DNA of 51,475 nucleotides. Source: Sedimentisphaerales bacterium. Lineage in GTDB: Bacteria; Planctomycetota; Phycisphaerae; Sedimentisphaerales; SM23-30. The position numbers and the translations under genes are program-made. This document shows positions 1-51,475 of this stretch, piece by piece (the first letter of the stretch is position 1; the number at the start of each line of letters is the position of its first letter). Under the pieces are notes generated by a model. That model did no database searches and was not told the origin of the DNA. It saw only the letters and a program-made list of their open reading frames with translations. The DNA is taken from assembly GCA_016934515.1 (NCBI GenBank), contig JAFGSR010000227.1, forward strand, positions 1 to 51,475. Reading direction: 5' to 3'.

Positions 1-489
1 GACAACCACGTTAATTCTTGGGACGTTATTATAACGATCCCGTGTCAAAAAACCCGGGAGGCTCCGGTTTCATAGTTTCTCCGTGGATAAAAATCTTAAA
101 ATCAGTGTAAATCCGTGTCTAATAAGAATTTACATCAATTCTCTCAGCTAATTCCACCGTGGCAAAAGCGCGACAGCCGCTTTTAAAAAATCGCAAATTT
201 CTGCAAAAAACCGCTAAGTTTTCCCCAACTTTCTGCAAAAACCACCCAAAAACCACCCAACTTTCGATCCTGTTTTTTGACTGAATTTCATCTTTTCTCA
301 TTTTTGGCCCACTTTTGTCGCGCTTTTGGACACGTTTTCCCGTTCATTTTCGCCCCATTAATGGATACCACGCATCGAATAATGGGTCCGATTCTGCAAC
401 ACGTAAAACAAGGACTTATGGCCCAACCGAAACCTGATTTCAATTTGAAGCTGTGAGGTACGTCGGTGCTTAGGATTTAGGATTTCTTT
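1..489. other. Intergenic region, no supported gene
   Basis: No convincing coding sequence. The 60-residue minus-strand ORF at 119-301 has no ribosome site or recognisable domain. A near-palindrome GGGACGTTAT/ATAACGATCCC lies at about 20-41 and could be an operator or weak hairpin. The stretch near 80-120, with phrases such as ATCCGTGTCTAA, resembles low-complexity intergenic repeats of planctomycete genomes; that is recollection, not something shown here. Beyond these I see nothing. Confidence 0.5.
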
Positions 490-524
490 TCAGGCTTCAG
501 GCTTCATCCTTCAGGCTTTCTTCC
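490..524 (-). repeat. GCCTGAAG-type intergenic repeat, 3' of thyA-like gene
   Basis: On the minus strand this reads GGAAGAAAGCCTGAAGGATG followed by two more GCCTGAA units. It starts immediately after the stop codon of the thymidylate synthase gene, which is read on the same strand. The same unit recurs after genes of the secretion operon at about 3.4, 5.1, 6.7 and 7.5 kb, in the same orientation relative to transcription. Confidence 0.75.
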
Positions 525-1418
525 CTACCCTTTTCCTTTGGCGTACCAGTCGGGGTCCTGAGCCAGCTTGCTCTTGGCTTCCTCGATCATCACCGTAAAA
601 GCCGGGTGATCGCTGTTCCACGATCGGCAAGCAAAATCCCCGTCCTTCATCTTCTCCAACTCAGGCTTGGCCTCGACAAAATAGCTGCCGTAAATGTGCA
701 GCGAATCACTGATATCCACATATCGTCCTACCCGCACCGGCTCGCCGATATTTTCGCTAATTCGTTCCGCCACAATCCTTTGCAGATCAGTCAACGCATA
801 AACATTCATGTACCAGGCTTTATACAAATCCCTGCTGCGCCAGTGCGAATTCATGTTCAGCACCGCCGCCCCAGCTTCATCCCGCATAATCCGAAACCAC
901 AACCGCTGCAGACAAGGCGGGTCATCGGTCGGCGGATCAGCCGTCGGCATCCAGGTAATCGCCTGAGCACGACGGGTATGGAATGTCTTACTGAGCTTCT
1001 CAACCACATATTCTATCTGATCCACCGCCGCGAAAGGCTTGGTAGCATTAGGGTTACGTAAATCCTCCACCGGGCAGTATTCAAACAGCCGCTCGTTGTA
1101 GGTGTAAGTCCATTTCCCCGCTACCGGGTCGATCCAGTGATTATGAATCCCGTTGCAGACCTCCTGACGATACGCCTCAAGCTCCTCCGGGCCGCCGGGG
1201 AAGTTCTTATGTATCCGAGGCTCGGCGAAGGGGTTTTCCACCGTTATCATCACCGTAGCGTCCCTGCTGGGCGGATCCTCCGGTTTGTCGTACTCCGTCT
1301 TGAACTCCACCCCATTTTCCCAAACCGCCAAAACCGCCTTTTCCCAGGCCTCTGGCAGGCAGCTTGCGCTCACCGATAATGTTGGAATATTGCCACTTTT
1401 TCCGCGGATTGAACTCAT
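525..1418 (-). CDS. Thymidylate synthase, methanogen-type ThyA-family protein
   Basis: Probably converts dUMP to dTMP using methylene-tetrahydrofolate, in the cytoplasm. Of 297 residues, the family-diagnostic parts are seen: RR at 149-150 before the catalytic loop, DDPPCL with candidate nucleophile Cys169, a WRSRD phosphate-binding segment near 193-197, MNVYALTDLQ (204-213) with the substrate-contacting Asn, and SLHIY (239-243) matching the H-x-Y of thymidylate synthases. The residue after Cys is Leu, not the His of bacterial ThyA, and Trp replaces the Gln before RS. This is closer to the archaeal/methanogen-type branch and related pyrimidine hydroxymethylases. The start is supported by GGAAAGGAG upstream on the minus strand. 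Family membership is firm; dTMP versus a modified pyrimidine product is less so. Confidence 0.78.
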   Translation of the reverse strand: MSSIRGKSGNIPTLSVSASCLPEAWEKAVLAVWENGVEFKTEYDKPEDPPSRDATVMITVENPFAEPRIHKNFPGGPEELEAYRQEVCNGIHNHWIDPVAGKWTYTYNERLFEYCPVEDLRNPNATKPFAAVDQIEYVVEKLSKTFHTRRAQAITWMPTADPPTDDPPCLQRLWFRIMRDEAGAAVLNMNSHWRSRDLYKAWYMNVYALTDLQRIVAERISENIGEPVRVGRYVDISDSLHIYGSYFVEAKPELEKMKDGDFACRSWNSDHPAFTVMIEEAKSKLAQDPDWYAKGKG

Positions 1419-1583
1419 TTAGGACTCCTTTCCGTATTGATAGATAAGCTGTTGACAGCAAAGGGTTTACGTCGGTCAGCAATAATGTTCCGCCGGGGTT
1501 GGCTAAAACACCCTCGCGATCGGCTCTTAGGATAATTTAATAGCTTTTATTTGCAAGGTAAAATTGGCCCTGATTAATGCTTA

Positions 1584-1612
1584 TTGACGATTATCTAAAT
1601 ATAAACTAGGCT
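1584..1612 (+). promoter_or_regulatory. Candidate sigma-70-type promoter for the secretion operon
   Basis: TTGACG (1584-1589) and TAGGCT (1607-1612) are separated by 17 bases, 45 bases upstream of the GspE start. The -35 is close to consensus and the -10 is poor. A four-codon ORF (ATGAGAATGCAGTAA, from 1641) lies between the promoter and GspE and may be chance. Confidence 0.4.
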
Positions 1613-1657
1613 ATTAGGCAGATAAAAGGACTGACTTCAAATGAGAATGCAGTAACT

Positions 1658-3454
1658 ATGGAAGAATTTGGTGCTTATTTACTGGCGAACGACATCGTTC
1701 AGCCTGCTCAGCTCCTGCAGGTTGACAAAATCGAATCCGCCGGCACCGGGGCCATGCCCATCTATTACCGCCTGCTGAAAAGCTTCCCCGAACTGGAAGA
1801 AGTTATCTGGCGGGGACTTGCGGATTTTTTGCAACTTAAACTGCTCGATATCCATCGGCTGCAGATCGACACTTCGCTATCGCGGATCTTACCGGCCCGG
1901 CTGGCCCATGAATATTCCATCGCTCCGGTTGCCCATCGACAAAACCGAGTCGATATTGCCCTGGCGGACCCCGCTCAGTTCGATAAGTGCAGCGAATACA
2001 GCATGTTAATAAGCGAACTGCCGAACAGCAATTTCAGTGCCGGCGTTACGGTGATTCCTCACCTGGCAAAACCCAGCGATGTCGGTGAGATAATTCGTAA
2101 GGTTTACGGCATCGGGGCGGATTCAGTTCAGGAGGTGCTCGATGATCGGCCGGACGAATACGTTATCGAGGAAACCGCCGGTTACGAAAGCACTGCAGTA
2201 GTTGATCTTACCAAAGTGCAGGGCCCCGGCGAAGATGTGGCGATTATTCGTTTTGTAAATCAACTGCTGCTGGAAGCGGTCAAAATCGGGGCTTCTGATA
2301 TTCACCTGGAGCCTTTCGAAGAAATGTTACGCGTTCGTTATCGACTGGACGGGATGCTGCAGACCGAGCCGGTGCCGGAGCGCATTAAACACCTGGAAGC
2401 GGCGATAATATCGCGATTAAAAATCATGGCCAATCTGGACATTGCGGAAAAGCGCTTGCCTCAGGATGGGCAGATTCGCTTGAGTATGATGGGGAGGCCG
2501 ATTGATGTTCGAGTGTCGGTGCTGCCGACCATGTTCGGGCAGGGATTGGCGTTGCGGTTGCTGGATAAGCAGTTGACATTCCGTCAGTTAGGCAATCTGG
2601 GTATTCCCGATGATTACCTGCGGCTGTATCGGGAGGTGCTGAGGTTGTCGCACGGCGTGGTGCTGGTAACCGGTCCGACCGGCAGCGGCAAGACGACAAC
2701 GCTTTATGCTTCGCTGAATGAGCTTAACATTGCCGAGCGTAAGATTATTACGGTTGAGGATCCGATTGAGTATCAGTTGGAGGGGATTTCACAGATACAG
2801 GTCAAGCCGACTATTGGGCTGGAATTCAGTACGATATTGCGTCATATTTTGCGTCATGACCCGGATATTGTGATGATTGGTGAGATTCGGGACTTGGAAA
2901 CGGCCCGGATAGCGATTTCGGCGGCGATGACGGGTCATCTGGTATTCAGCACGTTGCATACCAATGATGCCCCGTCGGCCCCGGTGAGGCTGCTGGAGAT
3001 GGGATTGGAGCCCTATCTGGTTTCTTCGGCGTTGGAGGCGGTTATTGCCCAGCGTCTGGTGCGGATGCAGTGTAAGGGGTGCCGCGTGCCGGTTCAGGAA
3101 ACTGAGGGATTTCCGGCAGATGAATTGGAACTTATCCGTTCGGGATGTGTCTATGATAGTAAAGGGTGCCCGGTGTGCAGACATACCGGATATCAGGGCA
3201 GGACGGCGATATTCGAGATGTTCAGCCTGAACGACGAGATCAGGCAGATGATATTGAAGCGGGCCAATGCGGCGGAGATACGTCATGCGGCGACGCGGAT
3301 GGGGATGCGTACGTTGCGGCAATCGGGGTTGGAGAAGGTGAAAGCCGGGCTGAGCTCGCTTTCGGAGGTGTATCGCGTGGCACGGGAAGAGATGGTTGAT
3401 ATGCGTGGGGTAATGGGGGAGGTTAAAGAAGAAAGCCTGAAGCCTGAAGCTTGA
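1658..3454 (+). CDS. gspE: Type II secretion / type IV pilus assembly ATPase (GspE/PilB family)
   Basis: Hexameric cytoplasmic ATPase that drives pseudopilus or pilus assembly. Seen: an N-terminal MshEN-like domain (about 1-150), Walker A GPTGSGKTT (339-347), Asp box ITVEDPIEY (364-372), Walker B DIVMIGEIRD (403-412), His box STLHTND (431-437), and a zinc-binding tetracysteine with CKGC (472-475) and CPVC (504-507). The length of 598 is normal. No strong ribosome site precedes the ATG at 1658. It is first of six same-strand genes. The last nine residues, KEESLKPEA, are encoded by the intergenic repeat that starts before the stop codon, so the tail is probably acquired. Codon choice changes inside the gene: mixed C/G endings before about 2400, strongly G/T after. 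Confidence 0.93.
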   Translation: MEEFGAYLLANDIVQPAQLLQVDKIESAGTGAMPIYYRLLKSFPELEEVIWRGLADFLQLKLLDIHRLQIDTSLSRILPARLAHEYSIAPVAHRQNRVDIALADPAQFDKCSEYSMLISELPNSNFSAGVTVIPHLAKPSDVGEIIRKVYGIGADSVQEVLDDRPDEYVIEETAGYESTAVVDLTKVQGPGEDVAIIRFVNQLLLEAVKIGASDIHLEPFEEMLRVRYRLDGMLQTEPVPERIKHLEAAIISRLKIMANLDIAEKRLPQDGQIRLSMMGRPIDVRVSVLPTMFGQGLALRLLDKQLTFRQLGNLGIPDDYLRLYREVLRLSHGVVLVTGPTGSGKTTTLYASLNELNIAERKIITVEDPIEYQLEGISQIQVKPTIGLEFSTILRHILRHDPDIVMIGEIRDLETARIAISAAMTGHLVFSTLHTNDAPSAPVRLLEMGLEPYLVSSALEAVIAQRLVRMQCKGCRVPVQETEGFPADELELIRSGCVYDSKGCPVCRHTGYQGRTAIFEMFSLNDEIRQMILKRANAAEIRHAATRMGMRTLRQSGLEKVKAGLSSLSEVYRVAREEMVDMRGVMGEVKEESLKPEA

Positions 3455-3510
3455 AGCCTGAAAGAAGAAAAGAAGAAGAAAGCTTTAAGCTTGAATCCTG
3501 AAGGATAAAG
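3427..3510 (+). repeat. GCCTGAAG-type repeat overlapping the gspE stop codon
   Basis: Tandem GCCTGAAG/GCTTGAAG units flanked by GA-rich sequence (AAGAAGAAAAGAAGAAGAAAG), then a diverged second set. It begins inside the gspE reading frame and supplies its final codons and stop, then fills most of the 69-base gap to the next gene. Confidence 0.75.
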
Positions 3511-3523
3511 CAAGAAAAATTTT

Positions 3524-5095
3524 ATGCTGGGAATTGATGTAGGACAAGAAGAAATACGGGTGGTGAATCTGCGGCGGCGTGGAGGCAGTTACCATTTGCG
3601 TGCGTCTATCAAGGTGCCGGTGGGAGCAGCACAGGCAGATGATGCGTTGGAGTTGGGCAAGTTGCTGGCGCGGGCGGTAGCTGGTCAGGGGTGGAGCGGT
3701 CAAAGGGCGGTAATGACACTGGGTTGGCGGCAATCATTTGTGCGGAATTTTACGTCAGAAGTGAAATCGGGTCTGGATGTCGGCAACGGTGGTCAGATAA
3801 GTAAGGCGTTGGATTCGGCGTTGCTGGAATCGGCGCGGGAGATGATGCTGGTTCCGCAGGATCAGATGGTGATGGATATCTGGAGGAGTTCATCGGTGTC
3901 GGCCCGGAGGGAGGCGGCAGATGAAGCTCAAGCGGGATTGGGGTCGGTGCTGGTGGCGGCGGCGCGGAAAGAAGCGGTGTCTTTCCATCGTCAGTTGGCG
4001 GAGAGTTGCGGCTTGAGAGTGACGGCGTTGGAATCGCGAAGTCTGGCGGCGATTAATGGATTATTGCAGTACTGGCAGGAGTCGGTGGAGGAAAACATTG
4101 CGGTGGTTTTTATGGAAGACGACCACGCGGATGTAGCGGTGTTTGATTGCAACGGGTTGGTGGTTTTGCAAACGGTGAATGTTGATTTGGCGGAGGTAGG
4201 AGGGGAAAGGATTGTCGGAGAGTTGTTGGGGAATTTGCAGCGGATATTTAATACGAGCCGGCTGAGCGAAGGAAGTTGTTATCCGGAACGGGTATTTTTG
4301 GGAGCGGGGACGAGGGCAATGCGAGGTGTGTTGTGGGGTTTGAGCGAGGCGCTAACCGAACAAGCACAATCGTCAGTAGCAGTGACTTTGTGCAGTGACG
4401 TGGACAGCGAATGGGAAGGCATTGGAGGATTCAACAAGGAGGATGAGCCGGAGGCGGGAGAATATGTGCCGGCGACGGGAGCGGCGTTGGACGGGATGCG
4501 AATTAGTCCGGTGTGGTTTGATTTTTTTCATCCGCGTGGCGCCCGTCAGGAAAAGAAGCATGCGATTTCGTGGAAGCCATTCGTTTTGATGGCGGTGGCG
4601 GCGATGGTGATGTTTGGAGGATTTTGGCTTAATCTGGTGCAGAAGAACCAGCGGCAAATCAGGCAGTTGGAAGATGCGGTGAATCAGACGCAGCCGGAGT
4701 TATTGAAGATTGATGAGGCGCGGGCGAAATGGCTTTTGTTTCGGTCTTACCTTCCGAAGTACAGAGGAGGTAACCGACGAGCTTATCTGGAGATATTGGC
4801 GGAGATCAGCCAGGCGTGTCCGAGTACGGAAGAAGCGTATGTTACCAAGCTGGACATTTCGGATCGGGGCAGTGACCGGGTGAATTATGATATTGTGATA
4901 AGCGGGAAAGTCAGTGCAAAAGGGATACTGGATGATTTTATGAAGAAGTTGAGTGCGTCGCCGATGTTTCAGGATGTCAAGCAGGACAAGGAGTTGGCGG
5001 TGAATTTGCGAGAAGAATATTACCAGTTTAGTTTTTCGATAACCTGTAAGTTGCGTTCGGAGCAGTTAGTGGGTAAGGTGACGAGTGGTGAATAG
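3524..5095 (+). CDS. PilM/GspL-like actin-fold protein fused to a PilN-like membrane domain
   Basis: Inner-membrane platform component of a type II secretion or type IV pilus machine. The first ~320 residues look like the PilM/GspL actin-like fold: it opens MLGIDVGQEEIRVV and has an internal AVVFMEDDHADVAVFDC phosphate-binding-type strand pair. One transmembrane helix follows (about 350-370, FVLMAVAAMVMFGGFWLNL), then a coiled-coil and a periplasmic ferredoxin-like domain as in PilN/GspL C-termini. At 523 residues it therefore combines what PilM and PilN do separately in many bacteria, which is also the GspL layout. It lies 69 bases after gspE and is followed by repeats. Precise assignment as GspL or PilMN cannot be settled from sequence reading alone. 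Confidence 0.8.
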   Translation: MLGIDVGQEEIRVVNLRRRGGSYHLRASIKVPVGAAQADDALELGKLLARAVAGQGWSGQRAVMTLGWRQSFVRNFTSEVKSGLDVGNGGQISKALDSALLESAREMMLVPQDQMVMDIWRSSSVSARREAADEAQAGLGSVLVAAARKEAVSFHRQLAESCGLRVTALESRSLAAINGLLQYWQESVEENIAVVFMEDDHADVAVFDCNGLVVLQTVNVDLAEVGGERIVGELLGNLQRIFNTSRLSEGSCYPERVFLGAGTRAMRGVLWGLSEALTEQAQSSVAVTLCSDVDSEWEGIGGFNKEDEPEAGEYVPATGAALDGMRISPVWFDFFHPRGARQEKKHAISWKPFVLMAVAAMVMFGGFWLNLVQKNQRQIRQLEDAVNQTQPELLKIDEARAKWLLFRSYLPKYRGGNRRAYLEILAEISQACPSTEEAYVTKLDISDRGSDRVNYDIVISGKVSAKGILDDFMKKLSASPMFQDVKQDKELAVNLREEYYQFSFSITCKLRSEQLVGKVTSGE

Positions 5096-5097
5096 TT

Positions 5098-5180
5098 GGA
5101 AGAAAGCCTGCTCGCCGCCGCGAAGCTATGGCGTAGCGGGGAAGCCTGAAGCCTGAAGGAAGAAAAGAAGAAGAAAGAAT
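5098..5180 (+). repeat. Composite repeat (GCGAAGC/GCGTAGC module plus GCCTGAAG units)
   Basis: Starts two bases after the stop of the PilM/PilN-like gene. It contains a 39-base module (5106-5144) with arms GCGAAGC and GCGTAGC around TATG, identical base for base to 6774-6812 and one mismatch from 7513-7551. Tandem GCCTGAAG units and a GA-rich tail follow. Confidence 0.85.
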
Positions 5181-5231
5181 AAGAATAATAAATCGGATTG
5201 TTTGTTTGGAGCAATTTATTGATTAGATAAA

Positions 5232-5840
5232 ATGAATAGCAACCGGAGAAATATTATATTGTTGACGGTGGTGCTGTCGGTGGTGGCGGTATTAGTGGGA
5301 CAGCGTCTGGGGATGCGGATGCTGGATTATCTGGAAGAGCAGGAGTATCGGATAGATGAGTTGAATGCGGAGTTAAGGCAGACGTTGTCGCGGATAGAGG
5401 AAGATCATCGCTATCTGGAGCAATGGCAGGCGATAAGCGAGCCGCTGGATAAGCCGATTGAGGAGCGTCAGCAGAGATTCAATACATATCTGGAGGAGAT
5501 TGAGAAGGAAAGCGGAGTGTTTGTGACATCGCGAAGTCCGTTTAGTAAGCGAGATATGGCGGCCGATCCGGAATTCAAGCTGGTGAACTGTTCTTTAGGA
5601 ATTACGTGTGATTTGAATTCTCTGGTGGAGTTGTTAGCATTGTGGGACGCAGACGATAAGCATTTGTTTCGGGTGGAGTCAGTTTCGATAAATCCCAGGC
5701 CGTCATATTTTTTGCCGGGAGGTCGTACGCGTCATGTGTCGAAGCTGTTATCGACGACGGATTTGACGGTGGATATTACGGTGACGATACCATCGAAGGC
5801 GTCGGTTGAAAAAGCTGGGAGTCTGGAGGGGGCTTCATAA
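5232..5840 (+). CDS. PilO/GspM-like assembly platform protein
   Basis: Predicted bitopic inner-membrane protein of the secretion/pilus platform, partner of the PilN-like and PilP-like neighbours. Seen: a single N-terminal membrane helix (about 8-28, NIILLTVVLSVVAVLVG), a charged heptad-like coiled coil (about 35-70, EEQEYRIDELNAELRQTL), then a mixed alpha/beta periplasmic domain ending in a Ser/Gly-rich tail. The length of 202 is typical of PilO. Sequence identity to known PilO is not obvious by eye; position in the operon and topology carry the call. No clear Shine-Dalgarno site. Confidence 0.7.
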   Translation: MNSNRRNIILLTVVLSVVAVLVGQRLGMRMLDYLEEQEYRIDELNAELRQTLSRIEEDHRYLEQWQAISEPLDKPIEERQQRFNTYLEEIEKESGVFVTSRSPFSKRDMAADPEFKLVNCSLGITCDLNSLVELLALWDADDKHLFRVESVSINPRPSYFLPGGRTRHVSKLLSTTDLTVDITVTIPSKASVEKAGSLEGAS

Positions 5841-5929
5841 AAATGACGAATGACGAAACCAGACCCGGCTTCGCGATGGCTACGCCGCGGCAAGATGACG
5901 AATTAATGACGAATAGCGAAGTTCGAAAG
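5841..5929 (+). repeat. ATGACGAA-type repeat with an inverted-arm GCTTCGC/GCTACGC core
   Basis: Begins right after the PilO-like stop with ATGACGAATGACGAAACC, has a core GCTTCGC-GATG-GCTACGC (each arm the reverse complement of the arms in the 39-base module elsewhere), then GATGACGAATTAATGACGAA. A related ATGACGAA copy lies at 15222-15300. The repeat is in frame with the next gene, so the ORF track extends that gene through it. Confidence 0.75.
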
Positions 5930-6718
5930 ATGAATATCAAAAGAAGAAATTTAGTGGAAAAAAAGCATAGGCTAAAGTCCATCTTACAGGAGGCCAGGGA
6001 GTGTCTGGTTCGCTTACTGCTGAGTGCGACGGTTGGTTTTTTGTTAATTATGCTGTTTTGCGTCGTTGCGAGTTATGGTGCCGAAGGTGATAAGGAGGCA
6101 GTTGTAGTTAAGGAAACGAAGGCGAAAAAGGAAAAGGATTCTGTCGGAGTTGACGAAGCGAAGGTGGCGGCCCTGAAGGCGGCGATATTGAAGAAAGATA
6201 TATTTAGTCCGGCCAAGGTGACGTCAGTACCGTTGAGTGTGGATGTTAATGAGACGGAGGTAGATACGGGGCCGAAGGCATTGAAGCGGCCGTTTCGGGT
6301 GATAGGCATTCAATCGACGGAGGAGGGTCGTTTGGTGGATTTGTATTTTGAGAATCCTCCGGAAGTGGCGCAGAAGAAGGTGGGAGAAGTTATTGAAAAG
6401 ACGGTGACGATCCTGGCGATAGAAGCGACGTTTTTGCGTTGTGAATATGCGGGTCTGGAAGTGCGGATCGAGCAGGGCGAGACCAGTAACGATGCTCTGG
6501 AGCGCTTGAGGGGTCTGGAGGAGAGTAAATACGAGCTGATAGGAACGACCTTGAAAGAGGGAGGTTTTGTGGCGGATATATATTTGCCGAGGCAGGATCG
6601 GACGCGTCGGATCGAGGTGGGTGAGATTCTGGGAGAGGCGACGGTGATGAAGATCGAGAAGGGCAGAGTTACTCTGATTGATCCGGATGGTAATCAGATT
6701 ACGATTAGTAACGAGTAA
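5930..6718 (+). CDS. PilP/GspC-like periplasmic linker protein
   Basis: Probably links the inner-membrane platform to the secretin. From the chosen ATG at 5930 (MNIKRRN) it has a basic N-terminus, one membrane/signal helix (about 24-44, LLLSATVGFLLIMLFCVVAS), a Lys/Glu-rich linker, ILKKDIFSPAK (the short motif usual before PilP/GspC HR-type domains), and two successive small beta domains (about 110-180 and 190-262) of the PilP fold. The ORF track starts at 5843, but those 29 extra residues (MTNDETRPGF...) are encoded by the intergenic repeat and lie before a clean signal helix, so I reject that start. No strong ribosome site. Homology to PilP is by layout and context. Confidence 0.68.
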   Translation: MNIKRRNLVEKKHRLKSILQEARECLVRLLLSATVGFLLIMLFCVVASYGAEGDKEAVVVKETKAKKEKDSVGVDEAKVAALKAAILKKDIFSPAKVTSVPLSVDVNETEVDTGPKALKRPFRVIGIQSTEEGRLVDLYFENPPEVAQKKVGEVIEKTVTILAIEATFLRCEYAGLEVRIEQGETSNDALERLRGLEESKYELIGTTLKEGGFVADIYLPRQDRTRRIEVGEILGEATVMKIEKGRVTLIDPDGNQITISNE

Positions 6719-6812
6719 AGAAAGCCTGAAGCCTGAAGCCTGAAGGAAGAATAAGAATAAGAATAAGAAGAAAGCCTGCTCGCCGCCGCGAAGCTATGGC
6801 GTAGCGGGGAAG
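6719..6812 (+). repeat. Composite repeat after the PilP-like gene
   Basis: Three GCCTGAA units start one base after the stop codon, followed by an AAGAATAAGAATAAG stretch and then the 39-base GCGAAGC/GCGTAGC module (6774-6812), identical to the copy at 5106-5144. Confidence 0.85.
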
Positions 6813-6854
6813 GGTGAAGATAGTGAAGAACAGGAACAGGATGAAGGAATATAG

Positions 6855-7502
6855 ATGAGAATTACATCGGGAGAGGCACTGCGAAGAGCGATGTATGGGA
6901 TGGGCGAGGTAATTCTGTTGCTGTTGCTTTTGTTGTTGTTTTTGGGTTCGTGTAATTCGCCGAAGCGGGACAAGAAGATGGTGGTGCTGTCGGAGCCGGT
7001 TTTGGCTGGTCAGGATGAGGAGGTGATGATTAGCGGGCAGGTTTTGTTCGAAAAATGTTTTGCTGCGCCGGATGAATCGACGGGAGATGATGTACTGAGG
7101 GAAGTGGTGTTGACGTATGTTAATTCGGGACGAGATTTTCGCAGCCCGGCAGGTCCGGATGGATATTTGTTGCGCGTGATCCCGCTGAATCGGATGATGC
7201 GTTCAACGGAAGTGGCAGCGGATTTGACCATTGGATTGTTTGCGGCGACGGAGGACGTTTCGGAAGTATTGAAGATGCGGCCGTTGTGCTACTGGCGGAT
7301 AGGCAAGGAAGAGCTGGCGAATTACTGGGTGCCGACGAGTCTGCTGGATGGTTATTTGTTTCGGCTGGACTGGGGCGAGAGTGAAATCGGTCCGGGTGTT
7401 TACCGGATAGTAGTGAAATTTGAATACGAGGAATCGGGACGGGACAAGATATTCTGTCGTGAGATGGTGATTGAGGATCGGTACCAGGTAAATGACGAAT
7501 AG
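6855..7502 (+). CDS. Small lipoprotein of the secretion operon, function unknown
   Basis: I do not recognise this 215-residue protein. It has an N-terminal basic segment, a run of leucines (VILLLLLLLLFLG) and a lipobox LGSC with Cys33, so it should be a lipidated exported protein. The rest is predicted beta-rich with no obvious motif. AAGGA lies about seven bases before the ATG and supports the start. It sits between the PilP-like and secretin genes. A pilotin-like or secretin-accessory role would fit that position but is inference only; pilotins are usually shorter and helical. Composite repeats flank it on both sides. Confidence 0.65.
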   Translation: MRITSGEALRRAMYGMGEVILLLLLLLLFLGSCNSPKRDKKMVVLSEPVLAGQDEEVMISGQVLFEKCFAAPDESTGDDVLREVVLTYVNSGRDFRSPAGPDGYLLRVIPLNRMMRSTEVAADLTIGLFAATEDVSEVLKMRPLCYWRIGKEELANYWVPTSLLDGYLFRLDWGESEIGPGVYRIVVKFEYEESGRDKIFCREMVIEDRYQVNDE

Positions 7503-7921
7503 TAGGAAGAAAGCCTGCTCGCTGCCGCGAAGCTATGGCGTAGCGGGGAAGCCTGAAGCCTGAAGGAAGAATAAGAGGAAGAAAGCCTGCTTGCTGCCGC
7601 GAAGCGCTCCCGCCGTGCTCGCGCCCGTCGCGGTAGGTTGGCGTAGCGAGGAAGGATAAGAATAGCCACAAAAAACACAAAAATCACAAAATTATATTAA
7701 TTTGAAGTTAAGTTTACCTGTGCCAAAAATCAATATAAGCTGTTGATACAACGCTATTTATATTAAGGTAAAATAAAAATAACGCATAACAAGAAGTTGA
7801 AGAATAGTAGTGTACTAATTTACACGAAAAAACCGAATTTAATTTTTCTATTAAACAAGAATTAAGAATGAAGCAGTTAAGAATGGGGTGAGGAGAAGGC
7901 TTTTTGCCAAGGAGAGTAAAT
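7503..7921 (+). repeat. Repeat cluster plus AT-rich leader before the secretin gene
   Basis: The 419-base gap holds a one-mismatch copy of the 39-base module (7513-7551), GCCTGAAG units, and a second copy (about 7584-7653) in which about 35 bases (GCTCCCGCCGTGCTCGCGCC...) separate the GCGAAGC and GCGTAGC arms. From about 7657 the sequence turns AT-rich and probably holds the secretin promoter, though no pair of boxes stands out (TTGATA near 7743 is the best -35-like hexamer). Confidence 0.7.
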
Positions 7922-10297
7922 ATGAGTCAGAACCCGGGACAGAAGACTGTTGTTGCCAAGAGGATTCAGGAAGGTTTGCGGGGCATGAAAATCGCTGTTT
8001 TGGTGTTTGGGGTGGGATTGATTTTTTTGCCGAGGATGCTGAGTGGGCAGGAAAGTGCTGCCGAGGGTGAGGCGGCAGCGACGGTGGAGAAGAAGGTTAG
8101 CGCGACTTTGTATTACCGAGAAGTGGAACCGAAGTTGTTGTTTCCGATATTGCAGCAGATTTTTCATGTGCAATTCGAAGGAGCGGATACGGTTACCGTG
8201 CCGATTACGCTGATAAGTCCGGGCGAGAAGGAGGTGGATCTGGCGGGGATGATTCAGTTGCTGAATGAGGCGCTGAAGGGTTCGGGAAAAATAGCAGAGC
8301 TGGACGGACAGATTGTGCGGATTGTTACGTTGAAGAAGTTTGAGGACCGCAAGATAGTGCTGAACTATGCCAATCCAAAGGATGTGGTGCCGATACTGAA
8401 GCAGTTGTTTACGGCGTCGGCAGATGCGTCACCGGAAGAGAAGGCGAAAAAGGCGAGTTACATAGAAGTGCATCCGTCGATGAACGGCGTTTTGGTGCGG
8501 GCCAGCGATGAGGTATATAACGAGATAGTCAAGTACATTAAAGATACGGAGTTGGATCCGGTGCCGGTTCTGGAGCCGATACCGGGTGAAGTGGTGGAGC
8601 CGGGTCCGGCGGAAGTTATTCCGGGTGAGCCGACGGTGGAGGAGAAGAAGCCACTGCTGCGGGAGTATATATCGCTGAATTATATTGATCCGATTGAATT
8701 TAAGGGTTTGCTGGAGCAGGATGAAACGATCAAGGGGAATTTTACGTCGGCGCCGGTGCGTAACAGTTTGCTGGTGTTCAGTTATGATGCGGAAGTGTTT
8801 AAAAAGATCAAGGAAGTGAAGGCGGCGTTTGATATAGATCGCTTGGAGATTCGCTATTTGCCGCTGGCGAATGCGGATCCGGTGAAAGTGGCGGCGTTGT
8901 TGGCGGCGATATATCCGGCGGAGGCCAAGCCGGAGGAGTTGGCGGTGCCCTCTCAACTTGAGCAGGTGCGGCGTACGGGTGATAATCTGTCGCGGTATGG
9001 ATATGACGAGGTTATAGTTTCTGATTTAGCAGATGCGTTGACGGGAGTTGGCGTGCCGGAGACAAAGACGGAGGAAATGCTGAGCGGGGCGATATCGGTT
9101 TTGACGTCGGGGGAATTTGTGATTGTGCCGGATCCGGAGAGGAATGGTCTGTTGATTCGGACATATTCGCGGAATTTTCCGAAGATAATTGAGCTGATTG
9201 CGGAGTTGGATCGTCCGCGAAAGCAGGTTTTTATCGAGGCGTTTATAACGGAGGTGTCGCTGGATGATCTGACGGAGTTAGGTGTGGATTTTTCGCACAC
9301 GCAAGTTCACGGTACGGGGACGAATACGCTGAGACAAGCGTTTCCGGGGACGACAACAAATCCGGTGGGCTTTGCAAATCCGACGGCATTGAGTTATCAG
9401 TTAATCAGCGATAACTTTACGGCATTTTTGCGGGCGTTGCAGTCGCTGGGTAAGGTGGATATTATATCGAGGCCGTCGGTTACGACCAAGGATAACAAGG
9501 AGGCGATTATTGAGGTAGGAAACAAGGTGCCGATAGTGGCTAATGTTAAGGTCAGCATTGAGGGATTATCCAGCAGTACCGTGAATTATATAGATGTGTT
9601 GCTCCAGTTGAAAGTGTTACCGCATATTCATCCGGACAATTATATATCGCTGGTGATATCACAGACGATGGACGACATCAGCGCTGAGACGGTGCAGATT
9701 TCGCGAGATTTTAATCCGCAGATATTGATTAAGCGGAAAGCGACGACGGAGTTGCGGGTTAAAGACGGGCAGACGGTGTGCATTGCGGGCTTTATCAGCG
9801 ATGAGATCCAGGAGAGAGAGAATCAGGTTCCGCTGTTGGGTAGTATTCCGTTGTTGGGAGAGTTGTTTAAATATTCGGAACGTCAGCGGGTGAAGTCGGA
9901 ATTGATAATTTTTATTACGCCGCACATAATTACTTCGCCGCAGGAGATGCTGCGGATGACCAATGTGCATCGTCGTCAGAGCAAGCTGGATACGCGTGAG
10001 GGTCGTGGCGAAGTGATAGAGCCTCAGCGAGGTTTGCGTTATCCGCCGTTGCGAGATCCGCTGCCGGAGATTCCGTTGCCGGATGATTCGGCGATTGAAC
10101 TTCCGGATGCGGGCGATCTGGTTCCGAAGGCGGAAGAGCCGGGAGCTGCTGTTCCGCCGGCTCCGGCGGCCCCGCCGGCCCCGGCGGCACCAGCACCGGC
10201 CCCTGCTGCCCCAGCACCGGCTCCTGTTGCTGCCCCTGCTGCTGCTCCTGCTGCGCCTGCTGCTGCTGCGGAAAAGCCAAAAGAGCCTGCGAAGTGA
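7922..10297 (+). CDS. gspD: Type II secretion / type IV pilus secretin (GspD/PilQ family)
   Basis: Forms the outer-membrane multimeric pore. I choose the ATG at 7922 (MSQNPG) over the track's TTG at 7904 because AAGGAG lies seven bases before it; this gives 791 residues. A membrane/signal helix spans about 23-40 after a basic stretch. N-domains follow (KH-like N1/N2 segments around 60-340), then the conserved secretin core ending VPLLGSIPLLGELFKYSE and ELIIFITPHIITSP. The last ~50 residues are an Ala/Pro run ending KPKEPAK, unusual for a secretin and possibly a flexible peptidoglycan- or partner-facing tail. It is last in the operon and is followed by a hairpin terminator. Confidence 0.93.
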   Translation: MSQNPGQKTVVAKRIQEGLRGMKIAVLVFGVGLIFLPRMLSGQESAAEGEAAATVEKKVSATLYYREVEPKLLFPILQQIFHVQFEGADTVTVPITLISPGEKEVDLAGMIQLLNEALKGSGKIAELDGQIVRIVTLKKFEDRKIVLNYANPKDVVPILKQLFTASADASPEEKAKKASYIEVHPSMNGVLVRASDEVYNEIVKYIKDTELDPVPVLEPIPGEVVEPGPAEVIPGEPTVEEKKPLLREYISLNYIDPIEFKGLLEQDETIKGNFTSAPVRNSLLVFSYDAEVFKKIKEVKAAFDIDRLEIRYLPLANADPVKVAALLAAIYPAEAKPEELAVPSQLEQVRRTGDNLSRYGYDEVIVSDLADALTGVGVPETKTEEMLSGAISVLTSGEFVIVPDPERNGLLIRTYSRNFPKIIELIAELDRPRKQVFIEAFITEVSLDDLTELGVDFSHTQVHGTGTNTLRQAFPGTTTNPVGFANPTALSYQLISDNFTAFLRALQSLGKVDIISRPSVTTKDNKEAIIEVGNKVPIVANVKVSIEGLSSSTVNYIDVLLQLKVLPHIHPDNYISLVISQTMDDISAETVQISRDFNPQILIKRKATTELRVKDGQTVCIAGFISDEIQERENQVPLLGSIPLLGELFKYSERQRVKSELIIFITPHIITSPQEMLRMTNVHRRQSKLDTREGRGEVIEPQRGLRYPPLRDPLPEIPLPDDSAIELPDAGDLVPKAEEPGAAVPPAPAAPPAPAAPAPAPAAPAPAPVAAPAAAPAAPAAAAEKPKEPAK

Positions 10298-10351
10298 TTT
10301 TGCATTAAAAAAGTCAGTTATTTTAGTAATAGGCTGTCAATAGTTTTCCCC

Positions 10352-10383
10352 AAAAGGCGGTTTTGTCAAGGCCGCCTTTTTTA
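10352..10383. terminator. Intrinsic terminator, possibly bidirectional
   Basis: AAAAGGCGG and CCGCCTTTT pair around a TTTTGTCAAGG loop and run into T-rich sequence on the + strand. On the minus strand the stem also ends in TTTT. It lies between the convergent secretin and AsmA-like genes. Confidence 0.8.
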
Positions 10384-10440
10384 TATGTAGATTTTGAAGT
10401 GAGCGGTGGATTGAGGTGAACAGTTGTCGGGCGGAAGAGC

Positions 10441-13400
10441 TTAGCGTTTTTTGGGTTGGGGGCGGGGACGTTTTTTTGGTTGTTCGTTGGTGAGTTGTTG
10501 TAGGGCTTTTTCGAGAGAGGGAAAGGCGACGGGTTCGACGATGGGGTTGTCGAAGGTTCCGGTGACCTGTACCTGGGCGATGCCGGGTTTGATAGCTCTG
10601 AGGAAGCTGGAGATGACGGGGATTTCGGGGAGTTTGTGGGGGCTGTCGGCGACGAAGTAGAGTTCGAGGGTGTTGTTGGGATCGGTCATGATGCCGGCGC
10701 CGGTAAGGGTGAGAGCGCTACCGCGGAGGATGACGGGGTCGAAGATGGTTTTTTCGCCGACGATGTCACCGGTGAGGGAGGCTTCGTTGAAGGCGCCCTC
10801 GCGGGGCAGGGAGAGGTTGAGTACGTGGAGCAGTGAAGCGGTGAAGGGCAGTTCCCCTAAGACGGCATCGCTGACGTTGAAGGCGAAGGAGCCGTGTCTG
10901 GAGGAAGGAGGTCCCTGGCAGGAAGTGTCGAGGAAGCCACTGAGCTTTCCGCTGAGTTTTTTGTGTTTTTTTTCGGGTGGTTTTTCGGCGTTGAGCAGGA
11001 GGGGTAGATCGAGTTGATGGAACTGGAGGTCGAGTTCGTAAGCGGCGGGGGAGGACTGGAGGTTGAAATTGATTTCGCCGGCAAGTCGGCCGTCGCAGAA
11101 TTGGCTGGAGATGTCGGTGGCGTCGAGAGTTTTTTTATCGGAGTTGTAGATGACCTGGGCGGAGAGGTTTTTGAGGGGGATTTTTTTGGCGGTCATGGAG
11201 GTGGCGGCTAAACGTCCGGAGAGGTTGAAAAGTTTGGATTGTGATTGGTAGTGGGCTTCGCCGACGAGGGAAGCGTTGATTTTTTCGCAGAGCATGGGCC
11301 ATTTTATGGAGGAGTTGAGCAGGGCGGCGGTGCCCTGGAAATGCCAGGTGTCGGAATGGTCGGGGTTGGAGCGGCAGGTTATGCGGAAAAGGTTCTGTTG
11401 GTCGAAGGCAGAGTTGTTGACCGAGGGCGAGTGGGGAGGAGTGATGAGAATGGTGTCGGAAGATGATTCGGGAGTTTGGGAAGAGGCGCCAAAGAAGGAG
11501 ATTTTTCCGGTGGGACTGAGCTGAGACCAGAGGCGATGGAAATCGGCGGGGAGAGCTTTGGGTAGTTTTTCGGTGAGGGTGAGGTATTCGATGAGCATTT
11601 CGAGTTCGTAATATTTTTTTTGGTTGCGACGATCGAGAAAGCCGCGGAGGAAGATTGAGCTGTTGGAGTCGTGGTTGGTAAGATTCTCGATTTTAATGAA
11701 GTTGGGTTCCATGAGGACGCGGCCGGTTACGTTGGTGAAGGGGAAATCGAAGGCGGCGGGGGTGATTTTGAGGTTGAGTGGGGAGATGTCGGCGAGATAA
11801 TGGCTTTTGGATGAGGCGGAGGTTGAGGTGGAGGGGGAGGTGGAAGGGGAGGTTGAAGGGGAGGGGGTGGTTTTGTTGAGGTTGAGGTCGAGGTTGATGT
11901 TGCCCTGGGGGTTAAGGTCTTTGAAGGGAGAGAAATTTTTTCCCAGAGCCAGTTTTAGTTCTTCGGACAGTTCGAGAGGATTGGCGGCGATGTTAAGTTG
12001 GTAGTTTTGGTCGTTTTTGATTTTTCCGGTGATGCTGATGCGGCTTTGTTGATTTTGAGCGGTGAGATTGCGGAGTTGCAGGTCTTGGCGGGTTAGTTCG
12101 AAATTGCTTTGAAGTTGGTTTAATTGGTAGGGGAATAAATCGTAATTTAAACGGCCGTTGGCCAAGCGGCCCTGGATGGTGTAGGCGAGGTTGGGCAGGG
12201 GGTTGGCGTTTTGGCTGTTTGGATCGGGAGTGGTGAGGTTGATGCTGAAAGGTGAGTCAGCGGTGGTGGCAGTTTCGGTGGCGGTTTCGGCGGGAGTTTG
12301 GGTGGTGATTTTTCCGGAGCCGCTGAGCAGGGCGGTGAGGTTAAGTTGTTGATATGAGGAGCGAGTGTTGGGGGAGAGATACTGAGCGAAAGAGGGGTCG
12401 AGATTGAGATTTTCGAATTGCAAATCGCAATCGAGGAAGGGTGCTTTGGTGTTGAGGTTGGCGGCGGTGGCCTGGATTTTTACGGAGCCGTTGAGGGCGT
12501 CGGCGTGGTCGAGGTTAAGTGAGAATTGATTATTGGCGTAATTTATTTTTCCGTGGATGTTTTTGAGGGGCACAGGGAAGTTGCGGTAGGTGAATTGGGT
12601 GTCGGTGACAATGATATCGAGATTTTCGAAGAGGTTATTGGGCCCCTGGCGTTGTAGTTGGTAGTGGGCTTGGGCGTTGCCGCGGGGCTGGAAGAGATTC
12701 CATAGATTTTGCTGCCAGGGTTGTAGAGTGTGGTAGAGGGTCTGGTCGAGGGGGGTGTTTTGGCTATTGATGTCGAGGACGAGCAGGTTGTGTATTTGTC
12801 CGAGCTGTTGGGTGCCTTGGATGGTGACCTGGTGTTGGTTGTGTGAGGTAAGCAGGGGGCCGATTAGAATTTGTTCGGGCTGAATGAGAAGGCGGCCGCT
12901 GACGTGCTTTAAAGGGTAAGGAAAGCGATAATAGGAGGCGTTGACATCAAGAAGGTTAAGTTGAGCGGAGAAATCCAGCGAGTTTTTTGGTAAGGGCTTA
13001 TCGTCAGTGTTGGGGGTGAAATAATCGAGAGGATTATCAGCAGGATTAGTGGTTGGTTTTCTAAGGAGATGGATGAGCAGGTCCATGCTTCCGGTGGGGA
13101 TGAATTTGGCGATGCCGAGGCAGATTTTTGGATTGAAAAGTGTCAAGGCCGGGCCGAGCGGGGGCGGCAGGGTGAAATCGGAATTGATTAGTGAGTTTGG
13201 GTCGGAGTTGAGAAGGTGTTGGGGGAAGTTATCCCACTGGTTAGCGGGGATGAAGATGTTGTTGGCGGTGATATTTAGGTCGAAGGGGGAATCGGGTGAG
13301 TAGCCTTGGATGTTGCCTTTGACGTCGAGCTGGCAGAATTTGTTGAAAAGTCCGTTGAGTTTTTCAATGTTGATTTGTTGTGGAGTGCAGAGGATTTCGG

Positions 13401-14358
13401 CGTGGACGTTTTCGAGGGGGATTTTGACGTCCGGGCCGGGTAGGAGCAGACGTCCGTCGCGGAGGCTGAGGTGTAGGGTGTGGCCGGTGTCGGGATGATA
13501 ATAGCTTTGGGTGATGAGTTGTCCGCTGGGGCTGGATTCGGAGATGTCGTAATCTTTTTGCCAGCGGGAGACCAGGCCTTTGAGGCGAGAGAAATCGACC
13601 TGTTCGAGCCGGAAGATACCTGAAGTTATTAAGGTGCGGGATTTGGTATTGTAGATGCCGGTGACGGTGGATTTTTTCAGGGCACCCTGTTGACCGGTGG
13701 TGAGTTTGAAGCGGAGGTTGCGTTTGTCGTTGGGGTCGGGGTAGATGATGCCGTCGAGTTCCTGTTGGGTAGAATTGGTGAAATGGCGGTTGATGATGTC
13801 GTTGTAGAAGATGATTCCGTGTCGGAGGTTGATGGTGGGGGGGAGTTTTCTTTTGGTAGCTGGTCGGGAGATGTCGAGCAGCATCTGGATGTTGTTGATT
13901 TTGTGGTCGTGATCGTCCCAGATGTACAGTTCGGGAGACTGGGCGATGATTTGTTTAATTTGCAGTTGCCGGGTGAGCAGACTGAGAGGGTCGTGTTTGA
14001 TGATGACGTCTTCGGCGGAGAGAATGAGGTCCTGTTGGTTTTGAAGATTATTTTTAAGATTATCATAGTGGTTATTTATGATGTTGGCAGGGAGGTAGAT
14101 GCGCATTTTTTTTATGCGGATTTCGCGGAGCAATTCGAGCCAGGCTTGGTCGATTTCGACGCGACAGCCGGTGAGGTGTTCGAGAGATTTGATGGTTTGC
14201 AGTCGGATGCGTTCCTGGCTGGAGGCGTAATGCCAGATGAGAGTGACGGCGATGAGCAGCAGGAGCAGGATGGAGGCGGCGATTTTCCGGCGGCGCCAGT
14301 GGTGAGGTGAAAAGCGCCAGGGTCTTCTGGTTTTGAAATGGTTTAGCCGGGACGACAT
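10441..14358 (-). CDS. AsmA-like / TamB-related envelope protein
   Basis: Large 1305-residue protein expected to sit in the inner membrane and span the periplasm; AsmA/TamB/YhdP relatives are linked to lipid transport to the outer membrane. Seen: a basic N-terminus, one membrane helix (about 27-43, AASILLLLLIAVTLIW), then long beta-strand-rich repeats with phrases such as VTIQGTQQLG and VTGRVLMEP, and an AsmA-type C-terminal block (LTLTGAGIMTDPNNTLELYF) before a basic tail. A TPSPSTSPSTSPSTSTSAS low-complexity linker lies near 830-848. Composition is strongly N/Q/P/T-rich, matching the G/T bias of the opposite strand. Sequence-level identity is low, so family is by architecture. Confidence 0.75.
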   Translation of the reverse strand: MSSRLNHFKTRRPWRFSPHHWRRRKIAASILLLLLIAVTLIWHYASSQERIRLQTIKSLEHLTGCRVEIDQAWLELLREIRIKKMRIYLPANIINNHYDNLKNNLQNQQDLILSAEDVIIKHDPLSLLTRQLQIKQIIAQSPELYIWDDHDHKINNIQMLLDISRPATKRKLPPTINLRHGIIFYNDIINRHFTNSTQQELDGIIYPDPNDKRNLRFKLTTGQQGALKKSTVTGIYNTKSRTLITSGIFRLEQVDFSRLKGLVSRWQKDYDISESSPSGQLITQSYYHPDTGHTLHLSLRDGRLLLPGPDVKIPLENVHAEILCTPQQINIEKLNGLFNKFCQLDVKGNIQGYSPDSPFDLNITANNIFIPANQWDNFPQHLLNSDPNSLINSDFTLPPPLGPALTLFNPKICLGIAKFIPTGSMDLLIHLLRKPTTNPADNPLDYFTPNTDDKPLPKNSLDFSAQLNLLDVNASYYRFPYPLKHVSGRLLIQPEQILIGPLLTSHNQHQVTIQGTQQLGQIHNLLVLDINSQNTPLDQTLYHTLQPWQQNLWNLFQPRGNAQAHYQLQRQGPNNLFENLDIIVTDTQFTYRNFPVPLKNIHGKINYANNQFSLNLDHADALNGSVKIQATAANLNTKAPFLDCDLQFENLNLDPSFAQYLSPNTRSSYQQLNLTALLSGSGKITTQTPAETATETATTADSPFSINLTTPDPNSQNANPLPNLAYTIQGRLANGRLNYDLFPYQLNQLQSNFELTRQDLQLRNLTAQNQQSRISITGKIKNDQNYQLNIAANPLELSEELKLALGKNFSPFKDLNPQGNINLDLNLNKTTPSPSTSPSTSPSTSTSASSKSHYLADISPLNLKITPAAFDFPFTNVTGRVLMEPNFIKIENLTNHDSNSSIFLRGFLDRRNQKKYYELEMLIEYLTLTEKLPKALPADFHRLWSQLSPTGKISFFGASSQTPESSSDTILITPPHSPSVNNSAFDQQNLFRITCRSNPDHSDTWHFQGTAALLNSSIKWPMLCEKINASLVGEAHYQSQSKLFNLSGRLAATSMTAKKIPLKNLSAQVIYNSDKKTLDATDISSQFCDGRLAGEINFNLQSSPAAYELDLQFHQLDLPLLLNAEKPPEKKHKKLSGKLSGFLDTSCQGPPSSRHGSFAFNVSDAVLGELPFTASLLHVLNLSLPREGAFNEASLTGDIVGEKTIFDPVILRGSALTLTGAGIMTDPNNTLELYFVADSPHKLPEIPVISSFLRAIKPGIAQVQVTGTFDNPIVEPVAFPSLEKALQQLTNEQPKKRPRPQPKKR
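11807..11872 (-). repeat. Low-complexity minisatellite inside the AsmA-like gene
   Basis: On the + strand it is a run of GAGG/GGTTGAAG-like hexamer units (GAGGTGGAAGGGGAGGTTG). On the coding strand it gives a Pro/Ser/Thr linker of repeated SPST units. It is probably slippage-prone and length-variable between strains. Confidence 0.65.
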
Positions 14359-14503
14359 TATTTTTATGTTTTTTACTGTTTTATAACTTTTGAGATTTTT
14401 CTCGGTTCAATGTGGTCAAGAAGAATAAGGTGTTAAAAAATTCGAAATTCTAAGCACTAAATCCGAAACAAATTCAAATTTTCAAAAGCAATAAATTCGA
14501 AAC

Positions 14504-15166
14504 TTAACCATCGCAATACTTAGGGGATTGGTTGCAGGAGCAATGGTTATTGTTTAAGAAATCGGTAAGTTCTTTGGTGGTGTATACTATTTTGTAGGGA
14601 TTTGCGGTGCTGAGTTTTTCGACGGAGTGCCAACCCCAGGAAACGGCGATGGTGCGGGCGCCGGCTTTTTGTCCTTCTATCATGTCGCCGAGTGTGTCGC
14701 CGATATAATAGTATTCAGCGTTGGGGAACCGGCGGATTTGGCTCTGGATTTTTTTAACTTTGCTGGTTTCTTTATCGGCACCGAGGATTTCGGTTATTGA
14801 GGTGATGTGATTGTCGGCGAAGAAGTTTTCGACGACGGGGGTGGAATTTGAGGTGATGATTATGAGGGTGTGGTTTTGTGTGAGTATGTTGAGCATGTCA
14901 GTGATGCCGTCGAAGAAGCGCATTTTTGGGCCGGTCTGGTCGATGCCGAGTTCGAGGTTTTTGTAGATGTCGGAGATGATTTCTAGTGGGATGCCGGAAT
15001 TGGCGATTTCTTCGTAGAAGTTTCCGTTGAGCAGGTCGAGGAAGCGGTCGTTATCGGAAAATTGTTGATGTCCAGATTTTTTACAGACGGCGGTAAAGTT
15101 GGAGCGGAAGATTTCCAGTGAATCAACGATTACTCCATCAAAATCGAACATGATGATTTTTTGCAT
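14504..15166 (-). CDS. HAD-family phosphatase (phosphoglycolate-phosphatase-like)
   Basis: Soluble haloacid-dehalogenase-type phosphohydrolase of 220 residues. Motif I is MFDFDGVIVDS with nucleophile Asp8 and acid/base Asp10. Motif II is the IIITSNS strand, motif III lies in the Lys-rich KVKKIQ segment, and motif IV is YIGDTLGDM. The helical cap between motifs I and II and the HxxDxVEGxxAGxxTIxVxWG-like end (AGARTIAVSWGW) place it with Gph/PgmB-like enzymes. Substrate unknown. AGAGG lies upstream of the ATG. The C-terminal CSCNQSPKYC has four Cys, one of several odd touches. It sits between the AsmA-like gene and ispG on the same strand, with about 240 bases of repeat-bearing sequence before it. 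Confidence 0.8.
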   Translation of the reverse strand: MQKIIMFDFDGVIVDSLEIFRSNFTAVCKKSGHQQFSDNDRFLDLLNGNFYEEIANSGIPLEIISDIYKNLELGIDQTGPKMRFFDGITDMLNILTQNHTLIIITSNSTPVVENFFADNHITSITEILGADKETSKVKKIQSQIRRFPNAEYYYIGDTLGDMIEGQKAGARTIAVSWGWHSVEKLSTANPYKIVYTTKELTDFLNNNHCSCNQSPKYCDG

Positions 15167-15221
15167 GTTTACCTCTTAGGGGGAAGGTTATGGTTTTTTC
15201 GAAAGCGTTAACAGTTTAGAT

Positions 15222-15305
15222 TGACGAATATATTAATGACGAATTACGAAACCAGAATGACGAAACAATGACGAATAACGAAGTCCGAATGCCGAGACGG
15301 TGCGA
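15222..15305 (+). repeat. ATGACGAA-type intergenic repeat
   Basis: Reads TTGACGAATATATTAATGACGAATTACGAAACC, then AATGACGAATAACGAAGTCCG and GGTGCGAAGC. It shares long phrases with the copy at 5841-5929 and also ends with a GCGAAGC arm. It lies 3' of ispG and 5' of the HAD gene (both minus strand). The ORF at 15268-15504 is this repeat read through and is not a gene. Confidence 0.7.
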
Positions 15306-15407
15306 AGCGGAGAACATGTTGGACGGTTTTTTGCAAAGCTTAGCGGAATTATCCGAGCCATGCTGCAATAATGTGAACAGTTACATGTTGTTTTCATCAT
15401 TAAATGG

Positions 15408-16496
15408 TCAATTTGAACGTTTAAGAAAGATATTTACCTGCTCGAGCAGGGTGTCGACGGCTTGGTCGGCGGGTACGGAGGCGACTTTTTGGCCTTTACG
15501 ATAGATGACGGCGAAGTTTTTGCCGCCGCAGAGAGCGACGTCGGCGCCGTCAGCTTCCCCGGGTCCGTTGACTACGCATCCCATGACGGCGACGGTGAGG
15601 TGTTGTTTGATGGGTGTCAGGGCGAGTTTGACTTTTTCGACCATTTCGATGAGGTTGATTTCGGTGCGGCCGCAGGTGGGGCAGGCGATGAGTTCGGGGG
15701 CGTTTTTCTGGCGGAGGCGTAAACTGGAGAGGATTTCCCAGGCGACGTCCACTTCGGTGAGGGGATCGCCGGCGAGCGAGACGCGAATGGTGTCGCCGAT
15801 GCCTTCGGCGAGCAGAGTGCCCAGGGCGGCGGCGGAGCGTACCGAGCCGGTCTGGATGTCGCCGGCATGAGTGACGCCGAGGTGAAGTGGGTAATCGAAA
15901 TTTTGGGTGATGGCTCGATTGACGGCGATGCAGCGGGCGGCGTTGTGGCATTTGGCGGAGAGCACGAGGTTTTCGAAATTGTTATCTTGGAAGATTCTGA
16001 CGTATTCGGTGAGTTTTTCGATCATCAGGTCGATGATGTTAAGCTGTTGTTCGTGTTGGCGGCGATGTGAGTCTTTTCTTTCGACGATGCTGCCTTCGTT
16101 GACGCCGACGCGGATGGCGGTGTGGTTAGCTTTGCAGGCGGCGATGACCTGTTCGACCTGTTGTCGGTCGTTGATATTGCCGGGGTTGAGGCGGATTTTG
16201 GGGATGCCGGCGTTGATGGAGTCGAGGGCGCGTTGGTAATGGAAATGGACATCGGCGACGAGGGGGACGGGGCTTTGGCGGATGATTTCGGGAAGGGCGT
16301 CGGTGTCGGCTTTGGTAGGGACGGCCAGACGGACGACTTCGCAGCCTTTCTGGGCCAGGGCGTTGATCTGGGCGAGGCAGAGGTCGATGTCGCGGGTGTG
16401 GACGTTGGTCATGCTCTGGACGACGACGGGCGAGCAGTCGCCAATTACGAGGTTGCCCAGGGTGATTTTTTTTGTTCGTCGTCGGTTTGTAAGCAT
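15408..16496 (-). CDS. ispG: 4-hydroxy-3-methylbut-2-enyl diphosphate synthase (IspG/GcpE)
   Basis: Fe-S enzyme converting MEcPP to HMBPP in the non-mevalonate isoprenoid pathway. Seen: VVVQSMTNVHTRD near the start, TIM-barrel strands including PLVADVHFHY and KIRLNPGNI, GVNEGS, and the C-terminal cluster-binding part with CPTCGRTEI and GCVVNGPGEADGAD. I choose the ATG at 16496 (MLTNRRR) rather than 16592, giving 362 residues, the usual bacterial length; the extra 32 residues match no IspG. The end of the protein is normal, ending in FLKRSN. Divergent from the TPR lipoprotein gene. Confidence 0.95.
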   Translation of the reverse strand: MLTNRRRTKKITLGNLVIGDCSPVVVQSMTNVHTRDIDLCLAQINALAQKGCEVVRLAVPTKADTDALPEIIRQSPVPLVADVHFHYQRALDSINAGIPKIRLNPGNINDRQQVEQVIAACKANHTAIRVGVNEGSIVERKDSHRRQHEQQLNIIDLMIEKLTEYVRIFQDNNFENLVLSAKCHNAARCIAVNRAITQNFDYPLHLGVTHAGDIQTGSVRSAAALGTLLAEGIGDTIRVSLAGDPLTEVDVAWEILSSLRLRQKNAPELIACPTCGRTEINLIEMVEKVKLALTPIKQHLTVAVMGCVVNGPGEADGADVALCGGKNFAVIYRKGQKVASVPADQAVDTLLEQVNIFLKRSN

Positions 16497-16715
16497 TATC
16501 TTTATTAAATAGTCTTGGTTTGTACAGTGAAACCAAGGAAAATCGCGGTTAATAGATAATTCTATAGTTTCGAAGCATAGATTTTTTAGCATAAGTGCTT
16601 ATGGCAGCGTAGTCAAGGGGCAGATTTTTCCCTTGCCGAAGTGGGTGGGTAGATTTATCCTACGGCCAGGTTGGTAGGGGAAGATAAAAGCGTGGGTATG
16701 ATGGAGTGAAAAAGG

Positions 16716-17606
16716 TTGAAAAAACGGTATCTCTTTTTGTCGGCGATGCTTATGGGGCAATTGGTCCTGATGGGCTGCGCTGTAGATTTGCCGGTGATTC
16801 GCCTGGCGGGGATTGGCAGGTCCATTAAGATGCCGGATGGTTATGAGGGCGGATTTGTGGTGGGTGAAGTGGTGTGGGATGAGCCGGGGCGGAAGCAATA
16901 TGCGGAATATGTGAAGAATTATCTTGTTGAACAGTTGAGCGAGAGAGTTGCGAAGCAGGATTCGCGGGGGTTGGCAACGGAGAATGTTGAGCCGACGGAA
17001 GGTAGCGTGTTGATTGACGGTGAGGTGGGGATGCGAATCGGGGTGGCGGCTGAGGATTCCAGTGTAATTACAGTGGTTGTGGAAGTTTCATTTTTTTTGC
17101 GACGGGGAGTTGTTGGGCGGGATGAAGCGGGAGGGCTGATGAAAGGGAGAGGGGCGAAGTTTTATTCGGTTTCACTGGTTGAGGAGCAGGTGCGGCTGGT
17201 TGATGAGGCGGGGATACGTCGCGTGTTGCGGGGGAGTGTGGATGAGTTTTTGAGCAGATTGTTTGCATCGGAGAGGTTGGTGGAATGTCGGTTGATGGAA
17301 TGTGGAGGCGGGAACTGTCGGCGGGGTAACGAAGCGGCGCGAAGAGGTGATTACGCGGCGGCTTTGGAATGGTTTGGCAGGGCGGCGGATGGGCGGCTGG
17401 GTGATGAGGGGGCTTTGTATAATGCGGCGGTGATGTGTGAGGCGTCGGGAAAGTATCGGTTGGCAGAGCAATATTACAAAAGAGCACTACGGTTGAAAGG
17501 TCGGCAGGAATATGTGACGGGTTTGGAGCGGGTTCGTGAATTTCTGAGTCGAGAGCGTTTGGGTAGTGGATATTCGGTTGATGACTGTCTGGCGGGGGTG
17601 AAGTAG
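16716..17606 (+). CDS. TPR-containing lipoprotein, function unknown
   Basis: 296 residues starting at a TTG with GGAG about eight bases upstream; the basic KKRYLFLSAMLMGQ and lipobox LMGC fit a lipoprotein signal. The middle (about 30-190) is an alpha/beta domain with no family I can name; phrases include GGFVVGEVVWDEPGRKQYAEYVKNYL. Residues 205-270 form one to two tetratricopeptide-like helical pairs (AARRGDYAAALEWFGRAADG, YRLAEQYYKRALRLKG). It is followed after three bases by ribF, so it is co-transcribed with ribF and nrnA. A role in envelope assembly would fit TPR lipoproteins generally but is not shown. Confidence 0.75.
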   Translation: MKKRYLFLSAMLMGQLVLMGCAVDLPVIRLAGIGRSIKMPDGYEGGFVVGEVVWDEPGRKQYAEYVKNYLVEQLSERVAKQDSRGLATENVEPTEGSVLIDGEVGMRIGVAAEDSSVITVVVEVSFFLRRGVVGRDEAGGLMKGRGAKFYSVSLVEEQVRLVDEAGIRRVLRGSVDEFLSRLFASERLVECRLMECGGGNCRRGNEAARRGDYAAALEWFGRAADGRLGDEGALYNAAVMCEASGKYRLAEQYYKRALRLKGRQEYVTGLERVREFLSRERLGSGYSVDDCLAGVK

Positions 17607-17609
17607 TTT

Positions 17610-18608
17610 ATGCAGGTTTATCGGTGTTTATCCTTGAATGATTATCCCCGGTCGGAGGGGGGATGTGTGTTGAGTGTGGGGAATTTTGACGGTGTTCATC
17701 TGGGTCATCAGGCGATTATCCGGCACGGTCGTGAGGTGGCGGATGGTGAATCGTTGCCGCTGGTGGGATTGACATTTGATCCGGCTCCGGTGCGGCTGTT
17801 GCGGCCGGACAAGGCGCCGCAGATTTTGTCGCCATTGCAGATTAAGACGCGGATGCTGGAAGAAAGCGGTTTGGATCAACTGATTATTGTGGAAACGACG
17901 GCTCAGTTTTTGTCGCTGTCGGCGGAGCAGTTTGCCGAGTTCATTCTGTTGAAACGGATAGGGGCCCGGCACGTTGTCGAGGGGCAGACGTTTGGTTTTG
18001 GCAAGCGGCGGGGCGGGACGGTGATGAATCTGCAGGAGTTGGGCAGGAAGCTTGGCTTTGAGGCGCATATGACGGAGAGTTTTCGGGTTTCGCCCGATGG
18101 TGGATCTCCGGTGGCGGTGAGCAGTACACTGATTCGTGGACAGTTGCTGGAAGGGGCTCTGGAGGAGGCACGGTGTTGCCTGGGTCGTTATTATGTACTG
18201 GGCGGCGTGGTGGTGCGAGGGCGAGGCCAGGGTCGGCGGATGGGATTTCCGACGGCCAACATGGAATTGTATCATCAGGATCAGTTGGTGCCGGGCGATG
18301 GAGTTTATGCCGGTTTTGCGCGGCTGGGTGATACATCACAGGAGGCCTGGAGGAGCAGGGAAAATTTTCCGGTGGCGATAAGCATCGGCAGTTGTGAGAC
18401 TTTCGATGAGGGCAGGTGGCAGGTGGAGGCTTATTTATTGGATAAGCCTCATGGGGCGGGTGAATTTTACGAAAAACACATAATGTTGTCTTTGGTGGAA
18501 AAGATTCGCGACCAGAAGCGGTTTGAAACACCTGAGGAATTGCGTCAGGCGATTGAGAATGATTGCCGGGATATTGAAAAAGTATTGCAAGGCAGGGAAG
18601 GTCCATGA
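17610..18608 (+). CDS. ribF: Bifunctional riboflavin kinase / FAD synthetase
   Basis: Makes FMN and FAD from riboflavin and ATP in the cytoplasm. The N-terminal nucleotidyltransferase half carries SVGNFDGVHLGHQ (22-34), GLTFDPAPV and the SSTLIRG motif. The C-terminal flavokinase half carries GRGQGRRMGFPTANM and DGVYAGFA. Length 332 is normal. The start codon follows the lipoprotein stop by three bases; the gene overlaps nrnA by four bases (ATGA), implying translational coupling. The order ribF-nrnA recalls the common bacterial rbfA/nrnA/truB/ribF neighbourhood. Confidence 0.95.
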   Translation: MQVYRCLSLNDYPRSEGGCVLSVGNFDGVHLGHQAIIRHGREVADGESLPLVGLTFDPAPVRLLRPDKAPQILSPLQIKTRMLEESGLDQLIIVETTAQFLSLSAEQFAEFILLKRIGARHVVEGQTFGFGKRRGGTVMNLQELGRKLGFEAHMTESFRVSPDGGSPVAVSSTLIRGQLLEGALEEARCCLGRYYVLGGVVVRGRGQGRRMGFPTANMELYHQDQLVPGDGVYAGFARLGDTSQEAWRSRENFPVAISIGSCETFDEGRWQVEAYLLDKPHGAGEFYEKHIMLSLVEKIRDQKRFETPEELRQAIENDCRDIEKVLQGREGP

Positions 18609-19621
18609 AGGTGAAATACGAAGAAGCTTTGAAAATGATTGCGTTGTCACGGAAAATTCTGTTGACGACGCACACGCGGCCGGATGGAGATGCGGTGGGC
18701 ACTCTGGCGGCGATGAAATTGTTGATTGAGCAGGCGAAGCTGCGTGAACAGCGTAGTTGCAAAGTGGAAATGTTGTTTCTGGGCAAGATACCGGAGAATT
18801 ATGAGTTTTTGCTGGATGAGGAGCCTTGGCGGGAGAAGGGGGATGTGAGTCTGGAGGATCTGGATACGAAGCGGCTGGACAGTTTTGATTTGATAATTGT
18901 GGCGGATACGAGTTCGGCGAAGCAATTGCCGGGTTTGTTTGATTATTTTCGCGGTCGAAAGGGGCCGGTGTTGGTGATTGACCATCATCTGGACGGTGAT
19001 GAATTTGGTGATTTTCGGCTGGTGGACACTTCGGCGGCGGCGGCGGGGGAGATTGTGTTCAATCTGAGCAGATTTGCGGGTTGGTCTTTGGATGAGAAGT
19101 CGGCGACGGCGTTGTTCGCGGCGATCAGTACGGATTGCGGTTGGTTTCAATATGATAACACATCGACGGATACCTTTCGAATTGCGAGTGAGTTGGTAGC
19201 AAAAGGTGTCCGGCCCCGGAAGCTTTACCAGAAGTTGTACCAGAATTTTCCTCCGGAGCGGTTGAAGCTTTTGGCGCAGGTGCTGAATACGCTGGAGATG
19301 TATTGTGATAATCGGCTGGCGGTGCTGCATATCAGCAATGAAATGCTGGCGGCGAGTGGAGCGCATCGGACGTTGATTGAAAACATGGTCAACGAGTCTC
19401 AGCAGATTGGGTCGGTGGAGGTTTCGATTTTGCTGGTGGAGCAGGAGAACGGTTCGACGCGGGTGAGTTTTCGCGGTCGAGGTGAGCTGGATGTTAACAC
19501 AATAGCACGTCAGTATGGCGGCGGGGGGCACGCCAAGGCGGCAGGGGCGACGGTGGAAGCTGGGCCGGACAAGGCCAAGGCAGACATTATCGCGACGATT
19601 TCAAAAGCGATTGCTGAATAA
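18605..19621 (+). CDS. nrnA: NrnA-type DHH phosphoesterase (oligoribonuclease / pAp phosphatase)
   Basis: Manganese-dependent enzyme that degrades short RNA oligonucleotides and/or dephosphorylates pAp. Seen: HTRPDGDAVG (23-32), the VADTSS segment, the signature DHH (VIDHHLDGDEFG), DTSAAAAGE, and the DHHA1 substrate-binding domain ending GGGGHAKAAGA. Length 338 is typical. Its ATG overlaps the ribF stop. No terminator is evident in the 35 bases before the convergent aldolase gene. Confidence 0.92.
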   Translation: MKVKYEEALKMIALSRKILLTTHTRPDGDAVGTLAAMKLLIEQAKLREQRSCKVEMLFLGKIPENYEFLLDEEPWREKGDVSLEDLDTKRLDSFDLIIVADTSSAKQLPGLFDYFRGRKGPVLVIDHHLDGDEFGDFRLVDTSAAAAGEIVFNLSRFAGWSLDEKSATALFAAISTDCGWFQYDNTSTDTFRIASELVAKGVRPRKLYQKLYQNFPPERLKLLAQVLNTLEMYCDNRLAVLHISNEMLAASGAHRTLIENMVNESQQIGSVEVSILLVEQENGSTRVSFRGRGELDVNTIARQYGGGGHAKAAGATVEAGPDKAKADIIATISKAIAE

Positions 19622-19656
19622 TTAGGTTAGTTTGCTGGAGATTCAATGAAGCAAGG

Positions 19657-20337
19657 TTATTTTGTTTTTTCTCGAATTTGTTTAATCAAGTCAATCGTTT
19701 CTGCGATTTTTTTGGTGATGCCGGCGTAGTCCTTGGCGGCGAGGAGTTCCTTTGAAATTAATTTGGATCCCATGCCTGCGCAGGCGATGCCGGCCTCGAA
19801 CCACTGGGTGAGATTTTCGCGGTTAGGTGAAACGCCGCCGGTGGGCATGATTTCTGTCCAGGGGCACGGTCCTTTGAGAGCTTTGACGAAGCCGGGTCCG
19901 CCGACTTCGGCGGCGGGGAAGAGCTTGACGATTTCGGCGCCCAGCTTGTGAGCGTTGTGGATTTCGGTTACGCTGCCGCAACCGGGGATATAGGGAATTT
20001 TTCTGCTGTTGCATAAGAAGGCGGTTTGTTCGTCGAGCAGGGGGCTAACTACAAAATCCACTCCGGCACCGATGAACAGGGCAGCGGTAGGGGCATCGCA
20101 AATAGAGCCGGCGCCGAGAATTATGTCAGGTCTTTCCCGGTCGCGGAACTCAGCGAGCCGGGTGAAGACATTTAATGCCCGGTCGCCGCGGTTGGTAAAT
20201 TCGACTACCTTGGCGCCGCCGTCGGCGCAGGCACAGATGACATTTTTGGCTAGGTCAAAATCGGCATGGTAAAATACCGGTACCATCCCAATCTGCTTCA
20301 TTGCGGTTAGTACGGTTAGTCGGTTGTGCTTGGCCAT
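19657..20337 (-). CDS. eda: KDPG/KHG aldolase family protein
   Basis: Class I aldolase expected to cleave 2-keto-3-deoxy-6-phosphogluconate or a similar 2-keto-3-deoxy sugar acid to pyruvate and an aldehyde. Seen: VVEFTNRGD with Glu46 and Arg50, GAGSI (usual GAGTV), PGCGSVTE, KLFPA with Schiff-base Lys138, and MPTGGVSPNRENL. The length of 226 is slightly above the ~213 of E. coli Eda. It is the last gene of a tight four-gene minus-strand operon, 21 bases after the flavoprotein gene. Its substrate is best inferred from those partners, which are unidentified, so KDPG itself is not certain. Confidence 0.85.
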   Translation of the reverse strand: MAKHNRLTVLTAMKQIGMVPVFYHADFDLAKNVICACADGGAKVVEFTNRGDRALNVFTRLAEFRDRERPDIILGAGSICDAPTAALFIGAGVDFVVSPLLDEQTAFLCNSRKIPYIPGCGSVTEIHNAHKLGAEIVKLFPAAEVGGPGFVKALKGPCPWTEIMPTGGVSPNRENLTQWFEAGIACAGMGSKLISKELLAAKDYAGITKKIAETIDLIKQIREKTK

Positions 20338-20358
20338 TTATGCTGATTCCTTTCGATT

Positions 20359-22389
20359 TTAATAAATTTTATTTTTGCGATAATCCGACCAGGCCGACTC
20401 GAAGGCTTTTCGCTCGGTGGGTGCGGATCGGACCGGGGAGACTTTGTGAGTGAATAAATCCGGGGAATTCTCATCGTATTGCAGAGTGAGGATTGATTCG
20501 CGCAGCTTTTGGTTTTCCGGTTTGAAGCGCAGGGGCTGGTTTGTGGAAGGGTCTTTGATGTCGGGGTGGATTTCTATGCCGTTGCGGTCTAATACGAGGT
20601 GTGAGCCTCTGGAGCCTTCGTCCATTTTCAGCAGTTCGGTGATGGCTTTTAGGTAGGCGATGCTGGTCAGGGCGAGATGTTCAGCCTGGAGTGCTTTTAC
20701 TATGTCCCTGGGTTTTTTGAGTTTGAAGCCATTATGATGGATACTTTTGCGCAGTTCCAGGGCATTGACGAGGGCTTTTTGGGTTGATTCGGTTTCCCTG
20801 ATATGTCCGCCGGAGACGGTCATGCGGAGTTGGATTTGTTTAATGGTGTCATCAGCGGTTAAAGGGGATTGTTTGTTGTTGAGGTTGTCGAGTTGGTTAA
20901 TGAGTTGTTCGAGTTGTTTGGATATGTCGATCCCGGAGACGGGGCTGTTTTTGTTGAAATAGGCGTTGACGATGAATTCAGCAGCTCTTTGGGCGCCGAC
21001 TTGTCCGGCGTTTAGAGCTGAGCCGCCCGGTCTTTTGACGCCATGGGTTCCGGCCATTTCACCGATAACGAAGGTGTGCGGGAGGTTTGATTCCCACCAC
21101 TTATTAACCGCGAAACCGCCATTGTTGTGTTGAGCGCAGACGGCGATTTCCAGGGGTTCTTTATGCAAATCGATGTTGTGTTCCCGGTAGATTTCGATGG
21201 CCGGCGGATTCATGTGTTCGAGTCGCTCAATGGGCAGTTTCTGCATTGCACCGGCGGCTTTGAGGTAGCTGAGGGCCTCTGGTTCGAGGTCCTCGATGCG
21301 AAAATCAGTCATTTTGTCGTTGCCGAGGGGATTATGCAAAAAGTCCATGAATACCCGTCGGCCTTTGCTGGTTTCGTTGAATACCAGGATGTCGATGAGC
21401 GAAGATTGCAGGTTCTCGATTCTCTGGGGGTCGAAAGGCCATTGGTACCCCTTCAGAAAGATATTGGTAGCCAATTTGCTCATGGTGGGAAAGAAGTCAT
21501 TCAGAAAATCTTTAGGTTTGTTACCTTTTGAGTCGGTGCTGAATATACGCGGGATGGCCTGCATGTAGGTTCCCGATACATTCCAGCGAAATTTGGTGCT
21601 GGCCAAGCCGAATTGCGATTCGGTGAGGTTTTCGGCGGCAAGGCCGGCTTTGAATGCGAGGCCATGAATGCCGGTTTGGCCCAAGGGATATACACTGGTT
21701 TTGTACAAGGCGCCCGGGCCGCCGCCGGCCAGGACGAGATTGTCGCAATAGAAGACGTTCAGGCCGTAATCCGAAGCGTTGATTTGTTTTTTGTTGAGAG
21801 TTACCACGGCAGCAATTCTTTTATCCGGGCCGCTGCCGTGAGTGACCAGCTCGGTAAGCTCCTGATGGTCGAAAATTTTGATTTTGTTTCGTCGGACAAT
21901 TTTTTCCAGGTGTTTACTCATAAACCTGCTGGTTTTTGGCCCTGCCGAGGTGGCGCGTTCGTAAGGGTCATGGTCGGTTTTATAGCCGATGTAGGTTCCC
22001 ATGTGGTCGTGGGGGAACGGGACGCCGGTTTCGATGAGATTGTAAAAACCTCTGAGTGAACCAATCGCTTCGGCGAGAGCTAGATCGCCGTGACAGCAGC
22101 CTGCGGCGGTGAGGCTTTGGGCAAAGCTTTCGGCGCTATCGGGGACGTCCGGGCTGGTACCCATTTTGTAATAGGTCTGTTTATCCGAGCCACTCATCCG
22201 GGAAGCACCCAGGGGCAAGCCTGCTGTTACAACGGCAATTTGCTTTTGGGGCGAATCAAAGCCGCGGGCCTGCATATATTCATAGAGTTTTTTGGCGCAG
22301 TTCATGCCTGCTGCACCGGAACCGACAATAACCGTGCTGAAATGATGTTCGGTTACATTTTGTCCTGCGATGTATCGTGTTTTGTTCAT
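20359..22389 (-). CDS. FAD-dependent oxidoreductase, fumarate reductase/succinate dehydrogenase flavoprotein-like
   Basis: 676 residues with an N-terminal Rossmann FAD site VIVGSGAAGMN (20-30), a RMSGSDKQTYYK segment, and an ATG-like second flavin-binding stretch near the end of the FAD domain (AGTHGVKRPGGSALNAGQVG) typical of the fumarate reductase/L-aspartate oxidase family. A helical C-terminal domain follows (KQLEQLINQLDNLNN...), then a basic tail. No heme c motif or Fe-S cysteines and no signal peptide, so a soluble enzyme with a small-molecule electron donor or acceptor is likely. Two bases separate it from the SDR gene upstream. Substrate unknown. Confidence 0.75.
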   Translation of the reverse strand: MNKTRYIAGQNVTEHHFSTVIVGSGAAGMNCAKKLYEYMQARGFDSPQKQIAVVTAGLPLGASRMSGSDKQTYYKMGTSPDVPDSAESFAQSLTAAGCCHGDLALAEAIGSLRGFYNLIETGVPFPHDHMGTYIGYKTDHDPYERATSAGPKTSRFMSKHLEKIVRRNKIKIFDHQELTELVTHGSGPDKRIAAVVTLNKKQINASDYGLNVFYCDNLVLAGGGPGALYKTSVYPLGQTGIHGLAFKAGLAAENLTESQFGLASTKFRWNVSGTYMQAIPRIFSTDSKGNKPKDFLNDFFPTMSKLATNIFLKGYQWPFDPQRIENLQSSLIDILVFNETSKGRRVFMDFLHNPLGNDKMTDFRIEDLEPEALSYLKAAGAMQKLPIERLEHMNPPAIEIYREHNIDLHKEPLEIAVCAQHNNGGFAVNKWWESNLPHTFVIGEMAGTHGVKRPGGSALNAGQVGAQRAAEFIVNAYFNKNSPVSGIDISKQLEQLINQLDNLNNKQSPLTADDTIKQIQLRMTVSGGHIRETESTQKALVNALELRKSIHHNGFKLKKPRDIVKALQAEHLALTSIAYLKAITELLKMDEGSRGSHLVLDRNGIEIHPDIKDPSTNQPLRFKPENQKLRESILTLQYDENSPDLFTHKVSPVRSAPTERKAFESAWSDYRKNKIY

Positions 22390-22391
22390 GT

Positions 22392-23189
22392 TTAAAGCCT
22401 TTGTAGATGGAAACCGCCGTCGACGTTAATTACCTGGCCCGTGGAAAAGTCCATTCTGCCCTGGGCAACAGCGCCTACGGCACGGGCAACGTCTTCCGGC
22501 TGACCCCATCGTTTGATTGGTGTTAAGCCTTGCGAGATGAGTTTGTCGTATTTATCCTTAACCGTGCTGGTCATGTCTGTCATGATTATACCGGGGCGAA
22601 TCTCGAAAACGCCGATCTCATACTCAGCCAGCCGGTCGGCGTAAAGTTTGGTCATCATGCTAAGGCCCGCTTTGCTGAGGCAATATTCGCCTCGTGCAGG
22701 ACTTGAGGTATAGGCAGAAATGCTGGATGTGCTGCAAATCCGAAAGGACCTTTCAGGATTTACCTTTTTTTGTTCGATCATCCAGTTGGCTACCAATTGC
22801 GTTAAAAAGTAAGGTCCTTTGAGGTTGATGTTCATCACCCGGTCATAGCTTTGCTCGGTTGCTTCAAGGAGGTCTGTGCGTTTTGAGGGAGCGACCCCGG
22901 CGTTGTTGACCAGCATATCGCATCGGCCAAAATGCTCACGGGTGAAATCGACAAGTTTTTGTCGGTGTTGGGCGTTGCTGATGTCTCCACGGAGAATTTG
23001 ACATTTGGCCGGGGTTGCTTGAATCATTTCCTGAGCTTGCTGGGCAGTTGAGTCGTCGGGTTCACCGGCGGCGTTAAAATCCCAGTAATTTATCATGATG
23101 TCGAAATCCAACTGGGCAAGTTCCAGAGCTATAGCTCTGCCGATTCCCCGACTTGCGCCGGTTACCAGGGCTAATGGTTTGCTGGTCAT
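22392..23189 (-). CDS. Short-chain dehydrogenase/reductase (FabG/KduD-like)
   Basis: NAD(P)-dependent alcohol/ketone oxidoreductase. Seen: TGASRGIG (10-17), NNAGVAPS (95-102), MNINLKGP, and the catalytic triad Ser156, Tyr169, Lys173 (YCLSK). It ends with the usual INVDGGF. A ~10-residue insertion, DFNAAGEPDDST, follows beta-2 where cofactor preference is set. Length 265. It lies 13 bases after the OYE gene and two before the flavoprotein gene. Similar proteins are routinely named 3-ketoacyl-ACP reductase, but here the operon argues for a dedicated catabolic dehydrogenase, probably on a hydroxy/keto sugar acid. Confidence 0.85.
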   Translation of the reverse strand: MTSKPLALVTGASRGIGRAIALELAQLDFDIMINYWDFNAAGEPDDSTAQQAQEMIQATPAKCQILRGDISNAQHRQKLVDFTREHFGRCDMLVNNAGVAPSKRTDLLEATEQSYDRVMNINLKGPYFLTQLVANWMIEQKKVNPERSFRICSTSSISAYTSSPARGEYCLSKAGLSMMTKLYADRLAEYEIGVFEIRPGIIMTDMTSTVKDKYDKLISQGLTPIKRWGQPEDVARAVGAVAQGRMDFSTGQVINVDGGFHLQRL

Positions 23190-23202
23190 TTTTAAACCTT
23201 TC

Positions 23203-24585
23203 TTATGTTACTTTACCGCCGGTTATGGCGTCGTAGAATTTACGATCTCTGATCACGCAGCCAGTCATGTGGTTGTCGCGCATCAGTTGGGTGCAGCCAC
23301 TGCATGCGATACAAACCTTTTTTGCATCGAGCGTGCCAGTGTTTAGTATGTCCCGGGCGAAGTCAGGATAGGCAAAAGCCAATCTGCCGGCGCCAAAGAG
23401 TTTTGCTTTACCTTTGATTTTGGCGGCGGCGGCGATATTGGGCATCAGATGTTTGAGCCAGGAATAGCCGGTCCCTACGAATGCGATTTCGGGGAACTCC
23501 TTCTGCATTTGGCCGCAAAGATTGATTAATCTTTCAACGCCTTTTAAGGGGTGCTCCGGCTCGGTATAGGCATTTTTGGCAGGCTGGTTGAAAGGGCGGT
23601 TGACGTGAGGATTATAATATGGATTACCAATGGTAAAATTGATAAGCCTTACCCCACGTTGAGACAATAACTTTACCAGTTTTTTTGGTTCGTCGAGGTT
23701 GCACCGGGTGTAATCCTGTTCGTCCACGCCCCAGCCGAAAGGATAGGGGAGGGCATCATAAAAGCCTAATCTGGTGCAGATTTCAATTTTGTCACCAAGT
23801 TCGGACTTTATTTTGTCGATTACTTCCAGCAAAAAGCGGGTTCGGTTTTCAAAATTGCCGCCATATTTGCCCGGTCTGTTTCTGCTCGACAGTAATTCAT
23901 TTATCAGATAACCATGACAGGATTTGATGTCTATCGCGTCGAATCCGGCTTGATATGCTAAATTTGCGGCTTTGACATAAGCGTCCTGAAGATTATCGAG
24001 ATATTCATCGGTTACTACCGAACTGTCATCAACCTTACTCGTTCGGGTGGCAGTCGGTTCGGGTTCGGGTAACAGCGGATCTCGGTACGGGTCCCTTTGA
24101 GGTATCAGCGGCTTGGAAGTTCCATCGGGTTTGCTGTACCTTCCCGAATGAGTAAGTTGCAGGGCTATAATCGGCTGGTGGTCAGTTGCAATACTCTGGG
24201 CGGCGTGGTGACGCATCATTGAGACCATGTCAGCAAAAGCACCTTTATTATTGTCGTTGAGCCACAGTTGTCTGGGGTTGGCTCTGCCTTCATGGACGAC
24301 GGCGGTTGCTTCGGCCCAGATGAGGCCGGCTCCTCCGGCGGCGAAACGCTGGTAACGTCGAAGCGTAAGTTTTCCCGGATTACCCTGACGGTCCCCGTCA
24401 CAACCTTCCATCGGATGAACCACCAGTGAATTGGGGATGACCAGATCGTTAACCATAACCGGCTCCGCCAGTGAAGAAGTGTCCTCTACAGCATCAATTT
24501 CACAGCCAATCTCGGCACACATGGCGTTGAAATCAGAGATGCTGCCCAAGCTGAATTTCCACGGTTTGTTTTTTTTGTCACTCAT
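23203..24585 (-). CDS. Old-yellow-enzyme-family NADH:flavin oxidoreductase with Fe-S motif
   Basis: Flavin TIM-barrel reductase/dehydrogenase. I start at the ATG at 24585 (MSDKKNKPW), giving 460 residues; the track's extra 49 residues from 24732 have no family match and overlap the likely promoter region. Seen: VHPMEGCDGD near the N-terminus, GLIWAEATAV, QLTHSGRYS, DAIDIKSCHGYLINEL with catalytic-type His, FVGTGYSW, and GAGRLAFAYPDFARD. The end holds C-x2-C-x2-C-x11-C (425, 428, 431, 443), the spacing expected for the [4Fe-4S] cluster of the 2,4-dienoyl-CoA reductase/trimethylamine dehydrogenase branch. It lacks that branch's C-terminal FAD/NAD domains, so a separate partner must supply electrons. 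First gene of the operon. Confidence 0.85.
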   Translation of the reverse strand: MSDKKNKPWKFSLGSISDFNAMCAEIGCEIDAVEDTSSLAEPVMVNDLVIPNSLVVHPMEGCDGDRQGNPGKLTLRRYQRFAAGGAGLIWAEATAVVHEGRANPRQLWLNDNNKGAFADMVSMMRHHAAQSIATDHQPIIALQLTHSGRYSKPDGTSKPLIPQRDPYRDPLLPEPEPTATRTSKVDDSSVVTDEYLDNLQDAYVKAANLAYQAGFDAIDIKSCHGYLINELLSSRNRPGKYGGNFENRTRFLLEVIDKIKSELGDKIEICTRLGFYDALPYPFGWGVDEQDYTRCNLDEPKKLVKLLSQRGVRLINFTIGNPYYNPHVNRPFNQPAKNAYTEPEHPLKGVERLINLCGQMQKEFPEIAFVGTGYSWLKHLMPNIAAAAKIKGKAKLFGAGRLAFAYPDFARDILNTGTLDAKKVCIACSGCTQLMRDNHMTGCVIRDRKFYDAITGGKVT

Positions 24586-24812
24586 AATCAGCAAATTTCC
24601 TGGTGGTTCCGAAAAGGTTGTGCTGATGGACATTATACAAACAATATTAATCCCTTCAAGCCGCGTTTTTGTCTGGGCGATGCCAGATAAATCGGGATTT
24701 GTCCCCTGTCGAGCACGAAATATTGGATTCATGTAGGGTGGAAAATCTAATTTGGCGAACCTATAATTAGCATGAACGGTTATAATGGGAACTCCAATCC
24801 AGGAGGTTTGTC

Positions 24813-26300
24813 ATGATGAGAACAGTTAGTTTCAAATCAATGATATCGGCGTTTTCGGTAATTTTTATAATTACAATGGTTGCAGGGTGTTCCGAGGCGG
24901 CGGTTAATCCAAAAGAAGCCGGGGAAGTGACCGAAGATGGATATTATCTGGTGGAGGATTTTTCCTCGAACGAAACAAAACCTCCTGAAACCAGCTGGGA
25001 GTTTATCAGTGACCAGGTGATGGGCGGCGTTTCAACCGGTAAAATCGAGTTTGGTAAATGGGACAATCGTACTTGTCTGCACATGACTGGGGAGGTATCA
25101 CTGGAAAATAACGGTGGATTTATTCAGGCCCGAAAAGATCTCCGAACCAAGGGCGTTTATTTTAACGCTAAAGAGTTTGCCGGAATAAGCCTGCGGGTCA
25201 AAGGCGCCGGGCAAACTTACGCGGTTCATCTGCGGACCCAAAACAGTTGGCTACCCTGGCAGTTCTATCAAGCCGATTTTCAGACCGATGGTTCCTGGCA
25301 GCAAATTACGATTCCATTTGAAAAGTTTGTGGCTAATTCTTTGAAAAAGCCACTTGATACCGCTAAAATAAAGAGCATCGCCATCGTAGCCATTAAGAAA
25401 AAGTTTAAGGCGGATATTTTGGTTGACAGGATTTTATTTTATACCAAGCAAGCCATGTACAATAAACTGACTAAAGAAGAAGAGCAGGTAATTGTTCATA
25501 AAGGTACGGAAAGGCCTTTTACCGGCGAGTATAACGACCATAATGCAAAGGGAGTTTACACCTGCAAACGCTGTGGTGCCAAACTGTTTGAGTCGTCATC
25601 CAAGTTCAAATCTGAATGCGGATGGCCCAGTTTCGACGATCAGATTGAAGGGGCGGTAGAGCAAAAGCCCGATGCTGACGGAGTTCGCACGGAAATACTT
25701 TGTGCCAATTGTGGCGGTCACCTGGGGCACATCTTTTTGGGGGAAAGATTAACCCCCCAAAACGCTCGCTACTGTGTGAACTCGATTTCCATGAATTTTA
25801 CTTCAGCAGACAAGCTGAAAAACCAGAGAGCGATTTTTGCATCCGGATGCTTTTGGGGAACGGAGTATTACCTCCAGCGGGTCCCGGGCGTCATTTCAAC
25901 TACCGTTGGCTACATCGGCGGGCATGTTGACAGCCCCACTTATAAGCAGGTTTGCACCGGCAAAACCGGACACGCCGAAGCTGTGGAAGTGATTTTTGAT
26001 CCTGCCAAGACGGATTACGAAAAAATTGCCAAACTGTTTTTCGAAACCCATGATTTCACTCAGCTCAACCGTCAGGGACCGGACATTGGCGAACAGTATC
26101 GTTCCGAGATTTTTTACATGGACGAGGACCAGAAAAAAATCGCTTTAAGATTGATTGACACTCTCAAACAAAAGGGTTTCAACGTTAAAACCGCAATCAG
26201 CCCCGCCGGCAAATTTTGGCCCGCGGAAGATTACCATCAGGACTATTACAACAACAATGGCAAGTTACCTTATTGCCATGTCCGCAAAGAAATTTTTTAG
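24813..26300 (+). CDS. msrBA: Lipoprotein fusion: CIA30 domain + MsrB + MsrA
   Basis: Methionine sulfoxide reductase of 495 residues in an unusual three-part form. Residues 1-26 are a lipoprotein signal with VAGC (Cys26). About 48-212 resemble the CIA30/NDUFAF1-like domain (WEFISDQVMGGVS, ISLRVKGAGQTY, IPFEKFV). MsrB occupies about 213-330 with zinc Cys pairs CKRC (251, 254) and CANC (297, 300) and catalytic Cys321 in RYCVNS. MsrA occupies about 338-495 with GCFWG (Cys346) and GKTGHAE. Expected to repair oxidised methionine in exported proteins from the membrane surface. AGGAGG lies seven bases before ATG 24813; a TATAAT is at 24781-24786. Convergent with the sulfatase-like gene. Confidence 0.92.
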   Translation: MMRTVSFKSMISAFSVIFIITMVAGCSEAAVNPKEAGEVTEDGYYLVEDFSSNETKPPETSWEFISDQVMGGVSTGKIEFGKWDNRTCLHMTGEVSLENNGGFIQARKDLRTKGVYFNAKEFAGISLRVKGAGQTYAVHLRTQNSWLPWQFYQADFQTDGSWQQITIPFEKFVANSLKKPLDTAKIKSIAIVAIKKKFKADILVDRILFYTKQAMYNKLTKEEEQVIVHKGTERPFTGEYNDHNAKGVYTCKRCGAKLFESSSKFKSECGWPSFDDQIEGAVEQKPDADGVRTEILCANCGGHLGHIFLGERLTPQNARYCVNSISMNFTSADKLKNQRAIFASGCFWGTEYYLQRVPGVISTTVGYIGGHVDSPTYKQVCTGKTGHAEAVEVIFDPAKTDYEKIAKLFFETHDFTQLNRQGPDIGEQYRSEIFYMDEDQKKIALRLIDTLKQKGFNVKTAISPAGKFWPAEDYHQDYYNNNGKLPYCHVRKEIF

Positions 26301-26331
26301 CTGATGCAGAGGAATCTCCCCAGCGGTCATT

Positions 26332-28590
26332 TTATTGTGTCTTAGAGGGCTGTTTAGACTGGTAGTTCTGCAGATGCATTTTGATTTTTTCGCTAAATTG
26401 ATGGTTTCCTGCAGTTTCGGCCATTTGAAGGGCTTTTTCCCAATGGGCGATTGCCTGATCCTGCTGGTCCAATCTTGAATAAGCCAGCCCCAGGTTGTAA
26501 TAGATTCCATAATGATTTGGTGCCCACTTCAAAGCTTCTTTCCAATAATTGACAGCCTGATCGATTTTCCCCGCCGCCGCCAACTGCTGGGCCATCAGAT
26601 CGCGCAGAGTTACGTGATTCTGGTCCTGAGCAGGTAACAACTGCAGTGCCTGGTTCCAATAGGCAAACGCCTGGTCTAGTTTTTTCTGCTGGGCGAGGAC
26701 CTTGCCCAGATTAATGCAAGTTTGCACATCGTTGGGACGAATTATCAAGGCTTCTTTGTAGTGCAGCACGGCCTCGTCCCGTCGATCCTGCATCACCAGC
26801 GCCACCGCCAAATTAGCATGAGCGTCGGCGTCTCCGGGATGGAGTCGAAGAACTTCGCGGTAATGCTTTTCCGCCGGTGCGTATTTGCCTAGTTGGTTCA
26901 AGACCAGCGCCAAATTACCATGAGTCATGTAATCGTCAGGTTTGGCCTGGACTGCTTTTTCGAAATAAGTTACTGCCTCTGTCAGTCGGTTAACACGCAT
27001 CAAGGCCAGTCCCATCCGATAGTTAGTCTTGAAATTGTCCGGTTCCGATTGCAGGAATTTACCAAAGTCAGCAATTGCTTTATTAAACTGCTCTCCTTCA
27101 GAAGCTGCGTAACCCCTCAGATAGTAACTTTCATTCCTTTCGGGGTATTGCTTGAGCATTTCCGTGCAGATTTTAATGGCCTGATCAAAATGTTTGGTAT
27201 CCATGGCAATTTGGTATTTATGGGATAACCGGTGAAAATTTATATATTCTTTGGGATCGGGTTTTTGGGAGTCCAAATCAAAGCCTTCAACTGTGTGGCC
27301 GGAAACATAACCCAACGATTCCAGTCGGGCACGACTCTGAGCATCCAAAGTAATTGTGTTATCCGTTTGCTCCATTGGTGCTAATTCATCCAGTTTCTGC
27401 AGGAGAATACTTTGCATAAATCGGGCGCGTTTGTTCTCCTGGTCAGCCAGGTTAATGGTTTCATCAGCATCTTTTTCCAGATTGTAGATTTCCTCTTTCG
27501 AGGCGTAAATGTATTTCCAGGGTTCACCCACCAGGGCAAGCAAGGGGTTGCAGCCGTATTTGGTCGGATACAGCGATTCGCAAATTAAATAACGCGACTC
27601 TGAGGGCGATTTATCTGTTTCTTGATATTGGCGTAAATCTTCACCCGGCAGTTGCTGCGAAACCGGGATACCAGCGTAGCCGAGAACTGTCGGTACAATG
27701 TCAATTAATCCCACCAGCCGGTTGATATTTTGCCCCTTTTTGGAGTTGGGTGGTTTAACAATCAATGGAACTCTGGTGGTGCTTTGGTACACAAAATAGC
27801 TATGGAAATTTTCGCCGTGTTCCCCCAACCCTTCACCATGGTCGCCCACAATTATCACCAAGGCTGAATCATAGATTCCCAGTTGCTTCAATTTATCTAT
27901 AACGCCGCCGATGCAGTGGTCCGTGTATGCAATTTCGCCGGCGTAAAGATGGTCTTTGAATTTCGTCGCATAGGGTTCCGGAGGTCGATAGTCGGCATGG
28001 GGGTCGTAATAGTGTAAGAAGAAAAAAAACTCTTCCTGTTGATTGGCATCTAACCACTGATTGGCTAGCCGGGTAACTTCCTCGCCGCGTCGTTCGCTGA
28101 TCTCTAGATAAGTATGCTGTTGTTCAAATTGGTCGTTGTAACTTTCAAAACCCTGATCCAGTCCGAACTTATGGTCCAGCACAAAACTGCTGACAATGGC
28201 AGCGGTCTTGTACCCCTTTTTCCCCAAAATTTCCGCCAGGGTAATATTGGAACTGCCCAGTTGGTAATCCATATTGTCATGCACGCCGTGCTGATTGGGG
28301 ATGGTGCCGGTCATCATTGAACTGTGTGCCGGCAGCGTCAAGGGGACCGGAGTAATCGCGTTGTTGAAAAGTATTGCCTTTTGGGCTAACGCGTCAATGT
28401 GCGGGGTGGTTTCCTGAGAATAGCCGTAGCAGCTCAAGTGGTCGGCACGACAGGTGTCAATGCTGATCAGAATTATCTGTCGAGGTTTTTCGCTGGACGG
28501 GTACTTTTGGCAACTATTGATCATGAAGCTTGTTGCAAGCAGCAAAAACACATTAAAAAACCAGATTGTATTCATTTTTCGGGATGACAT
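26332..28590 (-). CDS. Sulfatase-like hydrolase fused to TPR repeats, lipoprotein
   Basis: 752 residues. After a hydrophobic signal and a Cys at 27 (MINSCQ), an alkaline-phosphatase-superfamily domain (about 37-330) has SIDTCRADH with metal Asp45, TLPAHSSMMTG (85-95) where sulfatases have C/S-x-P-x-R, HYYDPHADYRPP, and DHGEGLGEHGE. Thr85 sits where the formylglycine Cys would be and His89 replaces Arg, so it cannot use formylglycine; threonine-nucleophile phosphatase or transferase chemistry is possible. Residues from about 450 to 735 are at least six TPR units (NYRMGLALMRVNRLTEAVTY, HANLAVALVMQDRRDEAV). Similar TPR sulfatase-like proteins exist in other phyla; substrates are unknown to me. 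No obvious Shine-Dalgarno site. Confidence 0.85.
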   Translation of the reverse strand: MSSRKMNTIWFFNVFLLLATSFMINSCQKYPSSEKPRQIILISIDTCRADHLSCYGYSQETTPHIDALAQKAILFNNAITPVPLTLPAHSSMMTGTIPNQHGVHDNMDYQLGSSNITLAEILGKKGYKTAAIVSSFVLDHKFGLDQGFESYNDQFEQQHTYLEISERRGEEVTRLANQWLDANQQEEFFFFLHYYDPHADYRPPEPYATKFKDHLYAGEIAYTDHCIGGVIDKLKQLGIYDSALVIIVGDHGEGLGEHGENFHSYFVYQSTTRVPLIVKPPNSKKGQNINRLVGLIDIVPTVLGYAGIPVSQQLPGEDLRQYQETDKSPSESRYLICESLYPTKYGCNPLLALVGEPWKYIYASKEEIYNLEKDADETINLADQENKRARFMQSILLQKLDELAPMEQTDNTITLDAQSRARLESLGYVSGHTVEGFDLDSQKPDPKEYINFHRLSHKYQIAMDTKHFDQAIKICTEMLKQYPERNESYYLRGYAASEGEQFNKAIADFGKFLQSEPDNFKTNYRMGLALMRVNRLTEAVTYFEKAVQAKPDDYMTHGNLALVLNQLGKYAPAEKHYREVLRLHPGDADAHANLAVALVMQDRRDEAVLHYKEALIIRPNDVQTCINLGKVLAQQKKLDQAFAYWNQALQLLPAQDQNHVTLRDLMAQQLAAAGKIDQAVNYWKEALKWAPNHYGIYYNLGLAYSRLDQQDQAIAHWEKALQMAETAGNHQFSEKIKMHLQNYQSKQPSKTQ

Positions 28591-29001
28591 TATTATTTTG
28601 ATAATTGAATTTCCGTAATTTGCAAATCAACAAAAAACCGGTGACATACTTATAGTAGCGAAGCAACAATGATCCGACAATACAAATTGGCCTATTATGC
28701 CCAAGCGGATCTACAGTTCAGGTTATGAACGGGTATAAATTGGCTGATTTCATGTTGTTTTTTTTCAAGTGTAGCTGTTGATTATCAATAATCAAAATAT
28801 TCCGTAAAGTGTTATGTGGCAAATGTTTATGTGGCTGCAATGGCGATATTTTGGGATAAGGTGTTTCCTGAACGCATCAATCTACTTACTGCAATGATAG
28901 AATGCAAAACGGTAATAGCACAATTCAAAGGATAACTAAATCAAGGCCTGCAAAAAGGTTGTGAATACCGGTGTAATATACTCCCATTAGTTTAGGGGCT
29001 A
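28591..29001. other. Gene-free AT-rich region upstream of the sigma-54 site
   Basis: No domain-bearing ORF. A 39-codon frame at 28816-28935 (VANVYVAAMAIF...) has no ribosome site or homologue I recognise. The stretch may hold enhancer sites for the sigma-54 promoter that follows and the promoter of the sulfatase-like gene; no clear inverted repeat identifies an activator site. Confidence 0.45.
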
Positions 29002-29017
29002 TGGCACGTTTTTTGCG
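29002..29017 (+). promoter_or_regulatory. Sigma-54 (RpoN) promoter
   Basis: TGGCACGTTTTTTGCG matches the consensus TGGCACG-N4-TTGCW in all but the last base, with GG and GC separated by exactly ten bases. It faces + and predicts a transcript starting near 29028. There is no gene on that strand until the paralog at 39.9 kb; a terminator follows at 29216. Confidence 0.7.
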
Positions 29018-29027
29018 TTTATTCGTA

Positions 29028-29259
29028 CCATATCTATAAATCTAAAGATTTGATTGCGGCTAATCTGTTATTCGTTTTTCAGGTAACCTGAATTAGAGTG
29101 AATCGTAATTTTTTGTTTTTAAGCTGTTTTTAGGGTTTTTGTCTCTATATATCTTGTCTCTGAGCCAGGAGTGGAAGGAAGAGAAGGAGGGGTTTAGGCT
29201 CGACAAGATTTTTACAAGCAGCGGGCCACCGGAGGGGCGGTCCGCTGCTTATATTTTAT
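29028..29259 (+). ncRNA. Candidate sigma-54-dependent small RNA, GGA-rich
   Basis: Inferred transcript of about 230 bases from the sigma-54 promoter to a hairpin terminator. It contains no ATG on the + strand. Seen: a CAGGTAACCTG palindrome near 29080, then GAGCC (29162-29166) and GGCTC (29197-29201) pairing around a purine loop with four GGA motifs (AGGAGTGGAAGGAAGAGAAGG), and a fifth GGA in the terminator loop. Repeated GGA in loops is the hallmark of RNAs that titrate CsrA/RsmA; the same string could alternatively mimic Shine-Dalgarno sites. No CsrA gene is in view, and the function is a guess. Confidence 0.4.
29216..29259 (+). terminator. Hairpin terminator of the candidate small RNA
   Basis: AAGCAGCGG (29216-29224) pairs perfectly with CCGCTGCTT (29242-29250), with a G/C-rich loop containing GGAGGGG, followed by ATATTTTAT. 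The T-rich side is on the + strand, fitting transcription from the sigma-54 promoter. Confidence 0.65.
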
Positions 29260-29446
29260 AAACCATTGAATACAAAGTGTTTGGGGAAATATCCGTTTTT
29301 ATCTTGGAGCTTTACTTAGTTCATTTGCTGGGATACTACATATATTCTGGAAAAGACGTGAAAATCCCCCCGCATCTAAATCTAATCCGGTTCTAATCCG
29401 GGATTTTCCGGTTCCTATAATTACTTGTTGTAAATAACCGCTAAAG

Positions 29447-29474
29447 ATTTCACTTAGAAGCTATATAGTGAAAT
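29447..29474 (-). terminator. Weak hairpin just after the zinc-ribbon gene
   Basis: ATTTCACT and AGTGAAAT flank a 12-base loop directly after the TAA of the minus-strand gene, followed on that strand by CTTTAG. It is AT-rich, so its strength as a terminator is doubtful. Confidence 0.4.
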
Positions 29475-29969
29475 TTATTGCTTACCTCTGCATTTCGGAC
29501 ACGTCATGGAAACTTTATCCAGGAGCGTTTCTATAATAAAAATCTCGTTACATTTTCTGCAATTCAACGCCCTGTAACTCGCATACTTTCCGCACGCCTC
29601 GCATTTTGCCGGAAGATCCTCGGTCATATCCCCCCAGGCAGCAATAATCCTTCGTTCAATTTCTGCATCAGTCACAGTCGCCGGATCAACCGGCATCTCA
29701 GATTCTGCCGGAGCTTGCGCAAAATCATTCATAATATCATTAACCAGGTCCGGATCAGCAATCTTTAACTCATCAAACTGCTTCCGGGCGAATATGGCAA
29801 AATCATCTAAAGTGAAACTTTTTACATCGCCACATGCCTGACACTTCAAATATACATCTAAACCTACCATGTCGGCACTTGAAGGAGTACTAAACATCAT
29901 GAAACCAGCACTAACTATTACCAGGACACAACTAGCGACCAATAATCCCTTTGCTAATTCACTGCTCAT
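29475..29969 (-). CDS. Membrane-anchored zinc-ribbon protein, function unknown
   Basis: 164 residues. One N-terminal membrane segment (about 8-26, GLLVASCVLVIVSAGFMMF). Four CxxC pairs: 43/46 (CQAC), 123/126 (CEAC), 137/140 (CRKC), 157/160 (CPKC), consistent with two zinc ribbons. The middle (50-115) is helical and acidic. AAGGA lies about 13 bases before the ATG. It is 104 bases downstream of the pseudopilin on the same strand and is probably co-transcribed. I know no family for it; an accessory or substrate-recognition role with the secretion system is only suggested by position. Confidence 0.72.
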   Translation of the reverse strand: MSSELAKGLLVASCVLVIVSAGFMMFSTPSSADMVGLDVYLKCQACGDVKSFTLDDFAIFARKQFDELKIADPDLVNDIMNDFAQAPAESEMPVDPATVTDAEIERRIIAAWGDMTEDLPAKCEACGKYASYRALNCRKCNEIFIIETLLDKVSMTCPKCRGKQ

Positions 29970-30073
29970 ATTACTTGTTACATCCTTAACTAAAATTGTA
30001 AGTAAAATAACCTAAGATTTCTATAGGACAACCTAATAACATACACTTGATCAGCTTTCCGACACCTAATCGC

Positions 30074-31000
30074 CTATTTATATTGAGTCTTAAAGTACAC
30101 GAACCATCTTTCATCAATGTCTTTGCCATAATCGTCAAGGCCTTCGGTAACTAAGTTTGAAACGTGGCTGTCCATCCAGAGCGCATTACAGAAACGGTTT
30201 GAATGGCGAAAAACCTGCCAGAAACCGTAATCAATTGGACCATATCTGGGCCTTGATACTGTTCGCCACTGATTCAGGTTCCATTCAACACCATCCGTAG
30301 CCGACAAACTACCGACGAAGTGTCTGGGCGGGGCAGGTATATCACCTGGTATGCTTTGAAACGATCCCTCACAGGTTTGTTCCATACTGTCAAAGGCATA
30401 TACCAACTCCTCCGGCAGTCTGTCGGCGGAGGACACTTTAAGGCCGTTATTCAATCTAACGTTGCCGTACGATGAATAATAAAAATATTGTTGGAATGCC
30501 TCCGTACCTAACCCTATACTCCCCGGTATCCCCCAATCATCACACAACCCCCCATCGGGGCAATGGTAAAGATCTTTCCGGTCCGAATAATCCCTGAAGG
30601 CCACACCCCAATAAGCCGTTCCCGCTGGGCCGTAAGGATTATAACCACTAACTGTAAGTTCAGGATAATACGTATTAATATGTTTGGGCTGATACTCATA
30701 ATAAGGTTTTGAGTCACCAAAGTAATCAATCGTCCATTGGTTGTCCCACACTCCATAACTGTTGAAACCTCTAACCATTTGGGTGTCGCCTGGACGAGCC
30801 ATAGGAAGGCGGTTTTCATTCTCCACCAGGTACATAGCTATCGAGGAACCCAATCCTTTGAGGTTAGCCATACAGGTCACTCTTTTGGCCTGTTCCCGAG
30901 CAGCCCGCAAGCCTGGCATCAATATCGACATCAGGATTGCGATAATAGCGATTACCACCAATAACTCAATTAAAGTAAACCCTTTGATAGGCCTTTTCAT
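30074..31000 (-). CDS. Prepilin-type secreted protein (type II pseudopilin family)
   Basis: 308 residues beginning [23 protein letters not shown]: a short basic leader, Gly-Phe prepilin peptidase site, conserved Glu at +5, and hydrophobic helix. The body is beta-rich and ends with [15 protein letters not shown], close to the H-x9-DG end seen in planctomycete DUF1559-type pseudopilins but with one extra spacer residue and S for G. AAAGGAG lies ten bases before the ATG. Probably assembled or exported by a pseudopilus machine like the one encoded at 1.6-10.3 kb. Such genes are numerous in these genomes, so it need not be the major subunit. Confidence 0.88.
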
Positions 31001-31203
31001 AGATTTTTAACTCCTTTACTAATGAAAACGCTTTTTTGTCCTATAAACAATATAAACCGACATTCCCTATTTAATTTAAAACAATCAGGATGTCTCTCTC
31101 TCTGTGCGACATCGAGTTTTACCAAATTCACATTACAATATCAAGAAAAAACCACCCTCAAAGCCATTTTTTGTAAGAGAACACGGTATCATATTATCAA
31201 TGT

Positions 31204-31232
31204 ATTATACTCAAGCCAAATGTAAATGTCCA
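31204..31232 (-). promoter_or_regulatory. Sigma-70-type promoter of the pseudopilin gene
   Basis: On the minus strand TGGACA and TATAAT are separated by exactly 17 bases (-35 at 31232-31227, -10 at 31209-31204). It is about 200 bases upstream of the pseudopilin ATG, predicting a long 5' leader. Confidence 0.6.
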
Positions 31233-31468
31233 GTAGTCAAAATCGCAAATTATTGCTTACAATGGTTATACATCTAAGTTTTTGTACAGATATCGCCTGC
31301 TCGTAACTCCATAAATCAAAGTATTTTCAACAATTTATATTTTTGGTAGTACCATAAGTGCACAGACTCCAAACGCTGGGGGTGTGCAATAGCCTTCTGA
31401 AATAATTGGCACAACAACCTCTGCTATAGGAAAATAATAAATTTATCCTCCATGAAAAACAGCATATA

Positions 31469-31506
31469 AACCAGAGACTGTGAAATTGTTTTCACAGTCT
31501 CCGGTT
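31469..31506 (-). terminator. Hairpin after giant secreted paralog 1
   Basis: AACCAGAGACTGTGAAA and TTTCACAGTCTCCGGTT form a near-perfect 17-base stem with one mismatch, just after the TAG of the minus-strand gene. No T-tract follows, so it may act as a 3'-end stabiliser rather than a classic intrinsic terminator. Confidence 0.55.
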
Positions 31507-31533
31507 ATACGCGTTTGGCGTTTTTTCCGGCTG

Positions 31534-34500
31534 CTAATCGGATAGATCGACACAGCCGCTCTGATACGGCATTGTGCATCCCAGCCATTCGGAAATAAGG
31601 CTTGCCATGTCAACCAGATCAACATAGCAGTCCTCGTTGAAGTCCATGGGGTCGAATCCCCAATGGCCGCACTCGTCTTCCAGGATGGTAACCAACTCAT
31701 CATCACCAGTGACCTGATCATAATCACCTGCACTGGCAGCAGTATGAGTGATTCTGCTAATACGATCTGCGGTTAGAACCGTATCACCTATAACGGTTAC
31801 GGTTATGGTTTGCGGGGTGCTGTAGTTGCCTGTGGTAAAGGTCAGGACGACAGGAACACCGAAGCCATTACCCAGATTGACTTCCATACCGTTTTCTTCG
31901 GGCGCACCATTGGGATCAACGGTGACAAGTACATCGACCTTGGGATTGAGGTCTAATACGACGGTATAGGTGTCAGAATCAGCTTCAATGATGGCCAGAG
32001 AAGGTGGATCAATGGTCATTGTCGGCGTGTCATTTTCAACGTATTCGACGTCAATCGAGGCAGTTACACCCAGATAATCTGCATCGCCGCTAGCTTCCAT
32101 TGAAATAGTTATAGTCGGCTCATCATTGTAAGTGGTGTCATCCACGGTGGAGATGGTAACGGTTTGCTCGGTGTCCCAATTAGCACTGGTGAAGGTCAGG
32201 GTGACATTAACGCCGAGTCCGGCACCCAGGCTTACTTCATTGGGATCCGGGTCGAGTTCCACAAACACATCTGCACTGGGTTGAGTATTAAGTGCCACGG
32301 TGAAGGTGTTAGGATCGCCGCCTTCGGCCACGACTAACGGTTCTGCCGCGGGGGTAACTCTTAAGCCTGGCCCATACGGGGCGGGCTGGTTGTTATAAGC
32401 CAAACGAGCTATCTCAAGCGGGCTAAGCACGCGAGTCCAGATTGCGACATCGTCAATAAGAGCATCAACAAACTGGCTGGGATTGGTATCCCATTCCTGA
32501 CCTATTGACCACAAGTCATCCGCATTCATGACGAATGTAGAGTTATACGTGTGTTCAGCAACTCCATCAACGTACAGCGTTGTGAGCGCACCGCTTCGAG
32601 TAAAGACCAGGTGATGCCATTGCCCGTCACTTATCGGCGTTTGGGTAAGGTGGTTCGAGGTGTCATATGCTTTATACAATCCGTATTGCTCACCAATCAA
32701 GACGACATTACCCTTAGCTGCAGTATTACAAGAAACGAAGTATTTGTCCGCTATTTCTACTGTTTTGACCCACTTACTGACCGTTATGTGAGTCTCGCAA
32801 CCAGCGGTGTATGGGGCCACTTCATCTACTTCAATCCAGTCGTTCACGCCATCCAAATCTATGGCTTGGCCGAACCTGCCTGTATCGTATGTGCCGGCAC
32901 CACCCATTGCGGTGCCGTCGTTATTGTGTCCGGAGTAATCCTTGAGGTCTCCATCAAAGGGAACATAAAGGACTATATCTTTATACAACGCGGGAGAAGG
33001 TGCTTCGTCGTCTTCTATGAACACCTTTACGTCACCCAACGGGTATCCGGCGTATTGACTGGTGCTGACTGTAGAAGCAAGCATAGTATAACCCCACCCT
33101 TCGACATCAGCATCATCATCGGCCGTGACAGTGACGGTTTGTGGTGTTTCCCAGTTACCCGTTGTAAACGTCAGGGTAAGTGTTGCTCCGGCAGTTCCAC
33201 CGTTGAGTTTGACCTCGGCATTGTTCGGGTCAATCTCCACCAGCACCGAAGCATTAGGCTCGACGCCGGTAATTGCCACGACGTAGCTGTCGGTTGCGCC
33301 ACCTTCTTCCACCAATGTCCAGTTGTTTGATTCGGTAATGGTCATGGCGGGCACATCATCATCTGTAACTGTTGCAGTAAAATCCTTTACCAAATAACCA
33401 TCAAAGTCGGGGTCGGTACTTACAGCTGAGTGTTCGACTACGAGGGTGTAGGTGTCTTCATCATAGACACCCGGACGGTTCCAGATGCCGTCGTCTTTAA
33501 TAGTAACCGCAACCGTTTGAGGAGTTTCCCAGTTAGTCGAGCTGAACACCAGGCTGATGGATTCACCCCAACCAGCGGCATTGAGCTTGATGTGGTTGGG
33601 TTCACCGATGCCGTAGATAGAAGACGGCGTTGCGATAATCACCACATTCGGGTCCGGCTGCTCCTCGCACGTTACGGTGTAACTGCCTGTGGTTGGACCG
33701 GCTTCGGCCAAATCAAGTTGGAGGGTATCAAGCGTTATGATTTTTTCCGATACGATGGAATACACATAAATCTGATCCTGCCCATCAGAAGCACATACAG
33801 CCAAATACTTACCGTCGGGTGAAATGGCAAATCCATTCGTAACGACATTGTAGCCGTCATCATCGGTAATTGTAACCTCTGCGGTTATCTCCGCCAGATA
33901 ATAGCCTCCGCCCAAGGATGCTGCATTTGCTGCATCGATACGGTAATATATATGATCCTGTGTGCCAGGTGTCCTGATCGGTATCCATACCGAACCATCA
34001 ACCGGATTACACTCGATAGAATTATCAATCTCCCGCTGCATGGTGGGATCGTTCAGGTAAACACGTTCCATCGTTCCGTTGCTCTTCATGCGTTCGATGT
34101 AGGGCAGGGTATCGCTTCCCACAACACCCGTTAGAAGAAGGGTACCGGAGCCGTAACGTGCCACATAATAATAACCATCGAACTTGTTGGAAGCGCCATA
34201 CCCATTTTGTCCAGCAGAAGAACTCCATATAGTGTCGAAGATCTGGGATGCCAGAGTGCTGTTTTTATCAACGATGGTAACTGCTTCGGGGCCACCCTGG
34301 CCGAGATCATTATCAAAAACAACCAGATCAAGACCCGGCTCAAAATTGTCGCCACCGACGTTAAAACGCCACGACGGTACCACATCCACACAGAAAGGAT
34401 CATCGTCAGTACCTGGGCCATAGAGTCCCAGCGTCTGGGTTACGGTCGGGGTGCCCAGGGGATCGGTAATCTTCCATAGCTGGGTCGTATAGTCATAGAC

Positions 34501-34863
34501 GAGATAAGCATTACCCTTGTCATCAACAACACAGTCGTTTGAATGAGTTTGAACACCACTCCCCGCCAATGGGCCGCTGTAGGTGCTATTGTAGATGTCA
34601 ATTACGTAGAGTCCTGACTTGGCTGCGGTGGTGGCCTCGTCATTGGCTAAATAGATTCGGTCGTAGCCATCAGGGCCGGTATGGGTGGGGTCAAAACACG
34701 GGCCTTGTCCAACTGTTATCCACGTCTGACTTGCATCAGTCGTATAGAAATTTCTGTATAATCCTGTCACATGGTCGCCGTACGTTACAGCGGCCTGTAC
34801 GGTTAATGGTGCCGTGAGCAGCAACAAAACAGCGAATAACATAATAAAAATTAATCTGTTCAT
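31534..34863 (-). CDS. Giant secreted protein, paralog 1: propeller, Calx-beta-like, LamG, dockerin-like
   Basis: I start at the ATG at 34863 (MNRLIFIML) with strong GGAGAAAGG upstream; this gives 1109 residues and a clean signal peptide ending VQA. Layout: seven-bladed-propeller-like region (about 25-385, with DGYDRIYLAND and FAISPDGKYLAVCASDG); two Calx-beta-like repeats (about 385-635, typified by LTFTTGNWETPQTVTVT and closing DDD/DDE); a LamG/concanavalin domain (about 645-845, NDGTAMG, GQWHHLVFTRSG, LWSIGQEW); two more Calx-beta-like repeats; and a final dockerin-like EF-hand tail MDFNEDCYVDLVDMASLISEW. Probably an exported carbohydrate- or surface-binding protein. Paralogs lie at 35.0-38.8 and 39.9-42.9 kb. 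Confidence 0.88.
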   Translation of the reverse strand: MNRLIFIMLFAVLLLLTAPLTVQAAVTYGDHVTGLYRNFYTTDASQTWITVGQGPCFDPTHTGPDGYDRIYLANDEATTAAKSGLYVIDIYNSTYSGPLAGSGVQTHSNDCVVDDKGNAYLVYDYTTQLWKITDPLGTPTVTQTLGLYGPGTDDDPFCVDVVPSWRFNVGGDNFEPGLDLVVFDNDLGQGGPEAVTIVDKNSTLASQIFDTIWSSSAGQNGYGASNKFDGYYYVARYGSGTLLLTGVVGSDTLPYIERMKSNGTMERVYLNDPTMQREIDNSIECNPVDGSVWIPIRTPGTQDHIYYRIDAANAASLGGGYYLAEITAEVTITDDDGYNVVTNGFAISPDGKYLAVCASDGQDQIYVYSIVSEKIITLDTLQLDLAEAGPTTGSYTVTCEEQPDPNVVIIATPSSIYGIGEPNHIKLNAAGWGESISLVFSSTNWETPQTVAVTIKDDGIWNRPGVYDEDTYTLVVEHSAVSTDPDFDGYLVKDFTATVTDDDVPAMTITESNNWTLVEEGGATDSYVVAITGVEPNASVLVEIDPNNAEVKLNGGTAGATLTLTFTTGNWETPQTVTVTADDDADVEGWGYTMLASTVSTSQYAGYPLGDVKVFIEDDEAPSPALYKDIVLYVPFDGDLKDYSGHNNDGTAMGGAGTYDTGRFGQAIDLDGVNDWIEVDEVAPYTAGCETHITVSKWVKTVEIADKYFVSCNTAAKGNVVLIGEQYGLYKAYDTSNHLTQTPISDGQWHHLVFTRSGALTTLYVDGVAEHTYNSTFVMNADDLWSIGQEWDTNPSQFVDALIDDVAIWTRVLSPLEIARLAYNNQPAPYGPGLRVTPAAEPLVVAEGGDPNTFTVALNTQPSADVFVELDPDPNEVSLGAGLGVNVTLTFTSANWDTEQTVTISTVDDTTYNDEPTITISMEASGDADYLGVTASIDVEYVENDTPTMTIDPPSLAIIEADSDTYTVVLDLNPKVDVLVTVDPNGAPEENGMEVNLGNGFGVPVVLTFTTGNYSTPQTITVTVIGDTVLTADRISRITHTAASAGDYDQVTGDDELVTILEDECGHWGFDPMDFNEDCYVDLVDMASLISEWLGCTMPYQSGCVDLSD

Positions 34864-34936
34864 ACCTTTCTCCTTTTTGAAGAAAACCATATTCTTTTTC
34901 CTGTTTAATGCGGTGTCCTGACCACCAAGCCACCAC
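34861..34936 (-). promoter_or_regulatory. Conserved leader of giant paralog 1
   Basis: The 5' leader matches that of paralog 2: CTTGGTGGTCAGG, then TTTAACAGG-like sequence and GGTTTTCTTCAAAAAGGAG before AAAGGTATGAACAG. GGTG and CACC flank the TTGGTGGTCAG loop. The shared part spans about 75 bases, longer than a ribosome site needs. Confidence 0.5.
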
Positions 34937-34982
34937 TGAATTTTCTTTTTTGACTTCATCTAATCTTACCGTTATCGGCGGG

Positions 34983-35014
34983 CAGCGCCCCGGCGGTTTA
35001 TCGCCGGGGCGCTG
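34983..35014. terminator. Strong hairpin between giant paralogs 1 and 2
   Basis: CAGCGCCCCGGCG and CGCCGGGGCGCTG form a perfect 13-base GC-rich stem with a six-base loop. It lies 3' of paralog 2 and 5' of paralog 1 (both minus). There is no T-tract on either side, so it could be a terminator of the Rho-assisted type, a processing signal or an attenuator. Confidence 0.6.
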
Positions 35015-35043
35015 ACGCTCGTAATCATCTAAATATGCCTATC

Positions 35044-38000
35044 CTAAAAAGGAGTGCGGCCGTTACCACTATTCCAAAGATCTAACATGTGATCCGCTCT
35101 AAGGGCACGATTCCAGATGCAGACCTCGTCGACAACACCGATCCAGAAGTTGCCTTTGCTAAGCCCTCCATCATATTCCTGACCGATAGACCACAGGTCA
35201 TCAGAAGAGAAGACGGTAGTGGTAGTAAACGAACCACGAAGCTGGCCGTCAATGAATATCTTCAGTGTAGTTTCGTCCTGACTGTATCCGATCAGATGCC
35301 ACTGGCCGTCATTCAATTCGCCCGGATCACCGGCGTTGTAGGTCGTGCCATTATAGATGTTAACTATTCCTGTTTGCTTTACACCAAACAGGAGTACGTT
35401 ACCGCCCGTAGCGGTGTTAGTAGCCACCACATAGCGATCACCGCCGCTGGTACTGGTAGTATTAATCCAGGCAGAAACCGAAACGGTGTTACCCGTGGCA
35501 AATTTAGCCACATCATCTATAGTGATATAATCATCACCATAAAGCTGTATGCCCTTGCCGATCTTCGCGGCGACGAGATTCGGCTCGCCCACGCCGACAG
35601 GAGTGCCGTCGTTAGGCAAAGCGTAATCGCTCCGGAAATCTTCGTCCAGTGACCAGTATCCTACCAGTTCATCCAGGAAGTCACGCCCGCAACCGGTAGT
35701 ATAAGGCTGGGAGCAATTGGCCCAACTCATAGCGAACCAGGAATAGTCAAGCAGGTCCACCTGGCAGTCCTCGTTGAAGTCCATGGGATTGAAGCCCCAG
35801 AGACCGCAGTCGTTATCATGACCGGTAACGTACACCTTGCGTACGCCGGAACGGTCGAAATCAGTATCGCCGGCACTGGAGATGCTATGCTCGATAGTCA
35901 AGAACTCATCGCCTTCTAATTCGTCGTCATCGACAGAGGTAACTACCACCGTCTGTTCGGTGTTCCAGTTGCCCGTGGTGAAGGTCAATTCAATCGAAAC
36001 ACCGGCGCCGGCACCCAAATCGAGGTCGATCGGCGGTTCGGCGACAATATATACATTCGCGTCGGGAGCAATATCCAGCACCAACGTATAGGTATCGTTG
36101 GTGGGACCTTCCTCAAGTACGCTGGTGGAACCGTCGCTTTCGGTAACGGTCGTCAGGCTGCCCGGAGGCATAGTAACATAATGGTCCATGATGGTGGAAG
36201 CATCCAGGGCGTAGTTATACATCCGTAGATGCTCCATACTACCGCTGAAACTATTATGTTCATTATCATCGATCCAGGTGCACAGGCCGAAGGTAAAGTC
36301 GGTATCGGAGTAGTCTATGCCGCCGGGATTTCTTTCGAGTTCGTTTTCCAGAAGCCCATCGACATAAATCTGCTGTTTACTACCGTCCCAGATACCTACG
36401 ACATGGACCCACTGGCCCACCTCCGGGATAGTGGTACTGCTAACGTATTGCATACTGTCGTCGTTTTCGTAACCTTCCACCGCCACGGCGAAATTCATCG
36501 CCCCGTCAAAATTGCCACCGTTCAGGCGAAATCCGCGTTCGAAGACGCCGGTATCCACCCCGCAAGCAAGCAGAGCCGCGTTACCAGTGGTAGCATCCCG
36601 GGCAAACCAGGCTTCAACTGAAATGGCATCCTGCGGCATATAATTACCCACATCACCGGCAAAGACTATGATGTCATAGTTCGGGTCAGCCGCCGGGGTG
36701 GGTGTCTCGGCAATCAGATACTCCGGATCGACGTTCTGCGTCATGGTAGTGACTTCGCTATCAAAGTCGACGTCAGCATCATAATCGGCATCTACCGTAG
36801 AGGTATCAGCCAGGGAACCGGGGTGTGGTATGCTCAGGCTGGCGCTATTGAAGAGCCACTTACCGACCGGAACACCGGTGAAAGCTTCGTTATCGGTAAC
36901 GTTGACCCAGAGGTTATCCACAGTTACGGCATCAAAACCTGAAGTGTCATTGTTGCTATCGACAGTAATGTTGATTCTGCCGGCGTGGTTGCCTTCTTCA
37001 TCGTTATCATCAACCGCGGCGACGGTTACCGCTTGCGGCATGCTCCAAGGTGAAGCGCCGCCAGACATGGTAAAGGTCAGGGTAACCGCATCGGAAGCTC
37101 CACTTCCGGCATCTACCGTTGTTTCATTAATCGGGTCGTTTACAGTAAGGGTTACCATGACGGTAGCATTACCTGCGTCGTTATTCGGCTCGCCAAGCAG
37201 TGACACCAGCACGATATCGTTGGCCCCGCCTTCAGCCACATCGGTCGAACCGCCGGTCTCATCTATTATTACGCCGGCTACATCATTATCTGTGATGTTG
37301 GCAACGCACGGATAAATATAAACGCCGTTGTAAACCGAATCGCTACTAACGGCGGTGTGTTGTACTCTAACACTGTGATTGCCTTCCTTGACAACGTCGT
37401 CCACCGCCGAAACGGTAATAGTTTGAGGTGTATTATAATTTGCGACAGTAAAGGTCAAAGTTACCGTGCTGCCGCCGTTAATCTTAACCTGGCCGGCAGG
37501 TTTCGGTGTGGCAGTAACCACAACATTAGCATTCGGCTCCTGATCCAAAACAATTGTGTAAGTACCGGAAGTTTCGCCTTCTTCGGCCAAATTGACCAGC
37601 AGAGGATCAACCGATACGTCACCGTAATCCGATACAAGATCATATACATATAACGAATCCGGAAGGCTTGTATTGCCTGCATTGCCGTTAGGAGCCTCTA
37701 AAACCAAATACTTGCCGTCTGGCGAAATGCAAATTCCGTTCGTGACCACATTGTAACCGTCATTACCGGTAATGATAATTTCCTCGCTAACCTCTGCCAG
37801 AACATCACCACCGCCCAAGGATGTAGCATTTGCTACATCGACGCGGTAAATTATATGGTCTTCACCTGATACTCTGTTCGGCAACCAGATCGAACCATCG
37901 ACCGGATTGGCCTCGATTGAGTTATCAACCTGCATGGCCATGTCGGGATCGTTCAGGTAAACACGATGCCACACTCCGTCGGCCTTAGTGCGGCTGATGT

Positions 38001-38775
38001 AGGGCAAGGTCTCGCTGCCCACAGTATCCGTTGGAAGCATGGCGCCAGCATGAAACACATTATAAGCGTAGCCATCGAACTTACTGCAAGTGCTATACAT
38101 CCCCTTCCCCGTATTTTCAGTCCATAAGACGGCGGCGAGCGGGATTGATGGAGTACTGTTTTTATCGATGACTACAAGTGCTTCGAAAGCATTGTCATTC
38201 ATGCCGTTGTCAAACAGAACCACATCAAAACCAGCTTCAAAACTACCGCCAAAACCCGGCGGAACCAAATCTATACAGACGGGATCATCGTCACCACCTG
38301 CATCATAGTTTCCCACCAACAGCGTTTCGAATGGGGTGCCGGGGCCGCTGGGATTGTCAACCCTCCACACCTGGGGCGTATAGTCATAACAAACATAGAC
38401 ACTGCCATTTTCATCGACAACACAGTCCTGTGCATGTTCAAGGGCAGATGCCGCACCACCCAGTGCTAACCGGTCGGTGTAAGTTCCGTCGTAAATGTTA
38501 GCGGAGTAGAGCCCACTGTTGGCGTTAGTACCGGCGTCATTGTCACATACTAAAAAGAGCCGGTCGTAATTTCCATTGACATCAAAATGGGTTGGATCAA
38601 AACACTGGCCTTGTCCGGTGATAAGATACGGACTTACAGGGCTTGCAGAGGCAATATCGAAATGCTTGTTTAACCCTGTCACATAGCTGCCGGGGTACGT
38701 TACCTCGGCCCGGGCCGCCGATGGGACCACGAGCAGCAATAAAACCACGATCAACATAAAATTTAATCTGTTCAT
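35044..38775 (-). CDS. Giant secreted protein, paralog 2 with internal dockerin-like motif and two LamG domains
   Basis: Start at ATG 38775 (MNRLNFML) after GGAGAAAGG; 1243 residues with a signal peptide ending ARA. Layout: propeller-like region (about 25-400, DRLFLVCDND, ICISPDGKYLVLEA), two Calx-beta-like repeats, a first LamG (about 640-890, ISVEAWFARDATTG, GQWVHVVGIWDG), another Calx-beta-like repeat, a dockerin-like motif MDFNEDCQVDLLDYSWFAMSW at about 1005-1045, then a second LamG to the end (ISAWINTTS-like SVSAWINTTSTSGG, GQWHLIGYSQD, LWSIGQEYDG). In its paralogs the EF-hand is the last element; here a LamG follows it, suggesting a domain was appended. Substrate unknown. Confidence 0.87.
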   Translation of the reverse strand: MNRLNFMLIVVLLLLVVPSAARAEVTYPGSYVTGLNKHFDIASASPVSPYLITGQGQCFDPTHFDVNGNYDRLFLVCDNDAGTNANSGLYSANIYDGTYTDRLALGGAASALEHAQDCVVDENGSVYVCYDYTPQVWRVDNPSGPGTPFETLLVGNYDAGGDDDPVCIDLVPPGFGGSFEAGFDVVLFDNGMNDNAFEALVVIDKNSTPSIPLAAVLWTENTGKGMYSTCSKFDGYAYNVFHAGAMLPTDTVGSETLPYISRTKADGVWHRVYLNDPDMAMQVDNSIEANPVDGSIWLPNRVSGEDHIIYRVDVANATSLGGGDVLAEVSEEIIITGNDGYNVVTNGICISPDGKYLVLEAPNGNAGNTSLPDSLYVYDLVSDYGDVSVDPLLVNLAEEGETSGTYTIVLDQEPNANVVVTATPKPAGQVKINGGSTVTLTFTVANYNTPQTITVSAVDDVVKEGNHSVRVQHTAVSSDSVYNGVYIYPCVANITDNDVAGVIIDETGGSTDVAEGGANDIVLVSLLGEPNNDAGNATVMVTLTVNDPINETTVDAGSGASDAVTLTFTMSGGASPWSMPQAVTVAAVDDNDEEGNHAGRINITVDSNNDTSGFDAVTVDNLWVNVTDNEAFTGVPVGKWLFNSASLSIPHPGSLADTSTVDADYDADVDFDSEVTTMTQNVDPEYLIAETPTPAADPNYDIIVFAGDVGNYMPQDAISVEAWFARDATTGNAALLACGVDTGVFERGFRLNGGNFDGAMNFAVAVEGYENDDSMQYVSSTTIPEVGQWVHVVGIWDGSKQQIYVDGLLENELERNPGGIDYSDTDFTFGLCTWIDDNEHNSFSGSMEHLRMYNYALDASTIMDHYVTMPPGSLTTVTESDGSTSVLEEGPTNDTYTLVLDIAPDANVYIVAEPPIDLDLGAGAGVSIELTFTTGNWNTEQTVVVTSVDDDELEGDEFLTIEHSISSAGDTDFDRSGVRKVYVTGHDNDCGLWGFNPMDFNEDCQVDLLDYSWFAMSWANCSQPYTTGCGRDFLDELVGYWSLDEDFRSDYALPNDGTPVGVGEPNLVAAKIGKGIQLYGDDYITIDDVAKFATGNTVSVSAWINTTSTSGGDRYVVATNTATGGNVLLFGVKQTGIVNIYNGTTYNAGDPGELNDGQWHLIGYSQDETTLKIFIDGQLRGSFTTTTVFSSDDLWSIGQEYDGGLSKGNFWIGVVDEVCIWNRALRADHMLDLWNSGNGRTPF

Positions 38776-38850
38776 ACCTTTCTCCTTTTTGAAGAAAACC
38801 AAATTTCTCTACCTGTTCAATCTGCGGCGCCCTGACCACCAAGGCACCTC
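38773..38850 (-). promoter_or_regulatory. Conserved leader of giant paralog 2
   Basis: Shares CTTGGTGGTCAGG and the whole GGTTTTCTTCAAAAAGGAG start region with paralog 1. GGTGCC and GGCGCC can pair around the conserved TTGGTGGTCAG loop; the sequence of the stem differs from paralog 1 while pairing is partly kept, which hints at a structured leader. Confidence 0.5.
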
Positions 38851-39772
38851 AATCTAAACTTTACTACTTTTTATATCCGCAGCCACAACAAATAGTTGCG
38901 GCAATTGATACTGCCCTCACCGGTTACCCGCTTTTTCTGTCCTCCGAAGCCGAATACATTAATACCCTGCTATCCGTAATGACAGGTGAAGTTGTAACTG
39001 CTTCTAACTCAAACATATAAATCTCTTGAGCAAAACCTCCATCTTTATCAACCGGCTGATTCCGGCAATGTGAATAAAAACGCTATCTCCTTTTCATCTA
39101 GACTATCAGAAAACGGCCTTCTGGTTTCACCATATTGCGCATATAAATAACCATTTTCCGCATACATAATCCTATCGCCTTTGCCTACCTAATTATTATG
39201 GGTCCCTTGTTGTTTTCTTGGCCTAAATCTTCACGGCATCTCAGCCGGCTAGGGCAAATCGAAGGTGTAAATCAGGTTTTCCGGAATCCATTCCACTATG
39301 CTTAATCGACAAAAGAACCCACCGAAAAAAGTACAAAATAGCAACGTGGACTCTCGATGGGGCAATACCTAAGAAGTGTTCTGCGTGTTTTTCCAGAATA
39401 TACATTGCCATTTTTAAGCAAAACAAATGATCCCATTAATGTATGCATGGATTGTTAACGGAATTATGTCTGCAGATGATGGTATGCGGGTTTTTTGCTT
39501 ATTTCTTACAATTTAAACCGTTTAAACTCAAAGTCAAAGATTCTTAAGCACGTCCGGAATAGTCTAATATATCGATCCCGCCGGCAGTTTATAATTCCCA
39601 AACAGAACATTGATACATGTTTAAAAATTTACTGTGATTCGGTCAAGACCTGTTTGCGTCTTACGCAAAATGGTTAAATCCGTGCGCAACATGGTGATTT
39701 ACGGGAGGATTTTCTGACTATACTCAAAATACGATAAGGATTGTAAAAAAAGGACTTAATTATCGTTTTCAC
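38851..39772. other. Long intergenic region between divergent giant paralogs
   Basis: About 900 bases. Contains a hairpin GCCACAAC/GTTGCGGC (38882-38902), a decayed minus-strand coding remnant (38924-39230), and an AT-rich stretch with no recognisable gene. The 61-residue minus ORF at 39241-39426 and the plus ORF at 39495-39677 have no supported identity. Confidence 0.5.
38924..39230 (-). pseudogene. Probable decayed coding remnant, two or more frameshifts
   Basis: On the minus strand, consecutive reading-frame pieces give protein-like sequence that only joins by frameshifts: DLGQENNKGPIIIR (one frame), then VGKGDRIMYAENGYLYAQYG and on to FLFTLPESAG followed by a stop at 39060-39058, then, one base shifted, VDKDGGFAQEIYMFELEAVT ending at 38924. 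Each piece continues where the last stops and composition looks coding. I cannot name the family. It may instead be chance, as the pieces are only 14-50 residues. Confidence 0.3.
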
Positions 39773-39801
39773 TTGACATTCTTTTTTGACGATGATAGAA
39801 T
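39773..39801 (+). promoter_or_regulatory. Sigma-70-type promoter of giant paralog 3
   Basis: TTGACA (39773-39778) and TAGAAT (39796-39801) are separated by exactly 17 bases, both near consensus, about 128 bases upstream of the paralog 3 ATG. Confidence 0.65.
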
Positions 39802-39928
39802 AGCTGAAAAGAAGCTGAATGGGGTTGTGCAGTTTCGACTTGCTGTTTTTGAGCCTTATATTAAAGTTACGTAATGGGGGCTTGTGTGTGGTTACGAACA
39901 GATTTTTCAGAAGCAAAGTGTAGTTGAT

Positions 39929-42871
39929 ATGAACAAATTAATTTTTATTATGTTATGCGTTGTTTTGTTGCTGTTTGTGGCACCATTATCGGTCCGGGCC
40001 GCGGTAACCTACGGCGACCATGTGACAGGGTTATACAATTGGTTCTATATAACTGATGCATCTTCAACCTGGATCAGTTGTGGACAAGGTCCGGCTTTTG
40101 ATCCTACACATACCGGCCCCGATGGCTACGACCGGGTCTATTTAGTCAATGACTCAGACAATGCAACCACCGCGGGACTCTACTCGGTTGACATCTACAA
40201 TGGTACCTACAGCGGCATATTGGCGCTGAGTGGTAATCAGTATCATGCACAAGACTGTATTGTTGATCCCAGTGGTAATGCTTATGTTATCTATGACTAT
40301 ACGCCCCAGGTATTTAAGGTTACTGATCCCAGCGGCGCCGCGATCGTAACCCAAATGCTGGGAAACTATGATGCAGGCGGTGACGATGATCCTTTCTGTA
40401 TAGATTTGGTGCCGCCGGGTTTTAACGTTGGTGGCGACACTTATGAGGCGGGTCTTGATCTGGTTGTTTTTGACAACGGCATTAATGACAATGGTGTCGA
40501 AGCAGTTCTAGTCATTGATAAAACCAGCACGGTGGCATCTCCGCTCTTCACCGTCGAATGGTCTTCTAGCGCTGGAATTAATATGTATGGCACTTGCAGC
40601 GAGGTCGATGGCTACGCTTATGCGGCATTTTACGGCACCGGCACCCTTCTTTTTACGGATACTGTGGGAAGCGATACCCTGCCTTACATCAGCCGCATGA
40701 AGAGCGATGGAGTGTGGGAACGTGTTTTCCTGAACGATCCCACCATGGAATTGGAGATTGATAATACACTCGAGGCCAACCCGGCCGATGGTTCGTTATG
40801 GATGCCGATCAGGACACCGGGTACGCAGGATCACGTATATTACCGTATCGATGCAGCAAATGCAGTTAGCCTGGGCGGAGGTGATTATCTGGCGGAAATT
40901 ACCGCCGAGGTTACTCTTACCGGCGCTGACGGTTACAATGTCGTTACGAACGGATTTGGCATTTCACCAGACGGCAAGTATTTGGCGGTATGTGCTGCTG
41001 ACGGTCGGGATTCAATGTATGTATTTTCTATCTTGTCGGGAAGCGTTAATATTGATCCTGTTCAGCTCGAATTGTCCGAGGCCGGTCCCACCACGGGCAG
41101 TTATACCGTGGCTTGCTCGCAGGAACCGGGCCAGAATGTCTACATTACCGCGACGCCCTCCAGTGCCGGTACCGGCAGTCCTGACAATATCAAGCTTAAT
41201 ACCGCCGACTGGGGTGATCCCATCAGCCTGACATTCACTACGGGTAACTGGAGCATTCCTCAAACGGTTGCGGTTACTATTAAGGATGACGGCATCTGGA
41301 ACCGTCCGGGTGTCTATGATGAAGACACCTATACCCTCGTAGTCGAACACACCTCCGCAAGTGGCAATCCTGCCTATGATGGTGTTCCGGTAGCTGATTT
41401 TACTGCAACAGTCACGGATGACGATTTTCCAGAGTTGGAAGTTTCCGTCAGCAATAACTGGAACCATGTGGAAGAGGGCGGTTTCACCGACAGTTACGTT
41501 ATTCAGATTACCGGGTGTGAGCCTGATGTATATCCGATGATTATTGAAGTTAACCCGGACAATGCCGAAGTCAAACTCAACGGCCTGGCCGCCGGGGCAA
41601 CACTTACCCTGTCGTTTACGGCAGGTAACTGGGCCACGCCACAGACGGTCAATATCGAGGCCGACGATGACGGCGATTCGGAAGATTATCACACCTCCGT
41701 GCTTACTCAAACAGTTAGTGGGGGAGTCTATGATGGTTATTCATTGGCGGTTCAAACGGTCTGGATCTCCGATGACGAAATCCCTGCCCCTCCTCTGTAC
41801 GAGGATATGGTTCTTTACACCCCGTTAAACGGAAACACCCTGGATTTTTCCGGATTGTCAAACAACGGTATCCCAATGGGAGGTCCCGGGTATGACACAG
41901 GCCGGTTCGGCCAGGCTGTGGATTTGGATGGCGTAAACGATTATGTTGAAGTGAATTTGGTGGCTGATGACATCGCTGGTAGTCAGACTCATGTCTCAGT
42001 TAGCAAGTGGGTCAAAACAACAGACTACGCTGATAAATATATCGTTGCTTGTAATACTGCAGATAAGGGTAACGTCGTCTTGATTGGTATGCAAAACGGA
42101 CTTTATAAAGCGTATGATGGTGCGAACCATTTTGCCTCTTCGCGGGTGGATGACGATCAATGGCATCATCTGGCTTTTACTCGAAGCGGCTCGACCACGA
42201 AACTGTACATTGATGGAATTGCCGAAGCTACCTATAGCTCTTCGTTCGTTATGAACTCGAACGATCTGTGGTCAATAGGCCAGGAATGGGATCCCGCCGG
42301 TACCAGTCAGCATATTGAAGCTGTTATTGACGAGGTTGCTGTCTGGAAACGCACGTTGAGTCCTATCGACATACTCCAAATAGCTCGGGACGGGCTTCCG
42401 CTGCCTTTTTTGGGTATCATTGTCTCCCCGGCGGCAGACCCCTTATCCGTGACCGAGGGCGGCGATCCCAATACTTACACATTGGTGCCTAATCGTGCAC
42501 CCAGTGCGGACGTGCAGGTTACGGCAACTCCGGTAGACGAAAATGTTGATCTGGGCAGTGGTCCGGGGGTGGCGATTACATTGACCTTTACTACCAGTAA
42601 CTGGGATACGGCTCAAACCATAACGGTATATGCCGTAGATGATGAAGAATTCGAAGGCAAGATTCCTCATATTGCCATAATTAACCACAGTTCCGTGAGC
42701 GGCGATAGTTATTTCAATAATCTCAACATTCAATCGGTGAATGTTAGTATTACCGATAACGACTGTGGCTACTGGGGTTTTCTGCAGACAGATCTAAACC
42801 ACGACTGCTTTGTTAACCTGGAGGATTTTGCCTTGCTTGCCCTGCGATGGCTTGATTCTGGTTTACCTTAA
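39929..42871 (+). CDS. Giant secreted protein, paralog 3: propeller, Calx-beta-like, LamG, dockerin-like
   Basis: The chosen ATG at 39929 (MNKLIFIML) aligns with the starts of paralogs 1 and 2 and gives 980 residues with a signal peptide ending VRA; the track's upstream GTG adds 15 residues. Layout: propeller-like region (about 24-385, DGYDRVYLVNDS, FGISPDGKYLAVCAADG), two Calx-beta-like repeats, LamG (about 640-830, NGIPMGG, DQWHHLAFTRSG, LWSIGQEW), one further Calx-beta-like repeat, and an EF-hand tail TDLNHDCFVNLEDFALLALRW. Paralog 1 has one more Calx-beta-like repeat near the end. Close similarity through propeller and LamG shows recent duplication; the + orientation implies an inversion or separate insertion. 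No strong Shine-Dalgarno site. Confidence 0.87.
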   Translation: MNKLIFIMLCVVLLLFVAPLSVRAAVTYGDHVTGLYNWFYITDASSTWISCGQGPAFDPTHTGPDGYDRVYLVNDSDNATTAGLYSVDIYNGTYSGILALSGNQYHAQDCIVDPSGNAYVIYDYTPQVFKVTDPSGAAIVTQMLGNYDAGGDDDPFCIDLVPPGFNVGGDTYEAGLDLVVFDNGINDNGVEAVLVIDKTSTVASPLFTVEWSSSAGINMYGTCSEVDGYAYAAFYGTGTLLFTDTVGSDTLPYISRMKSDGVWERVFLNDPTMELEIDNTLEANPADGSLWMPIRTPGTQDHVYYRIDAANAVSLGGGDYLAEITAEVTLTGADGYNVVTNGFGISPDGKYLAVCAADGRDSMYVFSILSGSVNIDPVQLELSEAGPTTGSYTVACSQEPGQNVYITATPSSAGTGSPDNIKLNTADWGDPISLTFTTGNWSIPQTVAVTIKDDGIWNRPGVYDEDTYTLVVEHTSASGNPAYDGVPVADFTATVTDDDFPELEVSVSNNWNHVEEGGFTDSYVIQITGCEPDVYPMIIEVNPDNAEVKLNGLAAGATLTLSFTAGNWATPQTVNIEADDDGDSEDYHTSVLTQTVSGGVYDGYSLAVQTVWISDDEIPAPPLYEDMVLYTPLNGNTLDFSGLSNNGIPMGGPGYDTGRFGQAVDLDGVNDYVEVNLVADDIAGSQTHVSVSKWVKTTDYADKYIVACNTADKGNVVLIGMQNGLYKAYDGANHFASSRVDDDQWHHLAFTRSGSTTKLYIDGIAEATYSSSFVMNSNDLWSIGQEWDPAGTSQHIEAVIDEVAVWKRTLSPIDILQIARDGLPLPFLGIIVSPAADPLSVTEGGDPNTYTLVPNRAPSADVQVTATPVDENVDLGSGPGVAITLTFTTSNWDTAQTITVYAVDDEEFEGKIPHIAIINHSSVSGDSYFNNLNIQSVNVSITDNDCGYWGFLQTDLNHDCFVNLEDFALLALRWLDSGLP

Positions 42872-42975
42872 ACGAATAAGCCTTCCGAATTATTGGTGAA
42901 ATGAAACATCTAAATTAATACATCAATGATTACCTTGCCTGGGTAGATAAGTTAAAGAAGTTGAGGAGATGCGTT

Positions 42976-44928
42976 ATGGCCAAATGTATGAAATGCTGCA
43001 TCGCGGTGCTATTTTTGGGGACAATCCTCCTGACCGGTCCGGCTGGAGCACAGGGTGCATATCCTGTCGATGGATTGACTTCTTCGTATGAGGCTGCGGC
43101 TCAGTATATTATTGACCAAACCGGATTTACAGGCAAGGGATATTGCTTTGTCTTCGGTGCCGGCCAAGGCCGATTGGCCTACGAGTTGACCGCTCGGAGT
43201 GATCTGGAAATCATCGGCGTAGAAGGAGATTCCAGTCAGGTTGACATCGGTAGAGAGATTTTGCTGGATGAGGGTGTGTACGGATCGAAGATCACCCTCC
43301 ATACCGGTTCACTCAATAGTATTCTCAAGTACCGTGATTATTCAGCTGTTTTGGTTGTATCCGATTCCATCATAGCCAATGGAACATGCACCGGATACGC
43401 CAGTGAAATGTATCGAATGGCCAGACCCGCCGGCGGCGTAGTGCTCATCGGCCAACCGGTTGGTTGTCCAAATGTTCTAAGCCGGACTAATCTGGAAGCT
43501 TGGCTCGACGCCGGGGGACTCAATGGTTCATATAGCATTGTCGAGAATCCCACCGATGGTTTGTGGGCTCGTATCGACCGGGGACCTCTTTCCGGTGCCG
43601 GCGAGTGGACCATGCAGTGGGGCAACCTGGGCAACACCGCCTGTAGTGGTGAAGAAGGTATTACCGATGACTGGACAGTGCTCTGGTATGGCGAGCCCGG
43701 CCCGCGCGTGATAGCAAACCGCCACTCTCGAGGTGCGACCGACCAATACAAATCCGGCAAGTGGATTATCCCCGGCGGGGACCGAGTTATCTGTATGGAT
43801 GCCTACAATGGTGCCCGTTTATGGGACTTGGAGGTCACTGATTCCTCGCGCATTGCGATAAACCATGACTGTGGCTGGTTTACTCTTGATGATGATTACG
43901 TTTTCGTAGCGGCTCAGGATGATTGCCATAAGGTTGACGTCGAAACCGGCACCATTACCGATACTTACCATCCACCTACCGGGGGCAGGGATTGGGGCTA
44001 CGTGGCGGTTGATGGCGATTTGCTCTACGGCAGCGAACAGACCACCAACGCCTCTGTTATTATAGAATACCACCTGGACGGTTGGAACTATTCCCATTTA
44101 GAATATTTGCCTACCGTTACCAGCAAGGCACTTTTTTGCCGCAACCGGAACACCGGCGCGTTGATTTGGACTTATGATAGTTCCGACGGAATCGGTAGTA
44201 ATCCGTTTGTCATTGCCAATCCCACCATCTGCGCAGATGATGATTATTTCTATTTTTTCGAAAGTTATAATCCCTCCGCAGTAAGCGACAGCGACGGCCG
44301 GGTACTTCTAAGCGATTTCACTAATGGAAGCAACGAATACCTGGTTAAGCTAAACAGAAACACCGGTGTTGTCCAATGGCGCTTGCAGAAGGAATTGACC
44401 TTCCAACACGACATATACCTTAGTTGTGCTAACGGTATGCTATTGGCCTCCGGTAGTCGTACTAGTAGCTATTATGTATATGACTTCCGCGCCTACGACG
44501 CCAGTGACGGTAGTCTGGTCTGGTCTGATGACGGCATTAGTTCCGGCAAAATCAGCGATAATCATGGCTACCATGATAAACATCCCATGATTGTCGGCAA
44601 TAACGTTTACTTTAAATATAAAAGCTACAACCTGCTTACGGGTAGTTCACTTGGTTTCACCTGGGAACTCGGCACATCGCATTGTGCTGACTCCTGTGCC
44701 TCTATGACCCATTTCTTCACTCGTAAAGTTAAATCTGGTGGCGGTGGCGCCACTATCACCAGTTTCAGCGGTGGTGCATCGAGTGCCCAAAGACTATCCG
44801 AAGTCATTAGGCCACACTGTTACATAAGTATGATCCCCGTCGGCGGTCTCATTTTGTTGCCGCCCTTTGGTAGTGGTTGTACCTGCGATCTCGCCCTCCA
44901 GCCAACCATCGCCTGGTTGCCACAATAG
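42976..44928 (+). CDS. Exported methyltransferase-like domain fused to a PQQ-type beta-propeller
   Basis: Start at ATG 42976 (MAKCMKCC), with GAGGAG seven to eight bases upstream; 650 residues. After a signal peptide ending near AGAQG, residues about 35-195 look like a class I SAM-methyltransferase fold: motif I FGAGQGR (60-66), acidic end of beta-2 VEGD (82-85), a SLNSILKYRDYSAVLVVSD core strand, and ARPAGGVVLIG for the post-IV strand. The rest is a quinoprotein-type propeller with tryptophan-docking-like repeats (GDRVICMDAYNGARLWDL, NRNTGALIWTYD, LNRNTGVVQWRLQ), ending PVGGLILLPPFGSGCTC. An exported methyltransferase is odd because SAM is cytoplasmic. It may bind a ligand without catalysis. 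Next gene is a second propeller protein. Confidence 0.75.
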   Translation: MAKCMKCCIAVLFLGTILLTGPAGAQGAYPVDGLTSSYEAAAQYIIDQTGFTGKGYCFVFGAGQGRLAYELTARSDLEIIGVEGDSSQVDIGREILLDEGVYGSKITLHTGSLNSILKYRDYSAVLVVSDSIIANGTCTGYASEMYRMARPAGGVVLIGQPVGCPNVLSRTNLEAWLDAGGLNGSYSIVENPTDGLWARIDRGPLSGAGEWTMQWGNLGNTACSGEEGITDDWTVLWYGEPGPRVIANRHSRGATDQYKSGKWIIPGGDRVICMDAYNGARLWDLEVTDSSRIAINHDCGWFTLDDDYVFVAAQDDCHKVDVETGTITDTYHPPTGGRDWGYVAVDGDLLYGSEQTTNASVIIEYHLDGWNYSHLEYLPTVTSKALFCRNRNTGALIWTYDSSDGIGSNPFVIANPTICADDDYFYFFESYNPSAVSDSDGRVLLSDFTNGSNEYLVKLNRNTGVVQWRLQKELTFQHDIYLSCANGMLLASGSRTSSYYVYDFRAYDASDGSLVWSDDGISSGKISDNHGYHDKHPMIVGNNVYFKYKSYNLLTGSSLGFTWELGTSHCADSCASMTHFFTRKVKSGGGGATITSFSGGASSAQRLSEVIRPHCYISMIPVGGLILLPPFGSGCTCDLALQPTIAWLPQ

Positions 44929-45016
44929 GTTAAAGTTTCGTACATGAAAAAAACAAGCAAAAGACTGATATTCGGATAAGATAAACGGAAATTAGTGAAG
45001 TATTGAGGTTATAATT

Positions 45017-46351
45017 ATGTCTAAGTCGGTAAATACAGCTATCAGGTTGTTAACAGCAGCATTTGTTCTGTCCCTGGTATTCTGTTCTATTACTGCGGCG
45101 GAGGATTGGCCCTGTCGTTTGCACGATATTCGGCGTGGTGGTATTACTTCCGATGAATTCGACTGGCCCATTGTGCAAAAGTGGGTAAAAAGCTACGGTA
45201 CGCCCGAACCGGCCTGGATTGAATCGCCTGCTATTACTGGCCAGACACAATCGAACCTCAAGCCTCGGCAGAATTTCGATTTCTGCTACGATGTCGCGGT
45301 TGTCGGTGATTTCCTTTACTTCGGTTCTTCCCGGAGCGGCGCGGTTACTTGCCTCGATACCGCTACCGGCAGCGAGGTTTGGACCTATGTTACCGATGGG
45401 CCTGTTCGACTGGCACCCCATGTTGCTGATAACAAGGTTTATTTTGGCAGTGATGATGGTTACGCCTATTGCCTGGACGCTTCCGACGGTTCGCTCATCT
45501 GGAGTGAACGTGCCGGACCTACCAGCGAAATGCTGTGGGGAAACGGGCACATGATATCGCTTTGGCCGGTTCGCAGTTCAGTGTTGGTCGATGGTTCGGA
45601 TGTCTTCTGGACCGCCGGTATCTTTCCAAGGGAAGGCATGTATATCTGCAAACGAAACGCGGCGGACGGTACCGGCGGTTGGACTGCCACAGCAATGAAG
45701 CCCCACCAGGGGTATCTCCTCGCCTCATCGAATGCCCTGTTTGCTCCCAGTGGAAAAAGTTTCCCAGCCTCTTATTCCCGCAGCAGCGGCTCGCTGCTGG
45801 GGTACTTCAATAACAGTGCCAGAGATGGAGGCTGCTGGGCGCTGCTGAGCCCCCAGCAAGACCAATTCTGGGTGGCTCCGTCCGAGTATAACGACTCCAA
45901 ACAATACTACGCCGAAAGCAGGTCTTACATCGCATCAGTTTACAAAGCGAACTACCTGATCGCCGATTCCTCCTTCGCCTATTACAATACCGATACCCAG
46001 ATTATCAAATTCAACCGCACTGATAGTATCGTGGCCTGGAGCGAGGCTTATGCCTATCCTTACGCCCTGATAAAAGTCGGAGATAAAATCATTACCGGCG
46101 GCGATGGCGAAATAGCAGTTATAGAAAGCGAAAGTGGTGAACTTTTCTGGACCGCACCTGTTGACGGCAAAGCTTACGGCTTGGCAGCGGCCAACGGGCG
46201 TCTCTTCGTCAGCACCGATACCGGAAAAATCTACATGTTTGGCCAAAGATATTTGTCCGAGGATTTCAACAAAAATGATACTGTCGATCTGTCCGACCTC
46301 ATGATATTCCTGGAATCTTTTCTTGACACCACACTTCCCGACGAAGACTGA
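45017..46351 (+). CDS. Secreted PQQ-like beta-propeller protein with dockerin-like tail
   Basis: 444 residues with a signal peptide (AFVLSLVFCSITAAED) and GAGG eight bases before the ATG. Propeller blades carry the PQQ-like repeat GAVTCLDTATGSEVWTYVTDG, GYAYCLDASDGSLIWSERAG and GKIYMFGQ. The last 30 residues hold an EF-hand-type DFNKNDTVDLSDLMIFLESF, matching the tails of the giant paralogs. No PQQ-dependent dehydrogenase active-site motif is evident, so it is more likely a binding or scaffold protein. It follows the methyltransferase-propeller gene after 88 bases and resembles its C-terminal half. Confidence 0.82.
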   Translation: MSKSVNTAIRLLTAAFVLSLVFCSITAAEDWPCRLHDIRRGGITSDEFDWPIVQKWVKSYGTPEPAWIESPAITGQTQSNLKPRQNFDFCYDVAVVGDFLYFGSSRSGAVTCLDTATGSEVWTYVTDGPVRLAPHVADNKVYFGSDDGYAYCLDASDGSLIWSERAGPTSEMLWGNGHMISLWPVRSSVLVDGSDVFWTAGIFPREGMYICKRNAADGTGGWTATAMKPHQGYLLASSNALFAPSGKSFPASYSRSSGSLLGYFNNSARDGGCWALLSPQQDQFWVAPSEYNDSKQYYAESRSYIASVYKANYLIADSSFAYYNTDTQIIKFNRTDSIVAWSEAYAYPYALIKVGDKIITGGDGEIAVIESESGELFWTAPVDGKAYGLAAANGRLFVSTDTGKIYMFGQRYLSEDFNKNDTVDLSDLMIFLESFLDTTLPDED

Positions 46352-46591
46352 TATGAATAAAGCTCCATAATAATCGGTATCAAAGGTTGTTACCTATAAA
46401 TCGCAGTTGTTTTGTGTTATAAGAATCCCATCTTCTCTGAATTCCTGACCATCTGTACTCCGCCGGCAGAACACACTATCCTGGGGGCTTAGGCTGTCGT
46501 CGCTTTGCTGTATTCGGGTGAAGCGGTTAAAAATAAGTTGCAAAAGAATTGAATATGCAGTATTCTTGTCGCAATCATAAAGGATATTGCT

Positions 46592-48646
46592 ATGTCTGAA
46601 TGGATTGCAAAAATTGATTTCTCATCGGTAAATAAGATATTTAATCTTAAGAAATTATTCATTGTTGACGTCATTTTTATTTTGGCTTTTTCTACAAACC
46701 TGACCGCCGCAACAGGGTTACAGCGTGTCAAATATAACCATCCCGGTCTGGTTGTTGATCTTGGAGTAGGACTTTGGGCTTGGCCGATACCAACGGACTA
46801 TGATGAAGATGGCGACAATGATTTATTAGTAAGCTGCTCTGATAAGCCCTGCAACGGCATATATTTTTTCGAAAACACTTCGGGCAATGTAAAGCTGCCC
46901 ATTTTTAAAGCCGGTATCTATCTGGGGCCCGCTCATAAAAATATTCAACCTTCATACGTCGATGGTGAGTTGAGGTTGCTTTCAGCTAATTATGAAATTT
47001 GCGACTACAAAAAAAACAATTTCACTAAACGGGAACGTATATATCCCACGCCCTGGCTTCACCAGCATAAAGAAAATCGCAAAATCCGTGCTAACCAGTG
47101 GCGCTACGTAGATTATGATGGTGACGAAATATACGATATTATAGCCGGGGTCGGTGACTGGGAGGATTATGGCTGGGACAATGCTTTCGATAAAAACGGA
47201 AATTGGACCCACGGTCCGTTGCACGGTTATGTCTGTTTTATGAAAAATCTTGGCTCGAACCATAAACCCGATTACGCCCCGCCGATTAAGTTAAAAGCCG
47301 ACGGTAAAATTATTGACGTTTATGGCATGCCTTCGCCTAACCTGGCGGATTTCGATAACGACGGCGACTTCGACCTCATCTGCGGTGAGTTTATCGATAA
47401 ATTCACCTATTTTGCAAACATCGGCACTCGACAAAAACCCCTTTATGCCGCCGGCCGGCGTTTGGTATATAATGACCGACCCATCCATATGGACCTCCAG
47501 ATGATTACTCCCGTGGCCTATGATTGGGACAAAGACCAGGATGTAGATTTAATCGTTGGCGACGAGGATGGCCGTGTTGCCTTTATCGAGAATACCGGTC
47601 AAATTATTGCCGACCTGCCCCAGTTCTTGCCCCCTCAATATTTTCGGCAACAGGCTGCTGATCTAAAATTCGGGGCTTTGGTTACCCCGGTTAGCTTTGA
47701 CTGGGACAGTGATGGTGATGAAGACCTGATTTGCGGGAATACCGCCGGTTACATCGGCTTTATTGAAAATCTTGATGGCGGCAATCCTCCCCGATGGGCA
47801 GCTCCTGAGTACCTTGAAGCTGATGGTCGGATTATAAGAATCCAAGCCGGCGACAATGGCTCCATCCAGGGACCTTGTGAGGCAAAATGGGGCTATACCA
47901 CCCTGAACGTGGCCGATTGGGATGCTGACGGTTTGGCTGATATCGTGATTAACTCTATCTGGGGGAAAGTGCAGTGGTTTAAAAACATCGGCTCAAAAAA
48001 CCTGCCGCTCCTCGCTGCTGCTCAGCCTCTTGAGGTCGAATGGTCCGGCAAGCCCGATCAACCTGCGTGGAACTGGTGGATTCCCAAAGGCAATGAATTA
48101 GTCACGCAATGGCGGACCACCCCGGTGGTAATCGACCTTAACCGGGATGGTTTAAACGACCTGGTTATGCTTGACCACCAGGGTTATCTGGCTTTCTTTG
48201 AACGTGTCAAAAAAAACAGCAAACTAATACTTTTACCGCCCCAACGTATATTCCAGGCACAAGGGCAATCAAAATTTCTTCAAAACCATAAGCCGGCACA
48301 GGATCAGCCTCAGGAAAAACTGTCGCCTCTTCAACTGAACGCTGGTTCAGCAGGTGCAAGCGGCAGAAGAAAACTTTGTTTAATCGACTGGGATCTGGAC
48401 GGAAAGCTCGATCTGCTTCTCAACAGTGTAAATATCAACTTTATGAAAAACGTTGCCGAAAAGGAAGGCCAGTTCGTTTTTAAGGATATGGGCCAGGTTG
48501 ACACCCGTATTTTGGCGGGGCACACTACATCTCCAACGACAGTTGACTGGGATAAAAATGGGATACCGGATTTGTTGGTCGGCGCAGAGGATGGACACTT
48601 CTATTACCTGAAAAATCCTCACGAGAAAAGGAAGACTAAAAATTAG
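46592..48646 (+). CDS. Secreted FG-GAP/VCBS-repeat beta-propeller protein
   Basis: 684 residues with AAGGA eight bases before the ATG, a long N-region then hydrophobic signal (LFIVDVIFILAFSTNLTAAT). At least nine calcium-binding-type Asp loops: DYDEDGDNDLL, DYDGDEIYDII, DFDNDGDFDLI, DWDKDQDVDLI, DWDSDGDEDLI, DWDADGLADIV, DLNRDGLNDLV, DWDLDGKLDLL, DWDKNGIPDLL. This is the FG-GAP/VCBS type of propeller found on extracellular adhesins and polysaccharide-associated proteins. No catalytic domain or dockerin-like tail is seen. It precedes the glycerol-1-phosphate dehydrogenase by 63 bases. Confidence 0.88.
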   Translation: MSEWIAKIDFSSVNKIFNLKKLFIVDVIFILAFSTNLTAATGLQRVKYNHPGLVVDLGVGLWAWPIPTDYDEDGDNDLLVSCSDKPCNGIYFFENTSGNVKLPIFKAGIYLGPAHKNIQPSYVDGELRLLSANYEICDYKKNNFTKRERIYPTPWLHQHKENRKIRANQWRYVDYDGDEIYDIIAGVGDWEDYGWDNAFDKNGNWTHGPLHGYVCFMKNLGSNHKPDYAPPIKLKADGKIIDVYGMPSPNLADFDNDGDFDLICGEFIDKFTYFANIGTRQKPLYAAGRRLVYNDRPIHMDLQMITPVAYDWDKDQDVDLIVGDEDGRVAFIENTGQIIADLPQFLPPQYFRQQAADLKFGALVTPVSFDWDSDGDEDLICGNTAGYIGFIENLDGGNPPRWAAPEYLEADGRIIRIQAGDNGSIQGPCEAKWGYTTLNVADWDADGLADIVINSIWGKVQWFKNIGSKNLPLLAAAQPLEVEWSGKPDQPAWNWWIPKGNELVTQWRTTPVVIDLNRDGLNDLVMLDHQGYLAFFERVKKNSKLILLPPQRIFQAQGQSKFLQNHKPAQDQPQEKLSPLQLNAGSAGASGRRKLCLIDWDLDGKLDLLLNSVNINFMKNVAEKEGQFVFKDMGQVDTRILAGHTTSPTTVDWDKNGIPDLLVGAEDGHFYYLKNPHEKRKTKN

Positions 48647-48709
48647 TTAGATATTATACAGGTTTCGCTTCAGGTAAAATTGACACGTAAGAAAGCAAGG
48701 ATAAATACA

Positions 48710-50086
48710 ATGAATTCATTTGAAAAAGAAACCAATGAGAGATTAGAAGCTGCCGTGATAAAGGCGGACACTACAAAAAAAGTCGTTCTTGGTGCAGGCG
48801 TTATAGATTCCGTAAAGTCGCATTTTGAACAATGTTTCGGCTCGAAGCCGGTTCAAATTATTGCCGATGTCAACACCGCTAAAGCTGCAGGTCCCGCGGC
48901 AATCCAGCATATAAAATCTGCGGGAAGCAATGATGGTCTTGAACCATTTATCTTTTCTGACCCATATTTGCACGCAGATTATGAAAATGTCGAGCAGATC
49001 GAAAAATTACTCTCCAACAATGATGCGATTGCTGTAGCGATTGGCTCAGGAACTATGAACGACCTGGTTAAACTTGCTTCACATAATTGTAATAAAGAGT
49101 ATATGGTAGTTGCCACCGCGGCTTCTGTGGATGGCTACACCGCTTATGGTGCTTCGATAAATCGAAATAATTTTAAGCAAACCTTTTTCTGCCCTGCCCC
49201 CGTTGTGGTTCTTGGGGATCTTGACATTATTGACAAAGCTCCCAAGCTGATGAATGCCGCCGGCTACGCTGATTTGATAGCGAAAGTTCCTGCGGGCGCG
49301 GATTGGATTTTAGCAGATGCTTTAGGTGTCGAGGAAATCGACCATGGCGCCTGGGATCTTGTCCAGGGGTCGCTCAGAAAGTGGGTCGGTGATCCTGCCG
49401 GGGTACAAAAAGGAGAACATAAATCTCTGGTCAGGCTTATGGAAGGTTTAATTATGAGCGGCTTGGCTATGCAAAAAGCAAATTCTTCCCGGCCGGCCTC
49501 CGGTGCAGAACATCAATTTAGTCATTTATGGGACAATCTGAACCATACCCACAACGGCCAGACACCTTTACATGGCCTTAAAGTTGGAATAGGGTCACTG
49601 GCGTCAGAGGCGCTGTACAAAGCTCTTCTTGAGTTGGAGCCTGAGGACTTCTGCTCTGATATAGAGAAGATTAAGTCTTATTGGCCAAGTTGGCAGGAAA
49701 CAGAGAGCTTGATTAATAACTATTTTGGGGATGATGTCATTATGGCCCAGCAGGTTTTAGCTCAAAGTCGTGAAAAATATATAACTGTCGAACAATTAGC
49801 TCAAAGACTTGATCGCTTAAAGGCTGGATGGTCAAAATTGAAATTACGTCTAAAAGATCAGCTTCTTGGTGTTGAAAATTTGCAAATGGCGCTCAGGCAT
49901 GCCGGAGCGGCCTCTTGGCCCAGTGACATTAGTATTGATATCCCCATGATGAGACGAAGCTATAGACAAGCTCATCTCATTCGGAAAAGATATACCATTC
50001 TTGATTGTGTTCTTCAAAGCGGGCATTGGGATAATTGCATTGAATCTCTATTTGGACTAGACGGTTTTTGGGGTAAAGGCAGGTGA
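48710..50086 (+). CDS. sn-glycerol-1-phosphate dehydrogenase family protein (EgsA/AraM-like)
   Basis: NAD(P)-dependent, metal-containing interconversion of dihydroxyacetone phosphate and sn-glycerol-1-phosphate is the known activity of this family. Start at ATG 48710 (MNSFEKE) after AAGGA, 458 residues. Seen: GSGTMNDLVKLAS (NAD site), ATAASVDGYTAYGAS, the metal Asp in GYADLIAKVPAGADW, metal His in EHQFSHLWDN and HTHNGQTPLHG. The C-terminal ~140 residues are helical, longer than in archaeal EgsA. It sits directly upstream of an organophosphate antiporter gene, which supports glycerol phosphate as the substrate. Stereochemistry cannot be told from sequence alone. Confidence 0.88.
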   Translation: MNSFEKETNERLEAAVIKADTTKKVVLGAGVIDSVKSHFEQCFGSKPVQIIADVNTAKAAGPAAIQHIKSAGSNDGLEPFIFSDPYLHADYENVEQIEKLLSNNDAIAVAIGSGTMNDLVKLASHNCNKEYMVVATAASVDGYTAYGASINRNNFKQTFFCPAPVVVLGDLDIIDKAPKLMNAAGYADLIAKVPAGADWILADALGVEEIDHGAWDLVQGSLRKWVGDPAGVQKGEHKSLVRLMEGLIMSGLAMQKANSSRPASGAEHQFSHLWDNLNHTHNGQTPLHGLKVGIGSLASEALYKALLELEPEDFCSDIEKIKSYWPSWQETESLINNYFGDDVIMAQQVLAQSREKYITVEQLAQRLDRLKAGWSKLKLRLKDQLLGVENLQMALRHAGAASWPSDISIDIPMMRRSYRQAHLIRKRYTILDCVLQSGHWDNCIESLFGLDGFWGKGR

Positions 50087-50147
50087 CCATTAATGAAACA
50101 GTGTAATTATCCAATAATATACTATTTAAATATGAAGTAACTCAATC

Positions 50148-51475
50148 ATGGCCAAATTATTCAAGTTTTTAGCCGGTGCACCGGACGCAGAACCAATCAC
50201 AGATCAGCAGCAAATACAAAAAGACTATCCCTACTGGCGATTCAGGGTTATGTATGCAATGCTTATCGGTTACATTGGCTTTTACTTTGTCAGAAAAAGC
50301 CTTTCTGTCGCAATACCTGTAATAACTAAAGATTTTGACATCTCAAAAGCACACATGGGATTAGTGCTTACTGTCTTTGGTTTGACATACGGCATTTCCA
50401 AATGCATAAACGGCTTTTTAGGAGACCGTTCGAATCCACGTTACTTCATGTCATTAGGACTAATCTGTTCGGCTGTAATAAATGTCTTCTTTGGGCTAAG
50501 CAGCGGAATAATTGCTTTTGGCCTTTTTTGGATTGCTAACGGCTGGTTTCAGGGAATGGGATGGGCACCGTGCACCAAAACTCTGGTAAACTGGTTCTCC
50601 GCTAAAGAAAGAGGCGTTAAGTTTTCTGTCGCTAATACTGCTGTTTCTATAGGCGCAGCTTCGGTTATGTTTTTAAATGGTTATTTGATAAAATACTATG
50701 GCTGGAGGTATTGTTTTTTTGTGCCGGCAGGTATAGCTTTTTTGCTGGCTTTATTTATTTTGAACAGATTAAGAGACCGGCCGCAATCGCTTGGACTGCC
50801 GCCTGTAGAACAATACCGAGGGGAAGAAGCCGATCTGGGCGACACCGGTCAGGGTAAAAGCCTAACCTATAAACAGGTCGTTAAACAATATATCTTTAAA
50901 AATCCAATGATGTGGATTGTCTGTCTGGCAAATCTCTTTGTTTATATCATAAGATATGCCGTTCTGGATTGGGGAACTGCGTTTCTCACAGAAGAAAAAG
51001 GTGTCGATATTATGCAGGCGGCATGGATTATCGGCGGATATGAGTTGGCCGGTATCGCGGGTATGCTCGTAGGCGGGTGGGCTATGGATAAATTATTCAA
51101 AGGATATGGCGGAAGAACATGCGCTATATTCATGGCTCTATGCTCGTTGTTTATTTTTCTCGTATGGAAATTATCCGTACAATCTGTCGTAGCAAATGGC
51201 CTTTTGCTTTGGGGGGCTGGGTTTATGATTTATGGGCCGCAATGTCTGGTGGCTGTTATCGCAGCAAATATGGTACCTAAACAGGCAGGGGCCGCCGCGG
51301 TCGGCCTGACTGGCTTGTTCGGATATCTCAGTACGGTTTTCTCCGGCTGGGGACTTGGAGCTGTCGTGGACAAATATGGCTGGAATATAGGGCTGTTGAT
51401 ATTAGTTGCCTCAGCTGTTATCGCTATGATTTTGTTTATTGTTCTCTGGAACAGCAATCCTCATTTGCCCGGATC
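50148..51475 (+). CDS. Organophosphate:phosphate antiporter (GlpT/UhpT-like MFS), 3' end outside window
   Basis: Absent from the ORF track because no stop occurs before the window ends; I translated it from ATG 50148 to the last base (442 codons, open). It begins MAKLFKFLAGAPDAEP, has a membrane helix YAMLIGYIGFYFVRKSL, the helix 2-3 signature GDRSNPRYFMSLGL typical of the OPA family, WFQGMGWAPCTKTLVNWFS, and DKYGWNIGLLILVAS near the end, so at least ten of twelve helices are present. Likely imports glycerol phosphate or another phosphate ester in exchange for phosphate. It follows the G1P dehydrogenase by 61 bases with no terminator between, suggesting one operon. Confidence 0.9.
   Translation, partial: MAKLFKFLAGAPDAEPITDQQQIQKDYPYWRFRVMYAMLIGYIGFYFVRKSLSVAIPVITKDFDISKAHMGLVLTVFGLTYGISKCINGFLGDRSNPRYFMSLGLICSAVINVFFGLSSGIIAFGLFWIANGWFQGMGWAPCTKTLVNWFSAKERGVKFSVANTAVSIGAASVMFLNGYLIKYYGWRYCFFVPAGIAFLLALFILNRLRDRPQSLGLPPVEQYRGEEADLGDTGQGKSLTYKQVVKQYIFKNPMMWIVCLANLFVYIIRYAVLDWGTAFLTEEKGVDIMQAAWIIGGYELAGIAGMLVGGWAMDKLFKGYGGRTCAIFMALCSLFIFLVWKLSVQSVVANGLLLWGAGFMIYGPQCLVAVIAANMVPKQAGAAAVGLTGLFGYLSTVFSGWGLGAVVDKYGWNIGLLILVASAVIAMILFIVLWNSNPHLPG

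Follow-up and report, generated by a model that had tools for sequence, protein, structure and literature searches.

The window analysed here (51,475 nt) is one contig, C76, of the 253-contig, 4.5-Mb genome of an uncultured member of the Sedimentisphaerales (Planctomycetota), a fragmented MAG that is 88% complete. Positions 1658-10297 hold a type II secretion/type IV pilus-like operon, whose products are a GspE/PilB ATPase, a PilM/PilN-like protein, three small proteins without a Pfam match and a secretin. The closest named relatives of this GspE are found in Sedimentisphaerales MAGs of the Planctomycetota (62% identity). Repeated elements lie at the ends of several of these genes, as well as behind a thymidylate-synthase-like gene (525-1418, minus strand), as follows.

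470-524, minus strand: element behind the stop of the thymidylate-synthase-like gene, with leader GGAAGAAA, GCCTGAA/GGATGAA heptads and then AAATCCTA heptads.
3427-3463, plus strand: array at the 3′ end of gspE, with leader AAGAAGAAA and GCCTGAA/GCTTGAA heptads; it gives the in-frame stop TGA 3452-3454.
3464-3518, plus strand: GA-rich tail and degenerate second heptad block (GCTTTAA, GCTTGAA, TCCTGAA), with a 47-nt period and 2.0 copies.
5097-5185, plus strand: element behind the pilM/N-like stop TAG 5093-5095, made up of a leader, GCCTG, a palindromic module, heptads and a GA-rich tail.
5111-5141, plus strand: 31-nt palindromic module CTCGCCGCCGCGAAGCTATGGCGTAGCGGGG, flanked by GCCTG and AAGCCTGAAG.
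5841-5857, plus strand: AATGACG heptad array right behind the stop TAA 5838-5840.
6719-6769, plus strand: element behind the stop TAA 6716-6718, with an AGAAA leader, three GCCTGAA heptads and a GAATAA tail.
6779-6809, plus strand: palindromic module again, in a copy identical to that at 5111-5141.
7503-7565, plus strand: element behind the stop TAG 7500-7502, with leader GAAGAAAGCCTG, the palindromic module at 7518-7548 and heptads.
7577-7656, plus strand: second element, in tandem with that at 7503, containing a module copy at 7590-7651.
7609-7637, plus strand: palindromic piece of 29 nt, CCCGCCGTGCTCGCGCCCGTCGCGGTAGG, lying within the module loop and bordered by GCGAAGCGCT and TTGGCGTAGC.

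The original prediction, made from the window alone, had placed repeats at stop codons, oriented like the gene upstream. This holds at four true stops (525-527 on the minus strand, TAG 5093-5095, TAA 6716-6718 and TAG 7500-7502), but not near 3427, where TAA 3424-3426 is out of frame. The gspE frame (1658-3454) instead runs through GAA GAA AGC CTG AAG CCT GAA GCT and ends inside the array, giving the C-terminus EESLKPEA. TTAGGAT heptads at 470-485, the AATGACG array at 5841-5857 and the module copy at 7590-7651 had been overlooked. The longest ORF call of the next gene (5843) begins within the AATGACG array. The stops of two unrelated genes are followed by a composite element in which AATGACG heptads enclose a palindrome (CCCGGCTTYGCGATGGCTACGCCGCGGCAAG), at 5841-5893 of the window and after position 4967 of a second stretch (L142).

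The repeat unit is not the 8-base sequence first described; it is the heptad GCCTGAA, with a period of 7. GCCTGAAG occurs 11 times in the window, with 1.3 occurrences expected, and the 15-mer GCCTGAAGCCTGAAG has 61 matches on more than 25 contigs of the genome, while its reversed control has none; 11 other genera of the same family likewise yield no match to the 15-mer. Period 7 is the sole enriched class of short tandem repeat in intergenic DNA (28 arrays; 0-2 for the other periods from 4 to 13), and only 3 such arrays lie in called genes. The genome carries about 35-40 array loci in all. The arrays begin sharply at (GA)AGAAA on the 5′ side and vary on the 3′ side; AAGAAAG lies within 60 nt before the first double heptad in 27/33 arrays, where ~1.4% would be expected. 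The forward heptad contains TGA and, given that 7 mod 3 = 1, three units close all three frames; its reverse strand (TTCAGGC) is open, with no stops. Other repeated phrases stand behind the heptads in intergenic DNA of L156, L160, L171, L177 and L178, namely TAAGAATTAAGACAGCCAC, CACAGAG and CACAAAAAACAC tandems, GACAGGATTTACAGGATT and CATGAAGATCATGAAG. The period-7 arrays of this planctomycete genome also include TAACTGA/TAACTAA arrays (L193:3642-3781, L180:89-139 and L182:65-117), which belong to a family known from Beggiatoaceae and cyanobacteria.

Placement was assessed in 888 kb of genome stretches (L-numbered) that include most array-bearing contigs, with genes called by a simple hexamer model; array densities in this sample are biased, since it is enriched for array-carrying contigs. 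Of 32 arrays sampled, 27 have a called gene on their 5′ side. Of these 27, 18 (67%) have a stop on the same strand no more than 25 nt from the array; placing arrays at random in intergenic DNA gives 7.2% (P ~6e-15), with the proviso that gene ends inside arrays are partly forced by the array's own stop codons, a stop in the array defining the gene end. Between co-directional genes, all 18 arrays (18/18) are in the sense orientation; 11 of them stand behind an independent stop (11:0), mostly about 3-18 nt away from it. The distance from array to upstream stop is far below that from array to next start (Wilcoxon P = 2.5e-4), the next genes being 60-1400 nt away. Counts of short sequences at gene ends follow the same pattern: GAAAGCCTG has 21 sense copies, no antisense copy and none just before starts, the second heptad, GAATGACGAA, has 9 sense and no antisense copies, and AAATCCTAA has 7 sense copies and 1 antisense. 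Among the 279 genes of unselected contigs, no sense copy is found at gene ends.

Most copies, then, lie at a stop or within about 20 nt of one, in the sense of the upstream gene, and the reversed-pattern and random-placement controls reject a chance origin of this placement. The non-random, stop-proximal sense placement proposed for the window is therefore upheld beyond it (18/27 versus 7.2%; 18:0 in orientation), and this tabulation did not show the random distance and orientation that had been named as grounds for abandoning it. Since UGA is present in every frame of the sense strand, a copy that reaches the coding end becomes the gene's stop. Stops supplied by arrays are seen in gspE of the window and in L158, L159 (pyrB-like), L160 (rnfE-like), L162 (ispF-like), L163, L166, L168, L176 and L177, with C-terminal tails such as KKA, RKPEA and EESLKPEA; gene names beyond the Pfam-tested proteins of the window are our reading of the sequences, and rnfB, rnfE and rnfG were assigned by eye. 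Given the 11:0 orientation behind an independent stop, stop supply is not the whole cause. The rnf-like genes rnfB, rnfE and rnfG (L160:203-3514) each have a post-stop array, as do genes of the secretion operon; arrays thus cluster in operons.

The 39-base module had been reported as identical at 5106-5144 and 6774-6812, and the identity in fact extends over 5099-5144 and 6767-6812. It consists of the 31-nt REP-like palindrome CTCGCCGCCGCGAAGCTATGGCGTAGCGGGG inside a heptad (GCCTG^AAGCCTG), and excising the 31 nt restores a continuous heptad array. GCGAAGC and GCGTAGC, which had been taken for its arms, do not pair; the predicted 11-bp stem joins CCTGCTCGCCG to TGGCG(T)AGCGGG instead. Ten module copies occur in the sampled sequence, mostly in heptad contexts after genes; nine are in GCCTG contexts and one (L193) is in another heptad, CCCCTG^AACCC. 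The fourth copy in the window (7590-7651, the 7598 copy) carries the nested 29-nt piece. The same piece is found at the same AGCGCT module loop in L141 and L145, in L141 on the opposite strand relative to the module, and a third palindrome (GGATGCCCGA^TCAAG...) carries further copies in its loops. The heptads, the module and this loop piece thus form layers nested one in another, apparently with no target duplication. Sites of the 29-nt piece (CCCGCCGTGCTCGCGCCCGTCGCGGYAGG) are L141:2836 (minus), L145:9708 (minus), window 7609-7637, L169:494, L174:6497 and L176:174 (minus). Like a loop-targeting mini-element, it is found in loops of two or more other palindromic repeats, and the target is not duplicated there.

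RAYT-mobilised REPs with GTAG/CGTC tags are short imperfect extragenic hairpins close to gene ends (PMC3733652, PMC2817692), and those tagged with GTAG often provide the stop codon TAG (PMC3733652). The module is likewise a short imperfect extragenic palindrome, and the nested modules look like such REPs. However, the heptad is not palindromic, and the module, with about 10 copies, ends in CTCG...GGGG in place of the terminal tag and is absent from the flanks of the RAYT genes in this genome, the five Y1_Tnp hits having other repeats or none nearby. Mobilisation of the heptads by a RAYT/REP system was considered and rejected, as none of the five Y1_Tnp genes lies among GCCTGAA arrays or the module. 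The Y1-transposase (RAYT-type) genes in L015, L016 and L018 have distinct repeats of their own on their flanks (CCCAGGGCGTTGCCCTGGGC; AAAAAAGTACCTGACCCC; GGAAAAATGGGGTCAGG).

A role in 3′-end formation had also been suggested for the repeats, and our results do not bear it out. A terminator search of positions 3300-8000 gave no site that coincides with an element, the lone terminator-like match being inside a gene, and no T run follows the module's 11-bp stem, as it would in an intrinsic terminator (a GC-rich hairpin followed by a T run). No element has an Rfam match, and none folds significantly better than its shuffled sequences (z from -1.6 to +1.0). As these searches were null, the reading of the elements as a terminator or structured RNA was set aside.

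A second MAG of the same genus (G001), whose DNA is ~80-90% identical to that of the present genome (G000), permits a comparison of orthologous sites. Arrays are common to both at 3 loci (the L154 gene, pyrB-like and ispF-like), while at 6 loci (uvrA-like, rnfB-, rnfE- and rnfG-like, L156 and L175) the G001 orthologue has no array and other sequence in its place. At the pyrB-like locus, the common array is at the same position and the order and number of its units differ between G000 and G001 by whole heptads. At the uvrA-like locus, the G001 gene ends with GGG TAAGAATTAAG, and G000 has the same TAAGAATTAAG trailer behind the module and heptads, with a new TAG as its stop. The array-free rnfE-like gene of G001 ends AAGAAGAAATAA at the point where the G000 array starts. 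In other genera of the family, no arrays are present at the orthologous gene ends examined. Given that three arrays are common and six absent in same-genus orthologues, the family turns over; judged from these sequences, it is recent and lineage-specific, gained and lost between species. Downstream genes of the secretion operon overlap or abut in relatives, and the element at 5097-5185 parts genes that do so. The spacer at 5097-5231, which parts the pilM- and pilN-like genes, has TGAATAG on either side. This word is not claimed as a 7-nt target duplication, because splitting overlapping or abutting genes would duplicate the overlap anyway.

Taken together, we tentatively favour a reading that is quite possible, if short of probable: the arrays would be lineage-specific heptads of the STRR type, spread by AAGAAA-anchored copying and 7-nt slippage and tolerated only as a gene's end. 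A strand ending in AAGAAA (from C-terminal Lys codons or TAA+GAAA) would switch to an existing array and copy GCCTGAA units from it, after which the array would grow by 7-nt slippage. REP-like palindromes have nested into these arrays. Copies would survive only where the element acts as, or lies behind, a gene's end. The outcome would be a portable three-frame stop and spacer, for which a dedicated regulatory function is not needed. Under this mechanism, the arrays would be sense-oriented because AAGAA at gene ends is mostly on the sense strand, and stop-proximal because a sense insertion further into the gene would shorten its protein, and one closer to the following start would harm the ribosome-binding site there.

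AAGAA/GAAGA at gene ends is indeed sense-biased 3- to 9-fold (76 vs 22 in the genome itself, 28 vs 3 in relatives), and this bias could be what transmits orientation to the arrays. It lies in the final 20 nt of the coding sequence; a general enrichment of AAGAA just after stops was not seen. The anchor also predicts AAGAA/GAAGA at array-free orthologue ends, where it was found in 13/47 as compared with 28/156 background ends, a difference in the right direction and not significant (P = 0.11), so the anchoring step is one that we infer. In at least 3 of the 6 array-free same-genus orthologues (L156, rnfG and L175), there is no AAGAA at the junction. It may be objected, too, that AAGAAA is enriched simply as a part of the element.

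The constant sense orientation, kept even behind an independent stop (11:0) and mostly about 3-18 nt from it, would also be expected of a functional 3′-UTR element kept by selection because it helps translation to terminate or ribosomes to be released, has a part in protecting or processing the 3′ end of the mRNA, or keeps operon genes insulated. Two operons with arrays after several genes (the secretion operon and the rnf-like one of L160), two unrelated heptads in the same placement and 3/9 sites shared with a same-genus species speak for such a function. Nevertheless, the genome has only about 35-40 loci, 6/9 same-genus orthologues have other sequence in place of the array, the downstream extent is not conserved, and there is no terminator, unusual fold or Rfam match. 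We therefore regard this explanation as possible but rather unlikely.

The sharp 5′ edge, variable 3′ side and single orientation, together with palindromes nested precisely and without target duplication in a genome that has RAYT-type genes, are consistent with a mobilising enzyme that prefers gene ends as its target, whether RAYT-like, IS110-like or reverse-transcriptase based. A transposition target preference had been suggested at the outset and may exist, but no enzyme could be tied to the repeats: the RAYT genes adjoin other repeats, no partner protein was found, and stop codons have no DNA signature that an enzyme could read. Such targeting is, in our judgement, unlikely.

Permissive-site filtering by itself, in which insertion is random, harm removes all but the post-stop copies and orientation is a by-product, seems improbable. 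Operon spacers are short, so that any surviving insertion is necessarily near a stop, and stops in the forward orientation limit gene overlap, as MacGregor argued for TAACTGA (PMC4679880). However, random intergenic placement yields 7.2% rather than 67%, the 11:0 orientation of non-overlapping copies needs an extra cause, and next genes 60-1400 nt away leave room today. There is similarly little likelihood that heptads are written at stops, in the sense direction, by a process responsive to translation termination, or to the point at which ribosomes cease to cover the nascent transcript; R-loop or RNA-templated copying immediately downstream of the stop would be an example. An artefact of binning, assembly or gene calling, as might be suspected in a fragmented MAG (253 contigs, 88% complete) with several arrays near contig ends, is very improbable and in the main refuted, for the second MAG of the genus has three arrays at orthologous positions, gene ends match orthologues in other genera and the reversed-pattern control is zero.

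GCCTGAA belongs among repeats of known type. Like STRRs, it forms tandem 7-nt units at many unlinked intergenic loci of one genome, and its copy number changes by whole units between relatives (at one clear locus, pyrB-like). As cited in PMC4692102, the Calothrix STRR heptamers are tandem 7-nt repeats with several families per cyanobacterial genome; units and phylum differ from ours. The likeness to cyanobacterial repeats first remarked upon is one of general type (heptad STRRs, nested palindromes) and goes no further. Rehm et al. 2015 (PMC4692102) described GGGAATC and GGGGA(T/C)T heptads of Xanthomonas and Nostoc that favour sense-strand sites no more than 50 bp from a stop, sometimes overlap it and lie nearer the 5′ ORF than the next one; antisense copies also occur upstream of ORFs. 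GCCTGAA shares the intergenic heptad arrays, the sense strand and the position within 50 bp of a stop, as well as the overlap of some copies with the stop and the greater nearness to the 5′ ORF. Their heptads are G-rich and quadruplex-forming, whereas GCCTGAA has no G-run, and it differs further in its fixed AAGAAA leader, its 18:0 sense orientation between co-directional genes and its nested palindromes. The TAACTGA heptamers of Beggiatoaceae, cyanobacteria and Bacteroidetes are lineage-specific; in forward orientation they close every reading frame and can reach only a short way into ORF ends (MacGregor 2015, PMC4679880). GCCTGAA resembles them as a lineage-specific short direct repeat with forward stops in all frames and limited overlap of the upstream ORF; the units differ, however, and TAACTGA in the Beggiatoaceae genome lies mostly just upstream of starts, in contrast to GCCTGAA just after stops. 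A literature search for planctomycete heptanucleotide repeats gave no hits. The GCCTGAA family thus joins the known stop-proximal heptads; what is new is the phylum context, the stricter orientation and the nested palindromes.

Heptads recur across unrelated bacterial phyla, where an association with stop codons has been remarked upon without explanation. The GCCTGAA family is a sharp test case, being recent, lineage-specific and of a single orientation, with both empty and occupied orthologous sites and with palindromes caught inserted in heptads and in each other's loops. It also carries a warning for annotation, in that C-terminal tails like KKA, RKPEA and EESLKPEA can derive from repeats.
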